Source: Halobacterium jilantaiense (GTDB lineage: Archaea; Halobacteriota; Halobacteria; Halobacteriales; Halobacteriaceae). Taken from it: a stretch of DNA of 64,000 nt. Positions 1-64,000 of this stretch are shown piece after piece. The DNA lies in contig NZ_FOJA01000001.1 in assembly GCF_900110535.1 (NCBI RefSeq), positions 1,054,001 to 1,118,000 of the forward strand, written 5' to 3'. The notes beneath the pieces are model-generated. The model saw nothing but the letters and a program-made list of their open reading frames with translations, was not told the DNA's origin and searched no databases. The stretch's first letter is position 1, and each line of letters opens with the position of its first letter. Position numbers and translations under genes: made by a program.

Positions 1-700
1 CGACAGCGAGGAAGCCGACGCCGGCCAGCAGTTGCGTGCGGCGGCCGCGGTCCCGGGAGACCGCAGTCGCACCGATTGCAGCGATGGGACCGCCGACGGT
101 GAGCGCGACGAGCATCCACGGCGCGGGTGCGACGGGGACGCCCGCGAGCAGGCCGTAGACGCCCGGGACAATCGTCGGGGCGTCTGCGAGCGACCCGAGG
201 GGACCGGGGAGACCGAACAGCGAGAGGTAGAACGCCGCGGTCGTCACCGCGAACTGCGCGGCGAACGGGAGCCGGTGGTCGTAGGCGACGACAGCGATGG
301 TGACCGCGGCCGGCACCGCGAGCGCGACCAGCAGCGCGAGCCACGTCAGCGGCTCGACGATGTCCACGAAAATCATCGACGCGCCGCCGCTGAACATGAG
401 CGCGACGACGACCAGCCCGACGGCGAGCGCGCCCGTGGTGAACGCGTCCGCATCTCGGCGGTAGACGAACGCACTGACCGCCAATGTCGGCGTGACGAGC
501 GTCAGGAAGAACGTGAGGTGCCAGCCGGGGTCGGCCGTCAGCGGCTGGATTGCGTCGTTCGCGACGTACACCAGGAGGATGGTGACGAAGACGATGCCGA
601 ACAGGGTCGCCGCCAGCAGAAGGTACCGGAACAGGCGGCCGACCGACCGGCTGACCTGCCCGAACCCCTCGGTGACGTCTGTGGTAGTGTCTGCTGCCAT
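1..700 (-). CDS. pstA: Phosphate ABC transporter permease PstA (3' end outside window)
   Basis: Inner-membrane permease half of the high-affinity phosphate importer; it pairs with PstC and would be driven by PstB. The frame opens at an ATG at 698-700, one base after the pstC stop, and runs off the left edge after about 233 codons. The visible part has several hydrophobic helices, beginning with one at about residues 25-47 (segment LLLAATLFGIVFVTILLVYV). The permease core with its ATPase-contact loop is not in the window, so the PstA call rests on position after pstS and pstC plus the membrane profile. Haloarchaeal PstA proteins often carry such an N-terminal membrane extension. Confidence 0.8.
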   Translation of the reverse strand, partial: MAADTTTDVTEGFGQVSRSVGRLFRYLLLAATLFGIVFVTILLVYVANDAIQPLTADPGWHLTFFLTLVTPTLAVSAFVYRRDADAFTTGALAVGLVVVALMFSGGASMIFVDIVEPLTWLALLVALAVPAAVTIAVVAYDHRLPFAAQFAVTTAAFYLSLFGLPGPLGSLADAPTIVPGVYGLLAGVPVAPAPWMLVALTVGGPIAAIGATAVSRDRGRRTQLLAGVGFLAV

Positions 701-701
701 C

Positions 702-1661
702 TCAGTACTCCTCCCTGTACCGCTGTGCGACGATGTCGCTGATGACGTTCATGACGAGTGTGATGACGAAGAGGGTGATGCCGATGGCGAACACGCTCCG
801 GTAGGAGATTCCGCCGCCGGTCACGTCCCCGCCGACGAGTTTCACCATCGCGGCGGTCATCGGGAGCGCGCGCTCCGTGTACGCCGCGGGGTTGACGACG
901 TTCAAGAACTGGGCCGTCGACCCGGCGGCGATGGTGACCGCCATCGTCTCCCCGATGGCTCGCGAGAGCGCGAGGATGAACGACGAGAAGATACCGGACA
1001 GCGACGCGGGGACCACGATACCGGTCGACACCTCGAACTTCGTCGCGCCCATGCCGTAGCCGGCCTGCCGGAGCGCCTCCGGGACGGCCGACATCGCGTC
1101 CTCGCTGATGGACGCCACCATCGGGATGATCATGATGCCGACGACGATGCACGCCGACAGGATGTTGAACGTCCCGAGCCCCGGCACGAACGGCTGGAGC
1201 GCGGGCGTGATGTAGATGATGGCGAAGAAGCCGTAGACGACCGTCGGGATGCCCGCGAGAATCTCGAGGCCGGGCTTGAGAATCGACCGGAGCCGCGGGC
1301 TGGCGTACTCGCTGAGGTAGATGGCGGTGCCGACGCCCAGCGGCAGCGCGATGAGCGACGACCCGATCATGATCATCAGCGTCGCGGACACCAGCGACAG
1401 CACGCCGAAGTTGCCCTCGGTCGGCTCCCAGACCGTGCCCGTGAGGAACTCGACGACTGACGCCGTCTCGCCGGTGACGCCGACGAGCGGGGCGGAGAAC
1501 GAGAAGAACTTCGCCGCCTCGGTCGTGAGCAAGACGATGAGTCCGATGGTCGTGGCGATCGAGAGCGCGGCGCAGACGAAGAAGAACGTCCGGGAGAGCA
1601 ACTCGGGGGGCGCGTTCTGTGTTCGTCGCGTGAGCGCCTCCTCGAGACTGTCTCCGCTCAT
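702..1661 (-). CDS. pstC: Phosphate ABC transporter permease PstC
   Basis: A 319-residue permease with about six membrane segments. The typical BPD-transporter block is visible, with segment RAIGETMAVTIAAG near residue 237 lying in the loop that contacts the ATPase. Together with PstA it forms the phosphate channel. Its stop is one base from the pstA start, so the two are almost certainly cotranscribed. pstS lies 53 bases upstream. The length is normal for the family. No signal peptide is expected; the N-terminus is cytosolic and the first helix starts near residue 25. Confidence 0.93.
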   Translation of the reverse strand: MSGDSLEEALTRRTQNAPPELLSRTFFFVCAALSIATTIGLIVLLTTEAAKFFSFSAPLVGVTGETASVVEFLTGTVWEPTEGNFGVLSLVSATLMIMIGSSLIALPLGVGTAIYLSEYASPRLRSILKPGLEILAGIPTVVYGFFAIIYITPALQPFVPGLGTFNILSACIVVGIMIIPMVASISEDAMSAVPEALRQAGYGMGATKFEVSTGIVVPASLSGIFSSFILALSRAIGETMAVTIAAGSTAQFLNVVNPAAYTERALPMTAAMVKLVGGDVTGGGISYRSVFAIGITLFVITLVMNVISDIVAQRYREEY

Positions 1662-1714
1662 TGGTTTGAGTCGGTCATAGTATCCCTATAAGCGCTTCGT
1701 TGGGCGTCTCGCGG

Positions 1715-2737
1715 CTAGTTACTGGCGTCCTCGATTGCGGCTTCGAGGGTGTCGAGTTGCTCCTGCTGGTCGTCCTCGTCGAGCGGGACGTAGCCGACGT
1801 TCTCGGCGACCAGTTTCTCGCTGGTGGCGTTCTCCAGCCAGAACCGCGCGAACTCCGCGACGTGCTCCTCGGTGAGCGAGGACTTCGCGGGGTACGTGAA
1901 CAGCGGCCGGGAGAGGGGCGTGTACTCGCCGCTCCGGGCCGTTTCGAGGCTCGGTTCGACCGGCTCGCCGTCGCCGTCGTCGATGGCGAGTGCCTTCACG
2001 CGGTCCTGGTTCGTCGAGTAGTAGGCGTACCCGAGGTAGCCCATCGCGTTCTCGGACCCCTCGACGCCCTGGATGATGGTGCGGTCCTGCTCGGTGCCGG
2101 AGTACTGGCCGCCGCTGATGTGCGAGAGTTCCTCGTCGCCGCTGTGCAGGATGGCCTCGATGAAGTAGTCGTAGGTGCCGGAGGCGTCCGACGGGCCGTA
2201 CAGTTCGAGTTCCTCGTCCGGCCAGTCGGAGTTGACGTCCGACCACATCTCGGCGTCGCTCTCCTCCGACCAGATGGTCCGGAGTTCCTCGGTGGTGATA
2301 GAGTCGATGCCGAGGTCGTTGTTGACGATGACCGTCAGCGCGTCCGTCGCGACGGTCAGTTCGACCGGCTCGACATCGTTGTCGGCGCACTGCTGTTCCT
2401 CCTGCTCCCGGATGGGACGGGAGGCGTTGTTGAAGTCCGTGTTCCCGGGGCAGAAGTGGTTCGCGAAGCCGCCGCCGCTGCCCGTCGACTGCATGTTGAA
2501 CTCGACGCCGTTGTGTGCCTCGCCGATCTCGCCGTTCCGGAACGCTTCGGACATCGCGGTCGCGAGCGGGAACACCGTCGAACTCCCCGCAATGTCGATT
2601 TCCCCCGAGAGGCCGTCGCCGGACTCGTCGTCGCTCGTGCTCTGACAGCCAGCGAGTGCCGCCGCGCCGACGGCTCCGACGCCCGCGAGTACCTGACGAC
2701 GCGTCCGAGAATTACGTCCGGCTTCGTGTTCTGGCAT
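1715..2737 (-). CDS. pstS: Phosphate-binding lipoprotein PstS
   Basis: Extracellular phosphate-binding protein of the Pst importer, 340 residues. The N-terminus has a twin-arginine motif (RTRRQVL, residues 11-17) and a lipobox LAGC ending at Cys31, so it should be exported folded by Tat and lipid-anchored. GSSTVFPLAT (51-60) and STGSGGG (84-90) are the usual phosphate-contact segments of PstS. It is the first gene of pstS-pstC-pstA and is divergent from the PhoU-like regulator. The start at 2737 is supported by a TATA-like box 24-31 bases upstream, which fits a leaderless transcript. Confidence 0.94.
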   Translation of the reverse strand: MPEHEAGRNSRTRRQVLAGVGAVGAAALAGCQSTSDDESGDGLSGEIDIAGSSTVFPLATAMSEAFRNGEIGEAHNGVEFNMQSTGSGGGFANHFCPGNTDFNNASRPIREQEEQQCADNDVEPVELTVATDALTVIVNNDLGIDSITTEELRTIWSEESDAEMWSDVNSDWPDEELELYGPSDASGTYDYFIEAILHSGDEELSHISGGQYSGTEQDRTIIQGVEGSENAMGYLGYAYYSTNQDRVKALAIDDGDGEPVEPSLETARSGEYTPLSRPLFTYPAKSSLTEEHVAEFARFWLENATSEKLVAENVGYVPLDEDDQQEQLDTLEAAIEDASN

Positions 2738-2760
2738 CGCCCTATCTTCGGCAGCATTCG

Positions 2761-2768
2761 AATAAATA
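2761..2768 (-). promoter_or_regulatory. TATA-like box for pstS
   Basis: On the minus strand this reads TATTTATT, 24-31 bases before the pstS ATG. That is the spacing expected for a leaderless haloarchaeal promoter. A second AT-rich palindrome, CTATATAG, lies at 2783-2790. Confidence 0.6.
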
Positions 2769-2874
2769 CCCTGCTATTATCACTATATAGTCCTACCTGT
2801 GTAGACCTTCACACTGTGATTTCGACCCGGACATCCGCCCTCCTGAAGTCCAGAATACTGGTTTTCGAGCGGTT

Positions 2875-2892
2875 CTACGTTCGATAACGTAG
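2875..2892. promoter_or_regulatory. Perfect inverted repeat in the pst/phoU divergent region, candidate operator
   Basis: CTACGTT and AACGTAG form a perfect 7-base inverted repeat around a 4-base spacer. It sits between the pstS promoter and the TATA-like box of the PhoU-like gene (2935-2940). A dimeric regulator site is the natural reading. The SpoVT/AbrB-PhoU protein encoded next door is one candidate binder. Binding is inferred from position and symmetry only. Confidence 0.45.
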
Positions 2893-2934
2893 TAGTACTT
2901 CGACAGCCCCGTTCGGCTATGTATCTTGGTAGGG

Positions 2935-2940
2935 ATTTAT
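2935..2940 (+). promoter_or_regulatory. TATA-like box for the PhoU-like gene
   Basis: ATTTAT lies 26-31 bases upstream of the ATG at 2966. This supports that start over an in-frame ATG at 2939, which would lie on top of the promoter. Confidence 0.5.
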
Positions 2941-2965
2941 GGTGTGGTGTTCGATAGGGGCAGAT

Positions 2966-3970
2966 ATGGAACGACGCAAGGTCCAGGTGACGGGCGGCTC
3001 CACGTTCACGGTCTCCATCCCGAAAGACTGGGCGCGCGACCACGACGTCGAAGCCGGCGACGAAGTGGGCTTCCACCCGGACAGCGGCTCGCTGCTGCTG
3101 ACGCCCGTCGACGGCACCGACACCGACGAGGGCACCCTCGACATCACGGACTCGTCCGGCGACGAACTCATGCGCGCGGTCATGACGATGTACGTCAGCG
3201 GCTTCGACGTGCTCGCGCTCGAAGCCGACCAGATCGACCCGGACCAGCGTCGCGTCATTCGGGACGCCACCCAGGGCCTCGTCGGCCTCGAAGTCCTCGA
3301 GGAGACCAACGAGCGCGTCGTCATCCAGGACCTCCTGGACTCCTCGGAGCTCTCCATCCACAACGCCGTCCGCCGCATGCACCTCATCTCCGTCTCGATG
3401 CTCGGGGACGCCGTCGACGCACTCACCGCCCGCGACCTCGACACCGCCAGCGACGTGACGAGCCGCGACGACGACGTCGACCGGCTCTGGTACGTCGTCT
3501 CCCGCATCTTCCGCGGCGCGCTCCGGTCCCCGACTGTCGCCCAGGAGATCGGGGTCTCCCGGGAGGTCGCGTTCGACTACCACTCCAGCGCCCGTCAGCT
3601 CGAACGCGTCGCCGACCACGCCGCCAAAATCGCCGGCACCGTCGAGAACCTCGAGGAAGACGTCCCCGAGGACGTCGCCGATGCGCTCCGCGCGCTCCAG
3701 GAGGACGCCGCCGCCATCATCGAGACCGCGATGGACGCCCTGTTCGCGGACGACCCGGACGAAGCCACCAGACTCGCGAATCAGGCTCGCGCCCACGTCC
3801 GTGACATCGACGACCAGACCCGGAGACTCGACGACCTCCTCCACGGCCTCGACGCTCACCACGCCCAGCACCTCGGGCTCGTCGTCGACTCGCTGTCCCG
3901 GAGCGCGGACTACGGCGGCAACATCGCCGAGACCGCGCTCCAGAAGGCAGCGCCTACCCCCGGGCCGTAG
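2966..3970 (+). CDS. SpoVT/AbrB-PhoU fusion, phosphate uptake regulator
   Basis: 334 residues. The N-terminal 45 residues (beginning MERRKVQVTGGSTFTVSIPK) form a swapped-hairpin AbrB/SpoVT DNA-binding domain. The remainder, from about residue 110, is all-helical and resembles two PhoU repeats. PhoU proteins couple phosphate status to Pst activity; the DNA-binding domain suggests this one acts directly at a promoter. It is divergent from pstSCA with an inverted repeat between them. The start at 2966 is preferred over the upstream ATG at 2939 because it aligns with the family N-terminus and has a promoter at the right distance. Confidence 0.88.
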   Translation: MERRKVQVTGGSTFTVSIPKDWARDHDVEAGDEVGFHPDSGSLLLTPVDGTDTDEGTLDITDSSGDELMRAVMTMYVSGFDVLALEADQIDPDQRRVIRDATQGLVGLEVLEETNERVVIQDLLDSSELSIHNAVRRMHLISVSMLGDAVDALTARDLDTASDVTSRDDDVDRLWYVVSRIFRGALRSPTVAQEIGVSREVAFDYHSSARQLERVADHAAKIAGTVENLEEDVPEDVADALRALQEDAAAIIETAMDALFADDPDEATRLANQARAHVRDIDDQTRRLDDLLHGLDAHHAQHLGLVVDSLSRSADYGGNIAETALQKAAPTPGP

Positions 3971-4039
3971 GGCGTTAGACACGCCCGAATTCGGACGAAT
4001 ATCCACAGGCCTATAGGCACGCGGAGTGACCGCGGAGCC

Positions 4040-5011
4040 ATGGGCGAGGACTTCCCCGACTACCTCGACGTCGACTACACCGACGGTGACGGCGAATCTC
4101 CCGCCGACTACCCGACGCTCGAAGACAAGATCGAGAAGGCCATTCAGGTCACCCGGAAGGGCCTCGAAGAGTACGACAACCCCGCCATCATGTGGACGGG
4201 CGGCAAGGACTCCACGCTCACGCTGTACTTCGTGAAGGAGGTCGCCGACAAGTTCGACCTCGACGTGCCGGAGACCATCTTCATCGACCACTTCCAGCAC
4301 TTCGACGAACTCCACGACTTCGTCGACCGCTGGGCCGACGAGTGGGACCTCGACGTCGTCTACGCCCGCAACGAGGACGTCGGTGACTACGTCGACGCCA
4401 ACGACCTCGAACCCGGCGACGACATCCCCATCAGCGAGCTGAACGAGCAGAACCAGCACCACGTGAAGAACCTTCTCGAGTACGAGGAGGACTCCTTCCC
4501 GTTCCTGCTGGACACCTACGTCGGCAACCACCTCCTGAAGACCGTCGCGCTCAACAACGCCCTCGAGGAGCACGACGTCGACGGCATCCTCTCGGGCATC
4601 CGCTGGGACGAGCAGGACGCCCGCGCCGACGAGACGTTCTTCAGTCCGCGCCACGACCCCGACGTCTACCCGCCGCACGACCGCATCCAGCCGATTCTCC
4701 AGTTCGACGAGGCCGCCGTCTGGGACGCCTTCTGGTACTACGTCGTCCCCGAGACGGTCGAGGAGTTCCCGGACGACGGCTACGTCCCCCAGGACTTCGA
4801 CGACCTCCCGAACGGCCTCACCCACGACGACATTCCGGTCTCCCCCAAGTACTTCAAGGGCTTCCGCTCGCTGGGGAGTGAGGTTTCGACGGACAAAGCC
4901 GCCGAAGAGCCCGCGTGGCTCCAGGACCTAGAGAACACGACCGAGCGCGCCGGCCGCGCCCAGGACAAAGAAGACCTGATGGAGCGCCTGCGCGACCTCG
5001 GCTACATGTAA
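4040..5011 (+). CDS. PAPS reductase/CysD-like PP-loop protein
   Basis: 323 residues in the phosphoadenosine phosphosulfate reductase/sulfate adenylyltransferase (CysD) superfamily. The PP-loop reads TGGKDS at residues 53-58, the ATP-pyrophosphatase signature. A later stretch, GIRWDEQDAR followed by a segment around DRIQPILQF, matches the CysD/CysH layout. I see no cysteine motif of a true PAPS reductase at the C-terminus, so the substrate is uncertain; it may activate or transfer sulfur. It stands alone, with no cysN or other sulfate genes beside it. Confidence 0.75.
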   Translation: MGEDFPDYLDVDYTDGDGESPADYPTLEDKIEKAIQVTRKGLEEYDNPAIMWTGGKDSTLTLYFVKEVADKFDLDVPETIFIDHFQHFDELHDFVDRWADEWDLDVVYARNEDVGDYVDANDLEPGDDIPISELNEQNQHHVKNLLEYEEDSFPFLLDTYVGNHLLKTVALNNALEEHDVDGILSGIRWDEQDARADETFFSPRHDPDVYPPHDRIQPILQFDEAAVWDAFWYYVVPETVEEFPDDGYVPQDFDDLPNGLTHDDIPVSPKYFKGFRSLGSEVSTDKAAEEPAWLQDLENTTERAGRAQDKEDLMERLRDLGYM

Positions 5012-5351
5012 GTCAGGCCGCTGTACTCCGTGGGGGGTCCGCCCTCGCGGTTCGCGCTCCCTTCGAGAACAGCGTGGCGGGCGGGCCGCCACGTTCCCGA
5101 TTGCCGGCTCTGCCGGCAGCCCACTCCTCGCGAAAAACGACGCTGAACTGTCCCGCTCACTCACTGCGTTCGGTGACCATGACGCTGCTACGCTCGGGAT
5201 GCTGCTCTGCAGCCGTGCGGCTGTCGAGGCTCTCCAGCCGGACATTCAAGTACGAGAACGGGACCAGCCGCGGCTGTGCAGTAGTCGATAGCGGGGTGGT
5301 CGCAGCGGTGAGGCGGCGAGCCGCCCCCGGAGAAGCAGCCGTCGGACAGCC
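5012..5351. other. 340-base intergenic stretch with no supported gene
   Basis: Between the PP-loop gene and the 3' end of trmI. Frames here give only low-complexity translations rich in Arg, Ser and Pro with no family resemblance. The text has the repetitive style (for example TCACTGCGTTCGGTGACC) often found in haloarchaeal spacers. No promoter or RNA gene was recognised. Confidence 0.5.
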
Positions 5352-6068
5352 CTACTCGTTGCGCGCTACTGTGAGGTAGCCCGTGTGGCCGACGCCCGCC
5401 GTGGAGGGCCGCGACCCCCGGTCGTCGAAGTCCATCTCGCGCTGGATGGTCTCCGTGGTTTCGACGCCCGACAGCCCCGCCTCACGGGCCGCGTCGGCAG
5501 TCTCCTTCGCCGACTCGACGAACGGCGAGTAGACCGCGACGTAGCCGCCCGAGACCAGCAGGTCGTCGGCGTCCGCGACGACTTCGGGGGCGTTCTGCGT
5601 GTCCAGCGTGAGCACGTCGAATCCCGAGAGGTCGTCGACGTGCTCCGTGAGGTCGCCAGTCCGCACGTCGACGGTGTCCGCGACGCCCGCGAGTTCCATG
5701 TTCTCCCGAGCGACCTCGGCGAAGTCGGCGTCGCGCTCGTAGGTCACCACGTCTGCGCCCAGCCGCCCGAGATAGGCCGCGAGCACGCCGGTGCCCGTCC
5801 CGGCGTCGAGCACGCGGTCTGCCCGGGACGCCCCCGTGAAGCCGACGACCAGTCCCACGTCTTTGGGCATCATCGGCGCGCCCGTCCGTTCGAGGTGGTT
5901 GAACAGGTCCGGGCCGCGCAGCTCCCGGACCGTGAACGGCTCCCCGAGATGCGTCTCGACGACTTCGCCGGGCTCGGGGTCCTCGGGTGCCTCCACGACC
6001 CCGAGGTCCGTGTGCAGTTCCTCACCGGGGGCGACGAGGAACTCGCGGTCGCCCCGCACCAGCAGCAT
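5352..6068 (-). CDS. tRNA (adenine-N1)-methyltransferase TrmI-like
   Basis: 238-residue class I SAM-dependent methyltransferase. Motif I, VLDAGTGTG, is at residues 86-94, and the acidic end of strand 2 (YERD) follows at the usual distance. The N-terminal beta domain and the segment GPDLFNHLERTGAPMMPKD match archaeal TrmI, which makes m1A at positions 57/58 of tRNA. The ATG at 6068 overlaps the stop of the NAC gene (TGATG), implying translational coupling. A GTG one codon earlier is a less likely start. Confidence 0.85.
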   Translation of the reverse strand: MLLVRGDREFLVAPGEELHTDLGVVEAPEDPEPGEVVETHLGEPFTVRELRGPDLFNHLERTGAPMMPKDVGLVVGFTGASRADRVLDAGTGTGVLAAYLGRLGADVVTYERDADFAEVARENMELAGVADTVDVRTGDLTEHVDDLSGFDVLTLDTQNAPEVVADADDLLVSGGYVAVYSPFVESAKETADAAREAGLSGVETTETIQREMDFDDRGSRPSTAGVGHTGYLTVARNE

Positions 6069-6460
6069 CACTCGAGGTGCTCGATGGCCGCCGCCAGGTC
6101 ACCGTCCGCGGCCTCCAGGGCCTCGCGGGCATCGTCCTCGGAGACGCCGGCCCGCTGCACGACGATGTCGATGTCGCCCTGCGGGATGCCGTCGTCGCCC
6201 TCGTCGGCGGACTCGGCGTCGCCCTCACCGCTCTCGACTGCGCCCGCCGCTGCCTCCCGCTCGCTCGGGTCGCCGAGAACCTGGTAGGTCTCCTGGCCGC
6301 GGGCGTCCATCTTCGTGACGTCCGGGTCCGAGAAGACGAGCTCGCTGCCGTCCTCCAGCGAGATGACGACCTCGGTGGCGTCGAGCTCGTCGACGTCGAT
6401 GCCCATCTGTTCCATCATTTGCTGCATCTTCCGGGGGTTCATGCCGCCGCCTCCAAACAT
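6068..6460 (-). CDS. nac: Nascent polypeptide-associated complex protein (archaeal NAC)
   Basis: 130 residues. It begins MFGGGGMNPRKMQQMMEQMG, the standard archaeal NAC N-terminus, followed by the NAC beta domain (about 20-65), an acidic linker and a C-terminal UBA domain (about 90-130, EDDAREALEAADGDLAAAIEHL). It works as a homodimer at the ribosome exit site. The start at 6460 is chosen over longer in-frame extensions, which read as basic non-family sequence. It is followed directly by trmI, whose start overlaps its stop. Confidence 0.93.
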   Translation of the reverse strand: MFGGGGMNPRKMQQMMEQMGIDVDELDATEVVISLEDGSELVFSDPDVTKMDARGQETYQVLGDPSEREAAAGAVESGEGDAESADEGDDGIPQGDIDIVVQRAGVSEDDAREALEAADGDLAAAIEHLE

Positions 6461-6588
6461 GGGTAGAGGCTCGCGGCGCGGGAAGAAAAACCCCACGCAG
6501 TTGCCGCGCCGGCCGGCAGCCCGGTGTCCGCCGCTCGCCACGGCAATCGGGCCGTGTGGCTTTGGTGGTGCAGTCCGAACGCCCCGGT

Positions 6589-7929
6589 ATGGAGGACGCA
6601 CCGCCCGGTCCGCGCGGGGAGCCGCTGTTCGGGAGTAGCCGACAGTACGCCGACGACCCGCTGTCGTTCCTCGAAGCCGTCGAACACGCGTACGACGGTG
6701 TCGCCGCCTTCGACATGGGGCCGATGGAGACGTACGTGGTGACCGACCCGTCGCTCGTCGAGCGCGTACTCGTCAGCGACGCGGACCGGTTCCGGAAGCC
6801 GGACTTTCAGGCCGACGCCATCGGCGACCTGCTCGGCGACGGCTTGCTGTTGAGCGAGGGCGAGACGTGGGAGCGCCAGCGGCGGCTCGCCAACCCCGCG
6901 TTCTCGATGGCGCGGGTCGCCGGCTTCGACGGATCCATCGTCGACCACGCGACCGAGCGCGTCGACGGCTGGCCGGTCGGCGAATCCATCGACGTCGAAG
7001 CCGAGATGACCCACGTCACCCTCGACGTGATTCTGGACGTCATGCTCGGCGTGTCGCTGCCCGACGAGCGCGTCGACGACATCGGGGCGGCGCTGGAGCC
7101 GGTCGGCGCGCGGTTCGAGCCGGACCCCGTTCGGTTCGCGGCCCCCGAGTGGCTCCCGCTGCCCGACGACCGGGAGTACGCCGCTGCCGTCGATGCGCTC
7201 AACGCAGTCGTCGAGGACATCGTCGCCGCACGCGAGGGCACAGCCGGCGGAGACGAAGACGGCCGAATGGACCTGCTGTCGGTCCTGTTGCGCGCCCGCG
7301 ACCGGGGCGAGCAGCCCCGCGAGCGGCTCAGAGACGAGGTGACGACGACGCTGCTCGCCGGCCACGACACCACGGCGTTGACGCTGACGTACACGTGGTT
7401 CCTGCTGTCGGAGCACCCCGACGCGGAGCGCCGGCTCCACGAGGAACTGGACGGCACGCTGGCCGACGGCGAAGCACCGACCATCGACGACGTCCGAGAC
7501 CTCGACTACCTCGACTGGGTGATTCACGAGGCGATGCGGCTGTATCCGCCGGTGTACAACATCTTCCGGACGCCGACCGAGCCGGTCGAGCTGGCCGGCT
7601 ATCGAGTGCCACCGGAAGCACCGATTATGCTGCCGCAGTGGGCGGTCCACCGGTCGCCCGAACACTGGACGGACCCCGAGACGTTCGACCCGGAGCGGTG
7701 GCGGTCCGAGCGGCGCGCCGACCGGCCGCGGTTCGCGTACTTCCCGTTCGGCGGCGGCCCCCGGCACTGCATCGGGAAGCACCTGGCGCTCCTCGAAGCG
7801 AAGCTCATCGTCGCCGCGGTCGCCAGCGACTACCGGCTCCGGTTCGAGGGGGAGCCGCCGCTGTCGTTCGTCCCGTCGTTGACGCTGCACCCCGAGGAGG
7901 AGATGGCGATGCGGGTCGAGCCGCGCTAG
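6589..7929 (+). CDS. Cytochrome P450
   Basis: 446 residues, a complete soluble-type P450. The oxygen-activation motif AGHDTT is at 257-262, the ExxR pair is Glu314 and Arg317, and the heme loop FPFGGGPRHCIG carries the iron ligand Cys394. The substrate cannot be inferred. No ferredoxin or reductase gene is adjacent, so electrons must come from elsewhere in the cell. The ATG at 6589 starts the family-like MEDAPPGPRG; an earlier in-frame ATG at 6556 adds only 11 unlikely residues. The stop overlaps that of the convergent PUA gene within a CTAG. Confidence 0.95.
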   Translation: MEDAPPGPRGEPLFGSSRQYADDPLSFLEAVEHAYDGVAAFDMGPMETYVVTDPSLVERVLVSDADRFRKPDFQADAIGDLLGDGLLLSEGETWERQRRLANPAFSMARVAGFDGSIVDHATERVDGWPVGESIDVEAEMTHVTLDVILDVMLGVSLPDERVDDIGAALEPVGARFEPDPVRFAAPEWLPLPDDREYAAAVDALNAVVEDIVAAREGTAGGDEDGRMDLLSVLLRARDRGEQPRERLRDEVTTTLLAGHDTTALTLTYTWFLLSEHPDAERRLHEELDGTLADGEAPTIDDVRDLDYLDWVIHEAMRLYPPVYNIFRTPTEPVELAGYRVPPEAPIMLPQWAVHRSPEHWTDPETFDPERWRSERRADRPRFAYFPFGGGPRHCIGKHLALLEAKLIVAAVASDYRLRFEGEPPLSFVPSLTLHPEEEMAMRVEPR

Positions 7930-8402
7930 TCGTCCGCCTCGACGCCGGCACGCACCTTCACTGCCATCCCAGCCTCGAAGTCAAGCATCGACTGGGCGTC
8001 GAGTTCGGCGCGGCCGACGGCGAGCAGGTCGCCGTTCTCGTGGACGACCGCGAGCTCGTCGCCCTGCCGGGCGTCGCCGTCGACGGCCTGCACGAACTTC
8101 GCGAAGACGTTCTTGCCGTCGCGGACGAAGGGCTCGCTCTCGTCGCCGACGACCACGCGCGCCGCCGGGTAGTCGAGCGCGTCGGCGAGCCGCCGGCCGC
8201 CGGCCGGGCCGAGCGTCAGCCGTCCGTCCATGCCGACGGAGACCAGCCGCTGGCCGTCGGCGCGTGCGACCTGCTGGGGGCGGCCGGTCGTCGACCGTCG
8301 CACCCGGAAGTCCTCGTCGTCGGGGAACAGCGCCCGGCCAGCGCCCGCGCCGTACTGGTAGGCGGCGACTGTTCGGAGCGCCGGGATGCCCGCGTCCTGC
8401 AT
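7926..8402 (-). CDS. PUA-domain RNA-binding protein
   Basis: 158 residues. The C-terminal half (about 85-158) looks like a PUA domain: PFVRDGKNVFAKFV then GDELAVVHENGDLLAVGRAEL, as in the tail of archaeal tRNA-guanine transglycosylase. The N-terminal half resembles the linker domain of the same family. It lacks a catalytic domain and is probably an RNA-modification accessory or stand-alone RNA-binding protein. Its stop shares a CTAG with that of the P450 gene. Confidence 0.75.
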   Translation of the reverse strand: MQDAGIPALRTVAAYQYGAGAGRALFPDDEDFRVRRSTTGRPQQVARADGQRLVSVGMDGRLTLGPAGGRRLADALDYPAARVVVGDESEPFVRDGKNVFAKFVQAVDGDARQGDELAVVHENGDLLAVGRAELDAQSMLDFEAGMAVKVRAGVEADD

Positions 8403-8485
8403 GCACCGGAGTCGGCGGCCCGCGCGTAAAGCCGCTTCGAGAGCGAGTGGATGCGTTTATGTGGTGTGGGTCGCAACGGCGGGGT

Positions 8486-8674
8486 ATGAACGACACCGTC
8501 AAGATCGGCGTCGCCGGCGTGTTGCTGCTGGCGAGCGCCGCGCTGCTGCTGTGGTCGAGTCTCACGCCGACGGCGACGACGACACTCCTGGTCGCCGCCG
8601 GTCTCGCCACGTCCGGGCTCGCCGCCGGCTCGCTCCTGATGGGGAGTACTGGCTCCGACGGCCGGATGGTCTAG
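8486..8674 (+). CDS. Small two-helix membrane protein
   Basis: 62 residues with two hydrophobic spans, about 6-24 and 31-52 (GVLLLASAALLLW and LLVAAGLATSGLAAGSLL). The ATG at 8486 is the natural start; the upstream in-frame sequence is basic and not protein-like. The stop overlaps that of the convergent NYN gene. Function unknown. Codon use matches the surrounding genes. Confidence 0.6.
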   Translation: MNDTVKIGVAGVLLLASAALLLWSSLTPTATTTLLVAAGLATSGLAAGSLLMGSTGSDGRMV

Positions 8675-9168
8675 AGCAGGAACGTCTCTTCTCGCTCGCT
8701 GAGGTCGACGAACGCGTCGGCCGCCTCGACCAGTTCGTCCGCCGTCGACTCGTCGAACGCCATCACTTCGACGCGCACGCCTTCGTGGCGGAGGTGATGG
8801 CAGAGCCGAGAGAAGTCGCCGTCGCCGGTGCAGAGCACGACAGTGTCGACGTGGTCCGCGAGCGAGACGGCGTCGAGGCTCATACCGACGTCCCAGTCGG
8901 CCTTCTTGGAGCCGTCGCCGAACGTCTTGATGTCCTTGATTTTCGTCTCGAAGCCGATGTCCCGCAGCGCGTCGAAGAAGGAGTCCTCGTCCTCGGCCTG
9001 CGCGCGGATGACGTACGCGATGGCGCGCGTGAGCTGACGGCCCTGCACGGCTTTGTCGAGGAGCGACGAGTAGTCGATGTTCTGCGAGTAGACGCTCTGT
9101 GCGGAGTGATAGAGGTTCTGCGAGTCCGCGAGAACCGCGACCCGTTGGCCGGGCTGTATCGGAGGCAT
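8671..9168 (-). CDS. NYN domain (LabA/DUF88-like) putative RNase
   Basis: 165 residues of the PIN-like NYN fold. The N-terminal VAVLADSQNLYHSA and the later VVLCTGDGDFSRLCHHLR supply the conserved acidic residues that bind metal in this family. Members are thought to act as RNA-cleaving nucleases, but few have been tested. The start at 9168 gives MPPIQPGQRV; an in-frame start seven codons upstream is possible. It lies 36 bases from the 3' end of the phosphoesterase gene on the same strand. Confidence 0.82.
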   Translation of the reverse strand: MPPIQPGQRVAVLADSQNLYHSAQSVYSQNIDYSSLLDKAVQGRQLTRAIAYVIRAQAEDEDSFFDALRDIGFETKIKDIKTFGDGSKKADWDVGMSLDAVSLADHVDTVVLCTGDGDFSRLCHHLRHEGVRVEVMAFDESTADELVEAADAFVDLSEREETFLL

Positions 9169-9204
9169 ACACCGAGTTCGTGGACGCACTGCCTTGAATG
9201 TACG

Positions 9205-9846
9205 TCAGGCGGGGGGCGCGTCGTGGCGGGCGACGTCGAGGGTGTCGGGGTCGAGCGTGTAGTAGGACTCCCAGACGGGGTCGAGGCCGACAACGTGAGT
9301 ATCGCCGTAGTCGCTCTCGGCGTGCTGGTGGTGGTGGCCGACGAGGCAGACGTCGGGGTCGAGGGCGTCGAGAATCTCGTCGATGTACTGGCAGCCGACC
9401 TCGTAGTCCTCCTCGACGGGGAGGCCGTTCGGGGCTTCGTGCGCGAGGAAGACGTCGACGTCGTCGAGCTGTTTGGCGTCCTCGACGTCGTCGCGGACGA
9501 AGTGGCGGCGGCGGTCGCCGCGGAGGACGGCCCGGGGTTTGTCGAACTGGGTGGGCGCGTAGTTCCCGGAGAGGCCGGCGACTCGGAGGCCTTCGACGGT
9601 CTCGGCGGTGCTGTGCAGCAGCGTGACGTTCGAGACGGCCTCGCTCTCGACGCGGCCGTTCCGGAGGGCGTCGATGGTATCGAAGTCCTCGTTGTTCCCG
9701 CCGATGAAGTACGTCTGGTAGGGCACGTCGTAGTACATGAGGTCGCCGGCCTGGACCGCGACCGATTCGTCGGCGGCACGGTAGGCGGCGAACAGCGCAC
9801 GGCGGCGTCCGGGGGTGGTTGCGTGTGCGTCTCCGAGGACCAGCAT
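9205..9846 (-). CDS. Calcineurin-like metallophosphoesterase
   Basis: 213 residues. The metal-binding motifs are visible in order: LGDAH (5-8), QAGDL, GNYAP in place of GNHD, AHEAP, and VGHHHQHAE near residue 165. The GNY variant is unusual, because the third motif normally ends with His. Substrate unknown; the family includes nucleotide and phosphodiester hydrolases. Probably cotranscribed with the downstream NYN gene. Confidence 0.8.
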   Translation of the reverse strand: MLVLGDAHATTPGRRRALFAAYRAADESVAVQAGDLMYYDVPYQTYFIGGNNEDFDTIDALRNGRVESEAVSNVTLLHSTAETVEGLRVAGLSGNYAPTQFDKPRAVLRGDRRRHFVRDDVEDAKQLDDVDVFLAHEAPNGLPVEEDYEVGCQYIDEILDALDPDVCLVGHHHQHAESDYGDTHVVGLDPVWESYYTLDPDTLDVARHDAPPA

Positions 9847-9921
9847 TCACTGACAGGTGGGTCAGAGCCGGCAAAAAACCCGCGGAACGTCGACAGTGGC
9901 AACGACCGACGGCGACGATAG

Positions 9922-9930
9922 ACATATGAG
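9922..9930 (+). promoter_or_regulatory. Possible TATA-like element for the dapA leader
   Basis: ACATATGAG lies about 23-31 bases before the leader ORF ATG at 9953, the spacing for a leaderless transcript. It is a weak match to the haloarchaeal TATA consensus. A second AT-rich stretch (GCAAAAAACC) lies at about 9869-9878. Confidence 0.35.
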
Positions 9931-9952
9931 GGCGGGGCAGCCACTCGGTAGT

Positions 9953-10039
9953 ATGACCGACGCTCCCACTGCCGTCGCCGCCGCCGGGAGCGTCGCCGCC
10001 GCTTTCTCGGGGAAACGCAAATTCACACCTGTCCGGTAG
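9953..10039 (+). CDS. Short leader ORF upstream of dapA
   Basis: A 28-codon frame, ATG to TAG, ending FSGKRKFTPVR. Both of its lysines use AAA although AAG dominates in the neighbouring genes. The codons GGG AAA CGC (10010-10018) form one arm of a 9-base inverted repeat whose other arm ends six bases before the dapA ATG. It looks like a leader peptide that senses lysine or charged tRNA-Lys. An in-frame ATG at 9926 would give 37 residues. No family is recognised, and translation is inferred. Confidence 0.4.
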   Translation: MTDAPTAVAAAGSVAAAFSGKRKFTPVR

Positions 10040-10111
10040 GCTCTCTGCGGGCGTAGCACCCCCGTGGTGGGCTCCTCGTTGTCCGCACAGTTCCCGAACA
10101 CAGCGTTTCCC
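9958..10111 (+). promoter_or_regulatory. Structured dapA leader with two strong inverted repeats
   Basis: Stem 1 pairs CGACGCTCCC (9958-9967) with GGGAGCGTCG (9986-9995), 10 perfect base pairs. Stem 2 pairs GGGAAACGC (10010-10018) with GCGTTTCCC (10103-10111), 9 perfect base pairs closing a loop of about 84 bases. The second arm ends just before the dapA start, so stem 2 could block translation or transcription of dapA. Its first arm lies in the lysine/arginine codons of the leader ORF, so a stalled ribosome would open it. The mechanism is inference; the repeats are direct observation. Confidence 0.5.
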
Positions 10112-10117
10112 ACCCAG

Positions 10118-11020
10118 ATGACGTACACACCACTCGACGGCGTCTTCCCCGCGATGACGACGCCGTTCACCGACGACGGACGTATCGACTTCGACCGACT
10201 GCGCACACACGCCCGCCGCCTCGTCGACCGGGGCGTCGACGGGGTCGTTCCCGTCGGCACCACCGGCGAGAGCGCGACCCTGACCCACGACGAGCACGTG
10301 GAGGTCGTGGCGGCCGTCGCCGACGAGGTCGGCGGCGAGGTGCCCGTGGTCGCGGGTGCCGGCAGCAACTCGACGCACGAGGCCGTCGGCCTCGCCGGGC
10401 GCTCCGTGGACGCGGGGGCCGACGCCCTCCTGCTCATCTCGCCGTACTACAACCGCCCCGAGCCGGAGGGGATAGAGGCCCACTACCGGGAGATAGCCGA
10501 CCGAATCGACGCGCCCCAAGTAGTGTACAACGTTCCGTCCCGGACCGGCCGGAACGTCGACGTGGACACCGTGGCGTCGCTGGCGAGTCACGACCGCATC
10601 GTCGGCTACAAGGCCGCCAGCGGCGACGTGGCGCGCGTCAGCGAGGTCGTCGAGCGCACCCGCGACGAGGCGTTCTCGGTGCTTTCGGGCGACGACGCGC
10701 TCACGCTGCCCGTCTGTTCGGTGGGTGGCCGGGGGGCCATCAGCGTCACCGCGAACGTCGAACCGGAGCGCGTGAGCGAGGTCGTCTGGAGCGCCATCGA
10801 CGGCGACTACGAGCGCGCCCGCGAGGTCCACCACGACCTCGCGCCCCTGCACCGCGCGCTGTTCCTGGAGTCGAACCCGATTCCGGTGAAGGCCGCCCAG
10901 GAGATTCGCGGCCACGGCCCCGCGAACTACCGCTCGCCGCTCTCGCAGCTGGGCGACGAACCACGCGAAGCACTCGAAGCCGCCCTGAGCGCGCTCTCCG
11001 AGCCGGAGGTGTCCGCATGA
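10118..11020 (+). CDS. dapA: 4-hydroxy-tetrahydrodipicolinate synthase
   Basis: Condenses pyruvate with aspartate semialdehyde, the first committed step to diaminopimelate and lysine. 300 residues forming a TIM barrel. The Schiff-base lysine is Lys165 (VGYKAAS) and the proton-relay tyrosine is Tyr137 (VYNVPSRTG). The pyruvate-binding GTTGE is near residue 45. The ATG at 10118 begins MTYTPLDGVFPAMTTPF, as in the family. First structural gene of a six-gene operon; it overlaps dapB by 4 bases. A structured leader precedes it. Confidence 0.95.
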   Translation: MTYTPLDGVFPAMTTPFTDDGRIDFDRLRTHARRLVDRGVDGVVPVGTTGESATLTHDEHVEVVAAVADEVGGEVPVVAGAGSNSTHEAVGLAGRSVDAGADALLLISPYYNRPEPEGIEAHYREIADRIDAPQVVYNVPSRTGRNVDVDTVASLASHDRIVGYKAASGDVARVSEVVERTRDEAFSVLSGDDALTLPVCSVGGRGAISVTANVEPERVSEVVWSAIDGDYERAREVHHDLAPLHRALFLESNPIPVKAAQEIRGHGPANYRSPLSQLGDEPREALEAALSALSEPEVSA

Positions 11021-11766
11021 GCGTCGGCGTGACCGGCGCGGACGGCCGGATGGGGCGGGTCGTCCGCGAGGTCCTCGACTCCCGGGGCGTCGAAGTGGCG
11101 TTCGCTGCCGCCCGCAACCCCGGAGCGGCCGGCGCACTGGACGACGAGGCCGAGTTCGCCGCCCTGCTGGACCTCCGGGAGCCCGACGCCGTCGTGGACT
11201 TCACCGCGCCCGAGGCGACCGTTCGGTACGCCGGAGCGTGCGCGGACGCCGGCGTCCCGCTCGTGACCGGAACGACGGGCTTCGACGAAGGCGAGCGGGC
11301 CGCGCTGCGGGCGGCCGGCGACTCGACGCCGGTGCTCGTCGGCGCGAACTTCTCTCGCGGGATTCAGGCGCTGCTCTCGGCCGTCGAGGCGGCCGCCGGC
11401 GCGCTCCCCGAGTACGACGTGGAGGTCACCGAGACCCACCACAACGGGAAGGTCGACGCGCCGAGCGGCACCGCCGGCCTCCTGCTAGACCGCATCGAGG
11501 ACGCCCGCGGCGAGGGCGAGCGCGTCCACGGCCGGGAGGGCGACCAGCCCCGGCGCGAGGGCGAGGTCGGCGTCCACGCGCGGCGGGCGGGCGACGTGAC
11601 CGGCGAGCACGAGGTGCTGATCGCGGGCAACAGCGAGGTGCTGGAACTGACCCACCGCGCCGGCGACCGGCGCGTGTTCGCCGAGGGCGCAGTGGACGCG
11701 GCGGCGTGGCTCGCGGCCCAGCCGGCCGGCTACTACGAGTTCTCGGAGGTGGCTGCGGACGTATGA
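11017..11766 (+). CDS. dapB: 4-hydroxy-tetrahydrodipicolinate reductase
   Basis: NAD(P)H-dependent second step after dapA. 249 residues, a normal length. The dinucleotide fold opens with VGVTGADGRMGR (residues 3-14), and the catalytic stretch ETHHNGKVDAPSGTA near residue 140 carries the substrate-binding His and Lys. The start overlaps the dapA stop (ATGA) and the stop overlaps the dapD start (ATGA), so translation is coupled along the operon. Confidence 0.95.
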   Translation: MSVGVTGADGRMGRVVREVLDSRGVEVAFAAARNPGAAGALDDEAEFAALLDLREPDAVVDFTAPEATVRYAGACADAGVPLVTGTTGFDEGERAALRAAGDSTPVLVGANFSRGIQALLSAVEAAAGALPEYDVEVTETHHNGKVDAPSGTAGLLLDRIEDARGEGERVHGREGDQPRREGEVGVHARRAGDVTGEHEVLIAGNSEVLELTHRAGDRRVFAEGAVDAAAWLAAQPAGYYEFSEVAADV

Positions 11767-12596
11767 GTCTGGAGACCGAAATTCGCGACCTGTGGCAGCG
11801 ACACGAGTCGGGAGAGCTCTCCGTCGACTCGGCGACGGCCGACGACGCGGACACCCTCGACGCGTTCCTCGACGCGCTGGAGGCGGGCGACGTGCGGGCG
11901 GCCGAGAAGGAGGGTGGCGACTGGGAAGCCGTCGAGTGGGTGAAGCGCGGCGTCCTGCTGAACTTCGCGCTCCGGGAGACCGAGCGCCGCGAGTACGGCG
12001 GCGTCGCCTACCACGACGTGCTCCCGCTGCGGGACACGAGCGACCTGCTCGCGCGCGGCACCAGAAACACGCCCGACGGCACGGTGCTGCGGCGGGGCGC
12101 GCACGTCGGCGAGGACTGCATCCTGATGTCGCCGGCGTTCGTGAACGTCGGCGCGCGCGTCGGCGACGGCACGCTCGTCGACTCCTGTGACACCGTCGGC
12201 TCGTGCGCGCAGATTGGCGCGGACGTGAAGCTCGGCGCGAACACCCTGATTGGCGGCGTCCTCGAACCGGTCGAGGACGCCCCAGTCGTCGTCGAGGACG
12301 GCGTCTCGCTGGGCGCGGGCTGCCGGGTCACCTCGGGGTTCGTCGTGGGGGAGGACTCGGTCGTCGGCGAGAACACGCTGCTGACGCCCCGCATCCCGGT
12401 CTACGACCTCGTCGAGGAGGAAGTCCTGTACGGCGAACTGCCGCCGGAGCGCCGGGCGTTCACGCGCTACGTCGAGTCCTCCGTGGGCGACCACGACCTC
12501 TTCGACGGCGGCGCGTACAAGCCCGCCGTCGTCGCGATGGACCTCGAAGCCGAGACGCTTGACGCCACCCAGCGCGAGGAGGTGTTGCGGTCGTGA
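11763..12596 (+). CDS. dapD: Tetrahydrodipicolinate N-succinyltransferase
   Basis: Transfers succinyl from succinyl-CoA to tetrahydrodipicolinate, the step that defines the succinylase variant of the pathway. 277 residues. The middle and C-terminal part shows hexapeptide repeats of a left-handed beta helix (VGARVGDGTLVDSCDTVGS and later), and the N-terminal helical domain is present. It overlaps dapB by 4 bases and lysA by 4 bases. The ATG at 11763 is fixed by the overlap. Confidence 0.93.
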   Translation: MSLETEIRDLWQRHESGELSVDSATADDADTLDAFLDALEAGDVRAAEKEGGDWEAVEWVKRGVLLNFALRETERREYGGVAYHDVLPLRDTSDLLARGTRNTPDGTVLRRGAHVGEDCILMSPAFVNVGARVGDGTLVDSCDTVGSCAQIGADVKLGANTLIGGVLEPVEDAPVVVEDGVSLGAGCRVTSGFVVGEDSVVGENTLLTPRIPVYDLVEEEVLYGELPPERRAFTRYVESSVGDHDLFDGGAYKPAVVAMDLEAETLDATQREEVLRS

Positions 12597-13837
12597 CGAC
12601 GGCGGCGGACGCGGCCGACAGCAGGGACGTGCGGCGGCTCGCCGACTGGGACGCCGACCGACTGCGCTCGCTGGCGGGCGAGTACGGCACGCCGCTGTAC
12701 GTCCAGGACCTCGACCGCGTCCGCGCGAACTACGAGCGCGTCGCTGGGGCGTTCCCCGACGCGGACGTGCTGTACGCCGTGAAGGCCAACGCCGGCGGTG
12801 CGGTCCTCGACGCCCTCCGGGCGGCGGGCGCGGGCGCGGAGTGCGCGTCCGCCGGCGAGGTGTCGCGGGCGCTCGACGCCGGCTTCGAGCCCTCGGAGAT
12901 TCATTACACGGCCGTCAATCCGCCGGCCCGCGACCTCGACTACGTCCTCGACGCCGCGCCCGAGGCGACGTTCGTGGTCGGGGCGCGCGACACCGTCGAC
13001 CGCCTCGACGAGCGCGGCTTCGACGGCCGCCTCGCGCTGCGCGTCCACCCGGGCGTCGGCGCGGGCCACAGCGACGAGGTGGCGACCGGTGCAGACGCGA
13101 AGTTCGGCGTCCCCCACGACGAGGCCGTCGCCGTCCTCGCGGACGCCGTCGACCGCGGCTTCGACGTGGTCGGCGTCCACGCGCACGCCGGCTCCGGCAT
13201 CCTCGACGCCGACGACCTCGCCGCCCACCGCGAGGTGCTCGACCGAATCGCCGCGGTCGCCCGCAGCGCGCCCGCGGACCTGGAGTTCGTCGACGTCGGC
13301 GGCGGCCTCGGTGTCCCGTACCGGCCCGAGGAGCCGGCGCTCGACCTCGGTGCGGTCGCCGACGCGGTCCGGACGGCGCTCGCCGACGTGAACGCCGACC
13401 TCGTGCTCGAACCGGGGCGCTACCTCGTGGCGGACGCGGGCGTTCTCCTGACCGAGGTGAACACGGTGAAGCCGACCGACGGGCCGACGCTCGCGGGCGT
13501 CGACGCCGGCATGACAGACCTCCTGCGGCCCGCGCTCTACGACGCCCGCCACGAGGTCCGGTCGCTCGCGCCCGGCGCGGACGCGAGAGCGAGCGACTCC
13601 GTCTCCGTCGTCGGCCCCGTCTGCGAGAGCACCGACGTGCTCGCCGCCGACCGCGACCTGCCAGCGCCCGAACGCGGCGACCTGCTCGCCGTCGGGAACG
13701 CCGGCGCGTACGGCGTCGAGATGGCATCGAACTACAACTCCCGGCCCCGGCCCGCGGTCGTCGCGCTTGACGGCGGGGACGACCGGCTCGCCCGCGAGCG
13801 CGAACCGCTGGCGGCACTCACCCGACTCGAACGATGA
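12593..13837 (+). CDS. lysA: Diaminopimelate decarboxylase
   Basis: PLP enzyme of the alanine-racemase fold that makes L-lysine from meso-diaminopimelate. 414 residues. The PLP lysine is Lys64 in YAVKANAGG. The glycine-rich phosphate loop DVGGGLGVPY and the C-terminal catalytic Cys region GPVCESTD are present. It begins with GTG overlapping the dapD stop (GTGA) and ends overlapping dapF (ATGA). It sits before dapF although it acts after it. Confidence 0.95.
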   Translation: MTTAADAADSRDVRRLADWDADRLRSLAGEYGTPLYVQDLDRVRANYERVAGAFPDADVLYAVKANAGGAVLDALRAAGAGAECASAGEVSRALDAGFEPSEIHYTAVNPPARDLDYVLDAAPEATFVVGARDTVDRLDERGFDGRLALRVHPGVGAGHSDEVATGADAKFGVPHDEAVAVLADAVDRGFDVVGVHAHAGSGILDADDLAAHREVLDRIAAVARSAPADLEFVDVGGGLGVPYRPEEPALDLGAVADAVRTALADVNADLVLEPGRYLVADAGVLLTEVNTVKPTDGPTLAGVDAGMTDLLRPALYDARHEVRSLAPGADARASDSVSVVGPVCESTDVLAADRDLPAPERGDLLAVGNAGAYGVEMASNYNSRPRPAVVALDGGDDRLAREREPLAALTRLER

Positions 13838-14661
13838 TATCCCACGACCAGTTCCACGGCACCGGCAACGACTTCGCGATTGTAGATGCAGCCCACTACG
13901 TCCCCGACAGGGCGGCGTTCGCCGAGCACGCCTGCGCCACACTCGGCGTCGACGGCGTGCTCTTCCTCGCAGTCGAACCCCAGTACACGCCGCCGCGCGC
14001 CGTCATGACACTGGTCCAGCCGGACGGCTCGACGGCCGCGATGTGCGGGAACGGCGCGCGCTGTGCCGCGCGCTGGGTCGCCGAGCGCGAGGGCGTCGAC
14101 ACCGTGATGCTGGACACGCAAGCGGGCACGCGGCGCGCCGAGGTCGACGGCGACACCGTCACCGTCGAGATGGGCGAACCGGCGTTCGACCCCGGTGCGG
14201 TGCCGGTCGCTCGCGACGAGCCGATGGTCGAAGAGTCGCTCGCCGGCTTCGCGGTGACGGCTGTGAACACGGGCGTCCCGCACGCCGTCGCGTTCGTCGA
14301 CGACGTGGACGGCGTCGACCTCGACGCCGACGCGCCCGCCGTCCGCCACCACGACGCCTTCCCGGAGGGCGCGAACGTCACGCTGGCGTCCCCGGACGGC
14401 GAGGGCGGCTTCCGCCAGCGCACGTTCGAGCGCGGCGTTGAGGGCGAGACACAGTCCTGTGGCACCGGCGCGGTGGCGATTGCGGTCGTCGCGGCGCGAC
14501 TGGGGCTGCTGGACAACGGCCGGAGCGACGTGGCCGTCCGACCGCCCGGTGGAACGCTGCGGGTCGACGTCTCGGGGGACCGCGCGCTGCTCACCGGGCC
14601 GACCGAGCGGGAGGACAGCGGGGAGCTGGAGCGACGACCCGCGAGGAGAGTCGATGCCTGA
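13834..14661 (+). CDS. dapF: Diaminopimelate epimerase
   Basis: Cofactor-free epimerase converting LL- to meso-diaminopimelate. 275 residues. The two catalytic cysteines are Cys71 (MCGNGARC) and Cys209 (QSCGTGA), both in the expected motifs. The N-terminal FHGTGNDF is the family signature. The start overlaps the lysA stop by 4 bases and the end overlaps dapE by 8 bases. Confidence 0.95.
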   Translation: MISHDQFHGTGNDFAIVDAAHYVPDRAAFAEHACATLGVDGVLFLAVEPQYTPPRAVMTLVQPDGSTAAMCGNGARCAARWVAEREGVDTVMLDTQAGTRRAEVDGDTVTVEMGEPAFDPGAVPVARDEPMVEESLAGFAVTAVNTGVPHAVAFVDDVDGVDLDADAPAVRHHDAFPEGANVTLASPDGEGGFRQRTFERGVEGETQSCGTGAVAIAVVAARLGLLDNGRSDVAVRPPGGTLRVDVSGDRALLTGPTEREDSGELERRPARRVDA

Positions 14662-15721
14662 GTTCGACCCGCTGGCGTTCCACGCGGAGGCGGTGCGGAC
14701 GCCGAGCCACGAGAACGTCGGCGAGATGCGCGCGCTCCTGGTCGACACGCTGCGCGACCACGGCGTCGACCCCGTCGTCGACGAATCGGGGAACGTCCGC
14801 GCGACCCGCGGGCGCGGCAGCCCACACGTCGTCCTGAACACGCACGTCGACACGGTGCCGCCCCACGTCCCCTTCGAGCGCGACGGCGACGTGGTGCGCG
14901 GCCGGGGAGCCTGCGACGCGAAGGGGCCGCTGGCGGCGCTGGTCGCGGCGTTTCTGGCCGCCGAACCGGAGTCGGGGTCGGTGACGCTGGCGGTCACGCC
15001 CGACGAGGAGACCGAGTCGACGGGCGCTGCGGTGCTCGACCTGGACGCCGACGCCTACGTCGTGGGGGAGCCGACAGACCTCGCGGCCTGCACGAGCGCC
15101 CGGGGGCGCTTCCAGTTCGACGTCGAGCTGTCGGGCGTCGGCTCGCACGCCGCCGACCCCGAGTCGGGCGTGAACGCCGTCGCGGGGGTCGAGCAGACGC
15201 TGGCGGCCCTGCGGTCCTTCGACGCCGAGCGCGGCCCCAGCGAGCACCCCGAACTGGGGCCGCCGACGCTGACGCCGACCCGCGTTCGGGGCGGGGACGC
15301 CGCGAACCGCATCCCAGACGAGTGTACGATTACAGTCGACCGCCGAACTGTGCCGCCGGAGACGCAGGAGGGCTTCTTCGAGGGTGTGGCGACGCACTTC
15401 CGCGAAGCAGTGTCGGAGTCCGTGGGCATCGACGTCGTGCCCGTCGAGCGCGACACGCCGTTCCTCGGAGCCTTCGAGACGCGCGAGGACGCGCCGGTCG
15501 TGGACGCGCTCGTGGACGCCGGCGCGGGGGCACCGCGGCCGTTCGGCGCTGCGACCGAGGCCTCGTACTTCGCGGCGGACGCGCCGACCGTCGTCTTCGG
15601 GCCGGGCGTGCTCGCCGACGACGAGGGGCCGGTAGCGCACGCCCAGCGCGAGTACGTCCGCCAGTCGGACATAGAGCGCGCGGCAGAGATTCTGACGGAT
15701 GGGCTCGCCTCAATGGTCTGA
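14654..15721 (+). CDS. dapE: Succinyl-diaminopimelate desuccinylase (M20 family)
   Basis: 355-residue M20 metallopeptidase. Metal-ligand motifs are visible: NTHVDTVPP near residue 62, GRGACDAKGP, and PDEETEST. Among M20 enzymes the closest role is DapE, and its place at the end of the dap operon, which also has dapD, supports that. An acetyl-lysine or acetyl-ornithine deacetylase activity cannot be excluded by sequence. It starts at 14654, inside the end of dapF. Last gene of the operon; the AT-rich island begins right after its stop. Confidence 0.88.
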   Translation: MPEFDPLAFHAEAVRTPSHENVGEMRALLVDTLRDHGVDPVVDESGNVRATRGRGSPHVVLNTHVDTVPPHVPFERDGDVVRGRGACDAKGPLAALVAAFLAAEPESGSVTLAVTPDEETESTGAAVLDLDADAYVVGEPTDLAACTSARGRFQFDVELSGVGSHAADPESGVNAVAGVEQTLAALRSFDAERGPSEHPELGPPTLTPTRVRGGDAANRIPDECTITVDRRTVPPETQEGFFEGVATHFREAVSESVGIDVVPVERDTPFLGAFETREDAPVVDALVDAGAGAPRPFGAATEASYFAADAPTVVFGPGVLADDEGPVAHAQREYVRQSDIERAAEILTDGLASMV

Positions 15722-15797
15722 AAATCCGTTCGTTTGGGAGATACTAACTCACATGAGGACTCGGCATTCAGTCTTGGAATATTTTACCGCTCTAAAT

Positions 15798-16610
15798 TCA
15801 CTCACTTTCAGAGTCAGTGATGGTATTGTAAAAGTCGATCACTAAGTGTCTATTTCTCCTAAATGAAAATTCGAAAAGTTGCCGAGAAGAAATAATCGAA
15901 ACAGCAAACAGAGAGATTAGTAATATCCATGAATTATTTTCTTGTAGCCATGGAATAGAAATGCCACCACTTGGAATTTCAAACACAAACAAAATATATT
16001 GAATTATTGATATTATTGACGACGCCCAAAAAGTGAAAGCGATATTGCGGAAAAATGTAGCTAATATGTTATATCTTTCGTATAAGCTTTGACTGTCATA
16101 GAGCTCAGAATACGCAAAGTGCCTAACAGTACGCTCTTCTGTATTTTCAGGGTCAAAGTCATATCTCTGTTTAAACCGATTTTTAATACCTTGAATCACC
16201 TCAAAATCAACGTACGGGTAACGAACTCGTAACGTGGGTCCGCTCACCCTCTCTGGTGCCCAACCCTCAGCAAAGAAATCATCTATGATTTTTTCATCAT
16301 CCTCAATAGGAAGAGATTTCCTTATTTCATACCATACTCTGTTACGCATAGAATAGTCATCTGGAGGGTACTTTGCAACAGGCATAATTGAATCTATTAA
16401 GCGAGAAGAGGACCCAGAGATAGAATGAATTAGTCTGCCATTCAAGTAACCTGCCCCAATTAATATTACTGCAATTAAAACACCACTAGCGGAAGGATCA
16501 GAAAAGGGCAGCTCCCCGATAGGAACAAGAAGACTCATCAAATATATTCCAATCAACCCCGGAAAAATATCCACCAAGAAATCATACAACCGCAGTTGTT
16601 GGATGGGCAT
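15798..16610 (-). CDS. Unknown four-helix membrane protein in AT-rich island
   Basis: 270 residues, no recognised family. Two hydrophobic helices lie near 11-31 and 40-60, then a charged soluble domain at about 65-170, then two more helices near 180-205 and 225-245, and a short basic-acidic tail. The arrangement suggests a membrane-anchored protein with a cytoplasmic central domain. Codon use is AT-rich and unlike the neighbours (AAA, ATA, AGA-type codons), which indicates transfer. It follows the HVO_2922-type gene by 23 bases in the same direction, so they probably form one unit. Function unknown. Confidence 0.7.
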   Translation of the reverse strand: MPIQQLRLYDFLVDIFPGLIGIYLMSLLVPIGELPFSDPSASGVLIAVILIGAGYLNGRLIHSISGSSSRLIDSIMPVAKYPPDDYSMRNRVWYEIRKSLPIEDDEKIIDDFFAEGWAPERVSGPTLRVRYPYVDFEVIQGIKNRFKQRYDFDPENTEERTVRHFAYSELYDSQSLYERYNILATFFRNIAFTFWASSIISIIQYILFVFEIPSGGISIPWLQENNSWILLISLFAVSIISSRQLFEFSFRRNRHLVIDFYNTITDSESE

Positions 16611-16633
16611 GTATAACGTATTTATAGTATTGT

Positions 16634-16819
16634 TTAATCAGTTAGGTCTTTGACTTTTGCATCGGGAGAATTGCTTCGAACGCTTTTGATAGACTGAAGT
16701 GCTTTTCCTTTTGACGAATACCCCTCGCCGCTATCAGCGATTATATTGCCATTTTCATGTACAAGTCGCCACCGATACTGACCGGCAGCGTCCTCATAAA
16801 CCTCGAATTCTGCGCTCAT
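16634..16819 (-). CDS. HVO_2922/YegP-type (DUF1508) small protein
   Basis: 61 residues. The body FEVYEDAAGQYRWRLVHENG and the tail with SKGKALQSIKSV follow the one-repeat DUF1508 fold seen in E. coli YegP and haloarchaeal HVO_2922 proteins. Biochemical function is not established for the family. It is AT-rich like its downstream membrane partner. A TATA-like run (TTTTTACAATT on the minus strand, about 16837-16847) lies about 20-28 bases upstream of the ATG, so it likely leads a two-gene transcript. Confidence 0.75.
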   Translation of the reverse strand: MSAEFEVYEDAAGQYRWRLVHENGNIIADSGEGYSSKGKALQSIKSVRSNSPDAKVKDLTD

Positions 16820-16920
16820 ACGGAATAAATTATGCCAATTGTAAAAAGGTCTGTGTCATTCCTTCTGCTACCTCTAACAATACTTCGTTCGTACTCCTAC
16901 TGGCCAGTTGCTTCTGTACC

Positions 16921-16937
16921 AAAACCCCAAATCGGGG
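16921..16937 (-). terminator. Hairpin plus T-run after the zinc-ribbon gene
   Basis: On the minus strand CCCC and GGGG pair around GATTT and are followed by TTTT, ten bases past the stop at 16948. It resembles an intrinsic terminator. Archaeal termination mainly needs the U-tract, so the hairpin may be incidental. Confidence 0.5.
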
Positions 16938-16947
16938 TGAAGTTTCC

Positions 16948-17151
16948 CTACCCGAAGAAGATGTCCGCGAGGTCCGCGCCACGGGAGTCCACGTCCGCGT
17001 ACAGTTCCGTGTAGCCACAGGACGTGCAGGTCACGGTCTGGAAGTTGTTCGTCTGGATGTCGAACATCTTCGAGAGACCGGAGCCGGTCGTCGAGATGGT
17101 GCCGACGTCGACCTCGTCGCCGCCGCACTTGGGACAGCCCGCTTCTTTCAT
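16948..17151 (-). CDS. Zinc-ribbon nucleic-acid-binding protein (COG3478-like)
   Basis: 67 residues. Two CxxC pairs, GCPKCGG (residues 5-11) and CTSCGY (about 46-51), form a zinc ribbon. The segment KMFDIQTNNFQTVTC matches the predicted nucleic-acid-binding COG3478/YpzJ proteins. The start at 17151 (MKEAGCPKC) is chosen because the in-frame extension upstream is not family-like. It lies 54 bases beyond the purB stop on the same strand and may be cotranscribed with it. Confidence 0.75.
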   Translation of the reverse strand: MKEAGCPKCGGDEVDVGTISTTGSGLSKMFDIQTNNFQTVTCTSCGYTELYADVDSRGADLADIFFG

Positions 17152-17205
17152 ACTACGGGCTCCCACAGCCGACGGCATATGCCTTCGGGAGGGTGAAACG
17201 CCGGC

Positions 17206-18582
17206 TTACGCGTCCCGGGCGATGTCGCCGCCGAGGCCCGTGTAGGACTCGGGCGTCAGCGCGAGCAGGTCTTCCCGGGTGTTCTCGTCCACGTCGAGGT
17301 TCGCGAACAGCTCCCGGAAGTCGTCCATGGAGACGCGCTCGCCGCGCGTGAGAGATTTCACGCGCTCGTAGGCGTCGCCGTGGCCCTCTCGCCGGAGGAT
17401 GGTCTGGACGGCCTCTCCGACGACCTCGGGGTTCGACCGCAGGTCGTCGCGCATGACGGCCTCGTTCGGCGTGACGGTGTCGAGGCCGTCGCCGAGTTTG
17501 CGGTACGCGAGCAGGCAGTGCGCGAACGCGCCCCCGATGTTCCGCTTGACGGTGGAGTCCGAGAGGTCGCGCTGGAGCCGGCTGGACGAGAGGTACTCCC
17601 CGAGGAAGTGGAGGTCGCTGTCGGCCTTCGCGAGGTTCCCCTCGGCGTTCTCGAAGTCGATGGGGTTGACCTTGTGGGGCATCGTCGAGGACCCGGTCTC
17701 GCCCTCGGCGGCGTCCTGCCCGAGGTAGCGCTGGGAGACGTACAGCCACGCGTCGACCGCGAGGTCTTCGAGCACGCCGTTGGCACCGGAGAGCGCGTCG
17801 AACAGCGCGCCGAAGTCGTCGCTCGGGTTCACCTGCGTGGTCGGTTCGACGTAGTTCAGGCCCAGCGACTGCACGAACTCCCGGGAGAAGGCCCGCCAGT
17901 CGACGTCCGGGAAGGCGGCGTGGTGGGCGGCCCACGTGCCGGACGCGCCCGCCAGCTTCCCCGCGAGGTCGTCGGCAGCGGCCTCGATGCGAGCGATTTC
18001 GCGCCCGAGTCGGGCGGCGTAGACGGCCATCTCCTTGCCGAACGTGGTGGGTGTCGCGGGCTGGCCGTGGGTGCGCGCGAGCATCGGGAGGTCCGCGTAC
18101 TCGTGGGCGAAGTCGACGAGCTCGTCGCGGACGCCGCGGAGTTCGGGGGCGAGCACGTCTTCGACGGCACCGGCGACGAGCAGCCGGTAGGCGAGGTTGT
18201 TCACGTCCTCGCTGGTGAGCCCGAAGTGAATCCACGAGTGGCTGCGCTCGGGGGCGTGCTCGCGGAGGAAGTACTCCACGGCCTTCACGTCGTGGTTGGT
18301 GGCGTCGTAGCCGCGCGCGCCCTCCGTCTCGATGCGCTTGACGAGGTCGGCGTCCTCGGCGTCGAAGTCCTCGTAGGCGGCCCGGAGCGCCGCCGCCTCG
18401 TCGTCCGTGAACTCCAGTGGCACCGCGTCGAGGTCGGTGAGCGCGAGCAGGTACTCGACTTCGACTTCGACTCGCGCGCGCATCAGCGCGGCCTCGCTCG
18501 CGTACGGCGCGAGCGCCTCGGTGCGACCGCTGTACCGGCCGTCCAGCGGCGACACGGCGTACAGGGCGTTCTCGTCGGTCAT
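17206..18582 (-). CDS. purB: Adenylosuccinate lyase
   Basis: Cleaves SAICAR to AICAR and adenylosuccinate to AMP in purine synthesis. 458 residues, a usual length. The fumarase-superfamily signature GSSTMPHKVNP is present around residues 295-305, and the N-terminal YAVSPLDGRYSGRTEAL is characteristic of PurB. The start at 18582 (MTDENALYAV) is preferred over a longer frame. It is divergent from purNH, which acts on the product AICAR, with about 168 bases between them. Confidence 0.95.
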   Translation of the reverse strand: MTDENALYAVSPLDGRYSGRTEALAPYASEAALMRARVEVEVEYLLALTDLDAVPLEFTDDEAAALRAAYEDFDAEDADLVKRIETEGARGYDATNHDVKAVEYFLREHAPERSHSWIHFGLTSEDVNNLAYRLLVAGAVEDVLAPELRGVRDELVDFAHEYADLPMLARTHGQPATPTTFGKEMAVYAARLGREIARIEAAADDLAGKLAGASGTWAAHHAAFPDVDWRAFSREFVQSLGLNYVEPTTQVNPSDDFGALFDALSGANGVLEDLAVDAWLYVSQRYLGQDAAEGETGSSTMPHKVNPIDFENAEGNLAKADSDLHFLGEYLSSSRLQRDLSDSTVKRNIGGAFAHCLLAYRKLGDGLDTVTPNEAVMRDDLRSNPEVVGEAVQTILRREGHGDAYERVKSLTRGERVSMDDFRELFANLDVDENTREDLLALTPESYTGLGGDIARDA

Positions 18583-18708
18583 GGCAGCGTGTGGCGGCGC
18601 ACCGAGCAAAAGCCTGCCGGTCGCCCAGTCGCACGTTCGTGGATATAGAGCGCGATATATGCGACAGTACTCGCCGTTCTATGCTCGTACATGCACACTT
18701 TCGGGTCG

Positions 18709-18740
18709 CGAACCGCAACGGCTTTGCGGGCGGCGGTTCG
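18709..18740. promoter_or_regulatory. Inverted repeat just upstream of purNH
   Basis: CGAACCGC (18709-18716) and GCGGTTCG (18733-18740) form a perfect 8-base inverted repeat separated by 16 bases, ending ten bases before the purNH ATG. Its place over the expected transcription start suggests an operator. The regulator is unknown. Confidence 0.35.
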
Positions 18741-18750
18741 TCTGTCGGGT

Positions 18751-20361
18751 ATGACGAACGTCGCTGGCCTGGCGAGCAACCGCGGCCGGAACCTCCTGCA
18801 CGTAGCGGACCGACAGCCCGGCGGTGCCGACCTCGCCGTCGTCCTGTCGAACCACGCCGACGCACCCGTCCTCGACGCCGCCGCGGAGCGCGGCATCCCG
18901 ACCGAGGTAGTGGAGCAGAAGGCGGACGAGTCCCGCCGCGACCACGAGGCTCGCGTCGTCGACGCGCTGGCGGACTACGACGTCGACCTCGTGTGTCTCG
19001 ACGGCTACATGCGCGTGCTCTCGGAGACGTTCCTCGACGCGGTGCCGGCCACCCTGAACGTCCACCCGAGCCTGCTGCCCGCGTTCCCGGGCGCGGACGC
19101 CCACGAGCAGGTCCTCGACGCCGGCGTCTCGGTGACCGGCTGCACCGTCCACGTCGTCACGGACGCCGTGGCGGACGACGGCTCCGTCCAGACCGACGAG
19201 GTGGACGCCGGCCCCATCGTCACCCAGGAGTCCGTCCCCGTGTTCGCGGACGACGACCGCGACGCGCTGAAAGCCCGCGTGCTGCACGACGCCGAGTTCC
19301 AGGCGTACCCCCGCGCGATTCGGTGGTTCGCGGAGGGCGACCTCGACATCGACGGCGACAGCGTCACCGTCCACGCCGACGACGGCGGCGACTTCGGCGG
19401 CCGCCGCGTCACCGGCACGACCCGGGCCGACGACCTCCGGTACGGCGAGAACCCCCACCAGGACGCCGCCGTCTACCGCGACGACACCTGCGCGGAGGCG
19501 AGCGTCGTCCACGCCGACCAGCTGAACGAGGGCGCGAAGGCCCTCTCGTACAACAACTACAACGACGCCGACGCCGCGCTGAACCTCATCAAGGAGTTCG
19601 AGGAGCCGGCGGCCGCCGTCATCAAGCACACGAACCCCGCGGGCTGCGCGACCGCCGACACGCTCGCCGACGCGTACAGCGACGCGCTGTCGACGGACGC
19701 CAAGTCGGCGTTCGGCGGCATCGTCGCCCTGAACCGCGAGTGCGACGCCGAGACCGCCGAGCGCGTCGCCGACTCGTTCAAGGAGGTCGTCGTCGCCCCC
19801 GGATACACCGACGACGCCCTCGGCGTGCTCACCGAGAAGTCGAATCTACGAGTGCTCTCCGTGGGCGAGCTGGGGGACGTCACCGAGACCGTCACCGAGA
19901 AGCCGCTCGTCGGCGGTCGACTCGTTCAGGAGCGCGACACGTGGGCTCCGACGGTCGACGACTTGGAGGTCGTCACCGAGCGCGAACCCACCGAGGACGA
20001 AATCGAGACGATGCTGTTCGCGTGGCGGACGCTCAAGCACGTCAAGTCCAACGGCATCCTGTTCGCGGACGGCACGGAGACCGTCGGCCTCGGCGTCGGC
20101 CAAGTCTCCCGCGTCGACGCGGTCGAACTCGCGGCGAAGAAGGCCGACCGGGACGCCGAGGGGAAGGACGCCGAGGGGGCCGTGATGGCGTCGGACGCCT
20201 TCTTCCCGTTCCCGGACGGCATCGAGGCCGCCGCCGACGCGGGCGTGGAGGCGGTGATTCAGCCCGGCGGCTCGAAGAACGACGACAAGGTCATCGAGGC
20301 AGCCGACGAGCACGGGATGGCGATGGTGTTCACCGGCCACCGCACCTTCCGGCACGACTGA
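18751..20361 (+). CDS. purNH: PurN-PurH fusion: GAR formyltransferase/AICAR formyltransferase
   Basis: 536 residues joining two formyl-folate enzymes of purine synthesis. Residues 1 to about 200 are a PurN-type transformylase with catalytic His105 ([10 protein letters not shown]) and Asp152 ([12 protein letters not shown]). From about residue 226 ([13 protein letters not shown]) it is the AICAR transformylase part of PurH, including the motif IKHTNPAGC. The IMP cyclohydrolase part of bacterial PurH is absent, so ring closure must come from another enzyme such as archaeal PurO. The N-terminal half lacks part of a full PurN, so its activity needs testing. Confidence 0.9.
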
Positions 20362-20405
20362 CGGGAGCAGTTCTGCGGCGAACGCGGTGCTGTCAAGTTC
20401 GTGAA

Positions 20406-20560
20406 GGGGTACCGGGGGGTCGAGTACCCCACAGATACTGACAACAACACGTCGGTGAAGAGGACCGACAGCGAGTGGAGCGTCAGCGGGGGCGGCGGGT
20501 CAGGGGGGTCCACCACGGTGGATTCTGGAGGGGTGGCACGCTCCACTCTGCTGTAGTGGA
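20406..20560. repeat. Cluster of nested inverted repeats between convergent genes
   Basis: Within 155 bases there are several perfect inverted repeats: GGGGTAC (20406-20412) with GTACCCC (20424-20430); an 11-base pair GAGTGGAGCGT (20473-20483) with ACGCTCCACTC (20538-20548); TCCACC-AC-GGTGGA (20509-20522); and TCCACT (20542-20547) with AGTGGA (20555-20560). They lie in the noncoding gap after purNH and before the convergent lipoprotein stop. A bidirectional terminator or an old element end are possible. Confidence 0.5.
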
Positions 20561-20603
20561 TGACATATCAAAGTCCCTGGGTAGGGACAAATCGCCGTTT
20601 GAA

Positions 20604-21428
20604 CTACGACGACGTGGTGGTCTCGTAGGCGACTGTTTCGCTGACGCTCCGGCCGCCCCAGTCGAGGGCGACGGTGAGGTCGTCGCTGTCACCGGTGGTG
20701 CTGGGCGCGGTGAGTTCGAGTTCGAGGGTGGTCTCCTCGCCCGCGGGGACGTCGTACGACTCGCGACCGGTGCTGCCGCCGACCTCGTACTGGACGACGA
20801 ACTCCATGGCGTCGCCGGCGTTCGAGACCGTGAGGTCGGCGGTGAACGTCGCGCCGGGCTCGACTGCCTCGGGGAGGGAGACGTCGGAGACGGCGTAGTC
20901 GACGCTCTGGGTGATGTCTTCGATTGCGCGCGCGTCCAGCTCCCAGGTCGCCGTCGTGTCACCGGTGTCGACCTCGACGCTGGCGGTGTACGGCGTCACG
21001 TCGGTCGGAACTGGGTACGCGGCGACGTACTGGCTCGGGCCGCCGCCCAGCGGGAACACGGGGTCGGTGAAGGACTCGTCGTTGACGTGCAGCGTGACGT
21101 TGTCGGCGGCGAACGCCTCGCGGTCGTCGATACCGTCGGGCTTGAGCGCGACGTGGACGTACCGAGTGGTTTTGGCCGAGTGGACGGTGCGGTCCGAGCC
21201 GTCCTTCGAGACGACGAACGCGGAGGCGTCGAAGTCGGCGACGGTGAGCGCGCGGTCGCCGGAGAGGCTGACTTCGTCGCCCGACGAGAGCGGGCCGTCG
21301 TCGGTGGTCGATTCCGGTGTCTGTGTCGCGTCTCCGTCACCACCGCCGTCGCCCGAGCTGCCGAGGCAGCCGGCGAGCGCGAGCGGGAGCGACGCAGCGG
21401 TGCCTGCGAGGAAGTCGCGTCGGTCCAT
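20604..21428 (-). CDS. Tat-exported lipoprotein, CARDB-like
   Basis: 274 residues. The N-terminus has MDRRDFLAGTAAS with a twin arginine, then LAGC as lipobox near residue 21. After a Gly/Asp/Thr linker come two beta-rich domains. The last (about 185-270, PGATFTADLTVSNAGDAMEFVVQYEVGG) resembles a CARDB/Ig-like adhesion domain. No enzymatic motif is visible. Probably an extracellular membrane-anchored protein of unknown role. The start at 21428 places the signal peptide at the N-terminus. Confidence 0.75.
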   Translation of the reverse strand: MDRRDFLAGTAASLPLALAGCLGSSGDGGGDGDATQTPESTTDDGPLSSGDEVSLSGDRALTVADFDASAFVVSKDGSDRTVHSAKTTRYVHVALKPDGIDDREAFAADNVTLHVNDESFTDPVFPLGGGPSQYVAAYPVPTDVTPYTASVEVDTGDTTATWELDARAIEDITQSVDYAVSDVSLPEAVEPGATFTADLTVSNAGDAMEFVVQYEVGGSTGRESYDVPAGEETTLELELTAPSTTGDSDDLTVALDWGGRSVSETVAYETTTSS

Positions 21429-21573
21429 GCGGAACCCCGTAAGTGGCTCCGGTGAAAGTGGGTTCGGGTAGCTCAAACGCGCGTTTCACGAATCCCGATG
21501 ACACGGACCTCGGTACCACGGTTCGGGTGCCGGCTCCGACAGCCTGATACTGGCAGCGCGGGTCGACTCGTGT

Positions 21574-24015
21574 ATGCGCTACGACGAGGCGGCGAACTTC
21601 CTGCTCGACCTCCGCCGGTACCGACCCAAGCCGGGGACGGAGTCGACGGCGGACCTGCTCGCCCACCTCGGCGACCCCCACGAGGGCCCGCGGTACGTGC
21701 AGGTCGCGGGGTCGAACGGGAAGGGCTCGACCGCCAGGCTGCTGGCGTCGGCGCTCCGCGAAGCCGGCCTGGACGTCGGGCTGTACACGTCCCCGCACTT
21801 CGACGACGTGCGCGAGCGCGTCCGAGTGAACGGCCGGAAGATTACGAAGGCCGCGCTGGCGGCGTTCGTCGAGGAGATTCGGCCGCGCGTGAACGAGCGC
21901 GCGGCGGACGGCGAGGCACCGACGTACTTCGAGGTAGTGACAGCGATGGGGCTCTGGCAGTTCGGCCGCGAGGACGTCGACGTCGCGGTCCTGGAGGTCG
22001 GCATCGGCGGTCGGCTGGACGCGACGAGCGTGGTCGACCCCGTGGCGAGCGCCGTCACGTCGGTGACGCTCGAACACACCGGCGTGCTCGGGGACACCAT
22101 CGAGGAGATTGCCACGGACAAGGCCCACGTCGCGCCGTCGGACGGGACGCCGCTGGTGACGGCGACGACCGGCGACGCGCTCGACGCCGTCCGCGAGCAG
22201 GCGGGCGACGTGGTGACCGTCGGCGGAGGCGGCGACGCGGACGTGACGGCGACATACGAGGGCCGCACGAACCACACCGAGGCCGCCGTCTCGCTGTCCG
22301 GCGACGGGTGGTCCGTGGACGCCGAGATTCCGCTGCTCGGCGCGTACCAGGCCCAGAACGCGGGCGTGGCGGCGGCGCTCGCCCGGCAGGTCGCGGACGT
22401 GGACGCGGCGACGCTCGCTCGCGGCTTCCGGAAGGCGTACTGGCCGGGGCGCTTCGAAGTGATGGGCGACGACCCCGTGGTCGTGCTGGACGGCGCGCAC
22501 AACGTCGGCGCGTGCGAGGCGCTCGCGGAGACGGTGGCCGGGTTCGACTACGACCGCCTGCTGGTGGCGTTCGGCGCGATGCACGACAAGGACCACCGGG
22601 GAATGGCGGCCGCGCTCCCCGAGGCCGACCGGGCCTGGGTGACGGAGCCTGACACCGACCGCTCGGAGGACGCGGACGTGCTCGCGACCGTCTTCGAGGA
22701 GGCGGGCGCGGGCGACGTGACCGTGAAGCGGGCCGTCGAGTCGGCGGTCGCGGCGGCAGTCGAGGAGTCGACCGAGGACGACCTCGTGCTCGTCACTGGG
22801 TCGCTGTTCGCCGTCGCGGAGGCCCGGTCACGCTGGACGCGGACGTTCGTCGAGACGGACGTCGAGGACCTCGACGACGCTCGGGACACCTTAGAGCGCG
22901 CACACGTCACTCCGCCCGGCGTGTGGCGGATGCGCGGGAAGGGCGTCCACCGCGTCGTGAAAGCGCGCGTCCAGCAGCGCCAGGCCCAGTACCTCAAAGA
23001 GGAGCTGTTGAGCCTCGGCGGCGAGTGCTCGCTGTCGGGCCTGAACGCCCAGCCCCGGGGAACGCTGGACTGCGTCATGATGGGGACGCTCGCGCAGTTC
23101 AAGCGCCTCTGCGAGAAGCTCCAGGGCCAGCCCTACGGGCTCGCGGAACTCGGCGAGGACCTCCGGACCTCGCTGGGCATCCAGACGGACCCGACCACCC
23201 ACGGCTACCCGTGGGAGGACGGCACCGCCGTGATGGGTATCCTGAACGTCACGCCGGACAGCTTCCACGACGGCGGCGAGTACGACGCCGTCGAGGACGC
23301 GGTGGCGCGCGCAGAGGAGATGGTCGAGGCGGGCGTCGACGTCATCGACGTGGGCGGCGAGTCGACCCGGCCGGGCGCGGACCCCGTGCCGCTCGACGAG
23401 GAACTCGACCGCGTGCTCCCCGTCGTCGAGCGGCTCTCGGACCTCGACGCGATGGTGTCCATCGACACCCGAAAAGCCGAGGTCGGCCGGCAGGCCCTCG
23501 ACGCCGGTGCCGACATCCTGAACGACGTGACCGGGCTGGAGGACCCCGAGATGCGATTCGTCGCCGCCGAACACGACGCCCCGGTCGTCGTGATGCACTC
23601 CATCGACGCGCCCGTCGACCCCGACAGCGACCCGGAGTACGACGACGTGGTCGACGACGTACTGGACGAACTCGGCGAGCGCGTGCTGCTCGCGGAGAAG
23701 GCCGGCCTCGACCGCGAGAAGATCATCGTCGACCCCGGCCTCGGCTTCGGGAAGGCGTCCGCGGAGAGCTTCGAGTTGCTGGACCGCGTCGACGAGTTCC
23801 ACGCGCTCGGCTGTCCCGTCCTCGTCGGCCACAGCCACAAGTCGATGTTCGGCGACGTGGGACGGTATCCGGACGAGGGCGGCTACGCGACGACGGCCGC
23901 GACCGCGCTGGCCGCCGACCGGGGTGCCGACCTGGTGCGCGTCCACGACGTCGCAGAGAACGTCGCCGCCGTGCGCGTGGCCGAAGCGACCGACGACGGG
24001 ACGGACGACGAGTGA
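21574..24015 (+). CDS. folCP: Folylpolyglutamate synthase/dihydropteroate synthase fusion
   Basis: 813 residues. The N-terminal part is a Mur-ligase-type FolC with the P-loop GSNGKGSTARL (about 49-59) and Mur domains to about residue 430. The C-terminal part from about 545 is a dihydropteroate synthase TIM barrel: GILNVTPDSFHDGG, DVGGESTRPGA, DTRKAEV and VGHSHKS. The protein would couple p-aminobenzoate to the pterin and add glutamate. A further segment at about 435-545 with basic and cysteine-containing sequence belongs to neither domain. The p-aminobenzoate genes lie 30 kb away in the same window. Confidence 0.92.
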   Translation: MRYDEAANFLLDLRRYRPKPGTESTADLLAHLGDPHEGPRYVQVAGSNGKGSTARLLASALREAGLDVGLYTSPHFDDVRERVRVNGRKITKAALAAFVEEIRPRVNERAADGEAPTYFEVVTAMGLWQFGREDVDVAVLEVGIGGRLDATSVVDPVASAVTSVTLEHTGVLGDTIEEIATDKAHVAPSDGTPLVTATTGDALDAVREQAGDVVTVGGGGDADVTATYEGRTNHTEAAVSLSGDGWSVDAEIPLLGAYQAQNAGVAAALARQVADVDAATLARGFRKAYWPGRFEVMGDDPVVVLDGAHNVGACEALAETVAGFDYDRLLVAFGAMHDKDHRGMAAALPEADRAWVTEPDTDRSEDADVLATVFEEAGAGDVTVKRAVESAVAAAVEESTEDDLVLVTGSLFAVAEARSRWTRTFVETDVEDLDDARDTLERAHVTPPGVWRMRGKGVHRVVKARVQQRQAQYLKEELLSLGGECSLSGLNAQPRGTLDCVMMGTLAQFKRLCEKLQGQPYGLAELGEDLRTSLGIQTDPTTHGYPWEDGTAVMGILNVTPDSFHDGGEYDAVEDAVARAEEMVEAGVDVIDVGGESTRPGADPVPLDEELDRVLPVVERLSDLDAMVSIDTRKAEVGRQALDAGADILNDVTGLEDPEMRFVAAEHDAPVVVMHSIDAPVDPDSDPEYDDVVDDVLDELGERVLLAEKAGLDREKIIVDPGLGFGKASAESFELLDRVDEFHALGCPVLVGHSHKSMFGDVGRYPDEGGYATTAATALAADRGADLVRVHDVAENVAAVRVAEATDDGTDDE

Positions 24016-24048
24016 GCAAGACGAGGCAGCGAGTGACCGGAGCAGCAG

Positions 24049-24696
24049 TCAAGTGGGGTCGTCGGTGAACCCCGAGTCCTCGGTGCTCGCCGAGAGAGTC
24101 TTATCGCCGTCGACGTGCAGGACGAGGACAGCTGTGAACGACACCGACTGGTCGATTACTTCCACTTCGTCCTCGTAGCGGTACGAGCCCTCGGGGAGGC
24201 ACGTGCCGCCGGTGCCGTCGGTGTACACCCGGTAGCGTTCGGTGACCGCGTCACCCGGGTCGAGTTCGTGGCGTTCGAGACTGCTCTGAATCGCCTGTTC
24301 ACCATCGAACGGGAACCGCCAGCAGCCGTCGTCCGTCTGCACGGGGTCGCTCCACGGCCCGACGTACGTCTCCGGGTCGACGACGAGTTCGTGCGCCCAG
24401 ACCGTAGTCTCACCGGGGCCGGAATCGCTGAACAGCAGCGCCGGCCCGAGTCCAACCGTCACCGGCTCGTCGCCCGTGTTCGTGAGCGCAGCCGTCATCG
24501 CAATAGGCGATTCGGGGGACTGCTGGGAGACGACTTCGGCCGTGAAGGCGAGACTCGGTTCGGCGTCTGTTCCCGTCGTCGTGGCCGTCGGTGAGCGCGT
24601 CTGGCCGGTGTCGGGGGAGAGCGACGCGCAGCCCGCGAGACTGCCGGCGAGCGCCGCACCCGAGAGGTGGAGGACGGAACGTCGGGAAGCCTGCAT
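24049..24696 (-). CDS. Secreted lipoprotein, unknown
   Basis: 215 residues. Signal peptide MQASRRSVLHLSGAALAGSLAGC with twin arginine and lipobox Cys23, then a Thr/Ser-rich linker and one beta-rich domain with a TNTGDEPVTVGLGPALLF stretch typical of Ig-like or BsuPI-like folds. No catalytic motif. Convergent with folCP, with 33 bases between stops. The long frame extending upstream on this strand is not protein-like; the ATG at 24696 is the real start. Confidence 0.72.
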   Translation of the reverse strand: MQASRRSVLHLSGAALAGSLAGCASLSPDTGQTRSPTATTTGTDAEPSLAFTAEVVSQQSPESPIAMTAALTNTGDEPVTVGLGPALLFSDSGPGETTVWAHELVVDPETYVGPWSDPVQTDDGCWRFPFDGEQAIQSSLERHELDPGDAVTERYRVYTDGTGGTCLPEGSYRYEDEVEVIDQSVSFTAVLVLHVDGDKTLSASTEDSGFTDDPT

Positions 24697-24746
24697 GAGC
24701 GGCCCAACAAGCGCCGCTGGTAAATGTTTTGTACGGGACAGGACCG

Positions 24747-25814
24747 TCAGAACAGGCCGGCGGACTCCTGAGCGGTCTGGTAGATGTCGAGGTACGAGTC
24801 GAGGAAGGACCCGTGGTCGTAGTCGGCAAAGGACTCGTCGACGGCCTTCCGTTCGAGGTCGCCGGCGCGCACGAGACACTCCGTAATCTCCTCGTCGCTG
24901 GTCGCCCGGAACCCCCGCTCGTAGGTCTCGACGAGTTCGTGGGCGGAGGACTGGGCGTGGTACTCGACGATGCCGACGCAGCCGCAGGCGAGCGCGCGAA
25001 GCAGGTCGAGCGCGAACGACGTGCGTTCGGCGGTGTGGACGTAGACGTGGGCGTTCTTGAAAATCTCGACGCGCTCCTCGACAGACTGGTCGCCGACGAA
25101 GTCGACGCGGTCCGCGATGCGGAGGTCGCGGGCCTGCCGCTCGTAGCTCGCGCGCTCGGGGCCGTCGCCGACGACGGTGCAGTTCCAGTCGTACTCCCGG
25201 AACTCCGCGAGCGCGAGGAACAGCGATTCGAGGTTCGCGTCCGCGTCGAGGTGGCGGCTGCAGACGATGTCGCCGCCGTCGCCGGGGACGGCCCGCCGAA
25301 TCTGCTCCATGTCGATGCCGGTCGGGACGACGCGGACGTCCTCGCCGTTCCGTCCGCACTCCCGCACGGACGTCTTCACGGTCCGCGAGGGCGTGACGAC
25401 GGCGTTCGGCTTCCGGGCGGCGTAGCGGTACGCGCGGCCCGCGAGCCCACCGCTCTCGGTCCGGGCGTCGTACCAGTCGAGGACGACGGGCGCGCCGGCG
25501 AGCAGACCGCCCCAGCGAGCGCCGTAGACGTGGCCGGGCGTCCGACTCGTCGCGTGAACCACGTCGGGGTCGATGGTGGAGAGGGCGGGAACGGTCTTCG
25601 CCGCGAACCACCGCTGGCCGCGTTCAGCCGTGACTGCGTGGTAGGTGACCCCTTCGTGGTCGAAGGTGTCGGGCTGGCCGTCCCACCACTGCGCACAGCA
25701 GACGTGGACGTCGTGGCCGCGGTCGGTCAATCGGTCCGCGAGTAGCTCCAGCCGGTCCAGGTCGTCGCCGCGTGCGTGGTGGGCGGTCGTCTCCGAGACG
25801 AACGCCACGCGCAT
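24747..25814 (-). CDS. Glycosyltransferase family 4
   Basis: 355 residues with the GT-B fold. The N-terminal domain begins MRVAFVSETTAHHARGDD. The C-terminal nucleotide-sugar domain has VVPTGIDMEQIRR, VVGDGPER and the typical GT4 EX7E-like region near AERTSFALDLLRALACG. Donor and acceptor are unknown; cell-surface or glycolipid glycans are likely. A much longer upstream frame on the same strand is only an antisense shadow of the peptidase gene. It is divergent from the deacetylase-like gene, and the pair may share a surface-glycan role. Confidence 0.85.
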   Translation of the reverse strand: MRVAFVSETTAHHARGDDLDRLELLADRLTDRGHDVHVCCAQWWDGQPDTFDHEGVTYHAVTAERGQRWFAAKTVPALSTIDPDVVHATSRTPGHVYGARWGGLLAGAPVVLDWYDARTESGGLAGRAYRYAARKPNAVVTPSRTVKTSVRECGRNGEDVRVVPTGIDMEQIRRAVPGDGGDIVCSRHLDADANLESLFLALAEFREYDWNCTVVGDGPERASYERQARDLRIADRVDFVGDQSVEERVEIFKNAHVYVHTAERTSFALDLLRALACGCVGIVEYHAQSSAHELVETYERGFRATSDEEITECLVRAGDLERKAVDESFADYDHGSFLDSYLDIYQTAQESAGLF

Positions 25815-25943
25815 ACTCCCGGCCACGGACGACTCCGATAAAAACGGTCCGTTCTGCGGCCGGGCCGCGGACCGTCGATTGACCCCGTCGAGCGGCCGGT
25901 AGCCGCCGACTACTTTTCCGGGTACTCGGGGACGGTTGAGGCG

Positions 25944-26894
25944 ATGGCGGTCACGATAAGCATCGAAGTTGAGTTGGCGTGGGGCGTCCACGACATCGAC
26001 GAGCGCGCACACCTGAGCGCGGACGGCGGCCCCGAGCGCCGCGCGCTCCGGCGGCTCCTCGACCACTGCGACCAGGTCGGCGTCCCGGTCTCGTTCGACG
26101 TGGTCGGTCACCTGCTGGAGGGAGACTGCGACGGTGACCACGACGGCCCGCACCGGGACGGCTGGTTCGACGCGGACCCGGGGACCGACCCCGAGCGCGC
26201 GCCGCTGTTCTACGCGCCCGACGCCGTCCGGGAGATACGGGACCGGTCGGCCGGCCACGAACTCTGCACGCACACGTACTCGCATCTCGTCTGCGGGCCG
26301 GCCGACGCGGAGACGGTCGGTTGGGAGCTCGACCGCGCACAGGACGGCCTGCGGGCCCTCACGGGCTCGGAGACGATGTCCATCGTCCCGCCGAGACACA
26401 GCGAGCCGGACGCCGAGACGCTCCGCGACGCCGGCATCGAGATTACGCGCGTGTCGCGGGACACGAGCGGTAACGGGAAGGCGGCGCGAGCCCGCGAACT
26501 CGTCGTCGGCCCGCACCCCGTCTTCGAGCCGCGGCTCGTGGACGGCGTCGTGGAGACGTACTGCACGTCGTACCCGTCGCTGGTCTCGTCGACACTGCCG
26601 TCCGGGCAGCGCGCGCCGCCAGCCCCCTTCCGCGCGCTCCCCGTCGGGGTGCGGCAGGCGCTCCACCGCCGGTACCTCTCCCGGGCGGTCGACGCAGCCG
26701 TCGAGAGCGACGGCGACTGCCACCTCTGGTGTCACCTCTACGACCTCGCGAACGACGCGCAGTGGCCGCCCGTCCGGGACTTCCTCACCGAACTCGCGAA
26801 CCGCCGGGACCGCGGCGAGGTCGAGGCGTTGACGATGGCGGCGCTGAACGACCGGGTTCGGGCGCGCTCGCGAGCGGCGGTCGCGGACGACTGA
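25944..26894 (+). CDS. Polysaccharide deacetylase-like protein
   Basis: 316 residues resembling the NodB-homology fold. The second metal motif HTYSH is near residue 110. The first motif, normally with an Asp (as in IDVE), reads ISIEVELAWG, so the catalytic Asp may be replaced by Glu; activity is therefore uncertain. The rest (PPRHSEPDAETLRDAGIE) follows the family. It is divergent from a GT4 glycosyltransferase 129 bases away, consistent with a glycan-modifying role. No signal peptide is seen. Confidence 0.75.
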   Translation: MAVTISIEVELAWGVHDIDERAHLSADGGPERRALRRLLDHCDQVGVPVSFDVVGHLLEGDCDGDHDGPHRDGWFDADPGTDPERAPLFYAPDAVREIRDRSAGHELCTHTYSHLVCGPADAETVGWELDRAQDGLRALTGSETMSIVPPRHSEPDAETLRDAGIEITRVSRDTSGNGKAARARELVVGPHPVFEPRLVDGVVETYCTSYPSLVSSTLPSGQRAPPAPFRALPVGVRQALHRRYLSRAVDAAVESDGDCHLWCHLYDLANDAQWPPVRDFLTELANRRDRGEVEALTMAALNDRVRARSRAAVADD

Positions 26895-26954
26895 GCCGAC
26901 GCCTCGCAGTTCCGCGACCCGAACCGATAACCGCACCAGCGACCACGTGAGTGT

Positions 26955-28748
26955 ATGGCGTACGACATCGAGCGGTACCTCAACATCAGGGGGGCCGGCG
27001 GGCCGTCGCTCGGGCCGAACGGCGAACTCGCGTTCACGCTGGACACGACGGGCACGACGCAGGTATGGCGCGTCGACGAGCCCGAAGCGTGGCCGGACCA
27101 GCTGACGTTCCACGACGAGCGCGTGACGTGGGCGTCGTTCTCTCCCACCAGAGCGGAGCTCGTCTACGGCATGGACGAGGGCGGCGACGAGTTCACGCAG
27201 CTGTACCGGCTGTCGGCGGACGGCAGCGAGGACGTGCCGCTCACCGACTTCCCCGAGGCGAAGCACAACTGGGGCGGCTGGAGCCACGACGGCGACCGCT
27301 TCGCGTACGCGGCGAACCGCCGCGACCAGAGCCAGTTCGACGTCTACGTGCAGGGCCGCGACGAGACCGGGGAGGACGCCGACCTCGTGCTGGAGGGCGA
27401 CGACATGGACTGGCCGAGCCCGGCCGGCTGGTCGCCGAGCGACGACCGCCTGCTGGTCGCGGACACCCACTCGAACTTCGACGAGGACCTCTACGTGCTG
27501 GACCTCGAATCGGGCGAGCTGACGCACGCGACCCCGTTCGAGGCCGACACCCGGTTCTCGTCGGTGGCGTGGGCACCCGACGGCGACGGCGTCTACGTCT
27601 CCACGGACCACGAGGCTGACACGCGCTACCTCGGGCTGCTCGACCCCGAGACGGGCGACATCGAGCGGGTCGCCGACGGCGACGGCTGGTCTATCGAGGC
27701 CGTCTCCACCGACCACGAGACGGGGCGGCTGGCGTACGTCCGGAACCGCGACGGCTACAGCGAACTCACCGTCGCCGCAGCGGACGGCACGAGCCTCGAC
27801 GAGTATCCGGAGCCCGACCTCCCCGACGGCGTCGTCATGGGGCTCTCGTGGGGGCCCGACGGCGACGAGCTGGCGGTCGCCGTCTCGGGCGCGACCGAGA
27901 ACCAGAACCTCCACGTCTTCGACGTGGAATCGGGGTCGAGCGAGCGCTGGACGCGCGCGTCGACGGCCGGCATCCCGAAGTCGACGTTCCGCGACCCCGA
28001 ACTCGTCCACTACGAGAGCTTCGACGGGCTGGAGATTCCCGCCTTCCTCACGCTCCCCGAGGGCGACGGCCCCCACCCGGTCGTCGTGGACTTCCACGGC
28101 GGGCCCGAGGCCCAGCGCCGGCCGTTCTTCACGTCCCTGCGCCAGTACTTCGTGAACAACGGCTACGCCGTCTTCGAACCGAACGTCCGCGGCTCCTCCG
28201 GCTACGGGAAGGAGTACATGAACCTCGACAACGTCCGGAACCGGATGGACTCGGTCGCGGACGGCAAGGCCGGCGTCGAGTGGCTCGCCGACCGCGACGA
28301 CGTCGACGAGGACCGCGTCGTCGCCTACGGCGGCTCCTACGGCGGCTTCATGGTGCTGGCGTCGCTCACCGAGTACCCCGACCTCTGGGCGGCCGGCGTC
28401 GACATCGTCGGCATCGCGAACTTCGTCACGTTCCTCGAGAACACGGGCGACTGGCGGCGCGAACACCGCGAAGCCGAGTACGGTAGCCTCGACGAGGACC
28501 GCGAGTTCCTCGAATCCATCAGCCCGACGAGCAACGCCGACCAGATTCGGTCGCCGCTGCTCGTGCTGCACGGCGCGAACGACCCCCGGGTGCCGGTCGG
28601 CGAGGCCGAACGCATCGTCGAGCAGGCGAGCGAACACGTCCCCGTCGAGAAACTCGTCTTCGAGGACGAGGGCCACGGCTTCTCGAAGCGCGAGAACCAG
28701 ATCACGGCCTACTCGACGGTGGTCGAGTTCCTCGACGAACACGTGTGA
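26955..28748 (+). CDS. S9 family prolyl oligopeptidase-like peptidase
   Basis: 597 residues. An N-terminal beta-propeller (WD40/PD40-like repeats such as SWGPDGDELAVAVSG) occupies roughly residues 20-340 and a C-terminal alpha/beta hydrolase follows. The catalytic triad is visible: Ser461 in GGSYGGF, Asp543 in GANDPR, His574 in EGHGF. These enzymes cut short peptides or acyl-amino acids. No signal peptide, so cytoplasmic. The length is normal for the family. Confidence 0.92.
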   Translation: MAYDIERYLNIRGAGGPSLGPNGELAFTLDTTGTTQVWRVDEPEAWPDQLTFHDERVTWASFSPTRAELVYGMDEGGDEFTQLYRLSADGSEDVPLTDFPEAKHNWGGWSHDGDRFAYAANRRDQSQFDVYVQGRDETGEDADLVLEGDDMDWPSPAGWSPSDDRLLVADTHSNFDEDLYVLDLESGELTHATPFEADTRFSSVAWAPDGDGVYVSTDHEADTRYLGLLDPETGDIERVADGDGWSIEAVSTDHETGRLAYVRNRDGYSELTVAAADGTSLDEYPEPDLPDGVVMGLSWGPDGDELAVAVSGATENQNLHVFDVESGSSERWTRASTAGIPKSTFRDPELVHYESFDGLEIPAFLTLPEGDGPHPVVVDFHGGPEAQRRPFFTSLRQYFVNNGYAVFEPNVRGSSGYGKEYMNLDNVRNRMDSVADGKAGVEWLADRDDVDEDRVVAYGGSYGGFMVLASLTEYPDLWAAGVDIVGIANFVTFLENTGDWRREHREAEYGSLDEDREFLESISPTSNADQIRSPLLVLHGANDPRVPVGEAERIVEQASEHVPVEKLVFEDEGHGFSKRENQITAYSTVVEFLDEHV

Positions 28749-28801
28749 CGCGATGAGAACGCCCGCTACAGACTAGTGCGACGAGCCACTACAGACGCGT
28801 G

Positions 28802-29869
28802 ATGCACGCGACCGCGCTCGGCGTCCTCCCGGCAGTCGCGTACGCCGTCAGCCGCCTGACCGCCAGCCTCGCGACCCGGACGCCGGACCGGACGCTCGCC
28901 GCGACCCGGCTGCGGCGCGCGAACCGACTCCTCCAGGTCGCCGTCGCGCTCGCCGGCGTCGCGCTCGCGACTGACTCCCTGCTCGACGACGCAGTCGTCG
29001 CCGCCGTCCCCGGACCCACCGCGCTCGGCGTGCTCGCGGGGCTCGCGGGGACGGTCGTCGTCGGCGGCGTCGCGCCCGCGCTCGCCGTCCACCTCGGGTC
29101 CCGGCCCGCGTGGGCGGCCGTCACGCGCGCCGCGCCCGACTACGGCCGCGCAGTGCGGCGCTACCTCCTGTTCGTGACTGTGCTCACCGCGCCCGCGTTC
29201 GCCGTCGTCGGCGTCTGGCTCGCCGCGCCGTCGGGCCTGCCCGGGCTCGCCGCGGTCGCACTCGCCGCGCTCGCGCTCGCCGCTGGCCTCCCAGTGCTGG
29301 CGGCCCGCCACGCCGGCGTCCGCGAACCGACCGAGCGAGAGCGAGCGTGCGTTCCGGAGTGCGCCCGCGGCCTCCGGGTGCGCGTCGTCGACACGAGCCG
29401 GTCGCCGGTCGCGAACGCGCTCGCCGCCGGCGCGCTCCCCGGCTACCGGTACGTCTTCGTCACGGACGCGCTGTTCGCCACGCTCGACGACGACGCCGTG
29501 GCCGCCGTCGTCGCCCACGAGGCCGGCCACCACCGCCGCGCCCACGTCGCCGTGCGCTTCCTCGCCGTCGGCGGTGCGCTCGCCCCGGTGTTCCTCGCGG
29601 CCGGCGGTATCCTCCCCGGCGTCCTCGCGCCGGCCGTCGCGTCAGTCGTCCTGCTGCTCGCGGCCGGACCAGTCGTCCGGTGGACAGAGTTCGACGCCGA
29701 CGACTACGCCGCCCGTCACACGTCCCCGGTGGCGATGGAGCGCGCGCTCGCGACCCTCGCCGCCCGCGGCCTGCTCGCCGAGGACCGCGGCCGCCTCGTC
29801 GGCCTCGTCTCCCTGCACCCCTCGGTCGACGACCGCCGCGGCCGACTCCAAGACCACAATCCTCATTGA
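28802..29869 (+). CDS. M48 family membrane metallopeptidase
   Basis: 355 residues with several membrane helices before and after the catalytic segment. The zinc motif is HEAGHH with His239, Glu240 and His243; a third ligand Glu lies in the following TEFDADDYAARH region. M48 (HtpX/Ste24-like) proteins degrade or process membrane proteins. The ATG at 28802 follows a GTG at 28799 that could also serve. It overlaps no gene but is tightly followed by the flippase-like gene, so cotranscription is likely. Confidence 0.85.
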   Translation: MHATALGVLPAVAYAVSRLTASLATRTPDRTLAATRLRRANRLLQVAVALAGVALATDSLLDDAVVAAVPGPTALGVLAGLAGTVVVGGVAPALAVHLGSRPAWAAVTRAAPDYGRAVRRYLLFVTVLTAPAFAVVGVWLAAPSGLPGLAAVALAALALAAGLPVLAARHAGVREPTERERACVPECARGLRVRVVDTSRSPVANALAAGALPGYRYVFVTDALFATLDDDAVAAVVAHEAGHHRRAHVAVRFLAVGGALAPVFLAAGGILPGVLAPAVASVVLLLAAGPVVRWTEFDADDYAARHTSPVAMERALATLAARGLLAEDRGRLVGLVSLHPSVDDRRGRLQDHNPH

Positions 29870-29891
29870 CGGGTCGCGTGACCGAGTCGGT

Positions 29892-30911
29892 GTGGAGTTC
29901 CAGCGCCGTCAGGCCGCCGCCCGGTTCGGGGTCGCCGCCGCCGTCGTCGCAGCGCTCGTCTACGGCGTCGGCTGGCGGCGCGTCCTCTCGAATCTCGCGG
30001 CGGCGGACCTCTCGCTGTTCGTGCCGGCCGTCGTCGCGTCCCTCGCGGGGATGCTGGTGTCCGCCGAAGGCGTCCGGGTCGCCATCGGCGTGTCGCGCCG
30101 GTCGCCGGACGCCAGCCGCACCCGGTACGCCGCCCTCGCCGGGATGTTCGTCCGGTCGGTGCTGCCCGCCGGAAACGTCGGAAAGGGCGCGTTCGTCGCG
30201 TACACGGTGAGCCGCGGCGAGACGACATCCGCAAGCCAGGGGCTCGCGGGGGCCGCGAGCTGGGAGTTCCTGAACATGCTCGCGTCCGCCGGGGTCGCGT
30301 CGGTCGGCCTGCTCGGCGTCGTCGCGACCGGCCGGGACGCCGGGGACGCACCGCTCGTCCTCGGGGCGTTCGCCGCGCTACTCGCGCTCGCCGTCGGCTC
30401 GCTGAGTTTCGCCGTGCAGCGCCGCGACCTCGTGGTCAGCGTCGTGCTCTGGGCCGCCCGGGTCGGTCGCCGCACGCTCGGCCGGCTGGCACCCCGGCTG
30501 GACACGTCGCTGTCCCGGGAGCGCGTCCGGTCGACGCTCGACGTCTTCCTCGGCAACATCGGCGCACTCGTCAAGGACCGCCGCCGGCTCGTCGTCGCCC
30601 TGCTGGCCGCCCACGTCACGTGGCTGCTCGGCGTAGTGCCGCTGTACCTCTGCCTGGAGGCCGTCGGTCTCGCCGTCGCGCCGTCGGTCGTCCTCGTGGC
30701 GATGCCGCTGGCCGGGTTCGCGCTCGCCGTCCCCGTTCCCGGCGGCATCGGGCCGATGGACGCCGCGCTCGGCGGCATCGTCGCCGTGCTCACGGGCTAC
30801 TCGCTGAGCGCGCTCGCGTCGGCGCTCGTGCTGTTCCGGGTGGCGACGTACGGCACACAGGTGACAGTCGGCGGGCTGGCGCTGTGGCGGCTGCAGACGG
30901 CGTTCAGATGA
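29892..30911 (+). CDS. Flippase-like (lysylphosphatidylglycerol synthase TM-region family) protein
   Basis: 339 residues with about eight membrane helices. The segments GMFVRSVLPAGNVGKGAFVAYTVSR and PLAGFALAVPVPGGIGPMDAALG match the UPF0104/LPG synthetase TM family. Members are thought to move lipids or lipid-linked sugars across the membrane; archaeal members are untested. A GTG at 29892 (MEFQRRQAAARFG) is the most natural start, since the in-frame upstream sequence belongs to the M48 gene. It ends inside the convergent egsA, overlapping by 8 bases. Confidence 0.82.
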   Translation: MEFQRRQAAARFGVAAAVVAALVYGVGWRRVLSNLAAADLSLFVPAVVASLAGMLVSAEGVRVAIGVSRRSPDASRTRYAALAGMFVRSVLPAGNVGKGAFVAYTVSRGETTSASQGLAGAASWEFLNMLASAGVASVGLLGVVATGRDAGDAPLVLGAFAALLALAVGSLSFAVQRRDLVVSVVLWAARVGRRTLGRLAPRLDTSLSRERVRSTLDVFLGNIGALVKDRRRLVVALLAAHVTWLLGVVPLYLCLEAVGLAVAPSVVLVAMPLAGFALAVPVPGGIGPMDAALGGIVAVLTGYSLSALASALVLFRVATYGTQVTVGGLALWRLQTAFR

Positions 30912-31962
30912 CGCCCGTCCGCGTCGCTGCCTCGCGGGCCGCGGCCTCGCTGATGCCGGAGCCGAGAATCGTGTAGCGGTCCCGAATCTCGTGGGCGGAA
31001 GTGAGCGCCTCCAGCACTTCTTCCTCGGAGATGCCGAGTTCGTCGGCCGTGGTCGGCGCGTCGAGGCTCGCGAGCGCGTCCCGCACGGCCATCCACTGCC
31101 CCTCCTGACCGGAGTGGAGATACTCGGAGAGGATGGAGCCGACACCGACCTGGTGGCCGTGCAGCGCCTTCCCCGGCGCAATGCGGTCGAGCTGGTGGCT
31201 GAACAGGTGTTCGCTGCCCGACGCGGGCCGCGAGGAGTCCGCGATAGACATCGCGACGCCGGAGGAGACGAGGGCCTTCACGACGACCCACGCAGACTCC
31301 TCCAGTTCGGGCTTGATGTTCGCGGCGTTGTCCACGAGCATCTCCGCGGTCATCTGGGAGAGCGCGCCCGCGTACTCGCTGTACGGGACGTTCTGGAGGC
31401 GGTTCGCCAGCCGCCAGTCCTTCACCGCGGTGTAGTTGGAGATGATGTCCGCACAGCCCGCGGTCGTCAGTTCCCACGGCGCGTCCGCGATGACGCCGGT
31501 GTCAGCGATGACCGCCAGCGGCGGCGCGGCGGACACCGAGTGCCGGGTGTCGCCCTCCGGGACCGAACCCCGGCCGGAGACGATGCCGTCGTGGCTCGCG
31601 GCGGTCGGCACGCTCACGAACCCGACGTTCAGGTGGTCGCTGGCCATCTTCGCGATGTCGATGGCTTTCCCCCCGCCGACCCCGACGAGGTAGCCGGGCT
31701 CGACGCGCTCGGCCACGTCGAGGACGCGCTCGACGGAGTCGAAGGTCGCCTCTTCGACGACGACGTACTCGGGGTCGTCCCCGACGGCCTCGAACTGCGC
31801 GACGACGTTCTCAGCGGCCACCGTCTTCGGCGTCGGACTCGTCACCACGAGCGGCCGCCCCGTCAGGTGGGTGTCGCGGACGACCTCCACCGCGTCGTCG
31901 AGGACGCCGTGCCCGACGACGACGTTCCGCGGGAGGCGAATCCACGTCGACTTCTCGAACAT
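30904..31962 (-). CDS. egsA: sn-Glycerol-1-phosphate dehydrogenase
   Basis: Makes sn-glycerol-1-phosphate, the stereospecific backbone of archaeal ether lipids, from dihydroxyacetone phosphate. 352 residues. NAD-binding GGGKAIDIAK (about 99-108), and metal-ligand region TAASHDGIVSGRGS plus HGHQVGVGS, are typical of the EgsA/AraM family. The start at 31962 (MFEKSTWIRLPRNVV) matches family proteins; a longer frame upstream is not supported. It is convergent with the flippase-like gene and ends 8 bases inside it. Confidence 0.95.
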   Translation of the reverse strand: MFEKSTWIRLPRNVVVGHGVLDDAVEVVRDTHLTGRPLVVTSPTPKTVAAENVVAQFEAVGDDPEYVVVEEATFDSVERVLDVAERVEPGYLVGVGGGKAIDIAKMASDHLNVGFVSVPTAASHDGIVSGRGSVPEGDTRHSVSAAPPLAVIADTGVIADAPWELTTAGCADIISNYTAVKDWRLANRLQNVPYSEYAGALSQMTAEMLVDNAANIKPELEESAWVVVKALVSSGVAMSIADSSRPASGSEHLFSHQLDRIAPGKALHGHQVGVGSILSEYLHSGQEGQWMAVRDALASLDAPTTADELGISEEEVLEALTSAHEIRDRYTILGSGISEAAAREAATRTGVI

Positions 31963-32037
31963 GCTCGACCCTCCCTCGGGGACGAGTAAAAACCTACTCG
32001 TCGGCGAGTCCCGCCAGCGCAGCGCCGGCGACGACAC

Positions 32038-33027
32038 TCAGACCGTGTCCAGCACGTCCAGCAGCCGCTCCTCCGTCTCGCGGTCGGGACCGTTGTCCTC
32101 GCCCGTCAGCCCGTGCTCGCGGTGAGACTCGACGGTGCGTTCCATCGCCTCGGCGAGCGGCGTCGACTCGTAGCCCAACTCCGCGACTTTGGTGGTGTCC
32201 AGCAGATGGGGGTGGTCGCGGTACAGCGGGAAGTCGTCGGGTTCGAGGTCGACGATGGAGAGCTCCCGAGGGCTCGTGTACGAGCGCTCGACGCTCGTGC
32301 CGAGGGCGTCCGCTATCAGGTCGAGCATGCGGTCGAGCGTGACGGCGTTGCGGTCGCCGACGTTGTACGCCTCGCCCGGCTCGCCTTCCTCGGCGACGAC
32401 CCGGAGGCCCTGCGCCACGTCCTCGGCGTAGACGCGCTGCCAGAGGTTCGTGCCGTCCCCGGGCACGACGACCTCGTCGTACTCGGCGACCCGGTCGACC
32501 CAGTACGCGAGGCGCTCGGTGTAGTCGTGGGGGCCGTAGACGACCGGCGGCCGCACCGACATCGCGTTCACTCCGCGGTCCGCGGCCTGGAAGACGATGC
32601 GGTCGCCGGCCGCCTTCCGCGCGCCGTACGTCTCCGGCGAGTCGTCGGTCGCCGCCTCGGCCGAGCAGGACTCCAGAGCGGTCTCTCCCTCGCGCTTCGG
32701 CACGTCCTCGTCGGCGTACGCCGCGCCGCTGGAGATGTAGACGTAGGCGTCGACGCCGCTGAAAATCTCCGTCGCCGACTCGACGTCTCGCGGCTTGTAC
32801 GCGACGCAGTCGAAGACCGCGTCGGGCTCAACCTCGCGCTTCGCTTGGAGGAGGTCCCGGCGCTCGGTCCGGTCGCCCTCCACCCGGGCGACGCGGTCGT
32901 CCTCGGCGAACGGGTCGTCGTGGTTCCCGCGGTTGAACGTCGTCACGTCGTAGCCGTGGTCGAGCAGTTCCGCGACGAGGTGGCGGCCGATGAACCGCGT
33001 GCCGCCGACGACGAGTGCCGTGTCCAT
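32038..33027 (-). CDS. NAD-dependent epimerase/dehydratase (extended SDR)
   Basis: 329 residues. The Rossmann motif GGTRFIGRHL is at residues 8-17. The catalytic region is SSGAAYADEDVP followed by YGARKAAGDR, giving the Ser/Tyr-x3-Lys triad. The overall layout resembles CSP41-like SDRs or nucleotide-sugar epimerases. Substrate unknown; some relatives bind RNA. The start at 33027 gives MDTALVVGG. It is followed downstream by egsA, 75 bases from its stop, on the same strand. Confidence 0.85.
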   Translation of the reverse strand: MDTALVVGGTRFIGRHLVAELLDHGYDVTTFNRGNHDDPFAEDDRVARVEGDRTERRDLLQAKREVEPDAVFDCVAYKPRDVESATEIFSGVDAYVYISSGAAYADEDVPKREGETALESCSAEAATDDSPETYGARKAAGDRIVFQAADRGVNAMSVRPPVVYGPHDYTERLAYWVDRVAEYDEVVVPGDGTNLWQRVYAEDVAQGLRVVAEEGEPGEAYNVGDRNAVTLDRMLDLIADALGTSVERSYTSPRELSIVDLEPDDFPLYRDHPHLLDTTKVAELGYESTPLAEAMERTVESHREHGLTGEDNGPDRETEERLLDVLDTV

Positions 33028-33173
33028 GCTCGCACGGTTGACTCCTGACCAAAAAGCCGTATCGAATGGGGAACTGGGACCCCACGAGGGCTGCGCTCGC
33101 GGACCGCTCGTCCGGTGTCGGCAGTGAGCCGGGTGCGGGCTTTTAGTCGGTGGCGAGTCGAAAACCGAACACC

Positions 33174-33590
33174 GTGACGTATTCGCGCTCAGACGAGAAC
33201 CGGCGGACTGCCGTCGCCATCGGTGTCGCCGCCGGGCTCGCGTCCCTCGTCGGTCTCCTCGGCTCCGACATACCCCTGACCGCCGACCAGCCGTTCGTCC
33301 TCGTGGCCGCGCTCGCAGCGACGAGTCTCGGCGTCGGCAGCGTCGGGACAGTGTCGTGGTACCTGTTCGTCGAACAGTCCCTGCTGGTGCCCGCAGTGGC
33401 CGGGTTCGGGTACGTCGGCGTCGTGACTGCCGGCGTGTTCCTCGGTCAGCAGCCGGCGGCCGTCGAGACGCTGTTGACCAAGTGGCTCTACGCCGCTGGC
33501 GTCGTCCTCGCTGGTGGAGCAGTCGAGTACGCTGTTCGCCGCGGGGTACAGCGGGCCGTCGGCCGACTCGGGCCGAGACCGCTGCACTAG
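33174..33590 (+). CDS. Small membrane protein, unknown
   Basis: 138 residues with four hydrophobic helices (about 14-32, 42-62, 68-92 and 108-125). No family is recognised. A GTG at 33174 gives MTYSRSDENRRTAV, a charged N-terminus before the first helix; another GTG 24 bases upstream is possible. Convergent with the following secreted-protein genes. It could be a membrane anchor or a small transporter subunit. Confidence 0.6.
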   Translation: MTYSRSDENRRTAVAIGVAAGLASLVGLLGSDIPLTADQPFVLVAALAATSLGVGSVGTVSWYLFVEQSLLVPAVAGFGYVGVVTAGVFLGQQPAAVETLLTKWLYAAGVVLAGGAVEYAVRRGVQRAVGRLGPRPLH

Positions 33591-33614
33591 GGCGGCCCGG
33601 GTGCGACAGCGTGG

Positions 33615-34202
33615 CTATTCGACAGTGAACGGCGCGACCAGCGACACCGTCGCGTCGCCGATGTCGGCGGTCGCAGCGAACGCGTACTCGCCCGGGTCGA
33701 GGTCCTTCGGGCCGCCGTAGACGCGGTCGCCGTCGGTGTCGACGGTGGCGTCGCCGACGCCCACGCGCCACTGGAGGCGCTCCCCGGACGCGAGCACGAC
33801 CCAGGGTTCGATGGTCGGCTCCTGGTCGACGCGCGCCCAGCCGCCGTCTTTCTCGCGGTAGACCCCCCAGTCGTAGGGGTTCAGGCCGACCGACTCGGTG
33901 TCCTCGGTGACGAGCGTCAGTTCGAGGACCTCGCCCGAAGTCAGGCGGTCGGCGTTCTGGCCGAAGGAGACGCCGCGGTCGCCCCCCTCGCCCGCGCAGA
34001 CGGTCGCGTCCGCGGAGTCGTGGATGGCCGGACAGGACCGTCCGTGGTCGGCGAGCGCGTCGCCGTCGCCTCGCGTCGCCGAGTCACGCTGCGTCGTGGA
34101 CTCGTCCCGCGTCGCCGGTTCGTCGCCGTCGGAGACGGCGCGGCCGAGGCAGCCGGTCGTCGCGACCAGGCCGGCGGTCGCGAGGAACGCTCTTCGCTTC
34201 AT
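33615..34202 (-). CDS. Secreted lipoprotein, paralog of the next gene
   Basis: 195 residues. MKRRAFLATAGLVATTGC gives a Tat-type signal and lipobox Cys18. An Asp/Thr-rich linker precedes a single beta domain ending PGEYAFAATADIGDATVSLVAPFTVE. The body contains GVYREKDGGWARV, which parallels AVYRSTSDGWRTV in the next gene, so the two are diverged duplicates. Function unknown. It lies 55 bases from the paralog on the same strand. Confidence 0.7.
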   Translation of the reverse strand: MKRRAFLATAGLVATTGCLGRAVSDGDEPATRDESTTQRDSATRGDGDALADHGRSCPAIHDSADATVCAGEGGDRGVSFGQNADRLTSGEVLELTLVTEDTESVGLNPYDWGVYREKDGGWARVDQEPTIEPWVVLASGERLQWRVGVGDATVDTDGDRVYGGPKDLDPGEYAFAATADIGDATVSLVAPFTVE

Positions 34203-34257
34203 AGATACACGAAGTGCAGCCACGTAAGAAGGCTTTGTGTGGGCTGAAACGACAGTT

Positions 34258-34767
34258 TCACCCCACGACGGCGAACCGGGCGACCGACTCGAACCGGGTG
34301 CCGTCGCGACGCCCTCGGGCGACGAACGCGTGCTCGCCCGGTTCGACGTCGACGGGACCGACGTACCGGGTCTGCGTGGAGAACGTGCCGACGCCACCGG
34401 ACGCGTCGCGGCCGTCGTCGAGCAGGAGGACCCAGCCGGTCTCCCCGCTCGCGTCGAGCGTTCTGGACGCGCCACCGGGACCGGCCGCGACAGTCCTCCA
34501 CCCGTCGCTGGTCGACCGGTAGACCGCCCAGTCGCCGGTCTCGACGTCGATTCGGGTGTCGGCCTCGTTCGTGGCGACGAACTCGGGGTTCGGGCCGCCG
34601 GCGGGGACCGTCCCGGGCCCGGACAGCGAGAGCGCGTCCGCGCAGGCAGCGCCGGTGCGTCCCGTGACGACCGCGCAGCGCGACCGGCGGGACGCCCCGC
34701 CGGTGAGCGACACCAGCCCCACCCCGAGCACGCCGAGCGCAGCCCGGCGCGTCACCTTCTCGGTCAC
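34258..34767 (-). CDS. Putative exported protein, paralog of the previous gene
   Basis: 169 residues with a GTG start at 34767 (TEKVTRRAALGVLGVGLVSL). Residues 5-21 look like a Tat-type signal, but there is no lipobox Cys, so it may be secreted or membrane-anchored. The C-terminal domain (GPVDVEPGEHAFVARGRRDG) matches the paralog at 33615-34202. A longer start at 34791 exists. Function unknown. Confidence 0.65.
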   Translation of the reverse strand: MTEKVTRRAALGVLGVGLVSLTGGASRRSRCAVVTGRTGAACADALSLSGPGTVPAGGPNPEFVATNEADTRIDVETGDWAVYRSTSDGWRTVAAGPGGASRTLDASGETGWVLLLDDGRDASGGVGTFSTQTRYVGPVDVEPGEHAFVARGRRDGTRFESVARFAVVG

Positions 34768-34849
34768 GGACCCGACTACACCACCCCCCACAAAAGCCGT
34801 GGCGCGGACTCAAATCGCAGTTTGAGTCAGCGCAGTCCCCGGTTCCGGG

Positions 34850-39316
<4,467 letters not shown>

Positions 39317-39333
39317 GTGCGAATCAGTCGCAC
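39317..39333. promoter_or_regulatory. Inverted repeat between gltB promoter and start
   Basis: GTGCGA and TCGCAC pair around a 5-base spacer directly before the gltB ATG on the minus strand, downstream of the TATA-like box at 39341-39346. It would overlap the transcription start of a leaderless transcript. A nitrogen-responsive repressor site is possible but untested. Confidence 0.35.
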
Positions 39334-39401
39334 ACGAGGATAAGACGCTACCCCTGAATGACTAAATACGACCGAAGTGTGACTAAGGGTGTATAAGGTC
39401 G

Positions 39402-40907
39402 TTAGTACGACTTCGCGAAGTACGCCGTCTCCGTCGCGTCCTCGCCACAGACCGCGCAGTCCTCGCCCTCGTGGTCGGGCTCGGGCACGCGGTCGCCCTC
39501 GAACTCGGAGGCCGCGCGGGCCGCCGACTCCTCGCCCAGCGGCACCATCACGATCTCTGCCGCAATCTGGTCCTTGATCTCGGCCTCGCAGTCCTCGTCA
39601 CCACACCACGGCGCTTTCACGTAGCCGCCGTGCTGGCCGATGGTGCCCAGAATCTCCGCGCGGTCGCTGGCCTCGCGGACGTTCTCGTCGAGGCGCTCGG
39701 CGGCCGCGTCGTAGAGCTTGTCGTACACCTCGTCGAGGTGGTCGTGGACGCTCGCCGTGATGTCAGCGCGGTCCTCGACTGTGCTCTCGCCGTCGGGCCG
39801 GTGGACGACCGTGACCTCCTCGTCCTCGACCTCGTTCGGCCCGATTTCGAAGCGCACCGGGACGCCCTTCAGCTCCCACTCGTTGAACTTGAAGCCGGGA
39901 TTCCGGCCGTCGCGGTCGTCGAAGTGGACCCGCACGCCCTGCGCTTCCAGTTCCGCCGCGACCTCCGAGCAGTACTGCTCGACGTCCTCCTTGGTGTCCT
40001 CCTGCCAGATGGGGACGATGACGACCTGCTTCGGCGCGACGGTCGGCGGCAGCACGAGGCCCTGGTCGTCGCTGTGGCTCATGATGAGCGCGCCGATGGC
40101 GCGCCACGACAGCCCCCAGGAGGTCGTGTACGCCGTCTTCTCGGCCTCGTCCTCGTCGCTGAACGTGATGTCGAACGCCTCGGCGAACGACTGCCCGAGG
40201 TGGTGGCTGGTGCCGCCCTGCACGGACTTCCCGTCGGGCATCAGGGCCTCGACTGTCGTGGTCGTGTCTGCGCCCGGGAACTTGTCGTGGTCGGGCTTCT
40301 GGCCGCGCAGCACCGGGATGCCCAGCACGTCCTCGTAGAGGCGCTGGTACTGGTCGAGTCGCAGCGTCGTCTCCGCCCACGCGCCCTCGTCGCTGGCATG
40401 GGCCGTGTGGCCCTCCTGCCAGAGGAACTCCTTCGTGCGGAAGAACGGCTTCGTCTCCGTCGCCTCCCAGCGCACGACGGAGTTCCACTGGTTCAGCCGC
40501 AGCGGGAGGTCGCGGTGCGAGCGCACCCACTGGGACATGTACGGCGCGATGATGGACTCCGAGGTCGGGCGGACCGCGAGTCGCTCTTCGAGTTCGTCGT
40601 GGCCGCCGTGGGTCACCCACGCCACCTCGGGGTCGAAGCCCTCAACGATGTCTTTCTCCCGTTCGAGGTAGTTCTCGGGGATGAACATCGGGAAGTAGGC
40701 GTTGTCGACGCCGGTCTGCTTGAACCAGCCGTCGAGGTTGTCCTGGATGGCCTCCCAGAGCGCGTAGCCACGCGGCCGAGTGACGATAAAGCCGCCCATC
40801 GGGGCGTAGTCGGCGAGACCCGCCTTCTGGACGACCTCGGCGTACCAGTCGCCGGGGCTGTGCTCCTTGGACTCGGTGATGCCGAGTTCCTGGTCGTCGT
40901 CGCTCAT
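39402..40907 (-). CDS. proS: Prolyl-tRNA synthetase, archaeal type
   Basis: Class II synthetase charging tRNA-Pro. 501 residues, the short archaeal/eukaryal form without an editing insertion. Motif 2 is visible in LPLRLNQWNSVVRWE and motif 1 in the early part of the catalytic domain. The anticodon-binding domain follows, then a C-terminal zinc domain with Cys pairs (APWCGDEDCEAE and CAVCGED). The start at 40907 (MSDDDQELGITESKEHSP) matches the family; the in-frame upstream extension is not protein-like. No operon partner. Confidence 0.95.
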   Translation of the reverse strand: MSDDDQELGITESKEHSPGDWYAEVVQKAGLADYAPMGGFIVTRPRGYALWEAIQDNLDGWFKQTGVDNAYFPMFIPENYLEREKDIVEGFDPEVAWVTHGGHDELEERLAVRPTSESIIAPYMSQWVRSHRDLPLRLNQWNSVVRWEATETKPFFRTKEFLWQEGHTAHASDEGAWAETTLRLDQYQRLYEDVLGIPVLRGQKPDHDKFPGADTTTTVEALMPDGKSVQGGTSHHLGQSFAEAFDITFSDEDEAEKTAYTTSWGLSWRAIGALIMSHSDDQGLVLPPTVAPKQVVIVPIWQEDTKEDVEQYCSEVAAELEAQGVRVHFDDRDGRNPGFKFNEWELKGVPVRFEIGPNEVEDEEVTVVHRPDGESTVEDRADITASVHDHLDEVYDKLYDAAAERLDENVREASDRAEILGTIGQHGGYVKAPWCGDEDCEAEIKDQIAAEIVMVPLGEESAARAASEFEGDRVPEPDHEGEDCAVCGEDATETAYFAKSY

Positions 40908-41075
40908 TGCTGGAACACTCGCCTGACGCGCTCTTAAATCCCGTGAAGCGCCCGCGAACCGCCGGCCGACTGACCGCCGGGGCGCGCACCCGACCCGTGG
41001 CTGGCCGCCACGTGGCCGCAGTTCGGTCACGATCGGGCACCGAGCGGTTTCCGGCGGGCTGTCGAATCGGCGACT

Positions 41076-41242
41076 ATGGGAGACACCAGAGAGGGGCGCG
41101 AGAACCAGGCGCAGGACGAACTCGAACGACAGCGCGAGCGGGCCGTCCAGGAGGAACGGACCACCGAGTCAGGAACCACGCCGCCGAGTTCTGCCGCGAC
41201 AACGGCTACGAGGTCCGCGACGACGGCTGGCTGGGTGCGTGA
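41076..41242 (+). pseudogene. Small charged protein gene, apparently frameshifted
   Basis: The ATG at 41076 opens MGDTREGRENQAQDELERQR, close in style to the intact gene at 41329. After about 32 codons this frame turns into Ser/Thr/Ala runs, while another frame reads RNHAAEFCRDNGYEVRDDG then WLGA and a stop at 41242. The second half looks like genuine protein. A one-base deletion near 41170 would join the two. The uninterrupted 75-residue frame ending at 41303 is the alternative. Function unknown; paralog of the next gene. Confidence 0.5.
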
Positions 41243-41328
41243 GGCGTTTTCACACTCTCCTGCAGCGAGTACGGCACTGTTCGAGAACCGCCGGGAAGGT
41301 TAAGTAGTGTGGTGACGTGGCTCACAGT

Positions 41329-41490
41329 ATGGGTGACACGAAGCGTGGCCGCGAGCGCACCGGCAAGAAGAAGCGCGAACAACTCCGCGAGCGAGACGTA
41401 GAGCGCACCCTCGAGGCCACGGACGAACCGGCGGACGCGCCCGAGTTCCCCGACGACGAAGAGATCGACCTCGACGAGCGACTCAGCTGA
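41329..41490 (+). CDS. Small charged protein, 53 residues
   Basis: Begins MGDTKRGRERTGKKKREQLR and ends EEIDLDERLS. Very basic for the first 20 residues, then acidic, with no hydrophobic core, so probably disordered. It resembles the start of the damaged gene at 41076, suggesting a tandem duplication. Codon use and the clean ATG-to-TGA frame make it likely real. Function unknown; it may bind nucleic acid or ribosomes. Confidence 0.6.
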   Translation: MGDTKRGRERTGKKKREQLRERDVERTLEATDEPADAPEFPDDEEIDLDERLS

Positions 41491-41567
41491 CGACACCCTC
41501 CCCACAAATTCTTTCGACGCGACGCCCTTCAGCAGCGGCTATCCGGAGTGTTGACGCCGACTGACCG

Positions 41568-42050
41568 TCAGAACATCTCGGTGCCGCACTCCTGGCAGAC
41601 CAGTTGCATCACGCCGTCCTCGTTCGGCGCTCGGACGTCGTGTGTGGTCTCCTCGCCGCACTCGGCGCAGGGGGCCAGCGACTCCAGGGCGTCCCAGTCG
41701 TGGCGCGCGCCCGGCGCACCGACGGCGAGCGCGCGAACGGGCTCGTCGGAGTGGTTGTGGCCGCTCTGGAACTCGCCGGGCGGGAACCGGACGATCTGGC
41801 CGGCCTCGACCGTGACTTCCTCCCGGTCTTCGCCGACCTCGAAGGTCGCCGTGCCCTCCTGCACGTAGAAGATTTCCTCCTGGTCGTGGTGTGTGTGGAG
41901 GCCGCCGGAGAACTGCTCGCCGGGGTCCAGTTCGTAGTCGACGAGCGCGACGTGTTCAGTGCCGAGCGCGCGCGAGACCGGCCGGCGAGTGCTGTGGACG
42001 CCGAGCGGGTTCGGTCGGTTCTCTACGTCTTCGATGGTGACTCGCTCCAT
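41568..42050 (-). CDS. Cupin-domain protein with C-terminal zinc ribbon
   Basis: 160 residues. A single cupin barrel spans about 35-110 with motif 1 GGLHTHHDQEEIFYVQEG (metal-binding His/Glu residues) and motif 2 near PPGEFQSGHNHSDEP. The tail carries two CxxC pairs (APCAECGEE and LVCQECGTE), a small zinc ribbon. Likely a metal-dependent enzyme or small-molecule sensor; the substrate is unknown. The start at 42050 (MERVTIEDVENRP) is preferred. Confidence 0.8.
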   Translation of the reverse strand: MERVTIEDVENRPNPLGVHSTRRPVSRALGTEHVALVDYELDPGEQFSGGLHTHHDQEEIFYVQEGTATFEVGEDREEVTVEAGQIVRFPPGEFQSGHNHSDEPVRALAVGAPGARHDWDALESLAPCAECGEETTHDVRAPNEDGVMQLVCQECGTEMF

Positions 42051-42165
42051 GTCGTCACGACCGGCCTCCGCCCGCATAAGTGTGGGCGGCAGTTCCCAGC
42101 AGGCCGTCTGTGCGGATGGTCAGAGGCGTGAGCGTGTCGGCTGACACACAGGCTTTGCGAAGGCT

Positions 42166-42171
42166 TTTATA
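42166..42171 (+). promoter_or_regulatory. TATA box upstream of fttA
   Basis: TTTATA inside GAAGGCTTTTATAACC is a strong match to the haloarchaeal consensus with a plausible BRE before it. The predicted transcription start is near 42195, about 190 bases before the gene. Confidence 0.6.
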
Positions 42172-42264
42172 ACCAGCCTGTCTAGCTGGAGGCAAGCGGG
42201 TTCTCACGCAGCCATTCCCGCGGCCCGGCCGTCGGCCGGCCGGGAACAGAATTTCCCTACTGAC

Positions 42265-42387
42265 ATGACGAAGCTGTGGTCGACGCCACGTTCTCAGGGT
42301 TACTCCGACACCGGCACGCGCCGGTCAAGGGCCACCCCTGTCGGTGTCGCTACGGCAGAGGGACCCCGCACTCACCGACCACTATGA
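42265..42387 (+). CDS. Upstream ORF overlapping the fttA start (ATGA)
   Basis: 40 codons from ATG at 42265 to a TGA that overlaps the fttA ATG. It begins MTKLWSTPRSQGYSDTG. Third-base composition is not as GC-rich as in real genes here, so it may be a regulatory ORF, or chance. Translating it would run through the stems at 42306-42349 and deliver ribosomes directly to fttA. Confidence 0.3.
   Translation: MTKLWSTPRSQGYSDTGTRRSRATPVGVATAEGPRTHRPL
42306..42349 (+). promoter_or_regulatory. Mutually exclusive RNA stems in the fttA leader
   Basis: Stem A pairs CGACACCGGCA (42306-42316) with TGTCGGTGTCG... more exactly with 42339-42349 (TGTCGGTGTCG), 11 pairs including one G-U. Stem B pairs CCGGC (42311-42315) with GCCGG (42320-42324) and shares bases with stem A, so only one can form. 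Such an arrangement is typical of RNA switches. The trigger is unknown. Confidence 0.45.
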
Positions 42388-44309
42388 GTACTGTAGACCG
42401 ACAACTCGAGGAGTTACAGGACGAAATCGTCAGCGAAATTCCGCCCGACATCTCGGTCACCGATGTCAAGTACGAGGGGCCAGAGCTCGTCGTCTACACC
42501 CGCGACCCGAAGCGCTTCGCACAGGACGGCGACCTGGTGCGCCGGCTCGCCTCCAAGCTCCGGAAACGCATCACGGTGCGACCGGACCCCGACGTGCTCT
42601 CGCCGCCCCAGCGCGCCCGCGAGAAGGTGATGGACGTCATCCCCGACGACGCCGGCGTCACGAACCTCGACTTCCACGAGGACACGGGCGAAGTCGTCAT
42701 CGAGGCCGAGAAGCCCGGGATGGTCATCGGCCGCCACGGCTCCACGCTCCGAGAGATTACGCGGGAAGCCGGCTGGACGCCCGAAGTCGTTCGCACGCCC
42801 CCCATCGAGTCCTCCACAGTGTCGAACGTCCGGAACTTCCTCAAGCAGGAACGCGACGAGCGCCGGGACATCCTCGAGAAGGTCGGCCGCCAGATTCACC
42901 GCGAGGAGATGCAGGACGACGAGTACGTCCGCATCACCACGCTGGGCTGCTGTCGCGAGGTCGGCCGCGCGAGTTTCATCCTCTCGACGCCCGAGACGCG
43001 CATCCTCGTCGACTGCGGCGACAAACCCGGTAGCGACGACGAGGTGCCGTACCTCCAGGTCCAGGAGGCGCTGGCCGGCGGCGCGAACACCATCGACGCC
43101 GTCGTCCTCACGCACGCGCACCTCGACCACTCCGCGTTCATCCCGCTGCTGTTCAAGTACGGCTACGACGGCCCGATCTACTGCACGGAGCCGACCCGCG
43201 ACCTGATGGGGCTGCTCACGCTGGACTACCTCGACGTCGCGGCGAAGGAAGGCCGCACGCCGCCGTACGACTCCGAGATGGTGCGAGAAGCAATCAAGCA
43301 CTGCATCCCGCTGGAGTACGGCGACGTCACCGACATCGCGCCCGACGTCAAACTCACGTTCCACAACGCCGGCCACATCCTCGGCTCCGCCGTCTCCCAC
43401 TTCCACATCGGCGACGGCCTCTACAACGTCGCGTTCTCGGGTGACATTCACTACGACGACACCCGGCTGTTCAACGGCGCTGTCAACGACTTCCCGCGCG
43501 TGGAGACGCTCGTGATGGAGTCCACGTACGGCGGCCGGAACGACTACCAGACCGACCAGGAGGACTCCGAGCGCAGGCTGAAAGAGATTATCAACGAGAC
43601 CTACGAGGACGGCGGGAAAGTCCTGATTCCGGCGTTCGCGGTCGGCCGCAGCCAGGAACTCATGCTCGTCCTCGAAGAGGCGATGCGGGAGGGCGACATC
43701 CCCGAGATGCCCATCCACCTCGACGGCATGATCTGGGAGGCGACGGCCATCCACACCACGTACCCCGAGTACCTCCGCGACGACCTCCGCGACCGCATCT
43801 TCCACAGCGACTCCAACCCCTTCCTCGCGCCCCAGTTCAACCACATCGACGGCGGCGAGGAGGAGCGTCAGGAAGTCGCCGACGACGACCAGTGCATCAT
43901 CCTCTCGACGTCCGGCATGGTGTCCGGCGGCCCCATCATGTCCTGGCTCGAACACATCGCGCCCGACCCCGACTCCACGATGACGTTCGTCGGCTACCAG
44001 GCCCAGGGGACGCTCGGTCGCCGCATCCAGTCCGGCCGCGACGAGATTCCGATGCCGGACTCCCGCGACGGCGGCCGCACCGAACGCCTGAAGATGAACA
44101 TGGACGTCGAGACCGTGGACGGCTTCTCCGGCCACGCCGACCGCCAGGGCCTCGAGGACTTCGTGCGCACGATGAACCCCCGCCCCGAGAAAGTGCTGTG
44201 TGTCCACGGCGACGAGTCCTCCACGCAGGACCTCTCCTCTGCGCTCTACCACGAGTTCAACATGCGGACGTTCGCGCCGAAGAACCTCGAGACGTTCCGC
44301 TTCATCTGA
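42384..44309 (+). CDS. fttA: aCPSF1/FttA, beta-CASP ribonuclease and termination factor
   Basis: 641 residues. Two N-terminal KH domains (about 1-145) bind RNA; the metallo-beta-lactamase domain has THAHLDH at residues 243-249; the beta-CASP insertion and C-terminal dimer region follow (GHADRQGLEDFV, VCVHGDESS). aCPSF1/FttA cleaves nascent RNA at U-rich tracts and acts as the general transcription termination factor in archaea. The start at 42384 (MSTVDRQLEELQDEIV) is standard for haloarchaea. The long leader may allow control of its own level. Confidence 0.95.
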   Translation: MSTVDRQLEELQDEIVSEIPPDISVTDVKYEGPELVVYTRDPKRFAQDGDLVRRLASKLRKRITVRPDPDVLSPPQRAREKVMDVIPDDAGVTNLDFHEDTGEVVIEAEKPGMVIGRHGSTLREITREAGWTPEVVRTPPIESSTVSNVRNFLKQERDERRDILEKVGRQIHREEMQDDEYVRITTLGCCREVGRASFILSTPETRILVDCGDKPGSDDEVPYLQVQEALAGGANTIDAVVLTHAHLDHSAFIPLLFKYGYDGPIYCTEPTRDLMGLLTLDYLDVAAKEGRTPPYDSEMVREAIKHCIPLEYGDVTDIAPDVKLTFHNAGHILGSAVSHFHIGDGLYNVAFSGDIHYDDTRLFNGAVNDFPRVETLVMESTYGGRNDYQTDQEDSERRLKEIINETYEDGGKVLIPAFAVGRSQELMLVLEEAMREGDIPEMPIHLDGMIWEATAIHTTYPEYLRDDLRDRIFHSDSNPFLAPQFNHIDGGEEERQEVADDDQCIILSTSGMVSGGPIMSWLEHIAPDPDSTMTFVGYQAQGTLGRRIQSGRDEIPMPDSRDGGRTERLKMNMDVETVDGFSGHADRQGLEDFVRTMNPRPEKVLCVHGDESSTQDLSSALYHEFNMRTFAPKNLETFRFI

Positions 44310-44361
44310 GCCCGCCCCCACTGCCGACAGACCTATTGTCGCAGTCTCGTAACTACAACTC

Positions 44362-44820
44362 GTGCCCCGTCAGTCGCGCTGCGTGGCCGTCGCGCTCGTC
44401 GTCCTCGTCGCGTTCGTCGGCGGCGGCGCTGCCCAGACCGCGCCCGGGCCGTCCATCGACACCGACGGCGGCCACCGCTTCGACATCGGCGGCGACAGCC
44501 CCCACATCACGTTCTGGCTCCACCTCGACCTCCTCACGAATCTCGGTGCCGCCGGCGACCTCGGGTTCAGCGCGGTCGGCACCGCGATGGACACACGCGT
44601 CATTGTCATCGACATTCAGGTGAACTTCCGGGGCGTCGGACCGCTCGAAAACTTCCTCTCGAACCCGTTCTCGCGGTTCTCCGCCACCGCGGAGTGGGAG
44701 CTCAATCTCCCGTTCCTGTCGGCCGGACCGGCCGCCGACGAGGACTTCACGTACCGGGACAACGAGACCATCGGCGGGAACCGCTCCGGGAACGGCTCGA
44801 CCGGGAACACGACGGTCTGA
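44362..44820 (+). CDS. Exported protein, unknown
   Basis: 152 residues with a GTG start. The N-terminus has an uncleaved-looking or Sec-type signal (RCVAVALVVLVAFVGGGAA, about 6-24) ending near AAQTA. The mature part has TFWLHLDLLTNLG and alternating hydrophobic residues suggesting beta structure, and a tail rich in Asn/Gly/Ser/Thr with several NxS/T sites. No family is recognised. Probably a surface or secreted protein. Confidence 0.6.
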   Translation: MPRQSRCVAVALVVLVAFVGGGAAQTAPGPSIDTDGGHRFDIGGDSPHITFWLHLDLLTNLGAAGDLGFSAVGTAMDTRVIVIDIQVNFRGVGPLENFLSNPFSRFSATAEWELNLPFLSAGPAADEDFTYRDNETIGGNRSGNGSTGNTTV

Positions 44821-44874
44821 GCCGACAAACAGCGCCAGCAGAGTTATATCTCGCGAGCGACTGAATACGGTGGA

Positions 44875-45243
44875 ATGGTCGATGTCTCGGACAGTGTCAC
44901 GGCCGACCTGCGCGCGGAGGCCGGCGACGCGCTCCGGGTCGTTGCGACGTACGACCCGGACGGCTACGACCTCGTGTACTGCCGGGACGACGTGACCGAA
45001 CGGACGGCGGACCGCGCGCCGGCCATCCACGACGACCTCGTGCTGCAGGGTGTCGGCCGCGAACACCTGGAGTCGCTGTTCGAGGCCGGTGACCTGCACT
45101 GTTCGGTCCACCGCTTCGACGACCTGACGGCGTTCCACTTCCTCGCCAGCGAGTACACGGGCCTGTTTGTCTCCGTCGACAACGACGCGGACGTGCGGCT
45201 GGCGTCGTTCGCCGACGCCTGCCGCGAGCACGTCGACAAGTAG
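44875..45243 (+). CDS. Conserved haloarchaeal-type protein, unknown
   Basis: 122 residues, acidic and globular with no membrane segment. It begins MVDVSDSVTADLRAEAGDALR and contains VATYDPDGYDLVYCRDDV and a C-terminal helical end. It resembles small haloarchaeal proteins of unknown function, possibly related to signalling or regulatory domains. It is convergent with nth, whose stop is 4 bases from its own. The role cannot be inferred. Confidence 0.65.
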   Translation: MVDVSDSVTADLRAEAGDALRVVATYDPDGYDLVYCRDDVTERTADRAPAIHDDLVLQGVGREHLESLFEAGDLHCSVHRFDDLTAFHFLASEYTGLFVSVDNDADVRLASFADACREHVDK

Positions 45244-45246
45244 CTG

Positions 45247-46047
45247 TCAGTCGGCATCCGCGGGGTCGACGACCGTCTCCGCGAGTTCGTCGACGCCCAC
45301 TCTGTCACAGTGGTCGTACAGCGGGCAGGCCTCCGGACCGTCGAGGCACGCTGGCGTCCTGGCCGTGCAGTAGTCTCGACCGAACTGTATCATCGCCGTG
45401 TGCCCGAAGCCGCACGCCTCCGCCGGCACGGACGCCTCCAGAGCGGCCCGGACGCCCTCGTGGTCGGCGTCGGGCGAGGCCAACCCCATCCGCCGGGCGA
45501 TGCGGTGGACGTGCGTGTCGACGGGGAAGACGCCAGGGTTGCCGCCCGCGAACAGCAGCACGCAGTCGGCGGTCTTCGGGCCGACGCCCTTCATGTCCAG
45601 CAGCGCGTCGCGGACCTCGTCGGGGTCGCCGTCGCGGACGAACTCGTCGAAGCCGTCCGCGCCGTCGTACTCCTCACAGATGCGGCCAGCGAGGCGAATC
45701 AGCGTCTCGGACTTCTGGTTGTAGAGGCCGGCCGAGGAGATGGTCTCCGCGAGTTCGTCCCGGTGGGCGTCCCGCAGCGCCGCCGCGAGGTCGCCACCGG
45801 AATCGTACCGCTCTACGAGCGCGTCGTGGGCGGGCTGGCTGGCGACATCGCTCGTGTTCTGGCTGAGGACAGTGCGGACCAGACACTCGAAGGCGTCCCG
45901 GCCGCCGTAGGTCTTCTCCCAGTAGATGTCGCCGAGTTCAGCCACCACTGCGCCGGCGGTCGTGTCGGCGCTGGACGCTTCGACGGCATCGAACTCCCCG
46001 CCACCGGCATCACCGCCGGAGATGTTCACCGAGGGCTCGTCGTCCAT
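45247..46047 (-). CDS. nth: Endonuclease III
   Basis: Bifunctional DNA glycosylase/AP lyase for oxidised pyrimidines. 266 residues. The helix-hairpin-helix with catalytic Lys reads MKGVGPKTADC near residue 155, and the essential Asp is in FPVDTHVHRIARRMG. The iron-sulfur cluster ligands are C-x6-C-x6-C-x5-C (CTARTPACLDGPEACPLYDHC region, given here by spacing). The third spacing differs from the usual C-x6-C-x2-C-x5-C. The ATG at 46047 is preferred over the GTG two codons upstream. Confidence 0.9.
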   Translation of the reverse strand: MDDEPSVNISGGDAGGGEFDAVEASSADTTAGAVVAELGDIYWEKTYGGRDAFECLVRTVLSQNTSDVASQPAHDALVERYDSGGDLAAALRDAHRDELAETISSAGLYNQKSETLIRLAGRICEEYDGADGFDEFVRDGDPDEVRDALLDMKGVGPKTADCVLLFAGGNPGVFPVDTHVHRIARRMGLASPDADHEGVRAALEASVPAEACGFGHTAMIQFGRDYCTARTPACLDGPEACPLYDHCDRVGVDELAETVVDPADAD

Positions 46048-46092
46048 GCTCACTGGTGGGGGCGCGGCGATGAAAAGCGTGGCTCCGAACGG

Positions 46093-46506
46093 CTACTCGA
46101 CGCGGAGCGTGGCAGTGAGGTCTGCACCGTCGGCGAGCGCAGCGACGAGGTCGCGGTCCACGTCGGCCGCGGCCGTGTCGGCGTCGACGAGAATCGTGCG
46201 GTCGTCGACGTACGTGCTGGTGCGGGCGACCATGCTGCGGTCGTTCTCGAATTCGAGCTCGGGGTGGCCGGAGCCAGTCACTTCCTCTCGGTGGCCGCCG
46301 GATCAGAAAAAAAAAAAGATGGTGGCGTCGGCGTCTCGGCAGGCCTCGACGAACCCGTCGGCGAAGTCGGCGGGGGCGCTGTCGGCCTCGATGCCGAGGA
46401 TGCAGTCGCCGGCGGGCGTCAGGTAGTCGTCGGTCGTGAGTTCGAGCGTGCTCTGGTGCTCGCCGGCGACGTGCTCGTGGCCGTGTGCGCGGACGGTCTC
46501 TTCCAT
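46093..46506 (-). pseudogene. DUF371 gene interrupted by an in-frame stop in a poly-A segment
   Basis: The frame begins MEETVRAHGHEHVAGEHQST and ends LTATLRVE, both typical of DUF371 proteins of about 137 residues. At 46303-46305 an in-frame TGA interrupts it, flanked by a run of 11 A on the plus strand (46307-46317) that translates as Phe repeats. The rest of the frame on both sides is intact and in register, so the gene length is unchanged. The odd segment resembles Illumina adapter sequence, so a sequencing or assembly error is more likely than a real null. Confidence 0.75.
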
Positions 46507-46643
46507 GCGTCACCGGACCGGCCGGACGTACTTGTGGACCTCGCTCGACGCCCCCGGTTTAAGTACGAGGAGGACCCGACTGTGAGGTCTTCGCACGGTC
46601 GTGAGAGGCCCTACCAACTGATTGCGGCGGTGTGACACACGCA

Positions 46644-46650
46644 AATTTTA
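46644..46650 (+). promoter_or_regulatory. TATA-like box for the coiled-coil gene
   Basis: AATTTTA in CGCAAATTTTAAGTGG is the only strong TATA-like element in the gap. Transcription would start near 46675. Confidence 0.5.
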
Positions 46651-46714
46651 AGTGGTGCGGCGGAGTACTATCTGTCACCTGAACGCTGCGAGCGTTCGTG
46701 TACAGCCCGAGAGA

Positions 46715-46804
46715 ATGACAGGACGTTCTCCCCACGACCGGGACGGACTAACTCTCGAGCGACGGCTGTGGCGAGCGCGCCAGCGGAATGGCATCGAGGT
46801 TTGA
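46715..46804 (+). CDS. 29-codon upstream ORF
   Basis: ATG to TGA reading MTGRSPHDRDGLTLERRLWR and ending GIEV; the stop lies 3 bases before the next ATG. It is Arg-rich and hydrophilic. The close spacing could couple its translation to the coiled-coil gene. It may be a real small protein, a regulatory ORF, or chance. Confidence 0.35.
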   Translation: MTGRSPHDRDGLTLERRLWRARQRNGIEV

Positions 46805-46807
46805 ACA

Positions 46808-47710
46808 ATGGCTGAGGAAGAAACAACCATCGAGGTATCGACCGCCGACGAACTCATTACTGACGACGAACTCCAGAACAAGTCCAAGGGTCAGCTCATC
46901 AAGAACGCCGGCCAGTTCCGCGACCGGCGTAACGAGCTGAACCAGCTCGCGAGCTCCCGAGCCTCCGAGCGAGACGACCTGAACGCGAAGACGCGAGAGA
47001 AGGTCGACGAGGCACAGGAGCACCGCGAGAAGCGAGACGAGCTCAACGAGCGCGTCCAGGACCACAAGGAAGTCCGCAACGAGCTGAACGCGGACGCCAA
47101 CGAGCTGTTCGACGAGGTCGAGCAGCGCAAACAGGACCTGGAGCTCGACGAGGGCAAGGACCTCGAGCAGCTCAAAGAGGAGATCGAGGAGCTCGAGTTC
47201 AAGCAGCAGACCGAAGTCCTCTCGACCGAGGACGAGCGCGAGCTCATCGAGAAGATCGAGGCCAAGCGCGAGGAGTACCAGGAACGCGAGGAGAAGCTCG
47301 ACCAGTCCGGGAACCTCGACGAGGTCGTCGAGGAGGCCGAGTCCGTTCGCGCGGAAGCCTCCAAGCACCACGAGAAGGTCACCGAGCTCGCCGACGAGGC
47401 TCAGGAACACCACAACCAGATGATCGAGGCCTACCGGGAGGCCGACGACATCCGCGACGAGGCCGACGAGATGCACGAGGCATTCGTCGAGGCCCAGGAG
47501 GCCGCTGACGCCCACCACGAGGCGTTCGTCCTCGTCCAGAAGCGCCTGCGCGAGCTGGACAAGCAGGAGGAAGAAGAGGAGAAAGACCAGCGCCAGGCCG
47601 AGCAGGAAGAAGCCCGCGAAGAGGCCGAGGAGATCTACGAGCGGTTCAAGGAGGGCGAGACCCTCGACACCGAGGACCTCCGCAAGCTCCAGAAGTCCGG
47701 TCACCTCTAA
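46808..47710 (+). CDS. Archaeal coiled-coil protein (COG1340-like)
   Basis: 300 residues made almost entirely of long charged helices (about 25-285) rich in Glu, Lys, Arg and Gln with heptad spacing. It lacks an ATPase domain. Such COG1340-type proteins are widespread in archaea and are suspected to have structural or scaffold roles; none is firmly assigned. No signal peptide, so cytoplasmic. The gene has a longer leader than is usual here, and its expression may be controlled. Confidence 0.8.
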   Translation: MAEEETTIEVSTADELITDDELQNKSKGQLIKNAGQFRDRRNELNQLASSRASERDDLNAKTREKVDEAQEHREKRDELNERVQDHKEVRNELNADANELFDEVEQRKQDLELDEGKDLEQLKEEIEELEFKQQTEVLSTEDERELIEKIEAKREEYQEREEKLDQSGNLDEVVEEAESVRAEASKHHEKVTELADEAQEHHNQMIEAYREADDIRDEADEMHEAFVEAQEAADAHHEAFVLVQKRLRELDKQEEEEEKDQRQAEQEEAREEAEEIYERFKEGETLDTEDLRKLQKSGHL

Positions 47711-47857
47711 GCGGCGACTGCGACACCGGTATCCCCTACGCCGGCTCTCCGGCCGGCACTCTCCCGTTTTCCACGTCCGACAGCCACGGCTGTCGGTCCG
47801 CGACGCGGTGGGGACCCCGCGAGCTTTTTGTGGCGGCGGCGTGACCGTCGAAGCGAG

Positions 47858-49006
47858 ATGCGTACGCTGGTGGTGTGCGTCGACCGGACGGGTGACATCT
47901 CCCGGAAGACCGGGCTGCGGACGCCAGTCGCTGGCTGGGAGGCCGTGCAGTCGCTCGTCACGGACATGGGGGTGGCGGACCCAGAGGACTCCGGCGTGAA
48001 CTGTCTGCTGGAGGCGCTGCGCGTGACCCGAGACCTCCGGGACGGCGACGACGACGCCGTGGTCGCGGCCGTCTCCGCGGAGGGCGACGGCGTGAGCGCC
48101 GACCGCTCCATCGCCGCCCAGTTCGACGACCTCGTGGAGCGCTACGACGCTGACTCCTGCGTGCTGGTCGTGGACAGCGCCGAGGACGAGCGCGTCGTCC
48201 CCATCGTGGAGAGCCGCATCCAGGTGGACGCCGTCGACCGCGTCGTCGTCCGGCAGGCCCGCGACCTGGAATCGACGTACTACCTCCTGAAGCAGTTCCT
48301 CGGCGACGAGGAGATGCGGCAGACGGTGCTGGTCCCCATCGGCATCGTCCTGCTCGTGTTCCCCGCCCTGATGATGGTGACTGGGAGCCTCGCCGTCGCC
48401 GCTGCCAGCATCACGACGGTCATCGGACTGTTCCTCCTGTACAAGGGACTGGGCGTCGACGACTACGTCGCCGCGCTCCCGGGGCAGGCCAAGAACGCGC
48501 TGTACTCCGGCCGCGTGTCCATCGTCACGTACGTGGTCGCCGTCGGGCTCGCGCTCGTCGGCGTGTTCGCGGGTGCCCTCGAACTCTCGAACCAGCCCGC
48601 GAACACGCCGGAGCTGCTGTCGGCGATGACGTTCACGTACTACAGCATCCCGTGGGTCGCGCTGGGCGCGCTCGCCGCGAGCGCCGGCCGGCTGTTCGAC
48701 GAGTTCATCCGCCGAGAAGAGGTCCGAACCTCCTTCCTGAACCTCCCGTTCGGCGTGCTCGCGGTGGCACTCGTCGTCCGTGGGTTCTCGGCGTACTTCG
48801 TCGAGCGCGCGGGCCGCGTGCCGCCGCTGGAGGTGCCGGCCGCGGAGGTCGGTGCCATCTCCGTCGAGGGGTTCGCGCTCACGCCCGAGCAGCGGCTCGC
48901 GGCGTTCGTCGTGCTCGGCGTGTTCGTGAGCGTGGTCGGCATCCGGGTGGCGACGCACTTCTCCGGCGTGGAACTGGAGGACGTCGAGCAGCCGGCCGAG
49001 CCGTAA
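47858..49006 (+). CDS. DUF373 membrane protein
   Basis: 382 residues. The N-terminal cytoplasmic domain (MRTLVVCVDRTGDISRKTGL to about 140) is the DUF373 hallmark. Several membrane helices follow (about 155-380). The function of the family is not established. A TATA-like CTTTTTG lies about 28-34 bases before the ATG at 47858, which supports that start over an earlier in-frame ATG. Codon use is normal. Confidence 0.85.
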   Translation: MRTLVVCVDRTGDISRKTGLRTPVAGWEAVQSLVTDMGVADPEDSGVNCLLEALRVTRDLRDGDDDAVVAAVSAEGDGVSADRSIAAQFDDLVERYDADSCVLVVDSAEDERVVPIVESRIQVDAVDRVVVRQARDLESTYYLLKQFLGDEEMRQTVLVPIGIVLLVFPALMMVTGSLAVAAASITTVIGLFLLYKGLGVDDYVAALPGQAKNALYSGRVSIVTYVVAVGLALVGVFAGALELSNQPANTPELLSAMTFTYYSIPWVALGALAASAGRLFDEFIRREEVRTSFLNLPFGVLAVALVVRGFSAYFVERAGRVPPLEVPAAEVGAISVEGFALTPEQRLAAFVVLGVFVSVVGIRVATHFSGVELEDVEQPAEP

Positions 49007-49043
49007 TAGCGGGACCTTTCACCGTGGACGACGACGCCCGGGT

Positions 49044-49790
49044 ATGAGCGACGGCGACGGACCCGGTGCCGACGACGGACAGTGGGTGAGCCTGTTCTCC
49101 GGCGGGAAGGACTCCTCGTGGGCGCTCTATCAGGCCCTCGAAGCGGGCCTGAACGTCGCCCGCCTCCTGACGGTCCACCCGGAGGGCGACTCCTACATGT
49201 ACCACGTGCCCGCCACGCGGCTCGCCGAACTCGCCGCGGAGAGCGTCGGCGTCCCGCTCGTGGAGGTCGAGCCCGACGACTTCGAGGCCGAATCCGCGAC
49301 CGACGCGGGCGCGCAGGGCGACAGCGAACTCGAACCGATGGAGACCGCCCTCGCCGACCTCGCCGACGACCTCGACGGCGGGCTGGCGGGCGTCACCGCG
49401 GGTGCGGTCGAGAGCGAGTTCCAGACGCACCGCATCCAGGGGATGTGCGACCGCCTCGGCTGCGAGCTGTTCGCGCCGCTCTGGCAGGAAGACCCCCGGG
49501 AGCTGGCGGACGCGATGCTGGACGCGGGGTTCGAGATTCGCATCATTCAGGTCGCGGCCTACGGCCTCGACGAGTCCTGGCTCGGACGCACGCTCGACGC
49601 GGACGCGCTCGCCGAACTGGAGGAACTGCACGACGAGTACGGGGTCCACATTCTGGGGGAAGGCGGCGAGTTCGAGACGCTCGTGACTGACGGCCCGCAC
49701 ATGAGCCGCCCAATCGAACTCGACTACGAGACGGTCTGGGAGGGCGACCGCGGCCACGTCGAGATTACGGACGCCTGGCTCGGCGAGTAG
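49044..49790 (+). CDS. dph6: Diphthine--ammonia ligase-like ATP pyrophosphatase
   Basis: 248 residues. The PP-loop reads SGGKDS at residues 19-24. The family segment GDSYMYHVPATRLAELAAESVGVPL and the later EGGEFETLVTDGP are typical of Dph6/MJ0570-type enzymes that amidate diphthine on elongation factor 2. Most archaeal members are unverified. It stands alone in a plus-strand segment. A U-rich tract lies about 170 bases downstream. Confidence 0.82.
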   Translation: MSDGDGPGADDGQWVSLFSGGKDSSWALYQALEAGLNVARLLTVHPEGDSYMYHVPATRLAELAAESVGVPLVEVEPDDFEAESATDAGAQGDSELEPMETALADLADDLDGGLAGVTAGAVESEFQTHRIQGMCDRLGCELFAPLWQEDPRELADAMLDAGFEIRIIQVAAYGLDESWLGRTLDADALAELEELHDEYGVHILGEGGEFETLVTDGPHMSRPIELDYETVWEGDRGHVEITDAWLGE

Positions 49791-49961
49791 GGTGCCAAAC
49801 ACCCAGTAGCTCCCGGTTGACTGTCTTCCGGGCTAGCATCCGCGAGCGAGCGGTTCGGAGAACCCGAGCGAAGCGGTTCACTCCGCGAACGACCAGCAGG
49901 AGAGAGCGGAGGCCGACGACTGACTAACGCGAGCGCAGCGAGAGGCAGGACGGAGGAGTGC

Positions 49962-49977
49962 TTTTTCCGCAATTTTT
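49962..49977 (+). terminator. T-rich tract downstream of dph6
   Basis: Two runs of five T (49962-49966 and 49973-49977) on the plus strand. Archaeal termination with FttA uses U-tracts, so this is a plausible end for the dph6 transcript, although it is about 170 bases past the stop. Confidence 0.4.
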
Positions 49978-50021
49978 GCCGAGGGGGCGGCGAACGCTGC
50001 GCGCTCTTTCCGTGACAGCGC

Positions 50022-50026
50022 AAAAA
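50022..50026 (-). terminator. T-tract directly after the nucleotidyltransferase stop
   Basis: On the minus strand TTTTT begins four bases after the TAG at 50031-50033, a simple archaeal terminator. No clear hairpin precedes it. Confidence 0.4.
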
Positions 50027-50030
50027 GTCC

Positions 50031-50999
50031 CTAGCCGCCGTTCTCGATGGTGGTGTGCGCGCCGACGAGCGCGCCAGAGAAGTCGATGGACTCGAGGACG
50101 GTGTCCTCGTCGATGATTGAGTCCCGGATGTCGCAGTCTCTGAGTGTCGCGTCGGAGAAGATGACGGAGTTCTCGACGTTGGAGTTCGTAATCTCCGCGC
50201 CCGGGAGGACGTGGACGTTCTCGCCGATAGTCGAGTTCTCGACCGTGGCGTCGTCGGCGACGATGCGCTCGCCGTCGAGTGTCCACGCGACGGCGTCGAG
50301 ATAGGACTCCGGCGTGCCGATGTCGAACCACGCGCCCTCGAACGTGTACGCGTGGACTGACTGGCGGTCCTGGAGCCACTGCACGAACCACCCGGGCTCG
50401 TCGGGATTGCCGTCCTCCGAGAGATAGGTGTCGATGTCGTGGACGACCTCCCGGGGGTAGGCGTAGCACGCGATGGAGACGAGCGTGCTGTTCGGGTCGT
50501 CGGGCTTCTCCTGGAAGTCGATGACTTCGTCGCCGTCCAGTTCGACGAGCCCGTAGGACTTCGCGCGCTCGTAGCTCCCGACGTCGTAGGCGGCGATGGC
50601 GGGGGCGTCCTTCTCGGCGAAGAAGTCGACGAACTCCGAGACGTCGAAGGAGATGAGGTTGTCCCCGGCGATGACGACGAGATCGTCGTCGACGTCCTCG
50701 CGCTCGACGAGCTGGGCGAGCGCGCCCATGACGCCGAACTTCTCGTCTTCGTCGGTGGTGTCTTCGACTGAGAGCGTCGGCTTCTCGAACTGGGAGTCGT
50801 CGAGGTGCTCGCGGAATTCGCCTGCGAACCGCTCGTTCGTGGAGACGTAGACCTCCTCGACGCGGTTGTCGGCTTCGAGGTCCTCGAAGATGCGGTCGAT
50901 GACAGTGGTGTCACCGACGGGGAGGAACATCTTCGGCCGGTGTTTGGTAATCGGCCAGAGACGGGTGGCGTATCCGCCGGCAAGCACGACGGCTTTCAT
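50031..50999 (-). CDS. Sugar nucleotidyltransferase (NDP-sugar pyrophosphorylase)
   Basis: 322 residues. The N-terminal GT-A-like domain opens MKAVVLAGGYATRLWPITKH with the pyrophosphorylase signature, and IAGDNL is the metal-binding Asp region. The C-terminal part is a left-handed beta helix of hexapeptide-like repeats (VENSTIGENVHVLPGAEITN). It would make an NDP-sugar for surface glycans or glycoproteins; the base and sugar cannot be told. The start at 50999 is typical; another in-frame ATG at 51038 exists. Confidence 0.88.
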   Translation of the reverse strand: MKAVVLAGGYATRLWPITKHRPKMFLPVGDTTVIDRIFEDLEADNRVEEVYVSTNERFAGEFREHLDDSQFEKPTLSVEDTTDEDEKFGVMGALAQLVEREDVDDDLVVIAGDNLISFDVSEFVDFFAEKDAPAIAAYDVGSYERAKSYGLVELDGDEVIDFQEKPDDPNSTLVSIACYAYPREVVHDIDTYLSEDGNPDEPGWFVQWLQDRQSVHAYTFEGAWFDIGTPESYLDAVAWTLDGERIVADDATVENSTIGENVHVLPGAEITNSNVENSVIFSDATLRDCDIRDSIIDEDTVLESIDFSGALVGAHTTIENGG

Positions 51000-51058
51000 A
51001 CCATCGAGGTCCACGTCTTTGGGTAAGTCCTTTTTCATCCGAAAACACAGGACGCGGT

Positions 51059-51349
51059 ATGGACGACCAGACCACCCGGGAGCGGATTCAGGACGCCCTC
51101 CGCGAGAAGCCACGCACCCCGAGCGCCGTCGCCGAGGAGTTCGAGGTGGCCCGCGGCACCGCGCTCACGCACGTCCGGCACATCTCGGAGAGCCTGGACG
51201 GCACCGACGAGGAGTTACTGGTGCGGCCGCCGGCCTGCCGCGACTGCGGGTTCGACGGCTTCGACGACCCCGTGAACGTTCCGTCGCGGTGTCCGGAGTG
51301 CAGAAGCGAGAGCATCGAGGAGCCGGCGTTCGTCGTGGAGTCCCCCTAG
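51059..51349 (+). CDS. HTH transcriptional regulator fused to a zinc ribbon
   Basis: 96 residues. The N-terminal 55 form a winged-helix-like HTH (ERIQDALREKPRTPSAVAEEF). The C-terminal part holds four Cys in a ribbon (CRDCGFDGF and CPECRSE). It matches the predicted archaeal regulators of COG3357. It is divergent from the nucleotidyltransferase gene and could regulate it. Its stop lies inside the end of the convergent Rieske gene (4-base overlap). Confidence 0.82.
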   Translation: MDDQTTRERIQDALREKPRTPSAVAEEFEVARGTALTHVRHISESLDGTDEELLVRPPACRDCGFDGFDDPVNVPSRCPECRSESIEEPAFVVESP

Positions 51350-51783
51350 AAGCCGACGCGCGACCCGGGCGACGTGGAGAGGTCCGCGGGGTCGGTTTCC
51401 GCGCCCTGCTGGACGAACGCGTAGTCGGAGTCGGTGAGGTAGACCGCGCCGTCCCGCGTCTCGACCTGAATCGGGTCGAGTTCCGCGCCCTCGCAGGGGC
51501 CGTGCGTGCAGACGCCCGAGTCCGGCTCGAACGTCGCGGCGTGTTTGCGGCAGACGAGCTCGCCGTTCCGGACGGCACCGTCACCGGAGTCGAGCGTGAC
51601 GTCCGTCCAGTGCATGCAGTAGTTCAGCCAGCCCGCGATGGTGTCGTCCGAGAGTTCGACCAGAATGGCCTCTCGCTCGTCCCCGCCCACTTCCCGCACC
51701 GTGAACAGGAAGCTGTCGTCGGCCGGCACCTCGTCGACGCCTGCGATTCGCTCCCCCTCGCCGTCATCGTCGTCGTCTCCCAT
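51346..51783 (-). CDS. Rieske [2Fe-2S] protein
   Basis: 145 residues. The cluster ligands are Cys56-x-His58 (CMHW) and Cys78-x2-His81 (CRKH), the Rieske pattern with 19 residues between. It has no membrane anchor and no other domain, so it is probably a small soluble electron carrier or the ferredoxin of an oxygenase. No oxygenase gene is adjacent, although a P450 lies elsewhere in the window. The acidic N-terminus is typical of haloarchaea. Confidence 0.85.
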   Translation of the reverse strand: MGDDDDDGEGERIAGVDEVPADDSFLFTVREVGGDEREAILVELSDDTIAGWLNYCMHWTDVTLDSGDGAVRNGELVCRKHAATFEPDSGVCTHGPCEGAELDPIQVETRDGAVYLTDSDYAFVQQGAETDPADLSTSPGSRVGF

Positions 51784-51879
51784 CGCCGCCAGCTACCGAC
51801 TCGCGGCGCTTGAACGCACCGGAAGCGGGAGCCGACTGGTGAGCGTCGAGTCAGCAGACAGCGGGGCTGTGCGTCGGCG

Positions 51880-52881
51880 GTGTGTCGACGGCTGTCGCCG
51901 GCACCGCGTCAGGTACTTGCTAATTCGGACCAATATCCAGACATCACCTCGAATACGCCTGCGGACGACTCGAACGAATCGGACTCTCAGGGACCACCAG
52001 ATTCGACCGAGGCGGACGACGACTCCGGCGGCCTCGTCACTCGGCGGCGAGTCCTCCTCGGCGTCGCGGGCGGTATCGGCCTGCTCGGAGGCGGCGGATT
52101 CTACGTCGCACGGTCGCTGACCGGCGACTTCGGCGGGTACGACGCACCGGAGACGCAGCCGATGGTGACGACGCGGGGGCGGCTCGACGCGGCAGACCCG
52201 ACGGAGCGCGTAGGGGCGTGGGACTTCGACGACGCCGACGAGGTCGTGCTGTTCGTTCACGGTCTCGGCACGGACGCCGAGTCCGCCCGCGACCACGCAT
52301 ACACCGTCCGACGGGGGCTCGCGGCGGCTGGACCGGGTTCGGAGTCCGATATCCCCCCGGTCGTCGGGTACTCGTGGGCGTCAGACACCGACTGGGGACC
52401 GGCGACGCAGACCGCAGACGCGAACGCCGCGCCGCTCGCCGACTGGCTGGCAGCGTGGGCCGAATCTGACGGGCGACCGATTCACCTGTTCGCTCACTCG
52501 CTCGGTGCCCGCCTGACAGGAGAGACCCTCAAACTGCTCGCTGACCGCGGGCGAACGGACCTCCTCGCCTCGGTGTCGCTGTTCGGCGGCGCGGTTCCGA
52601 ACGACAGCGTCGGGACCGACGGGCAGTACGGGCCGGCTGTCGAGGCCGTCGACGCGCCTGTGTACAACTTCCACAACCGGAACGACCGCGTCCTGGGCTG
52701 GGTGTATCGCGTGTCGAACCGAACCCGGGCAGTCGGTCACGGCGGGCTCGCGGGGTCTGCGGACGCGCCCGCTGGCTACACCGACATCGACGTCACCGAC
52801 CTGGTGACGGACCACTACTCGTACCTTCAGCCGGAGCAAGGGTGTCTGCCGCGGGCCGTCGGCCGAATCGGCCTCTACTGA
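51880..52881 (+). CDS. Alpha/beta hydrolase, probably exported or anchored
   Basis: 333 residues. After an acidic, disordered N-terminal segment comes a hydrophobic stretch with RRRVLLGVAGGIGLLGGGGFY (about 55-74), a Tat-like or anchor segment. The hydrolase begins near VVLFVHGLGTD (oxyanion region); the nucleophile elbow AHSLGAR carries the Ser near residue 208. A C-terminal His near the end completes a likely triad. It resembles lipases or esterases. The GTG at 51880 is the only start seen before the signal, so the true N-terminus is uncertain. Confidence 0.75.
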   Translation: MCRRLSPAPRQVLANSDQYPDITSNTPADDSNESDSQGPPDSTEADDDSGGLVTRRRVLLGVAGGIGLLGGGGFYVARSLTGDFGGYDAPETQPMVTTRGRLDAADPTERVGAWDFDDADEVVLFVHGLGTDAESARDHAYTVRRGLAAAGPGSESDIPPVVGYSWASDTDWGPATQTADANAAPLADWLAAWAESDGRPIHLFAHSLGARLTGETLKLLADRGRTDLLASVSLFGGAVPNDSVGTDGQYGPAVEAVDAPVYNFHNRNDRVLGWVYRVSNRTRAVGHGGLAGSADAPAGYTDIDVTDLVTDHYSYLQPEQGCLPRAVGRIGLY

Positions 52882-52910
52882 CAGTCCGACGACAACAGTA
52901 CAGGACGGAC

Positions 52911-53765
52911 TCAGTAGTGCCGACGTTCGACTTCTCGCGCGTATTCGTGAGCGAGCGCAGCTCCGACTTTGCACGTGCTGTAGCTGGTGTCGTCGACGCG
53001 AGCGATGGGGCGGACCTCCCACGTGGTGTTGGTGAGGAACGCCTCGTCGGCGGCGTAGAGGTCCCCAAGGTCGTAGCGGCCGGTCTCGACCGGGATGCCG
53101 AGGTCGGCGGCGAGCTCGGTGACGGCCCAGCGGGTGACGCCGGGGAGGACATCGAGATCCGTGCTCGGCGTGTAGAGGGTGCCGTCGTCGACGAAGAAGA
53201 GATTGCTTGAGGCACCCTCCGTGACGTGACCGTCGTCGTCGACGAAGAGCGCTTCGTCGGCGTCCTCGGCGTCGATGCGGCCGAGAACGCCGGGGAGGTA
53301 GTTGTGGGTCTTGGCGTTGCTGGGGATGGTCGCGTCGGGCGTGGGCCTGACCGTCGTGGTCTGGACGTCCGCGGGCGCGTTCCAGACGCGTTCGCCGTCG
53401 ACGCCACCCTTTGGCAAGGGGTCGACCACGACGACGACCGTGGGGTCTGCGTTCTCCCTGGGTGCGAGGCGGCCGTCCTGGACGCCGCGAGTGATGGAGA
53501 GGCGGACGTAGGCTTCCGTGAGGTCGTTGGCGGCGAGCGTCTCGTGGACGCGGCCGCGGAGGGCCCCGCTGTCGAAGTCGTGGTCGATGCCGAGGGCGTC
53601 GCAGGTGGCTTCGAGTCTGCGGTGGTGGGCGACCCAGGCGAAGGTCTGTCCGCCGTACGCGCGCAGCGTCTCGAACGCGGCGTCACCGTACTGGAAGCCG
53701 CGGTCTCGGACACTGACGGTGGCGTCCTCGGCGTCGACGAGGTCGCCGTCTACGTGGTAGCGCAT
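52911..53765 (-). CDS. pabC: Aminodeoxychorismate lyase (class IV aminotransferase fold)
   Basis: 284 residues of the fold-type IV PLP family. The cofactor Lys lies in SNAKTHNYLPG, and EGASSNLFFVDDG is the phosphate-binding signature. Next to pabA and pabB it most likely releases p-aminobenzoate and pyruvate from aminodeoxychorismate. Branched-chain or D-amino-acid aminotransferases share the fold, so context decides the call. It overlaps the pabA end by 16 bases. The start is at 53765. Confidence 0.85.
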   Translation of the reverse strand: MRYHVDGDLVDAEDATVSVRDRGFQYGDAAFETLRAYGGQTFAWVAHHRRLEATCDALGIDHDFDSGALRGRVHETLAANDLTEAYVRLSITRGVQDGRLAPRENADPTVVVVVDPLPKGGVDGERVWNAPADVQTTTVRPTPDATIPSNAKTHNYLPGVLGRIDAEDADEALFVDDDGHVTEGASSNLFFVDDGTLYTPSTDLDVLPGVTRWAVTELAADLGIPVETGRYDLGDLYAADEAFLTNTTWEVRPIARVDDTSYSTCKVGAALAHEYAREVERRHY

Positions 53766-54325
53766 GTATCGAGGAAGTTTGAGACGAGTTGGTTGCCGGC
53801 AGGTGTGAGAATGCTCTCGGGGTGGAACTGGACGCCGACGTGGGGCGTCTGGCGGTGCCGGACGGCCATCAGAACGCCGTCCTCGGTCCACGCGGCGGGT
53901 TCGAGGCAGTCGGGGAGCGAGCGCTCGGCGACCGACAGCGAATGGTACCGCCCGGTCTCGAAGCGCTCGGGCAGTCCCGCGAAGACGCCGCGGTCGTCGT
54001 GGGTGACCATCGAGGGTTTGCCGTGGACGACGCTCGGTGCGTGTTCGACGGTGGCTCCGTTGGCGGCACAGAGCGCCTGGTGGCCGAGGCAGACGCCGAG
54101 CGTCGGGACATCGAGGTCGCGGAACACGGGCACCGAGACGCCCGCGTCGTCCGGTGTTCCGGGGCCGGGCGAGACGACGATTGCGTCCGGGTCGAGGTCG
54201 CGGACGCCGTCGACGTCGACGGCGTCGTTCCGCCGGACGACCACGTCGTCGGCGAGCGCGCCGACGTACTGCACGAGGTTGTACGCGAACGAGTCGTAGT
54301 TGTCGACGACGAGCACGCGTGTCAC
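53750..54325 (-). CDS. pabA: Aminodeoxychorismate/anthranilate synthase glutaminase subunit
   Basis: 191 residues. Class I glutamine amidotransferase with nucleophile Cys79 (GVCLGHQ) and the HPE pair in VQFHPES. It supplies ammonia to the chorismate-binding subunit encoded just upstream. The GTG start at 54325 overlaps the pabB stop by 4 bases. PabA and TrpG are interchangeable in many organisms; the role here is taken from the neighbouring pabC. Confidence 0.88.
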
Positions 54326-55800
54326 GGCTCCACCTCCGCGTCGACAGCGAGGTCGTCGGGGTCGTCGGCGAGCGCGTCGTCGATGGCGTCGACGAGCGCG
54401 CGGGCCTTGTCCAGCGTCTCGTCGTACTCGCTGCCGGGGTCGGAGTCGTGGACGACACCGGCCCCGACCCGGAGGTGGTACTCGTCGGCGTGCCGGACGA
54501 GCGTCCGGATGACGATGTTGAGCGTGGCGTCGCCGTCGAAGCCGACGGCCGCGAGGCTCCCCGTGTAGGGGCCGCGGCGCGTGGCTTCGGCGTCGTCGAC
54601 GAGCGCCATGGTGCGAGGCTTGGGAGCCCCAGTGATAGTTCCACCGGGGAAGACCGCGGAGATAGCGTCAGCGAGCGTACAGGAGCCGCGGAGCCGTCCC
54701 CGGACTTCACTGACGAGGTGCATCACCTCGCTGTATCGGTCCACGCGCCGGTAGTCGGCGACCTCGACGCTCCCGTACTCGCTGACCTTCCCGAGGTCGT
54801 TGCGTTCGAGGTCGACGAGCATCGCGTGCTCCGCTCGCTCCTTCTCGTCGGCGAGCAGTTCGTCCTCCAGCGCCGCGTCCGCCTCGGGCGTGTCGCCGCG
54901 CGGTCGCGTCCCCGCAATCGGTTCGGTCACGAGGTCGCGACCGCGGCGTTCGAGCAGGAGTTCCGGGCTGGCGGACACGAGGTCGACGCCGGGGAACTCC
55001 AGGAGCCCGGAGTATGGCGCGGGGTTGGCCTCACGGAGCGCGGCGAACGCCTTCACCGGGTGGACACTCGCCGGTGCGACCAGTCGGTGGCTGACGTTCG
55101 CCTGAAACGTCTCGCCCTCGAGGATAGCGTCCTGAATCCGGCGGACGCGGCCCTCGAAGTCGTCGCGGCCGGTCGCGCTCTCGAAGGGGGCCGGCGCGTC
55201 GGCGGGCGCGGGGCCCACGTCGGGGTCACCGCTCTGAATGCGGTCGGCGAGTGCGAGGACGCGTTCGCTGGCGTCCTCGAAGAGGGAGTCCGGGTCGGTG
55301 TCGCCGTCCAGCGGCACCGCCGAGACGAGTCGGAGGTCGTTGCCGGGCTCGAACGGCTCGCGCCACGCCGCAATCGTCGGATAGACGCCGAACTGGAGGC
55401 GCGGCAGTCCGCGGTCGTCGGTCGTCGAATCGGGGAGCGTTTCGAGTTCGCGGGCGACGTCGTAGGACAGCCACCCGAACAGCCCGCCGGGGTGAGGGAC
55501 CTCGCAGCCCGCGCGAACGAGCGGACCCTCGACCTCGGCCTGGAGCGCGTCGAGTGCGCCGGATTCACCCGCGTCGACGCGCAGCACGGACTCCGGAGCG
55601 ACGCCGAAGTAGCCCCAGCCGTCGCTGCCGCCCGTCGTCTCGAAGTGGAACGCGGGCTCCTCGCCGCGCGCCCGGCGGTAGGCGTCGAACGGGTCGTCGA
55701 CTGCCAGCCGCGCCTCGACGACGCCGCGAGCGGCCGCCGGAGCGTCCGCTACCGCCGCGCGGAACGCCGCGCAGTCGGTGACGACCGACGCCTCACGCAT
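54322..55800 (-). CDS. pabB: Chorismate-binding synthase component I (PabB, TrpE-like active site)
   Basis: 492 residues of the anthranilate/aminodeoxychorismate synthase family. The chorismate core includes [13 protein letters not shown] and [16 protein letters not shown]. The diagnostic motif reads PIAGTRPRG, with Ala296 where bacterial PabB often has a catalytic Lys (PIKGT); TrpE enzymes have Ala. The adjacent pabA and pabC nevertheless support aminodeoxychorismate synthesis. It overlaps pabA by 4 bases and starts 16 bases from the HhH gene. Confidence 0.82.
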
Positions 55801-55815
55801 CCGTCGGCGACATCG

Positions 55816-56388
55816 CTACCGGTCGCCCGCGCGGTCGATCCAGCGACCGACGCGCTTCGGGGAGAGGTCGGTGTCGGCGGCGAGTTCGTCCGGGTCGGCG
55901 TCCGCGAGCGCCGCGAACGTCGTGACGCCGGCGTCGTGCAGTCGGTCGGCGTACGCCGGGCCGACACCTTTGATCTCCGTGAGGTCGTCCGGCTCCGGTT
56001 CGGCGGCCGCGTCCTCGTCCGCGTCGGCTTCGGCCGTCGAGTCCTCCTCGGCATCCGTATCGGCGTCGGTGCCGACGTCGGCGTCGGTCGCGACGTACTC
56101 GTCGTCCTCGACGTCGGTGTCGGTGGCCGAACCTGCGGCCTCTGCGGGTTCGGCGGCGCGGTCGGGGTCGTCGGTTCCGGCTTCGTCCACGAGCGACTCC
56201 GTCGACGCCGCGGCGTCGGTGCCGGTGGCGGCCGGGTCGTCGCCCGACGAGTCGTCGCCGTGGTCCTCGGCAGGGGCCTCGGTGTCGTCACCGGGTTCGC
56301 GCTCGACGGTGACGTCGACGCCGCTGCCCGGCGCACGCTCGGACGATTCGAGCCCGAGCATCGACTTGAGTTTAGAGAGCAGTCCCAT
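55816..56388 (-). CDS. Helix-hairpin-helix protein with acidic linker
   Basis: 190 residues. A basic start (MGLLSKLKSMLGL), then about 110 residues very rich in Asp, Glu, Ala and Thr, then a C-terminal HhH domain (LTEIKGVGPAYADRLHDAGV) of the kind in DNA-binding and RNA polymerase-associated proteins. The acidic part is likely disordered. Role unknown. It lies between aroE and pabB on the same strand, so it may be carried in their transcript without being metabolic. Confidence 0.75.
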   Translation of the reverse strand: MGLLSKLKSMLGLESSERAPGSGVDVTVEREPGDDTEAPAEDHGDDSSGDDPAATGTDAAASTESLVDEAGTDDPDRAAEPAEAAGSATDTDVEDDEYVATDADVGTDADTDAEEDSTAEADADEDAAAEPEPDDLTEIKGVGPAYADRLHDAGVTTFAALADADPDELAADTDLSPKRVGRWIDRAGDR

Positions 56389-56414
56389 CGTTGGCGTATA
56401 TATCGCTCCCCAAC

Positions 56415-57212
56415 TTAAAGCCGTGCCCGAAGTGCGGTGTTCATCGCGTCGACGGGCGCATCGCGGCCCGTCCACCGCTCGAACGCCGCGACGCCCTGGA
56501 ACAGCAGCATCCACGCGCCGTCGACGGTCGTCGCACCCGCCGCCGACGCGTCCCGCAGCAGGCGTGTCTCCAGCGGCGCGTAGACCGCGTCTAACACGGC
56601 GAGGTCCGCGTGGAGCGCGCTCGCCGGCACCGGCGATTCGTCGCTGTTCATCCCCACGGTCGTTGCGTTCACGAGCACGTCCGCGTCCGGGAGGAGCGCC
56701 GGCAGTTCGTCGAGCCCGTGAGCCGTCGCGCCCGCGTCTCCGGCGAGTGCCTCGGCCGTCTCGACGGTTCGGTTGGCGACGTGGACGGTCGCGTCGGCGT
56801 CCCGGAGCGCGAACGCGGCAGCCCGTCCCGCGCCGCCAGCGCCCACCACGACAGCCGTCTCGCCCGCCAGCGGCACGTCGTGGTGCGCGAACGCCCGCCG
56901 CACGCCCTCGAGGTCAGTGTTGTGGCCGGTCGGCTCACCCCCCGAGAAGTCGACGGTGTTCACGGCACCGACGCGCGCCGCGAGGTCGTCGACGGCGACG
57001 AGCTCCCGCACCGACTCCTTGAACGGAACGGTGACGTTCAGGCCGGCAATACCGAGCGCCCGCGCCCCCTCGATTGCGGCGTCGAGGTCCGCCGGCTCCG
57101 GCTCGAACGTGACGTACCGGGCGTCCAGACCGAGTTCGTCGTAGGCCGCCTCGTGCATCGGCGGCGACAGCGAGTGCTCGACCGGGTTCCCGACGAGTCC
57201 GTAGACGTCCAT
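56415..57212 (-). CDS. aroE: Shikimate dehydrogenase
   Basis: NADPH-linked reduction of 3-dehydroshikimate to shikimate. 265 residues. Substrate-binding [11 protein letters not shown] near residue 14-24, catalytic Lys in NVTVPFKE and Asp in GHNTDLEG, and a Rossmann motif [11 protein letters not shown] are all present. The start is at 57212. Located upstream of pabB-pabA-pabC on the same strand, it feeds chorismate toward p-aminobenzoate. It is divergent from the CaCA exchanger with 78 bases between. Confidence 0.92.
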
Positions 57213-57290
57213 ACCGAGACTCGTGGCCGCGTTCTCATAACTGGCACCCACACCGAACTGCTTTTCACTCGGTGGCCGTCTCCCGTCGAT

Positions 57291-58244
57291 ATGGCCGAAT
57301 CGCTGCTCCTCGACGGAGCGATCCTCGTCGCCGGCATCCTCCTGCTGTACGTCGGCGCGGAGTTCCTGGTCTCCGCCGCCTCCGCCCTCGCACTCTCGCA
57401 CGGCGTCAGGGCCGCAACCGTCGGTGTCACCGTCGTCGCGTTCGCCACGACGGCCCCCGAACTGTTCGTCAGCACGGTCGGCGGTATCACCGCCGACGAC
57501 AGCATCGCCCTCGGGAATATCGTCGGGTCGAACATCGCCAACATCGGACTCGTCCTCGGCACCGCCGCCGTCCTCCGCCCGATGGACGTCGACAAGTCCC
57601 TGCTCTACCAGCACGGCCCGTTCATGCTCGCGGCCGCCGTCGCGCTCGTCGCGCTCTCGCTGGACGGCGAACTCGCCGCCTTCGACGGCGTCGTCCTGCT
57701 CGGGATGCTCGCCGCGTTCACCGGCTACCTCTACTACCAGTCCCAGCAGGAAGGAGACGTGAACCTCCCTGAGGACGTCGAGATGGACGAAGACCAGAGC
57801 GCCAGTACTCGTGACTACGTGGTGCTCGTCGGTGCCGTCGCCTTGCTGCTCGCGGGCTCCCGTAGCCTCATCATCGGTGGGCGGGGCGTGCTCTCAGCCT
57901 GGGGATTCGGCGACCTCTTTATCGGACTCACCATCATCGCGTTCGGGACTTCCGTCCCCGAACTCGCCACGTCGGTCGTGAGCGCCCTCCGGGACGAAGC
58001 CGACTTCTCCATCGGGAACGTCGTCGGGTCGAACATCTACAACATCCTCGCCGTCATCGGCTTCGTCGCCGTGCTCGTCCCCATCACCGTCCAGCCCGGG
58101 ACCATCGGCTTCGAACTCCCCGTGATGCTCGGCTTCACGTTCGTCGCGCTCGGCATGATGGCGTTCGGCGACAACATCGGCCGCGTCGAGGGCGTCGGAC
58201 TGCTCGCCGGCTACGCCGGCTTCGTCTACTTCCTGCTCCCCTGA
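57291..58244 (+). CDS. Ca2+/Na+ antiporter, CaCA family
   Basis: 317 residues, ten hydrophobic helices in two inverted halves. The ion-binding repeats are [13 protein letters not shown] with [16 protein letters not shown] in the first half and [12 protein letters not shown] with [16 protein letters not shown] in the second. Each carries the conserved acidic residue (PEL). It exports Ca2+ or similar ions, a common need in halophiles. The ATG at 57291 is standard. It is followed at 39 bases by a second exchanger. Confidence 0.92.
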
Positions 58245-58283
58245 ACCGCAAGCGTTAGGGACTCGTTCGCGGTTCCTTGTGGT

Positions 58284-59639
58284 ATGCTGAAAGAACGAGT
58301 GACACACCCACTCGCAGCGCTGGCTGTGGCGTTCGCCTGCACCGCGCCGTGGGTCGGTGTCGAACTCGCGGGCGGCCCGGAGGCGCTCGCGCTCACCGAG
58401 CTGGCGACCGTCGCCGTCAGCGGCGTCGCAGTGCTCGGCGCGTCGTTCCTCCTCGCGTGGGGAGCCGAGACCGCCGAGAAAGACGTGCCCCGGGCGTTCG
58501 CCATCGCCGTCCTCGCGGTGCTCGCTGTCGCCCCCGAGTACGCCGTCGACGCTCTGTACGCCTGGACCGCCGGCGCGAGCGCCGGTACGGCTCGCGGCGT
58601 CGAAGCCGGCAACCTCGCGGTCGCGAACATGACGGGCGCGAACCGCATCCTCATCGGGCTCGGGTGGTCCGGAATCGCGATGTTCACCGTCTACCGGGCG
58701 AAGACCACGTCGGACGTGGCCGTCGAACAGCGGTCCGGGTTCCTGGCGAGCGTCGTCCAACTCGACCGCAACATCAGCACGGAAATCGCGTTCCTGCTGG
58801 CCGCCACCCTGTTCGCGTTCTTCGTTCCCCTGAACGGTGGCATCGGCATCCTCGACACGCTCGTGCTCGTCGGGCTGTACGTCGTCTACATCGGCGTCAT
58901 CATCCAGGGCGACGTGGAGAAGCCGGAGGGCCAGGTCGGTGTCCCGAAGTACCTCCAAGGCCTCACCAAGGTGGTCCGAATCGGGACCGTGCTGGCGCTG
59001 TTCGCGTACTCCGGCGCGATGATTTTCACCGCCGTCCACCCGTTCGCCCACGGCCTCGAAGCGCTCGGTAAACAGGCCGGCGTCCCGCCGTTCTTCATGA
59101 TTCAGTGGATTGCGCCGCTGGCCTCCGAGAGCCCCGAACTCATCGTCGTCGCCTACCTCGTGAACAAGGCGCGCTCGACGGCGGGGTTCAACGCCCTCAT
59201 CTCCTCGAAGCTGAACCAGTGGACGCTGCTCATCGGGACCCTCGCGGTCGTCTACAGCCTCGGCCTCGGCGAGGTCGGCTCGCTGCCGTTCGACGAGAAA
59301 CAGACCGCCGAAATCTGGATTACGGCCGCCCAGAGCGCGTTCGCCATCGCCATCCTCTCCAACTTCAACATCAGCCTGCGGGAGGCAACGGGGCTGCTCG
59401 TGCTGTTCGTGAGTCAGGTCGTCGTCGAGTTCGCCATCATCCAGACGGTCGCCGACGCCGCCGTCGAGACCGAACTCAGCATCCTCGTCCTCCACGTCTA
59501 CACCGTGGTCTACCTCGTGCTGGCTGCCGGGCTGTTCTGGCTGCGCCGGGAGTCCCTCGCACGGCTGCTGCGCCGCACCAACCGGACTGTGCAGTCGGCG
59601 TACGGCTCCGGCCGACCGGAGGCCGAGGCCGGCGACTGA
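58284..59639 (+). CDS. Second CaCA-like cation exchanger
   Basis: 451 residues, about 11-12 helices. The repeat motifs are APEYAVDALYAW with ANMTGANRILIGLGW and ASESPELIVVAYLVNK with NALISSKLNQWTLLIGTL. The first repeat has PEY rather than PEL. A loop of about 60 residues separates the halves. The ion is unknown; Ca2+, Na+ or K+ are possible. It probably shares a transcript with the upstream exchanger. C-terminal tail is basic and short. Confidence 0.85.
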   Translation: MLKERVTHPLAALAVAFACTAPWVGVELAGGPEALALTELATVAVSGVAVLGASFLLAWGAETAEKDVPRAFAIAVLAVLAVAPEYAVDALYAWTAGASAGTARGVEAGNLAVANMTGANRILIGLGWSGIAMFTVYRAKTTSDVAVEQRSGFLASVVQLDRNISTEIAFLLAATLFAFFVPLNGGIGILDTLVLVGLYVVYIGVIIQGDVEKPEGQVGVPKYLQGLTKVVRIGTVLALFAYSGAMIFTAVHPFAHGLEALGKQAGVPPFFMIQWIAPLASESPELIVVAYLVNKARSTAGFNALISSKLNQWTLLIGTLAVVYSLGLGEVGSLPFDEKQTAEIWITAAQSAFAIAILSNFNISLREATGLLVLFVSQVVVEFAIIQTVADAAVETELSILVLHVYTVVYLVLAAGLFWLRRESLARLLRRTNRTVQSAYGSGRPEAEAGD

Positions 59640-59748
59640 GGAGTGCACGGTTCACTCCGCCGGCTCCACGTTCGGCCGTTCTCGGTTGGGAGCCGGTAGT
59701 GTGGATACCGACCGATTCATAGACGTGTGTTATTATCTACAGGTCGTC

Positions 59749-60564
59749 ATGGGCTACCTCGACCGGCTGGAGTCCGGGTCTGCAACTCTGCCCCACCAGG
59801 CAGTTCGAGTTCCACTCCCTGACGCCGCGGCTGAGCGGGAGTGTTACGAGAACATGCGTCGAATCGCTGCCGCCGGCGAGCGGAAGATCGAACTCCTGGC
59901 CGACCCGGACGTTCCCGTAACGGAGGTCTACGAGGACGAACTCGGAGACATGCGGCGGAGTTTCGAACACCGGTTGGGACAGCTCGCCGGGGAGGACTAC
60001 TACGAGGTCGCGACCGAGTACCTCGACGGCGAGCGCGACGACTGGGTCGGGGCGCTGGCTGCGTACTATCTAGAGTGCTACTACCGCTTACAGGAGCGCT
60101 ACACGGTCGACGAGCAGATTTTCGTCCTCGTCATCCTCAGGTATCCGGAGTGTTTCACTGTGAATCTGAGCTTCCTCGAAGGCGAGGTCGGCGCGGACGC
60201 GGTCCGGTACGAATCGGCGAAACACGGTGGCCGGAGCCTCGACGACGAGAACAAGGAGCAGTACTACGCAGACTGCCAGTACTCCCAGAAGCAGGCCGCA
60301 GACTACCTCCGAGAACACGTCGGGTGTATCGTCAACGCGTTTCCGGACCCGGATGCGACGGCGTTCGAGCGGCGTCGGTACGGCGGGTTCGTACACGTCA
60401 CCGGGAGGAACGGGTCGACGTTCGTGGAAATACTCGAATCCGTCTCCCCGGACCGGAGTCGTTTCGACGAACACGACGCGCCGACACGGGGGCTCGTGCC
60501 GGCGGGTCCGGAGTTCGAGCGAGTGCGAGAGCAGTACTTTGTCGACGCCGAGGTCGTGTTCTGA
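59749..60564 (+). CDS. Conserved hypothetical protein
   Basis: 271 residues with no recognised domain. It is helical, with a mildly hydrophobic middle (ALAAYYLECYYRLQERYTVDE, then FVLVILRYPECFTVNLSFLEG). Several single Cys are spread over the chain. No signal peptide. An earlier in-frame GTG at 59686 would add 21 residues, but the ATG at 59749 has an AT-rich element (TTATTATC) about 20-30 bases upstream. Possibly an accessory or acquired gene; function unknown. Confidence 0.6.
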   Translation: MGYLDRLESGSATLPHQAVRVPLPDAAAERECYENMRRIAAAGERKIELLADPDVPVTEVYEDELGDMRRSFEHRLGQLAGEDYYEVATEYLDGERDDWVGALAAYYLECYYRLQERYTVDEQIFVLVILRYPECFTVNLSFLEGEVGADAVRYESAKHGGRSLDDENKEQYYADCQYSQKQAADYLREHVGCIVNAFPDPDATAFERRRYGGFVHVTGRNGSTFVEILESVSPDRSRFDEHDAPTRGLVPAGPEFERVREQYFVDAEVVF

Positions 60565-60676
60565 TAGCTCACCATCCCGGGCTGACTAGCCGGGCCACGA
60601 GATTACTGCCCGCGGACTTCCGGCGCTACCACGCGGTAACGGCAGGCGTTTTACGCCCGACCGAGTACCCCGGAGC

Positions 60677-62038
60677 GTGATCGGCATCGTCGTGAGCCGC
60701 GCGGACGAGGCCTCGGAGCACATCGGCGACCACCTCCTCGAACTCGGCGACTTCGAGCAGGTCGCCGAGGACACCTACCGCGCGGACGGCTTCGAGTTGC
60801 GGGAGATCGACGACCTCCACATCCACGCGGACGACGCCGCCGCGGCGTTCGACGACCCCGACCTCGTGGTGTTCGTCTCTCGGCACAGCGGCGAGACGGG
60901 GCCGCTGCTGTCGGCCCACTACACGGGGAACTTCGGCGGCGACGCCGAGTTCGGGGGCGAGGGCCGGTCGGTCGCGCCGGCGTGCCCGAACGCCCACCAC
61001 GCCGTGATGGCCGGCCTCCGGGAGCACGCGCCCGACGGCTACGACGTGGCGATGGAGTGCACCCACCACGGGCCGACGAGCGTCGGCGCGCCCTCGATGT
61101 TCGTGGAACTCGGCAGCGACGAGGCCGAGTGGGGCGACCCCGAGGGCGCGGGCGCGGTCGCGAAGGCCGTCCTCGGCCTCCGTGGCGTCGACCCCCACGG
61201 CGACCGGGCGCTCGTCGCGTTCGGTGGCGGCCACTACGCCCCTCGACCCTCCCGCGTTCTCGCGGAGACCGACTGGCCGGTCGGCCACGTCGCCGCCGAC
61301 TGGTCGCTGTCGGACCTCGGGGACCCGCGCCAACACGAGGGCGTCGTCGACGCGATGTTCGCTGCGAGCGGCGCCGAGTACGCCGTCGTCGACGGCGAGC
61401 AGTCCGCCGTCCGGGACGCCATCGCCGGACTCGGCTACGACGTCGTCTCCGAGACGTGGGTCAAGGAGACGGACGGCGTCCAGCTCGACCTCGTCGCCTC
61501 GCTGGAAGCCCACGTCGGGCGCGTCGATGACGGCCTCCGGTTCGGCGCACCCGCCGAGTCCCACGAGGGCGACTACCGGGTCGTCGACCTGCCCGGCGAC
61601 CTGCTGGATGCCGCCCACGCCGTCGACCCCGACGCAACGGTCGAGGCGGCACAGGAGCGAGCGCTCGCCGTGCTCACCGAGGAGAACGGGAACCGCCTCG
61701 CCGGTCCGGCGGCGTTCGCGACCGGCAACGACTACGACGCGCTCGTCGACGGCCTCGCGGACGTGCTCGCGGCCGAGTACGACGAGGTCGCGCGAAATCA
61801 AGCTGAGGTCACCGCCACTCGGGAGACCTTCGACCCGGCCGCCGCCGCCGACCGCGGGGTCCCGGAAGGCCCCGCCTACGGGAAGCTCGCGAACGGCCAG
61901 CCGGTCGAGTACGACGGGGCTACCATCACCCCCGACGAGGTCGCCCGAACGGAGACCATCACCGTTCCGGTCGCCCTCCGAGAGCGGGCGCGAGAGCGCG
62001 TGCGACGCCCGTCCGACGCGGAGGGGAAAGGTAATTAA
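60677..62038 (+). CDS. dtdA: D-aminoacyl-tRNA deacylase, archaeal type (DTD2/GEK1)
   Basis: Hydrolyses D-aminoacyl-tRNAs to keep D-amino acids out of proteins. 453 residues. The family N-terminus SRADEASEHIGDHLLEL and the segments ECTHHGPTS and FGGGHYAPRPSR, with conserved His, match the archaeal/plant enzyme. A C-terminal extension of about 170 residues is present. The GTG at 60677 starts MIGIVVSRADE. It is upstream of ftsZ1 by 27 bases, and the ftsZ1 promoter may lie in its end. Confidence 0.9.
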   Translation: MIGIVVSRADEASEHIGDHLLELGDFEQVAEDTYRADGFELREIDDLHIHADDAAAAFDDPDLVVFVSRHSGETGPLLSAHYTGNFGGDAEFGGEGRSVAPACPNAHHAVMAGLREHAPDGYDVAMECTHHGPTSVGAPSMFVELGSDEAEWGDPEGAGAVAKAVLGLRGVDPHGDRALVAFGGGHYAPRPSRVLAETDWPVGHVAADWSLSDLGDPRQHEGVVDAMFAASGAEYAVVDGEQSAVRDAIAGLGYDVVSETWVKETDGVQLDLVASLEAHVGRVDDGLRFGAPAESHEGDYRVVDLPGDLLDAAHAVDPDATVEAAQERALAVLTEENGNRLAGPAAFATGNDYDALVDGLADVLAAEYDEVARNQAEVTATRETFDPAAAADRGVPEGPAYGKLANGQPVEYDGATITPDEVARTETITVPVALRERARERVRRPSDAEGKGN

Positions 62039-62065
62039 GCCTCACACGCTACCCGTTAGGCAACA

Positions 62066-63241
62066 ATGGACTCGATCGTACAGGACGCCATAGACGAGGC
62101 CGAGGAGTCCGAAGACTCGGCCTCGGACGCGGGCGACGTCGCGGGCGGCGGGGGCGAGCCGATGCCCACCGGCACCATGACCGACGACGAACTCGAGGAC
62201 GTCCTCCAGGAGCTCCAGACGAACATCACGGTGGTCGGGTGTGGCGGTGCCGGCTCGAACACGGTCAACCGCATGGCAGAGGAGGGCATCCACGGCGCGG
62301 ACCTGGTGGCGGCGAACACCGACGTCCAGCATCTCGTCGACATCGACGCCGACACGAAGATTCTCATGGGCCAGCAGAAGACCAAGGGCCGTGGTGCCGG
62401 CTCGCTCCCGCAGGTCGGCGAGGAGGCCGCCATCGAGTCCCAGGACGAGATTCGGGAGGCCATCTCGGGCTCGGACATGGTGTTCGTCACCGCCGGGCTC
62501 GGCGGCGGCACCGGCACCGGCTCCGCGCCGGTCGTGGCGAAAGCCGCCCGCGAACAGGGCGCGCTCACTATCGCCATCGTCACCACGCCGTTCACCGCCG
62601 AGGGCGAGGTCCGACGCACGAACGCGGAAGCCGGCCTCGAACGCCTCCGCGACGTCGCCGACACCGTCATCGTCGTCCCGAACGACCGACTCCTCGACTC
62701 GGTCGGAAAACTCCCGGTTCGCGAGGCGTTCAAGGTCTCCGACGAGGTCCTCATGCGCTCCGTGAAGGGCATCACGGAACTCATCACGAAGCCCGGCCTC
62801 GTCAACCTCGACTTCGCCGACGTTCGCACCGTCATGGAGAAGGGCGGCGTCGCCATGATCGGGCTCGGCGAGGCCGACTCCGACGCGAAGGCCGCGGACT
62901 CGGTCCAGTCCGCACTTCGCTCCCCGCTGCTGGACGTCGACATCTCCTCGGCGAACTCCGCGCTCATCAACGTGACGGGTGGGCCGGACATGAGCATCGA
63001 GGAGGCCGAGGGCGTCGTCGAACAGCTCTACGACCGCATCGATCCGGACGCCCGCATCATCTGGGGCACCAGCGTCGACGAGGAGATCGAGGAGGAGATG
63101 CGCACCATGGTCGTCGTCACCGGCGTCGACTCTCCCCAGATCTACGGCCGCAACGACACCCCCGAGCCCGAACCGCAGCCCGAGCCCGAACCCGAACCGC
63201 AGCCCGGCAGCGAAATCGAGGACATCGACTACGTCGAATGA
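62066..63241 (+). CDS. ftsZ1: Cell division GTPase FtsZ1
   Basis: 391 residues. Nucleotide-binding G-box [12 protein letters not shown] (about 146-157) and the T7 loop [11 protein letters not shown] are intact. The N-terminus has an acidic Gly-rich leader before the GTPase domain, and the tail contains repeated Glu-Pro/Gln-Pro units before EIEDIDYVE. In haloarchaea FtsZ1 works with FtsZ2 and anchors the division ring. The gene is followed by a small membrane protein and secE. Confidence 0.95.
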
Positions 63242-63306
63242 CGCTCGCGGTACAGCGGCTGCAAACGGTCGCCGTGTTTTAGTCCGGCCACGGCGACGCC
63301 TGGACT

Positions 63307-63561
63307 GTGCCTCGGCTCACACACTCCCTCGCAGAGACGTGGACGGCGGCGACGACCTTCGAATCGACACGCGTACGCGCTGCGGTTCTCGTCGCCACCA
63401 TCGTGTGTAGCTTCCCTGTGACGTGGGAACTCTCCGAACTCTGGGAACAGGAGTTCGGGTACTCCTCGCTCGCGACAGTGGTGTCGACGATAGTCGTGTT
63501 CTTCGCCGTCTACGCCGTGTTTGGGTACGTCTCGACGTTCGCGACCGATCGCGAGGAGTGA
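63307..63561 (+). CDS. Small membrane protein between ftsZ1 and secE
   Basis: 84 residues from a GTG start. Two hydrophobic helices (about 24-42 and 57-76) with a short loop ELSELWEQEFGYSS. No family is recognised. Its place between ftsZ1 and secE makes a membrane or division link conceivable, but the neighbourhood alone is weak evidence. A non-AUG start lowers certainty. Confidence 0.55.
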   Translation: MPRLTHSLAETWTAATTFESTRVRAAVLVATIVCSFPVTWELSELWEQEFGYSSLATVVSTIVVFFAVYAVFGYVSTFATDREE

Positions 63562-63629
63562 AACCCGACACTCGAAAGTCCCTATGCAGCATCAATAGAT
63601 AGAAAAGCCAGCGTCGTGTGGAGTCGAGT

Positions 63630-63803
63630 ATGGACGTTCCCCTAGAGCTTTCCGCGTACACCAGGGTGCTCCGCCTGGCGAGCACGCCCTCCTGGGAGGA
63701 GTTCTCCCAGATTGCGAAAATCGCCGGCGCAGGCATCCTGCTCATCGGCCTCATCGGATTCGTCATCTTCCTCCTGATGAGCGGCGTGACCTCGGTGATC
63801 TGA
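63630..63803 (+). CDS. secE: Protein translocase subunit SecE
   Basis: 57 residues with one membrane helix (about 30-53, AGAGILLIGLIGFVIFLLM). The N-terminal amphipathic segment MDVPLELSAYTRVLRLASTP is typical of archaeal SecE. It forms part of the SecYE core for protein export. The start at 63630 is preferred over an in-frame ATG at 63618 because it begins at the family consensus. It ends one base before the nusG start, a common archaeal arrangement. Confidence 0.9.
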   Translation: MDVPLELSAYTRVLRLASTPSWEEFSQIAKIAGAGILLIGLIGFVIFLLMSGVTSVI

Positions 63804-63804
63804 G

Positions 63805-64000
63805 ATGGGTGTGTTCGCCGTCAAGACAACCGCGAGCCAGGAGCAGACCGTCGCGAGCATGATCGCGAACCGCGAGGAGGACACCATCCACGCGGTGCTC
63901 GCGCCGGACGCGCTCACCAGCTACGTGATGGTGGAGGCCGAGGACACCGCCGCCATCGAGCGCGTCATGGAGGAGATTCCGCACGCCCGCAGCCTCGTGC
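63805..64000 (+). CDS. nusG: Transcription elongation factor Spt5/NusG (partial)
   Basis: The first 65 codons of an archaeal Spt5. MGVFAVKTTASQEQTVASMI starts the NGN domain, which binds RNA polymerase; the KOW domain lies beyond the right edge. It directly follows secE. The length and C-terminus are not visible. Confidence 0.9.
   Translation, partial: MGVFAVKTTASQEQTVASMIANREEDTIHAVLAPDALTSYVMVEAEDTAAIERVMEEIPHARSLV

Follow-up and report, generated by a model that had tools for sequence, protein, structure and literature searches.

The window, which is the whole 64,000-nucleotide stretch of DNA analysed here, lies within a 2.8-Mb contig of a Halobacterium chromosome. Its forward strand carries an operon whose first gene is dapA (10118-11020), encoding 4-hydroxy-tetrahydrodipicolinate synthase and matched by the NCBIfam equivalog TIGR00674 at 321 bits. 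The remainder of the operon (11017-15721) is on the same strand and is composed of dapB (11017-11766), dapD (11763-12596), lysA (12593-13837), dapF (13834-14661), and dapE (within 14438-15721), each assigned by an NCBIfam equivalog above its cut-off. The order dapA-dapB-dapD-lysA-dapF-dapE represents the complete lysine branch, and the claim of an earlier note on this DNA that the operon makes lysine is borne out by these six genes.

Upstream of dapA, also on the forward strand, is a leader peptide ORF (9953-10039) of 28 codons and a TAG stop, MTDAPTAVAAAGSVAAAFSGKRKFTPVR, that has Lys-ending counterparts at other haloarchaeal dapA genes. A TATA-like box, CATATGA (9923-9929, + strand), is read directly ~25-30 nt 5' of the ORF start and recurs in relatives. 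The earlier note described this ORF and proposed that a ribosome stalling at its Lys codons could open an inhibitory stem in front of dapA. Direct reading confirms the ORF and that both of its Lys codons are AAA (10013-10015 and 10019-10021); the difference in codon bias between leaders and dapA marks these two as the putative regulatory codons. The peptide does not end in Gly-Lys-Arg-Lys-Phe, as had been stated, and instead continues for four more codons, Thr-Pro-Val-Arg (TPVR), to the stop. The 9-base pairing described in the note is exact, with GGGAAACGC at 10010-10018 complementary to GCGTTTCCC at 10103-10111, six bases 5' of the dapA ATG at 10118, and the separate 10-bp stem (9958-9967/9986-9995) is also present. 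Overlooked was the element with the strongest conservation, a hairpin (10038-10075) that begins at the stop codon; it is referred to here as hairpin 2, the 10-bp stem as stem 1, and the long-range helix as P0. Folding of the 191-nt window leader is no better than that of dinucleotide shuffles (z = 0.00), and a perfect inverted repeat of 9 bp occurs in 59/1000 shuffles (5.9%) and one of 10 bp in 17/1000 (1.7%). The window sequence by itself is weak evidence against chance. It is in the comparison with relatives, and not in this one sequence, that selection on the ORF and the stems becomes visible.

The upstream regions of dapA were compared among genus relatives, 79 loci of GTDB genomes with named organisms, and 18 more genomes. 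An ORF of 23-35 codons with Lys near its end precedes almost every haloarchaeal dapA examined. The absence of any related ORF or stem would have spoken against the earlier proposal; the Lys-codon ORF is kept across the class Halobacteria and the stems covary. The leaders end in ...RLFSKKRA in Halorubrum, ...AFFSKKRAY in Haloferax, ...FLKKRP in Halogranum, ...PFSKKRV in Natronococcus, and ...SKRKRTHHY in the Haloarcula type, each directly before the stop codon, and Halobacterium leaders contain ...SFSGKRKRSTAD... (FSGKRKR type). Arg is found beside Lys in most leaders, and Phe is common two or three residues ahead of KKR. Rarer ends retain Lys and lack Arg (KAKPKQLF, KFKTACC, and KFFGKVGT). Start codons vary (43 ATG and 38 GTG), as do stop codons (TGA, TAG, and TAA) and synonymous codons, and therefore what is conserved is a reading frame rather than one nucleotide string. 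The N-terminal two thirds of the peptide, which stem 1 shapes, differ freely from genus to genus. Of the dapA loci, 74/107 have a TATA-preceded short ORF with two or more Lys among its last 12 residues, versus 0/145 loci of pheS, ilvB, trpC, trpS, and hisG. Among the sampled Halobacteria, the one clear lack is L111 (G030), where no recognisable leader lies 5' of its dapA (54% identical). The leader of L036 is unclear, an exception among dapA loci. L104 has no leader by the scoring used; by eye, it has an unscored KHKRKR frame and a hairpin-2-like sequence. In L094, from Halorubrum sp. CBA1125, there are seven A rather than six at the leader Lys codons and the frame is broken, possibly by a sequencing error or by natural loss of control.

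In almost every relative a TATA box lies ~25-30 nt 5' of the leader start codon, often with a BRE-like CGCAAC or CGAAAC ahead of it. From this spacing, the dapA leader mRNA is probably leaderless, with the transcript beginning at the ORF start. The TATA position in the window likewise puts the predicted start at the ORF start and not downstream of 10040, the location that the earlier note had named as counting against its proposal. In Haloferax volcanii, 72% of protein-coding transcripts are leaderless (PMC4983044).

The Lys codons of the leaders are strongly biased. Leaders use 156 AAA and 16 AAG (91% AAA), whereas dapA itself at these loci has 4 AAA and 230 AAG (2% AAA). A sensor of tRNA charging would be expected to rely on a rare codon where it senses.

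Hairpin 2 is found in nearly every lineage, directly 3' of the ORF. It has an outer helix of five or six pairs and an inner helix of five, with a small internal loop between them, and the inner helix is capped by a 9-nt loop around GURGC. In the window (+ strand), the outer arms are at 10039-10043/10069-10073 and the inner arms at 10047-10051/10061-10065, the 9-nt loop has a GUAGC core, and a covariance model (R1) matches this element in its own genome with an E-value of 3.4e-6. The inner helix is perfect in 54/54 ungapped distinct sequences, compared to a mean of 43 when arms are swapped between loci, and the outer helix has at least five pairs in 50/54. In an alignment of 42 sequences, 93.5% of cells pair and there are 33 double changes, compared to 13 in shuffles (0/500). 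These covariation tests are uncorrected for relatedness; compensatory types (GCGGG/CCCGU, GCAGG/CCUGU, and GCGAG/CUCGU) nonetheless recur in distinct genera. The covariance model matches 123/145 Halobacteria and 51/58 genera, essentially only at dapA, and it found no hairpin 2 in ~100 non-haloarchaeal genomes of the same phylum. Eighteen of the 20 listed genomes without a match have dapA, and most of these 18 have a Lys-ending ORF and a diverged hairpin 2 below the threshold. The other two haloarchaeal genomes (G006 and G106) have neither a dapA match at the E-value used nor a match to the hairpin, the RNA being absent along with the gene. The second copies examined in a few genomes lie inside other genes or without leader context and were set aside as chance matches.

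Stem 1 lies in the 5' part of the ORF. In the window, its 5' arm is CGACGCTCCC (9958-9967, + strand) and its 3' arm is GGGAGCGTCG (9986-9995, + strand), the latter ending 17 nt ahead of the first Lys codon. Across leaders it has 4-12 bp, mostly 7-11, and recurs with unrelated sequences. In 78 leaders, pairing is better between the two arms of one leader than between arms exchanged among loci (0/200, mean z -1.3).

P0 pairs the Lys/Arg codon region with sequence beyond hairpin 2. In the window (+ strand), its 5' strand is GGGAAACGC, which spans the Gly-Lys-Arg codons (10010-10018), and its 3' strand is GCGTTTCCC (10103-10111); both strands are supported by comparison of the Lys-codon region with swapped partners. 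Outside the window, the exact sequence of this pair is limited to the closest relatives (L005/L018, and shortened in L006). The pairing GGGAAACGC/GCGUUUCCC in the window has its equivalents in Halogranum (CGUCCGUA/UACGGACG), Haloferax (AACGUGCGU/ACGCACGUU), Halegenticoccus (CGCCCGU/ACGGGCG), and Halostella (CGCGUGAC/GUCACGCG), and the predicted helix of the window is the local form of this covarying long-range helix. The stem over the Lys codons noted earlier has counterparts with entirely different sequences in other genera, although the best conserved structure is the other hairpin. Own partners of P0 beat swapped partners over all leaders (0/300) and in 44 non-redundant lineages (0/500). 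Reversed-sequence controls score nearly as high and the excess is modest, and in one Halobacterium group (L008-L015) the helix is weak or missing. P0 is likely to be real, but is less certain than hairpin 2.

The spacing of these elements is constant even as peptide length and stop position vary between leaders. In every leader measured, 13-24 nt (median 15) separate the last Lys codon from the outer arm of hairpin 2 on its 3' side. The stop codon is never more than 9 nt (median 5) 5' of hairpin 2, and in some Halobacterium, Halarchaeum, and Natrinema leaders it is inside the hairpin. A ribosome of typical footprint would just clear hairpin 2 while waiting at the last Lys codon and would overlap its first arm once at the stop codon. 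By this spacing, ribosomes at the Lys codons and at the stop codon are placed for different effects on the helices. Comparison of the leaders establishes the ORF, its Lys codons, their bias, the spacing, and three predicted helices. Two further pairings were no better than swaps. One is a switch between the 3' arm of stem 1 and hairpin 2, hinted at by a few Halobacterium sequences; the other is a conserved helix between the 3' half of hairpin 2 and downstream sequence. The stem 1 3' arm and hairpin 2 have no conserved complementarity, and folds of the leader with a ribosome-sized block gave no clean two-state switch.

Because bacterial attenuators come in sets, leaders were also sought at chosen amino acid genes, namely pheS, ilvB, trpS, trpC, hisG, and thrC. 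Most of 30 genomes (L127-L156) have an ORF upstream of pheS that ends in ...GFGFFFA before the stop, of the type MASEP...GFGFFFA. The pheS leader of the window's own genome is MASEPSAGRTRREPAARLGFGFFFA (L150, G000:C1), 5' of the pheS match at 1633002-1633934 on the minus strand. A TATA box lies ~25-30 nt 5' of the pheS leader start, and a conserved CGAAACC...GGAACCGnTAAC is found between the leader ORF and pheS. A helix between the Phe codons and sequence downstream of them at pheS was not significant. At ilvB, 28/30 genomes (L157-L186) have a leader ORF ending in ...IIVGA, ...IRIVGAL, or ...AIVGV, that of the own genome being MQSHTARSAVLAGSGVAVGLGIVGA (L272, G000:C1:351200-353500). A hairpin, AGGGGC...GCCCCU (GUAGGGG/CCCCUAC), spans the Val-Gly-stop codons of the ilvB leader and is followed by a pyrimidine-rich, G-poor tract; together these look terminator-like. 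One trpS paralog has a WRW or WQWRW leader, then GADS..., at 13/13 loci (L217-L229; L221 in the own genome). At this trpS, a conserved GAGCGGACAGT lies inside the leader ORF, and a CUCACUCCGUUCUC-like sequence follows 3' of it. Cognate leaders were not found 5' of the other trpS paralog, trpC, hisG, or thrC. A conserved short ORF without Leu enrichment (e.g. MTRDERVRSEDRGSRLTAAGREILRR) lies just 5' of, or overlaps, the start of a LeuA/CimA-like gene at L274-L280, L282, L284, L286, and L293. When TATA-preceded short ORFs are counted by amino acid alone, Phe is found at 11/30 pheS loci versus 1/222 elsewhere, Ile/Val at 25/30 ilvB loci versus 0 elsewhere, and Trp at 9/13 loci of the WRW-type trpS paralog versus 5/239 elsewhere. 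That the amino acid fits the gene four times independently (Lys, Phe, Ile/Val, and Trp) is the strongest argument for codon-based sensing.

These observations point to the 165 nt 5' of dapA as a lysine-responsive leader-peptide attenuator, a reading to which we give a probability of about 80%. Transcription would begin at the leader start codon or no more than a few bases from it. A ribosome would then translate a leader of 23-35 codons that has between one and several Lys codons near its end, almost all of them the rare AAA. When charged tRNA-Lys is scarce, the ribosome would wait on a Lys codon and mask the 5' strand of P0 and the 3' arm of stem 1, leaving hairpin 2 free to form (ON). When lysine is plentiful, the ribosome would reach the stop codon, overlap the first arm of hairpin 2, and leave. 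After its release, P0 would form around hairpin 2 and expression of dapA-dapE would be lowered (OFF). We infer that stalling senses lysine, that P0 together with hairpin 2 is the OFF state, and, as in the earlier note, that a stem is inhibitory and could be opened by stalling. The results support that earlier idea as right in kind, with one detail of the ORF wrong and its case understated.

The favoured output is premature transcription termination. The same sensor could instead control dapA translation or mRNA stability, which is a possible reading though clearly the less probable one. The distance from hairpin to dapA differs widely between loci, and there is no U-tract terminator 5' of dapA, where the spacer is C/A-rich with 9% T; both fit an output on translation or stability, and the second counts against a transcriptional one. 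Translational sequestration of the dapA start is nonetheless not favoured, as the start is predicted to be 0.57-0.59 accessible whether the ribosome is absent, at Lys, or at the stop, and an SD-like motif that could be hidden is absent from 80/82 leaders. Four points favour a transcriptional output: this unchanged access, the few leaders with an SD-like motif, the terminator-like appearance of the ilvB GC hairpin and its tract, and the transcription-translation coupling reported in Haloferax (PMC8576121). In H. volcanii, termination is reported at T-stretches and at a hairpin structure as well (PMC7237163).

An arrest peptide would sense lysine through the nascent chain rather than through decoding. 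Here F-S/L-K-K-R would stall the ribosome upon binding free lysine or another ligand, as in TnaC or the arginine attenuator peptide. The frequent Phe before KKR and Arg after it, and a stop usually within a few codons, would suit such a peptide. However, conserved sequence beyond the cognate residue was not found in the dapA leaders, in which Phe and Arg are common and not universal. Lys alone is kept throughout, in contexts as different as KKR, KRKR, KPKKR, KAKPKQLF, KFKTACC, KFFGKVGT, and PKRTDDY. The strong preference for the rare AAA points to decoding and not to the peptide, and the pheS, ilvB, and trpS leaders have entirely different cognate residues. An arrest peptide is therefore unlikely. 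Slightly less likely again is that hairpin 2 is a metabolite-binding riboswitch or a site for a lysine-regulator protein, with the ORF incidental. Its conserved GURGC loop core and its essentially single-copy, dapA-specific occurrence would fit such a site, but an amino acid aptamer would be expected to be larger than its 38 nt and 11 pairs, and Rfam scans of the leader brought no family to threshold, including the lysine riboswitch (RF00168) and T-box. Moreover, such a site leaves the Lys codons, the AAA bias, the spacing, and the cognate leaders elsewhere unexplained. That the ORF encodes a functional small protein 5' of dapA by chance is very improbable, because, for all its leaderless start, its conserved position, and the many small proteins that haloarchaea express (PMC4983044), its N-terminal two thirds are free to vary within the shape of stem 1, the peptide has no Pfam match, and the amino acid follows the downstream pathway in four cases.

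The lysine attenuator at dapA would then be part of something wider. The dapA leader is conserved class-wide, and haloarchaea have at least three other cognate leader peptides besides it. It is probable, though a little less so than the reading of dapA itself, that haloarchaea have a general, class-wide leader-peptide attenuation (Lys at dapA, Phe at pheS, Ile/Val at ilvB, and Trp at a trpS paralog) with its own RNA structures and apparently leaderless mRNAs. Amino acid attenuation is a textbook bacterial mechanism that needs translation to follow close behind transcription. If true, this system would have no described precedent among archaea, and it would imply functional coupling of transcription and translation in this domain. 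A leader set conserved over many genera would provide a directly testable natural readout of archaeal coupling, with H. volcanii as a tractable host. It would also provide a new route to predict amino acid regulation in haloarchaea and suggest a function for short upstream ORFs that were catalogued by dRNA-Seq without interpretation.

Such ORFs have been reported in H. volcanii. The dRNA-Seq study of Babski et al. (2016, Table 2) lists uORFs of 26 aa 5' of pheS (HVO_2948) and of 23 aa 5' of a trpS (HVO_A0127) (PMC4983044). The kinds of gene and the approximate lengths match the Phe and Trp leaders described here, and we infer that they are the same leaders, the peptide sequences being unprinted there. 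They are independent evidence for transcription of leaders of the pheS and trpS type. The study did not read the uORFs as attenuators, dapA and ilvB are absent from its table, and control by structured leaders was considered untypical of haloarchaea (PMC4983044). In the searchable open-licence literature on leader peptides, attenuation, and uORFs, no description of amino acid attenuation in archaea was found, and an earlier report may exist elsewhere.

In bacteria, lysine genes are mostly under the control of the L-box riboswitch. The lysine riboswitch (RF00168) resembles the dapA leader in being a lysine-responsive leader RNA 5' of lysine-pathway genes. It differs in that the conserved sensor here is a translated ORF with Lys codons, and the dapA leader has no Rfam match. 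The closer likeness is to the ribosome-mediated attenuators of bacteria. Unlike these, the haloarchaeal system is archaeal, is confined to Halobacteria as far as searched, and has a leader mRNA that is apparently leaderless; the dapA leader in particular has lysine as its signal, no U-tract terminator, and no match to an Rfam family. The dapA leader probably works like a bacterial attenuator rather than being a strict member of the class, as the U-tract terminator, a criterion taken from bacterial transcription attenuators, is absent 5' of dapA. The likeness extends to several features. Bacterial attenuators (trp, his, thr, leu, ilv, pheA, and pheST in Enterobacteria; ilvB/leu/trp in Actinobacteria; e.g. 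PMC1262725, PMC11857589) also have a short uORF that is rich in cognate codons, and pheS and ilvB are under such control in bacteria too. In both systems, the helices are so placed that the strands masked by a ribosome differ according to whether it is at the regulatory codons or has reached the stop codon.
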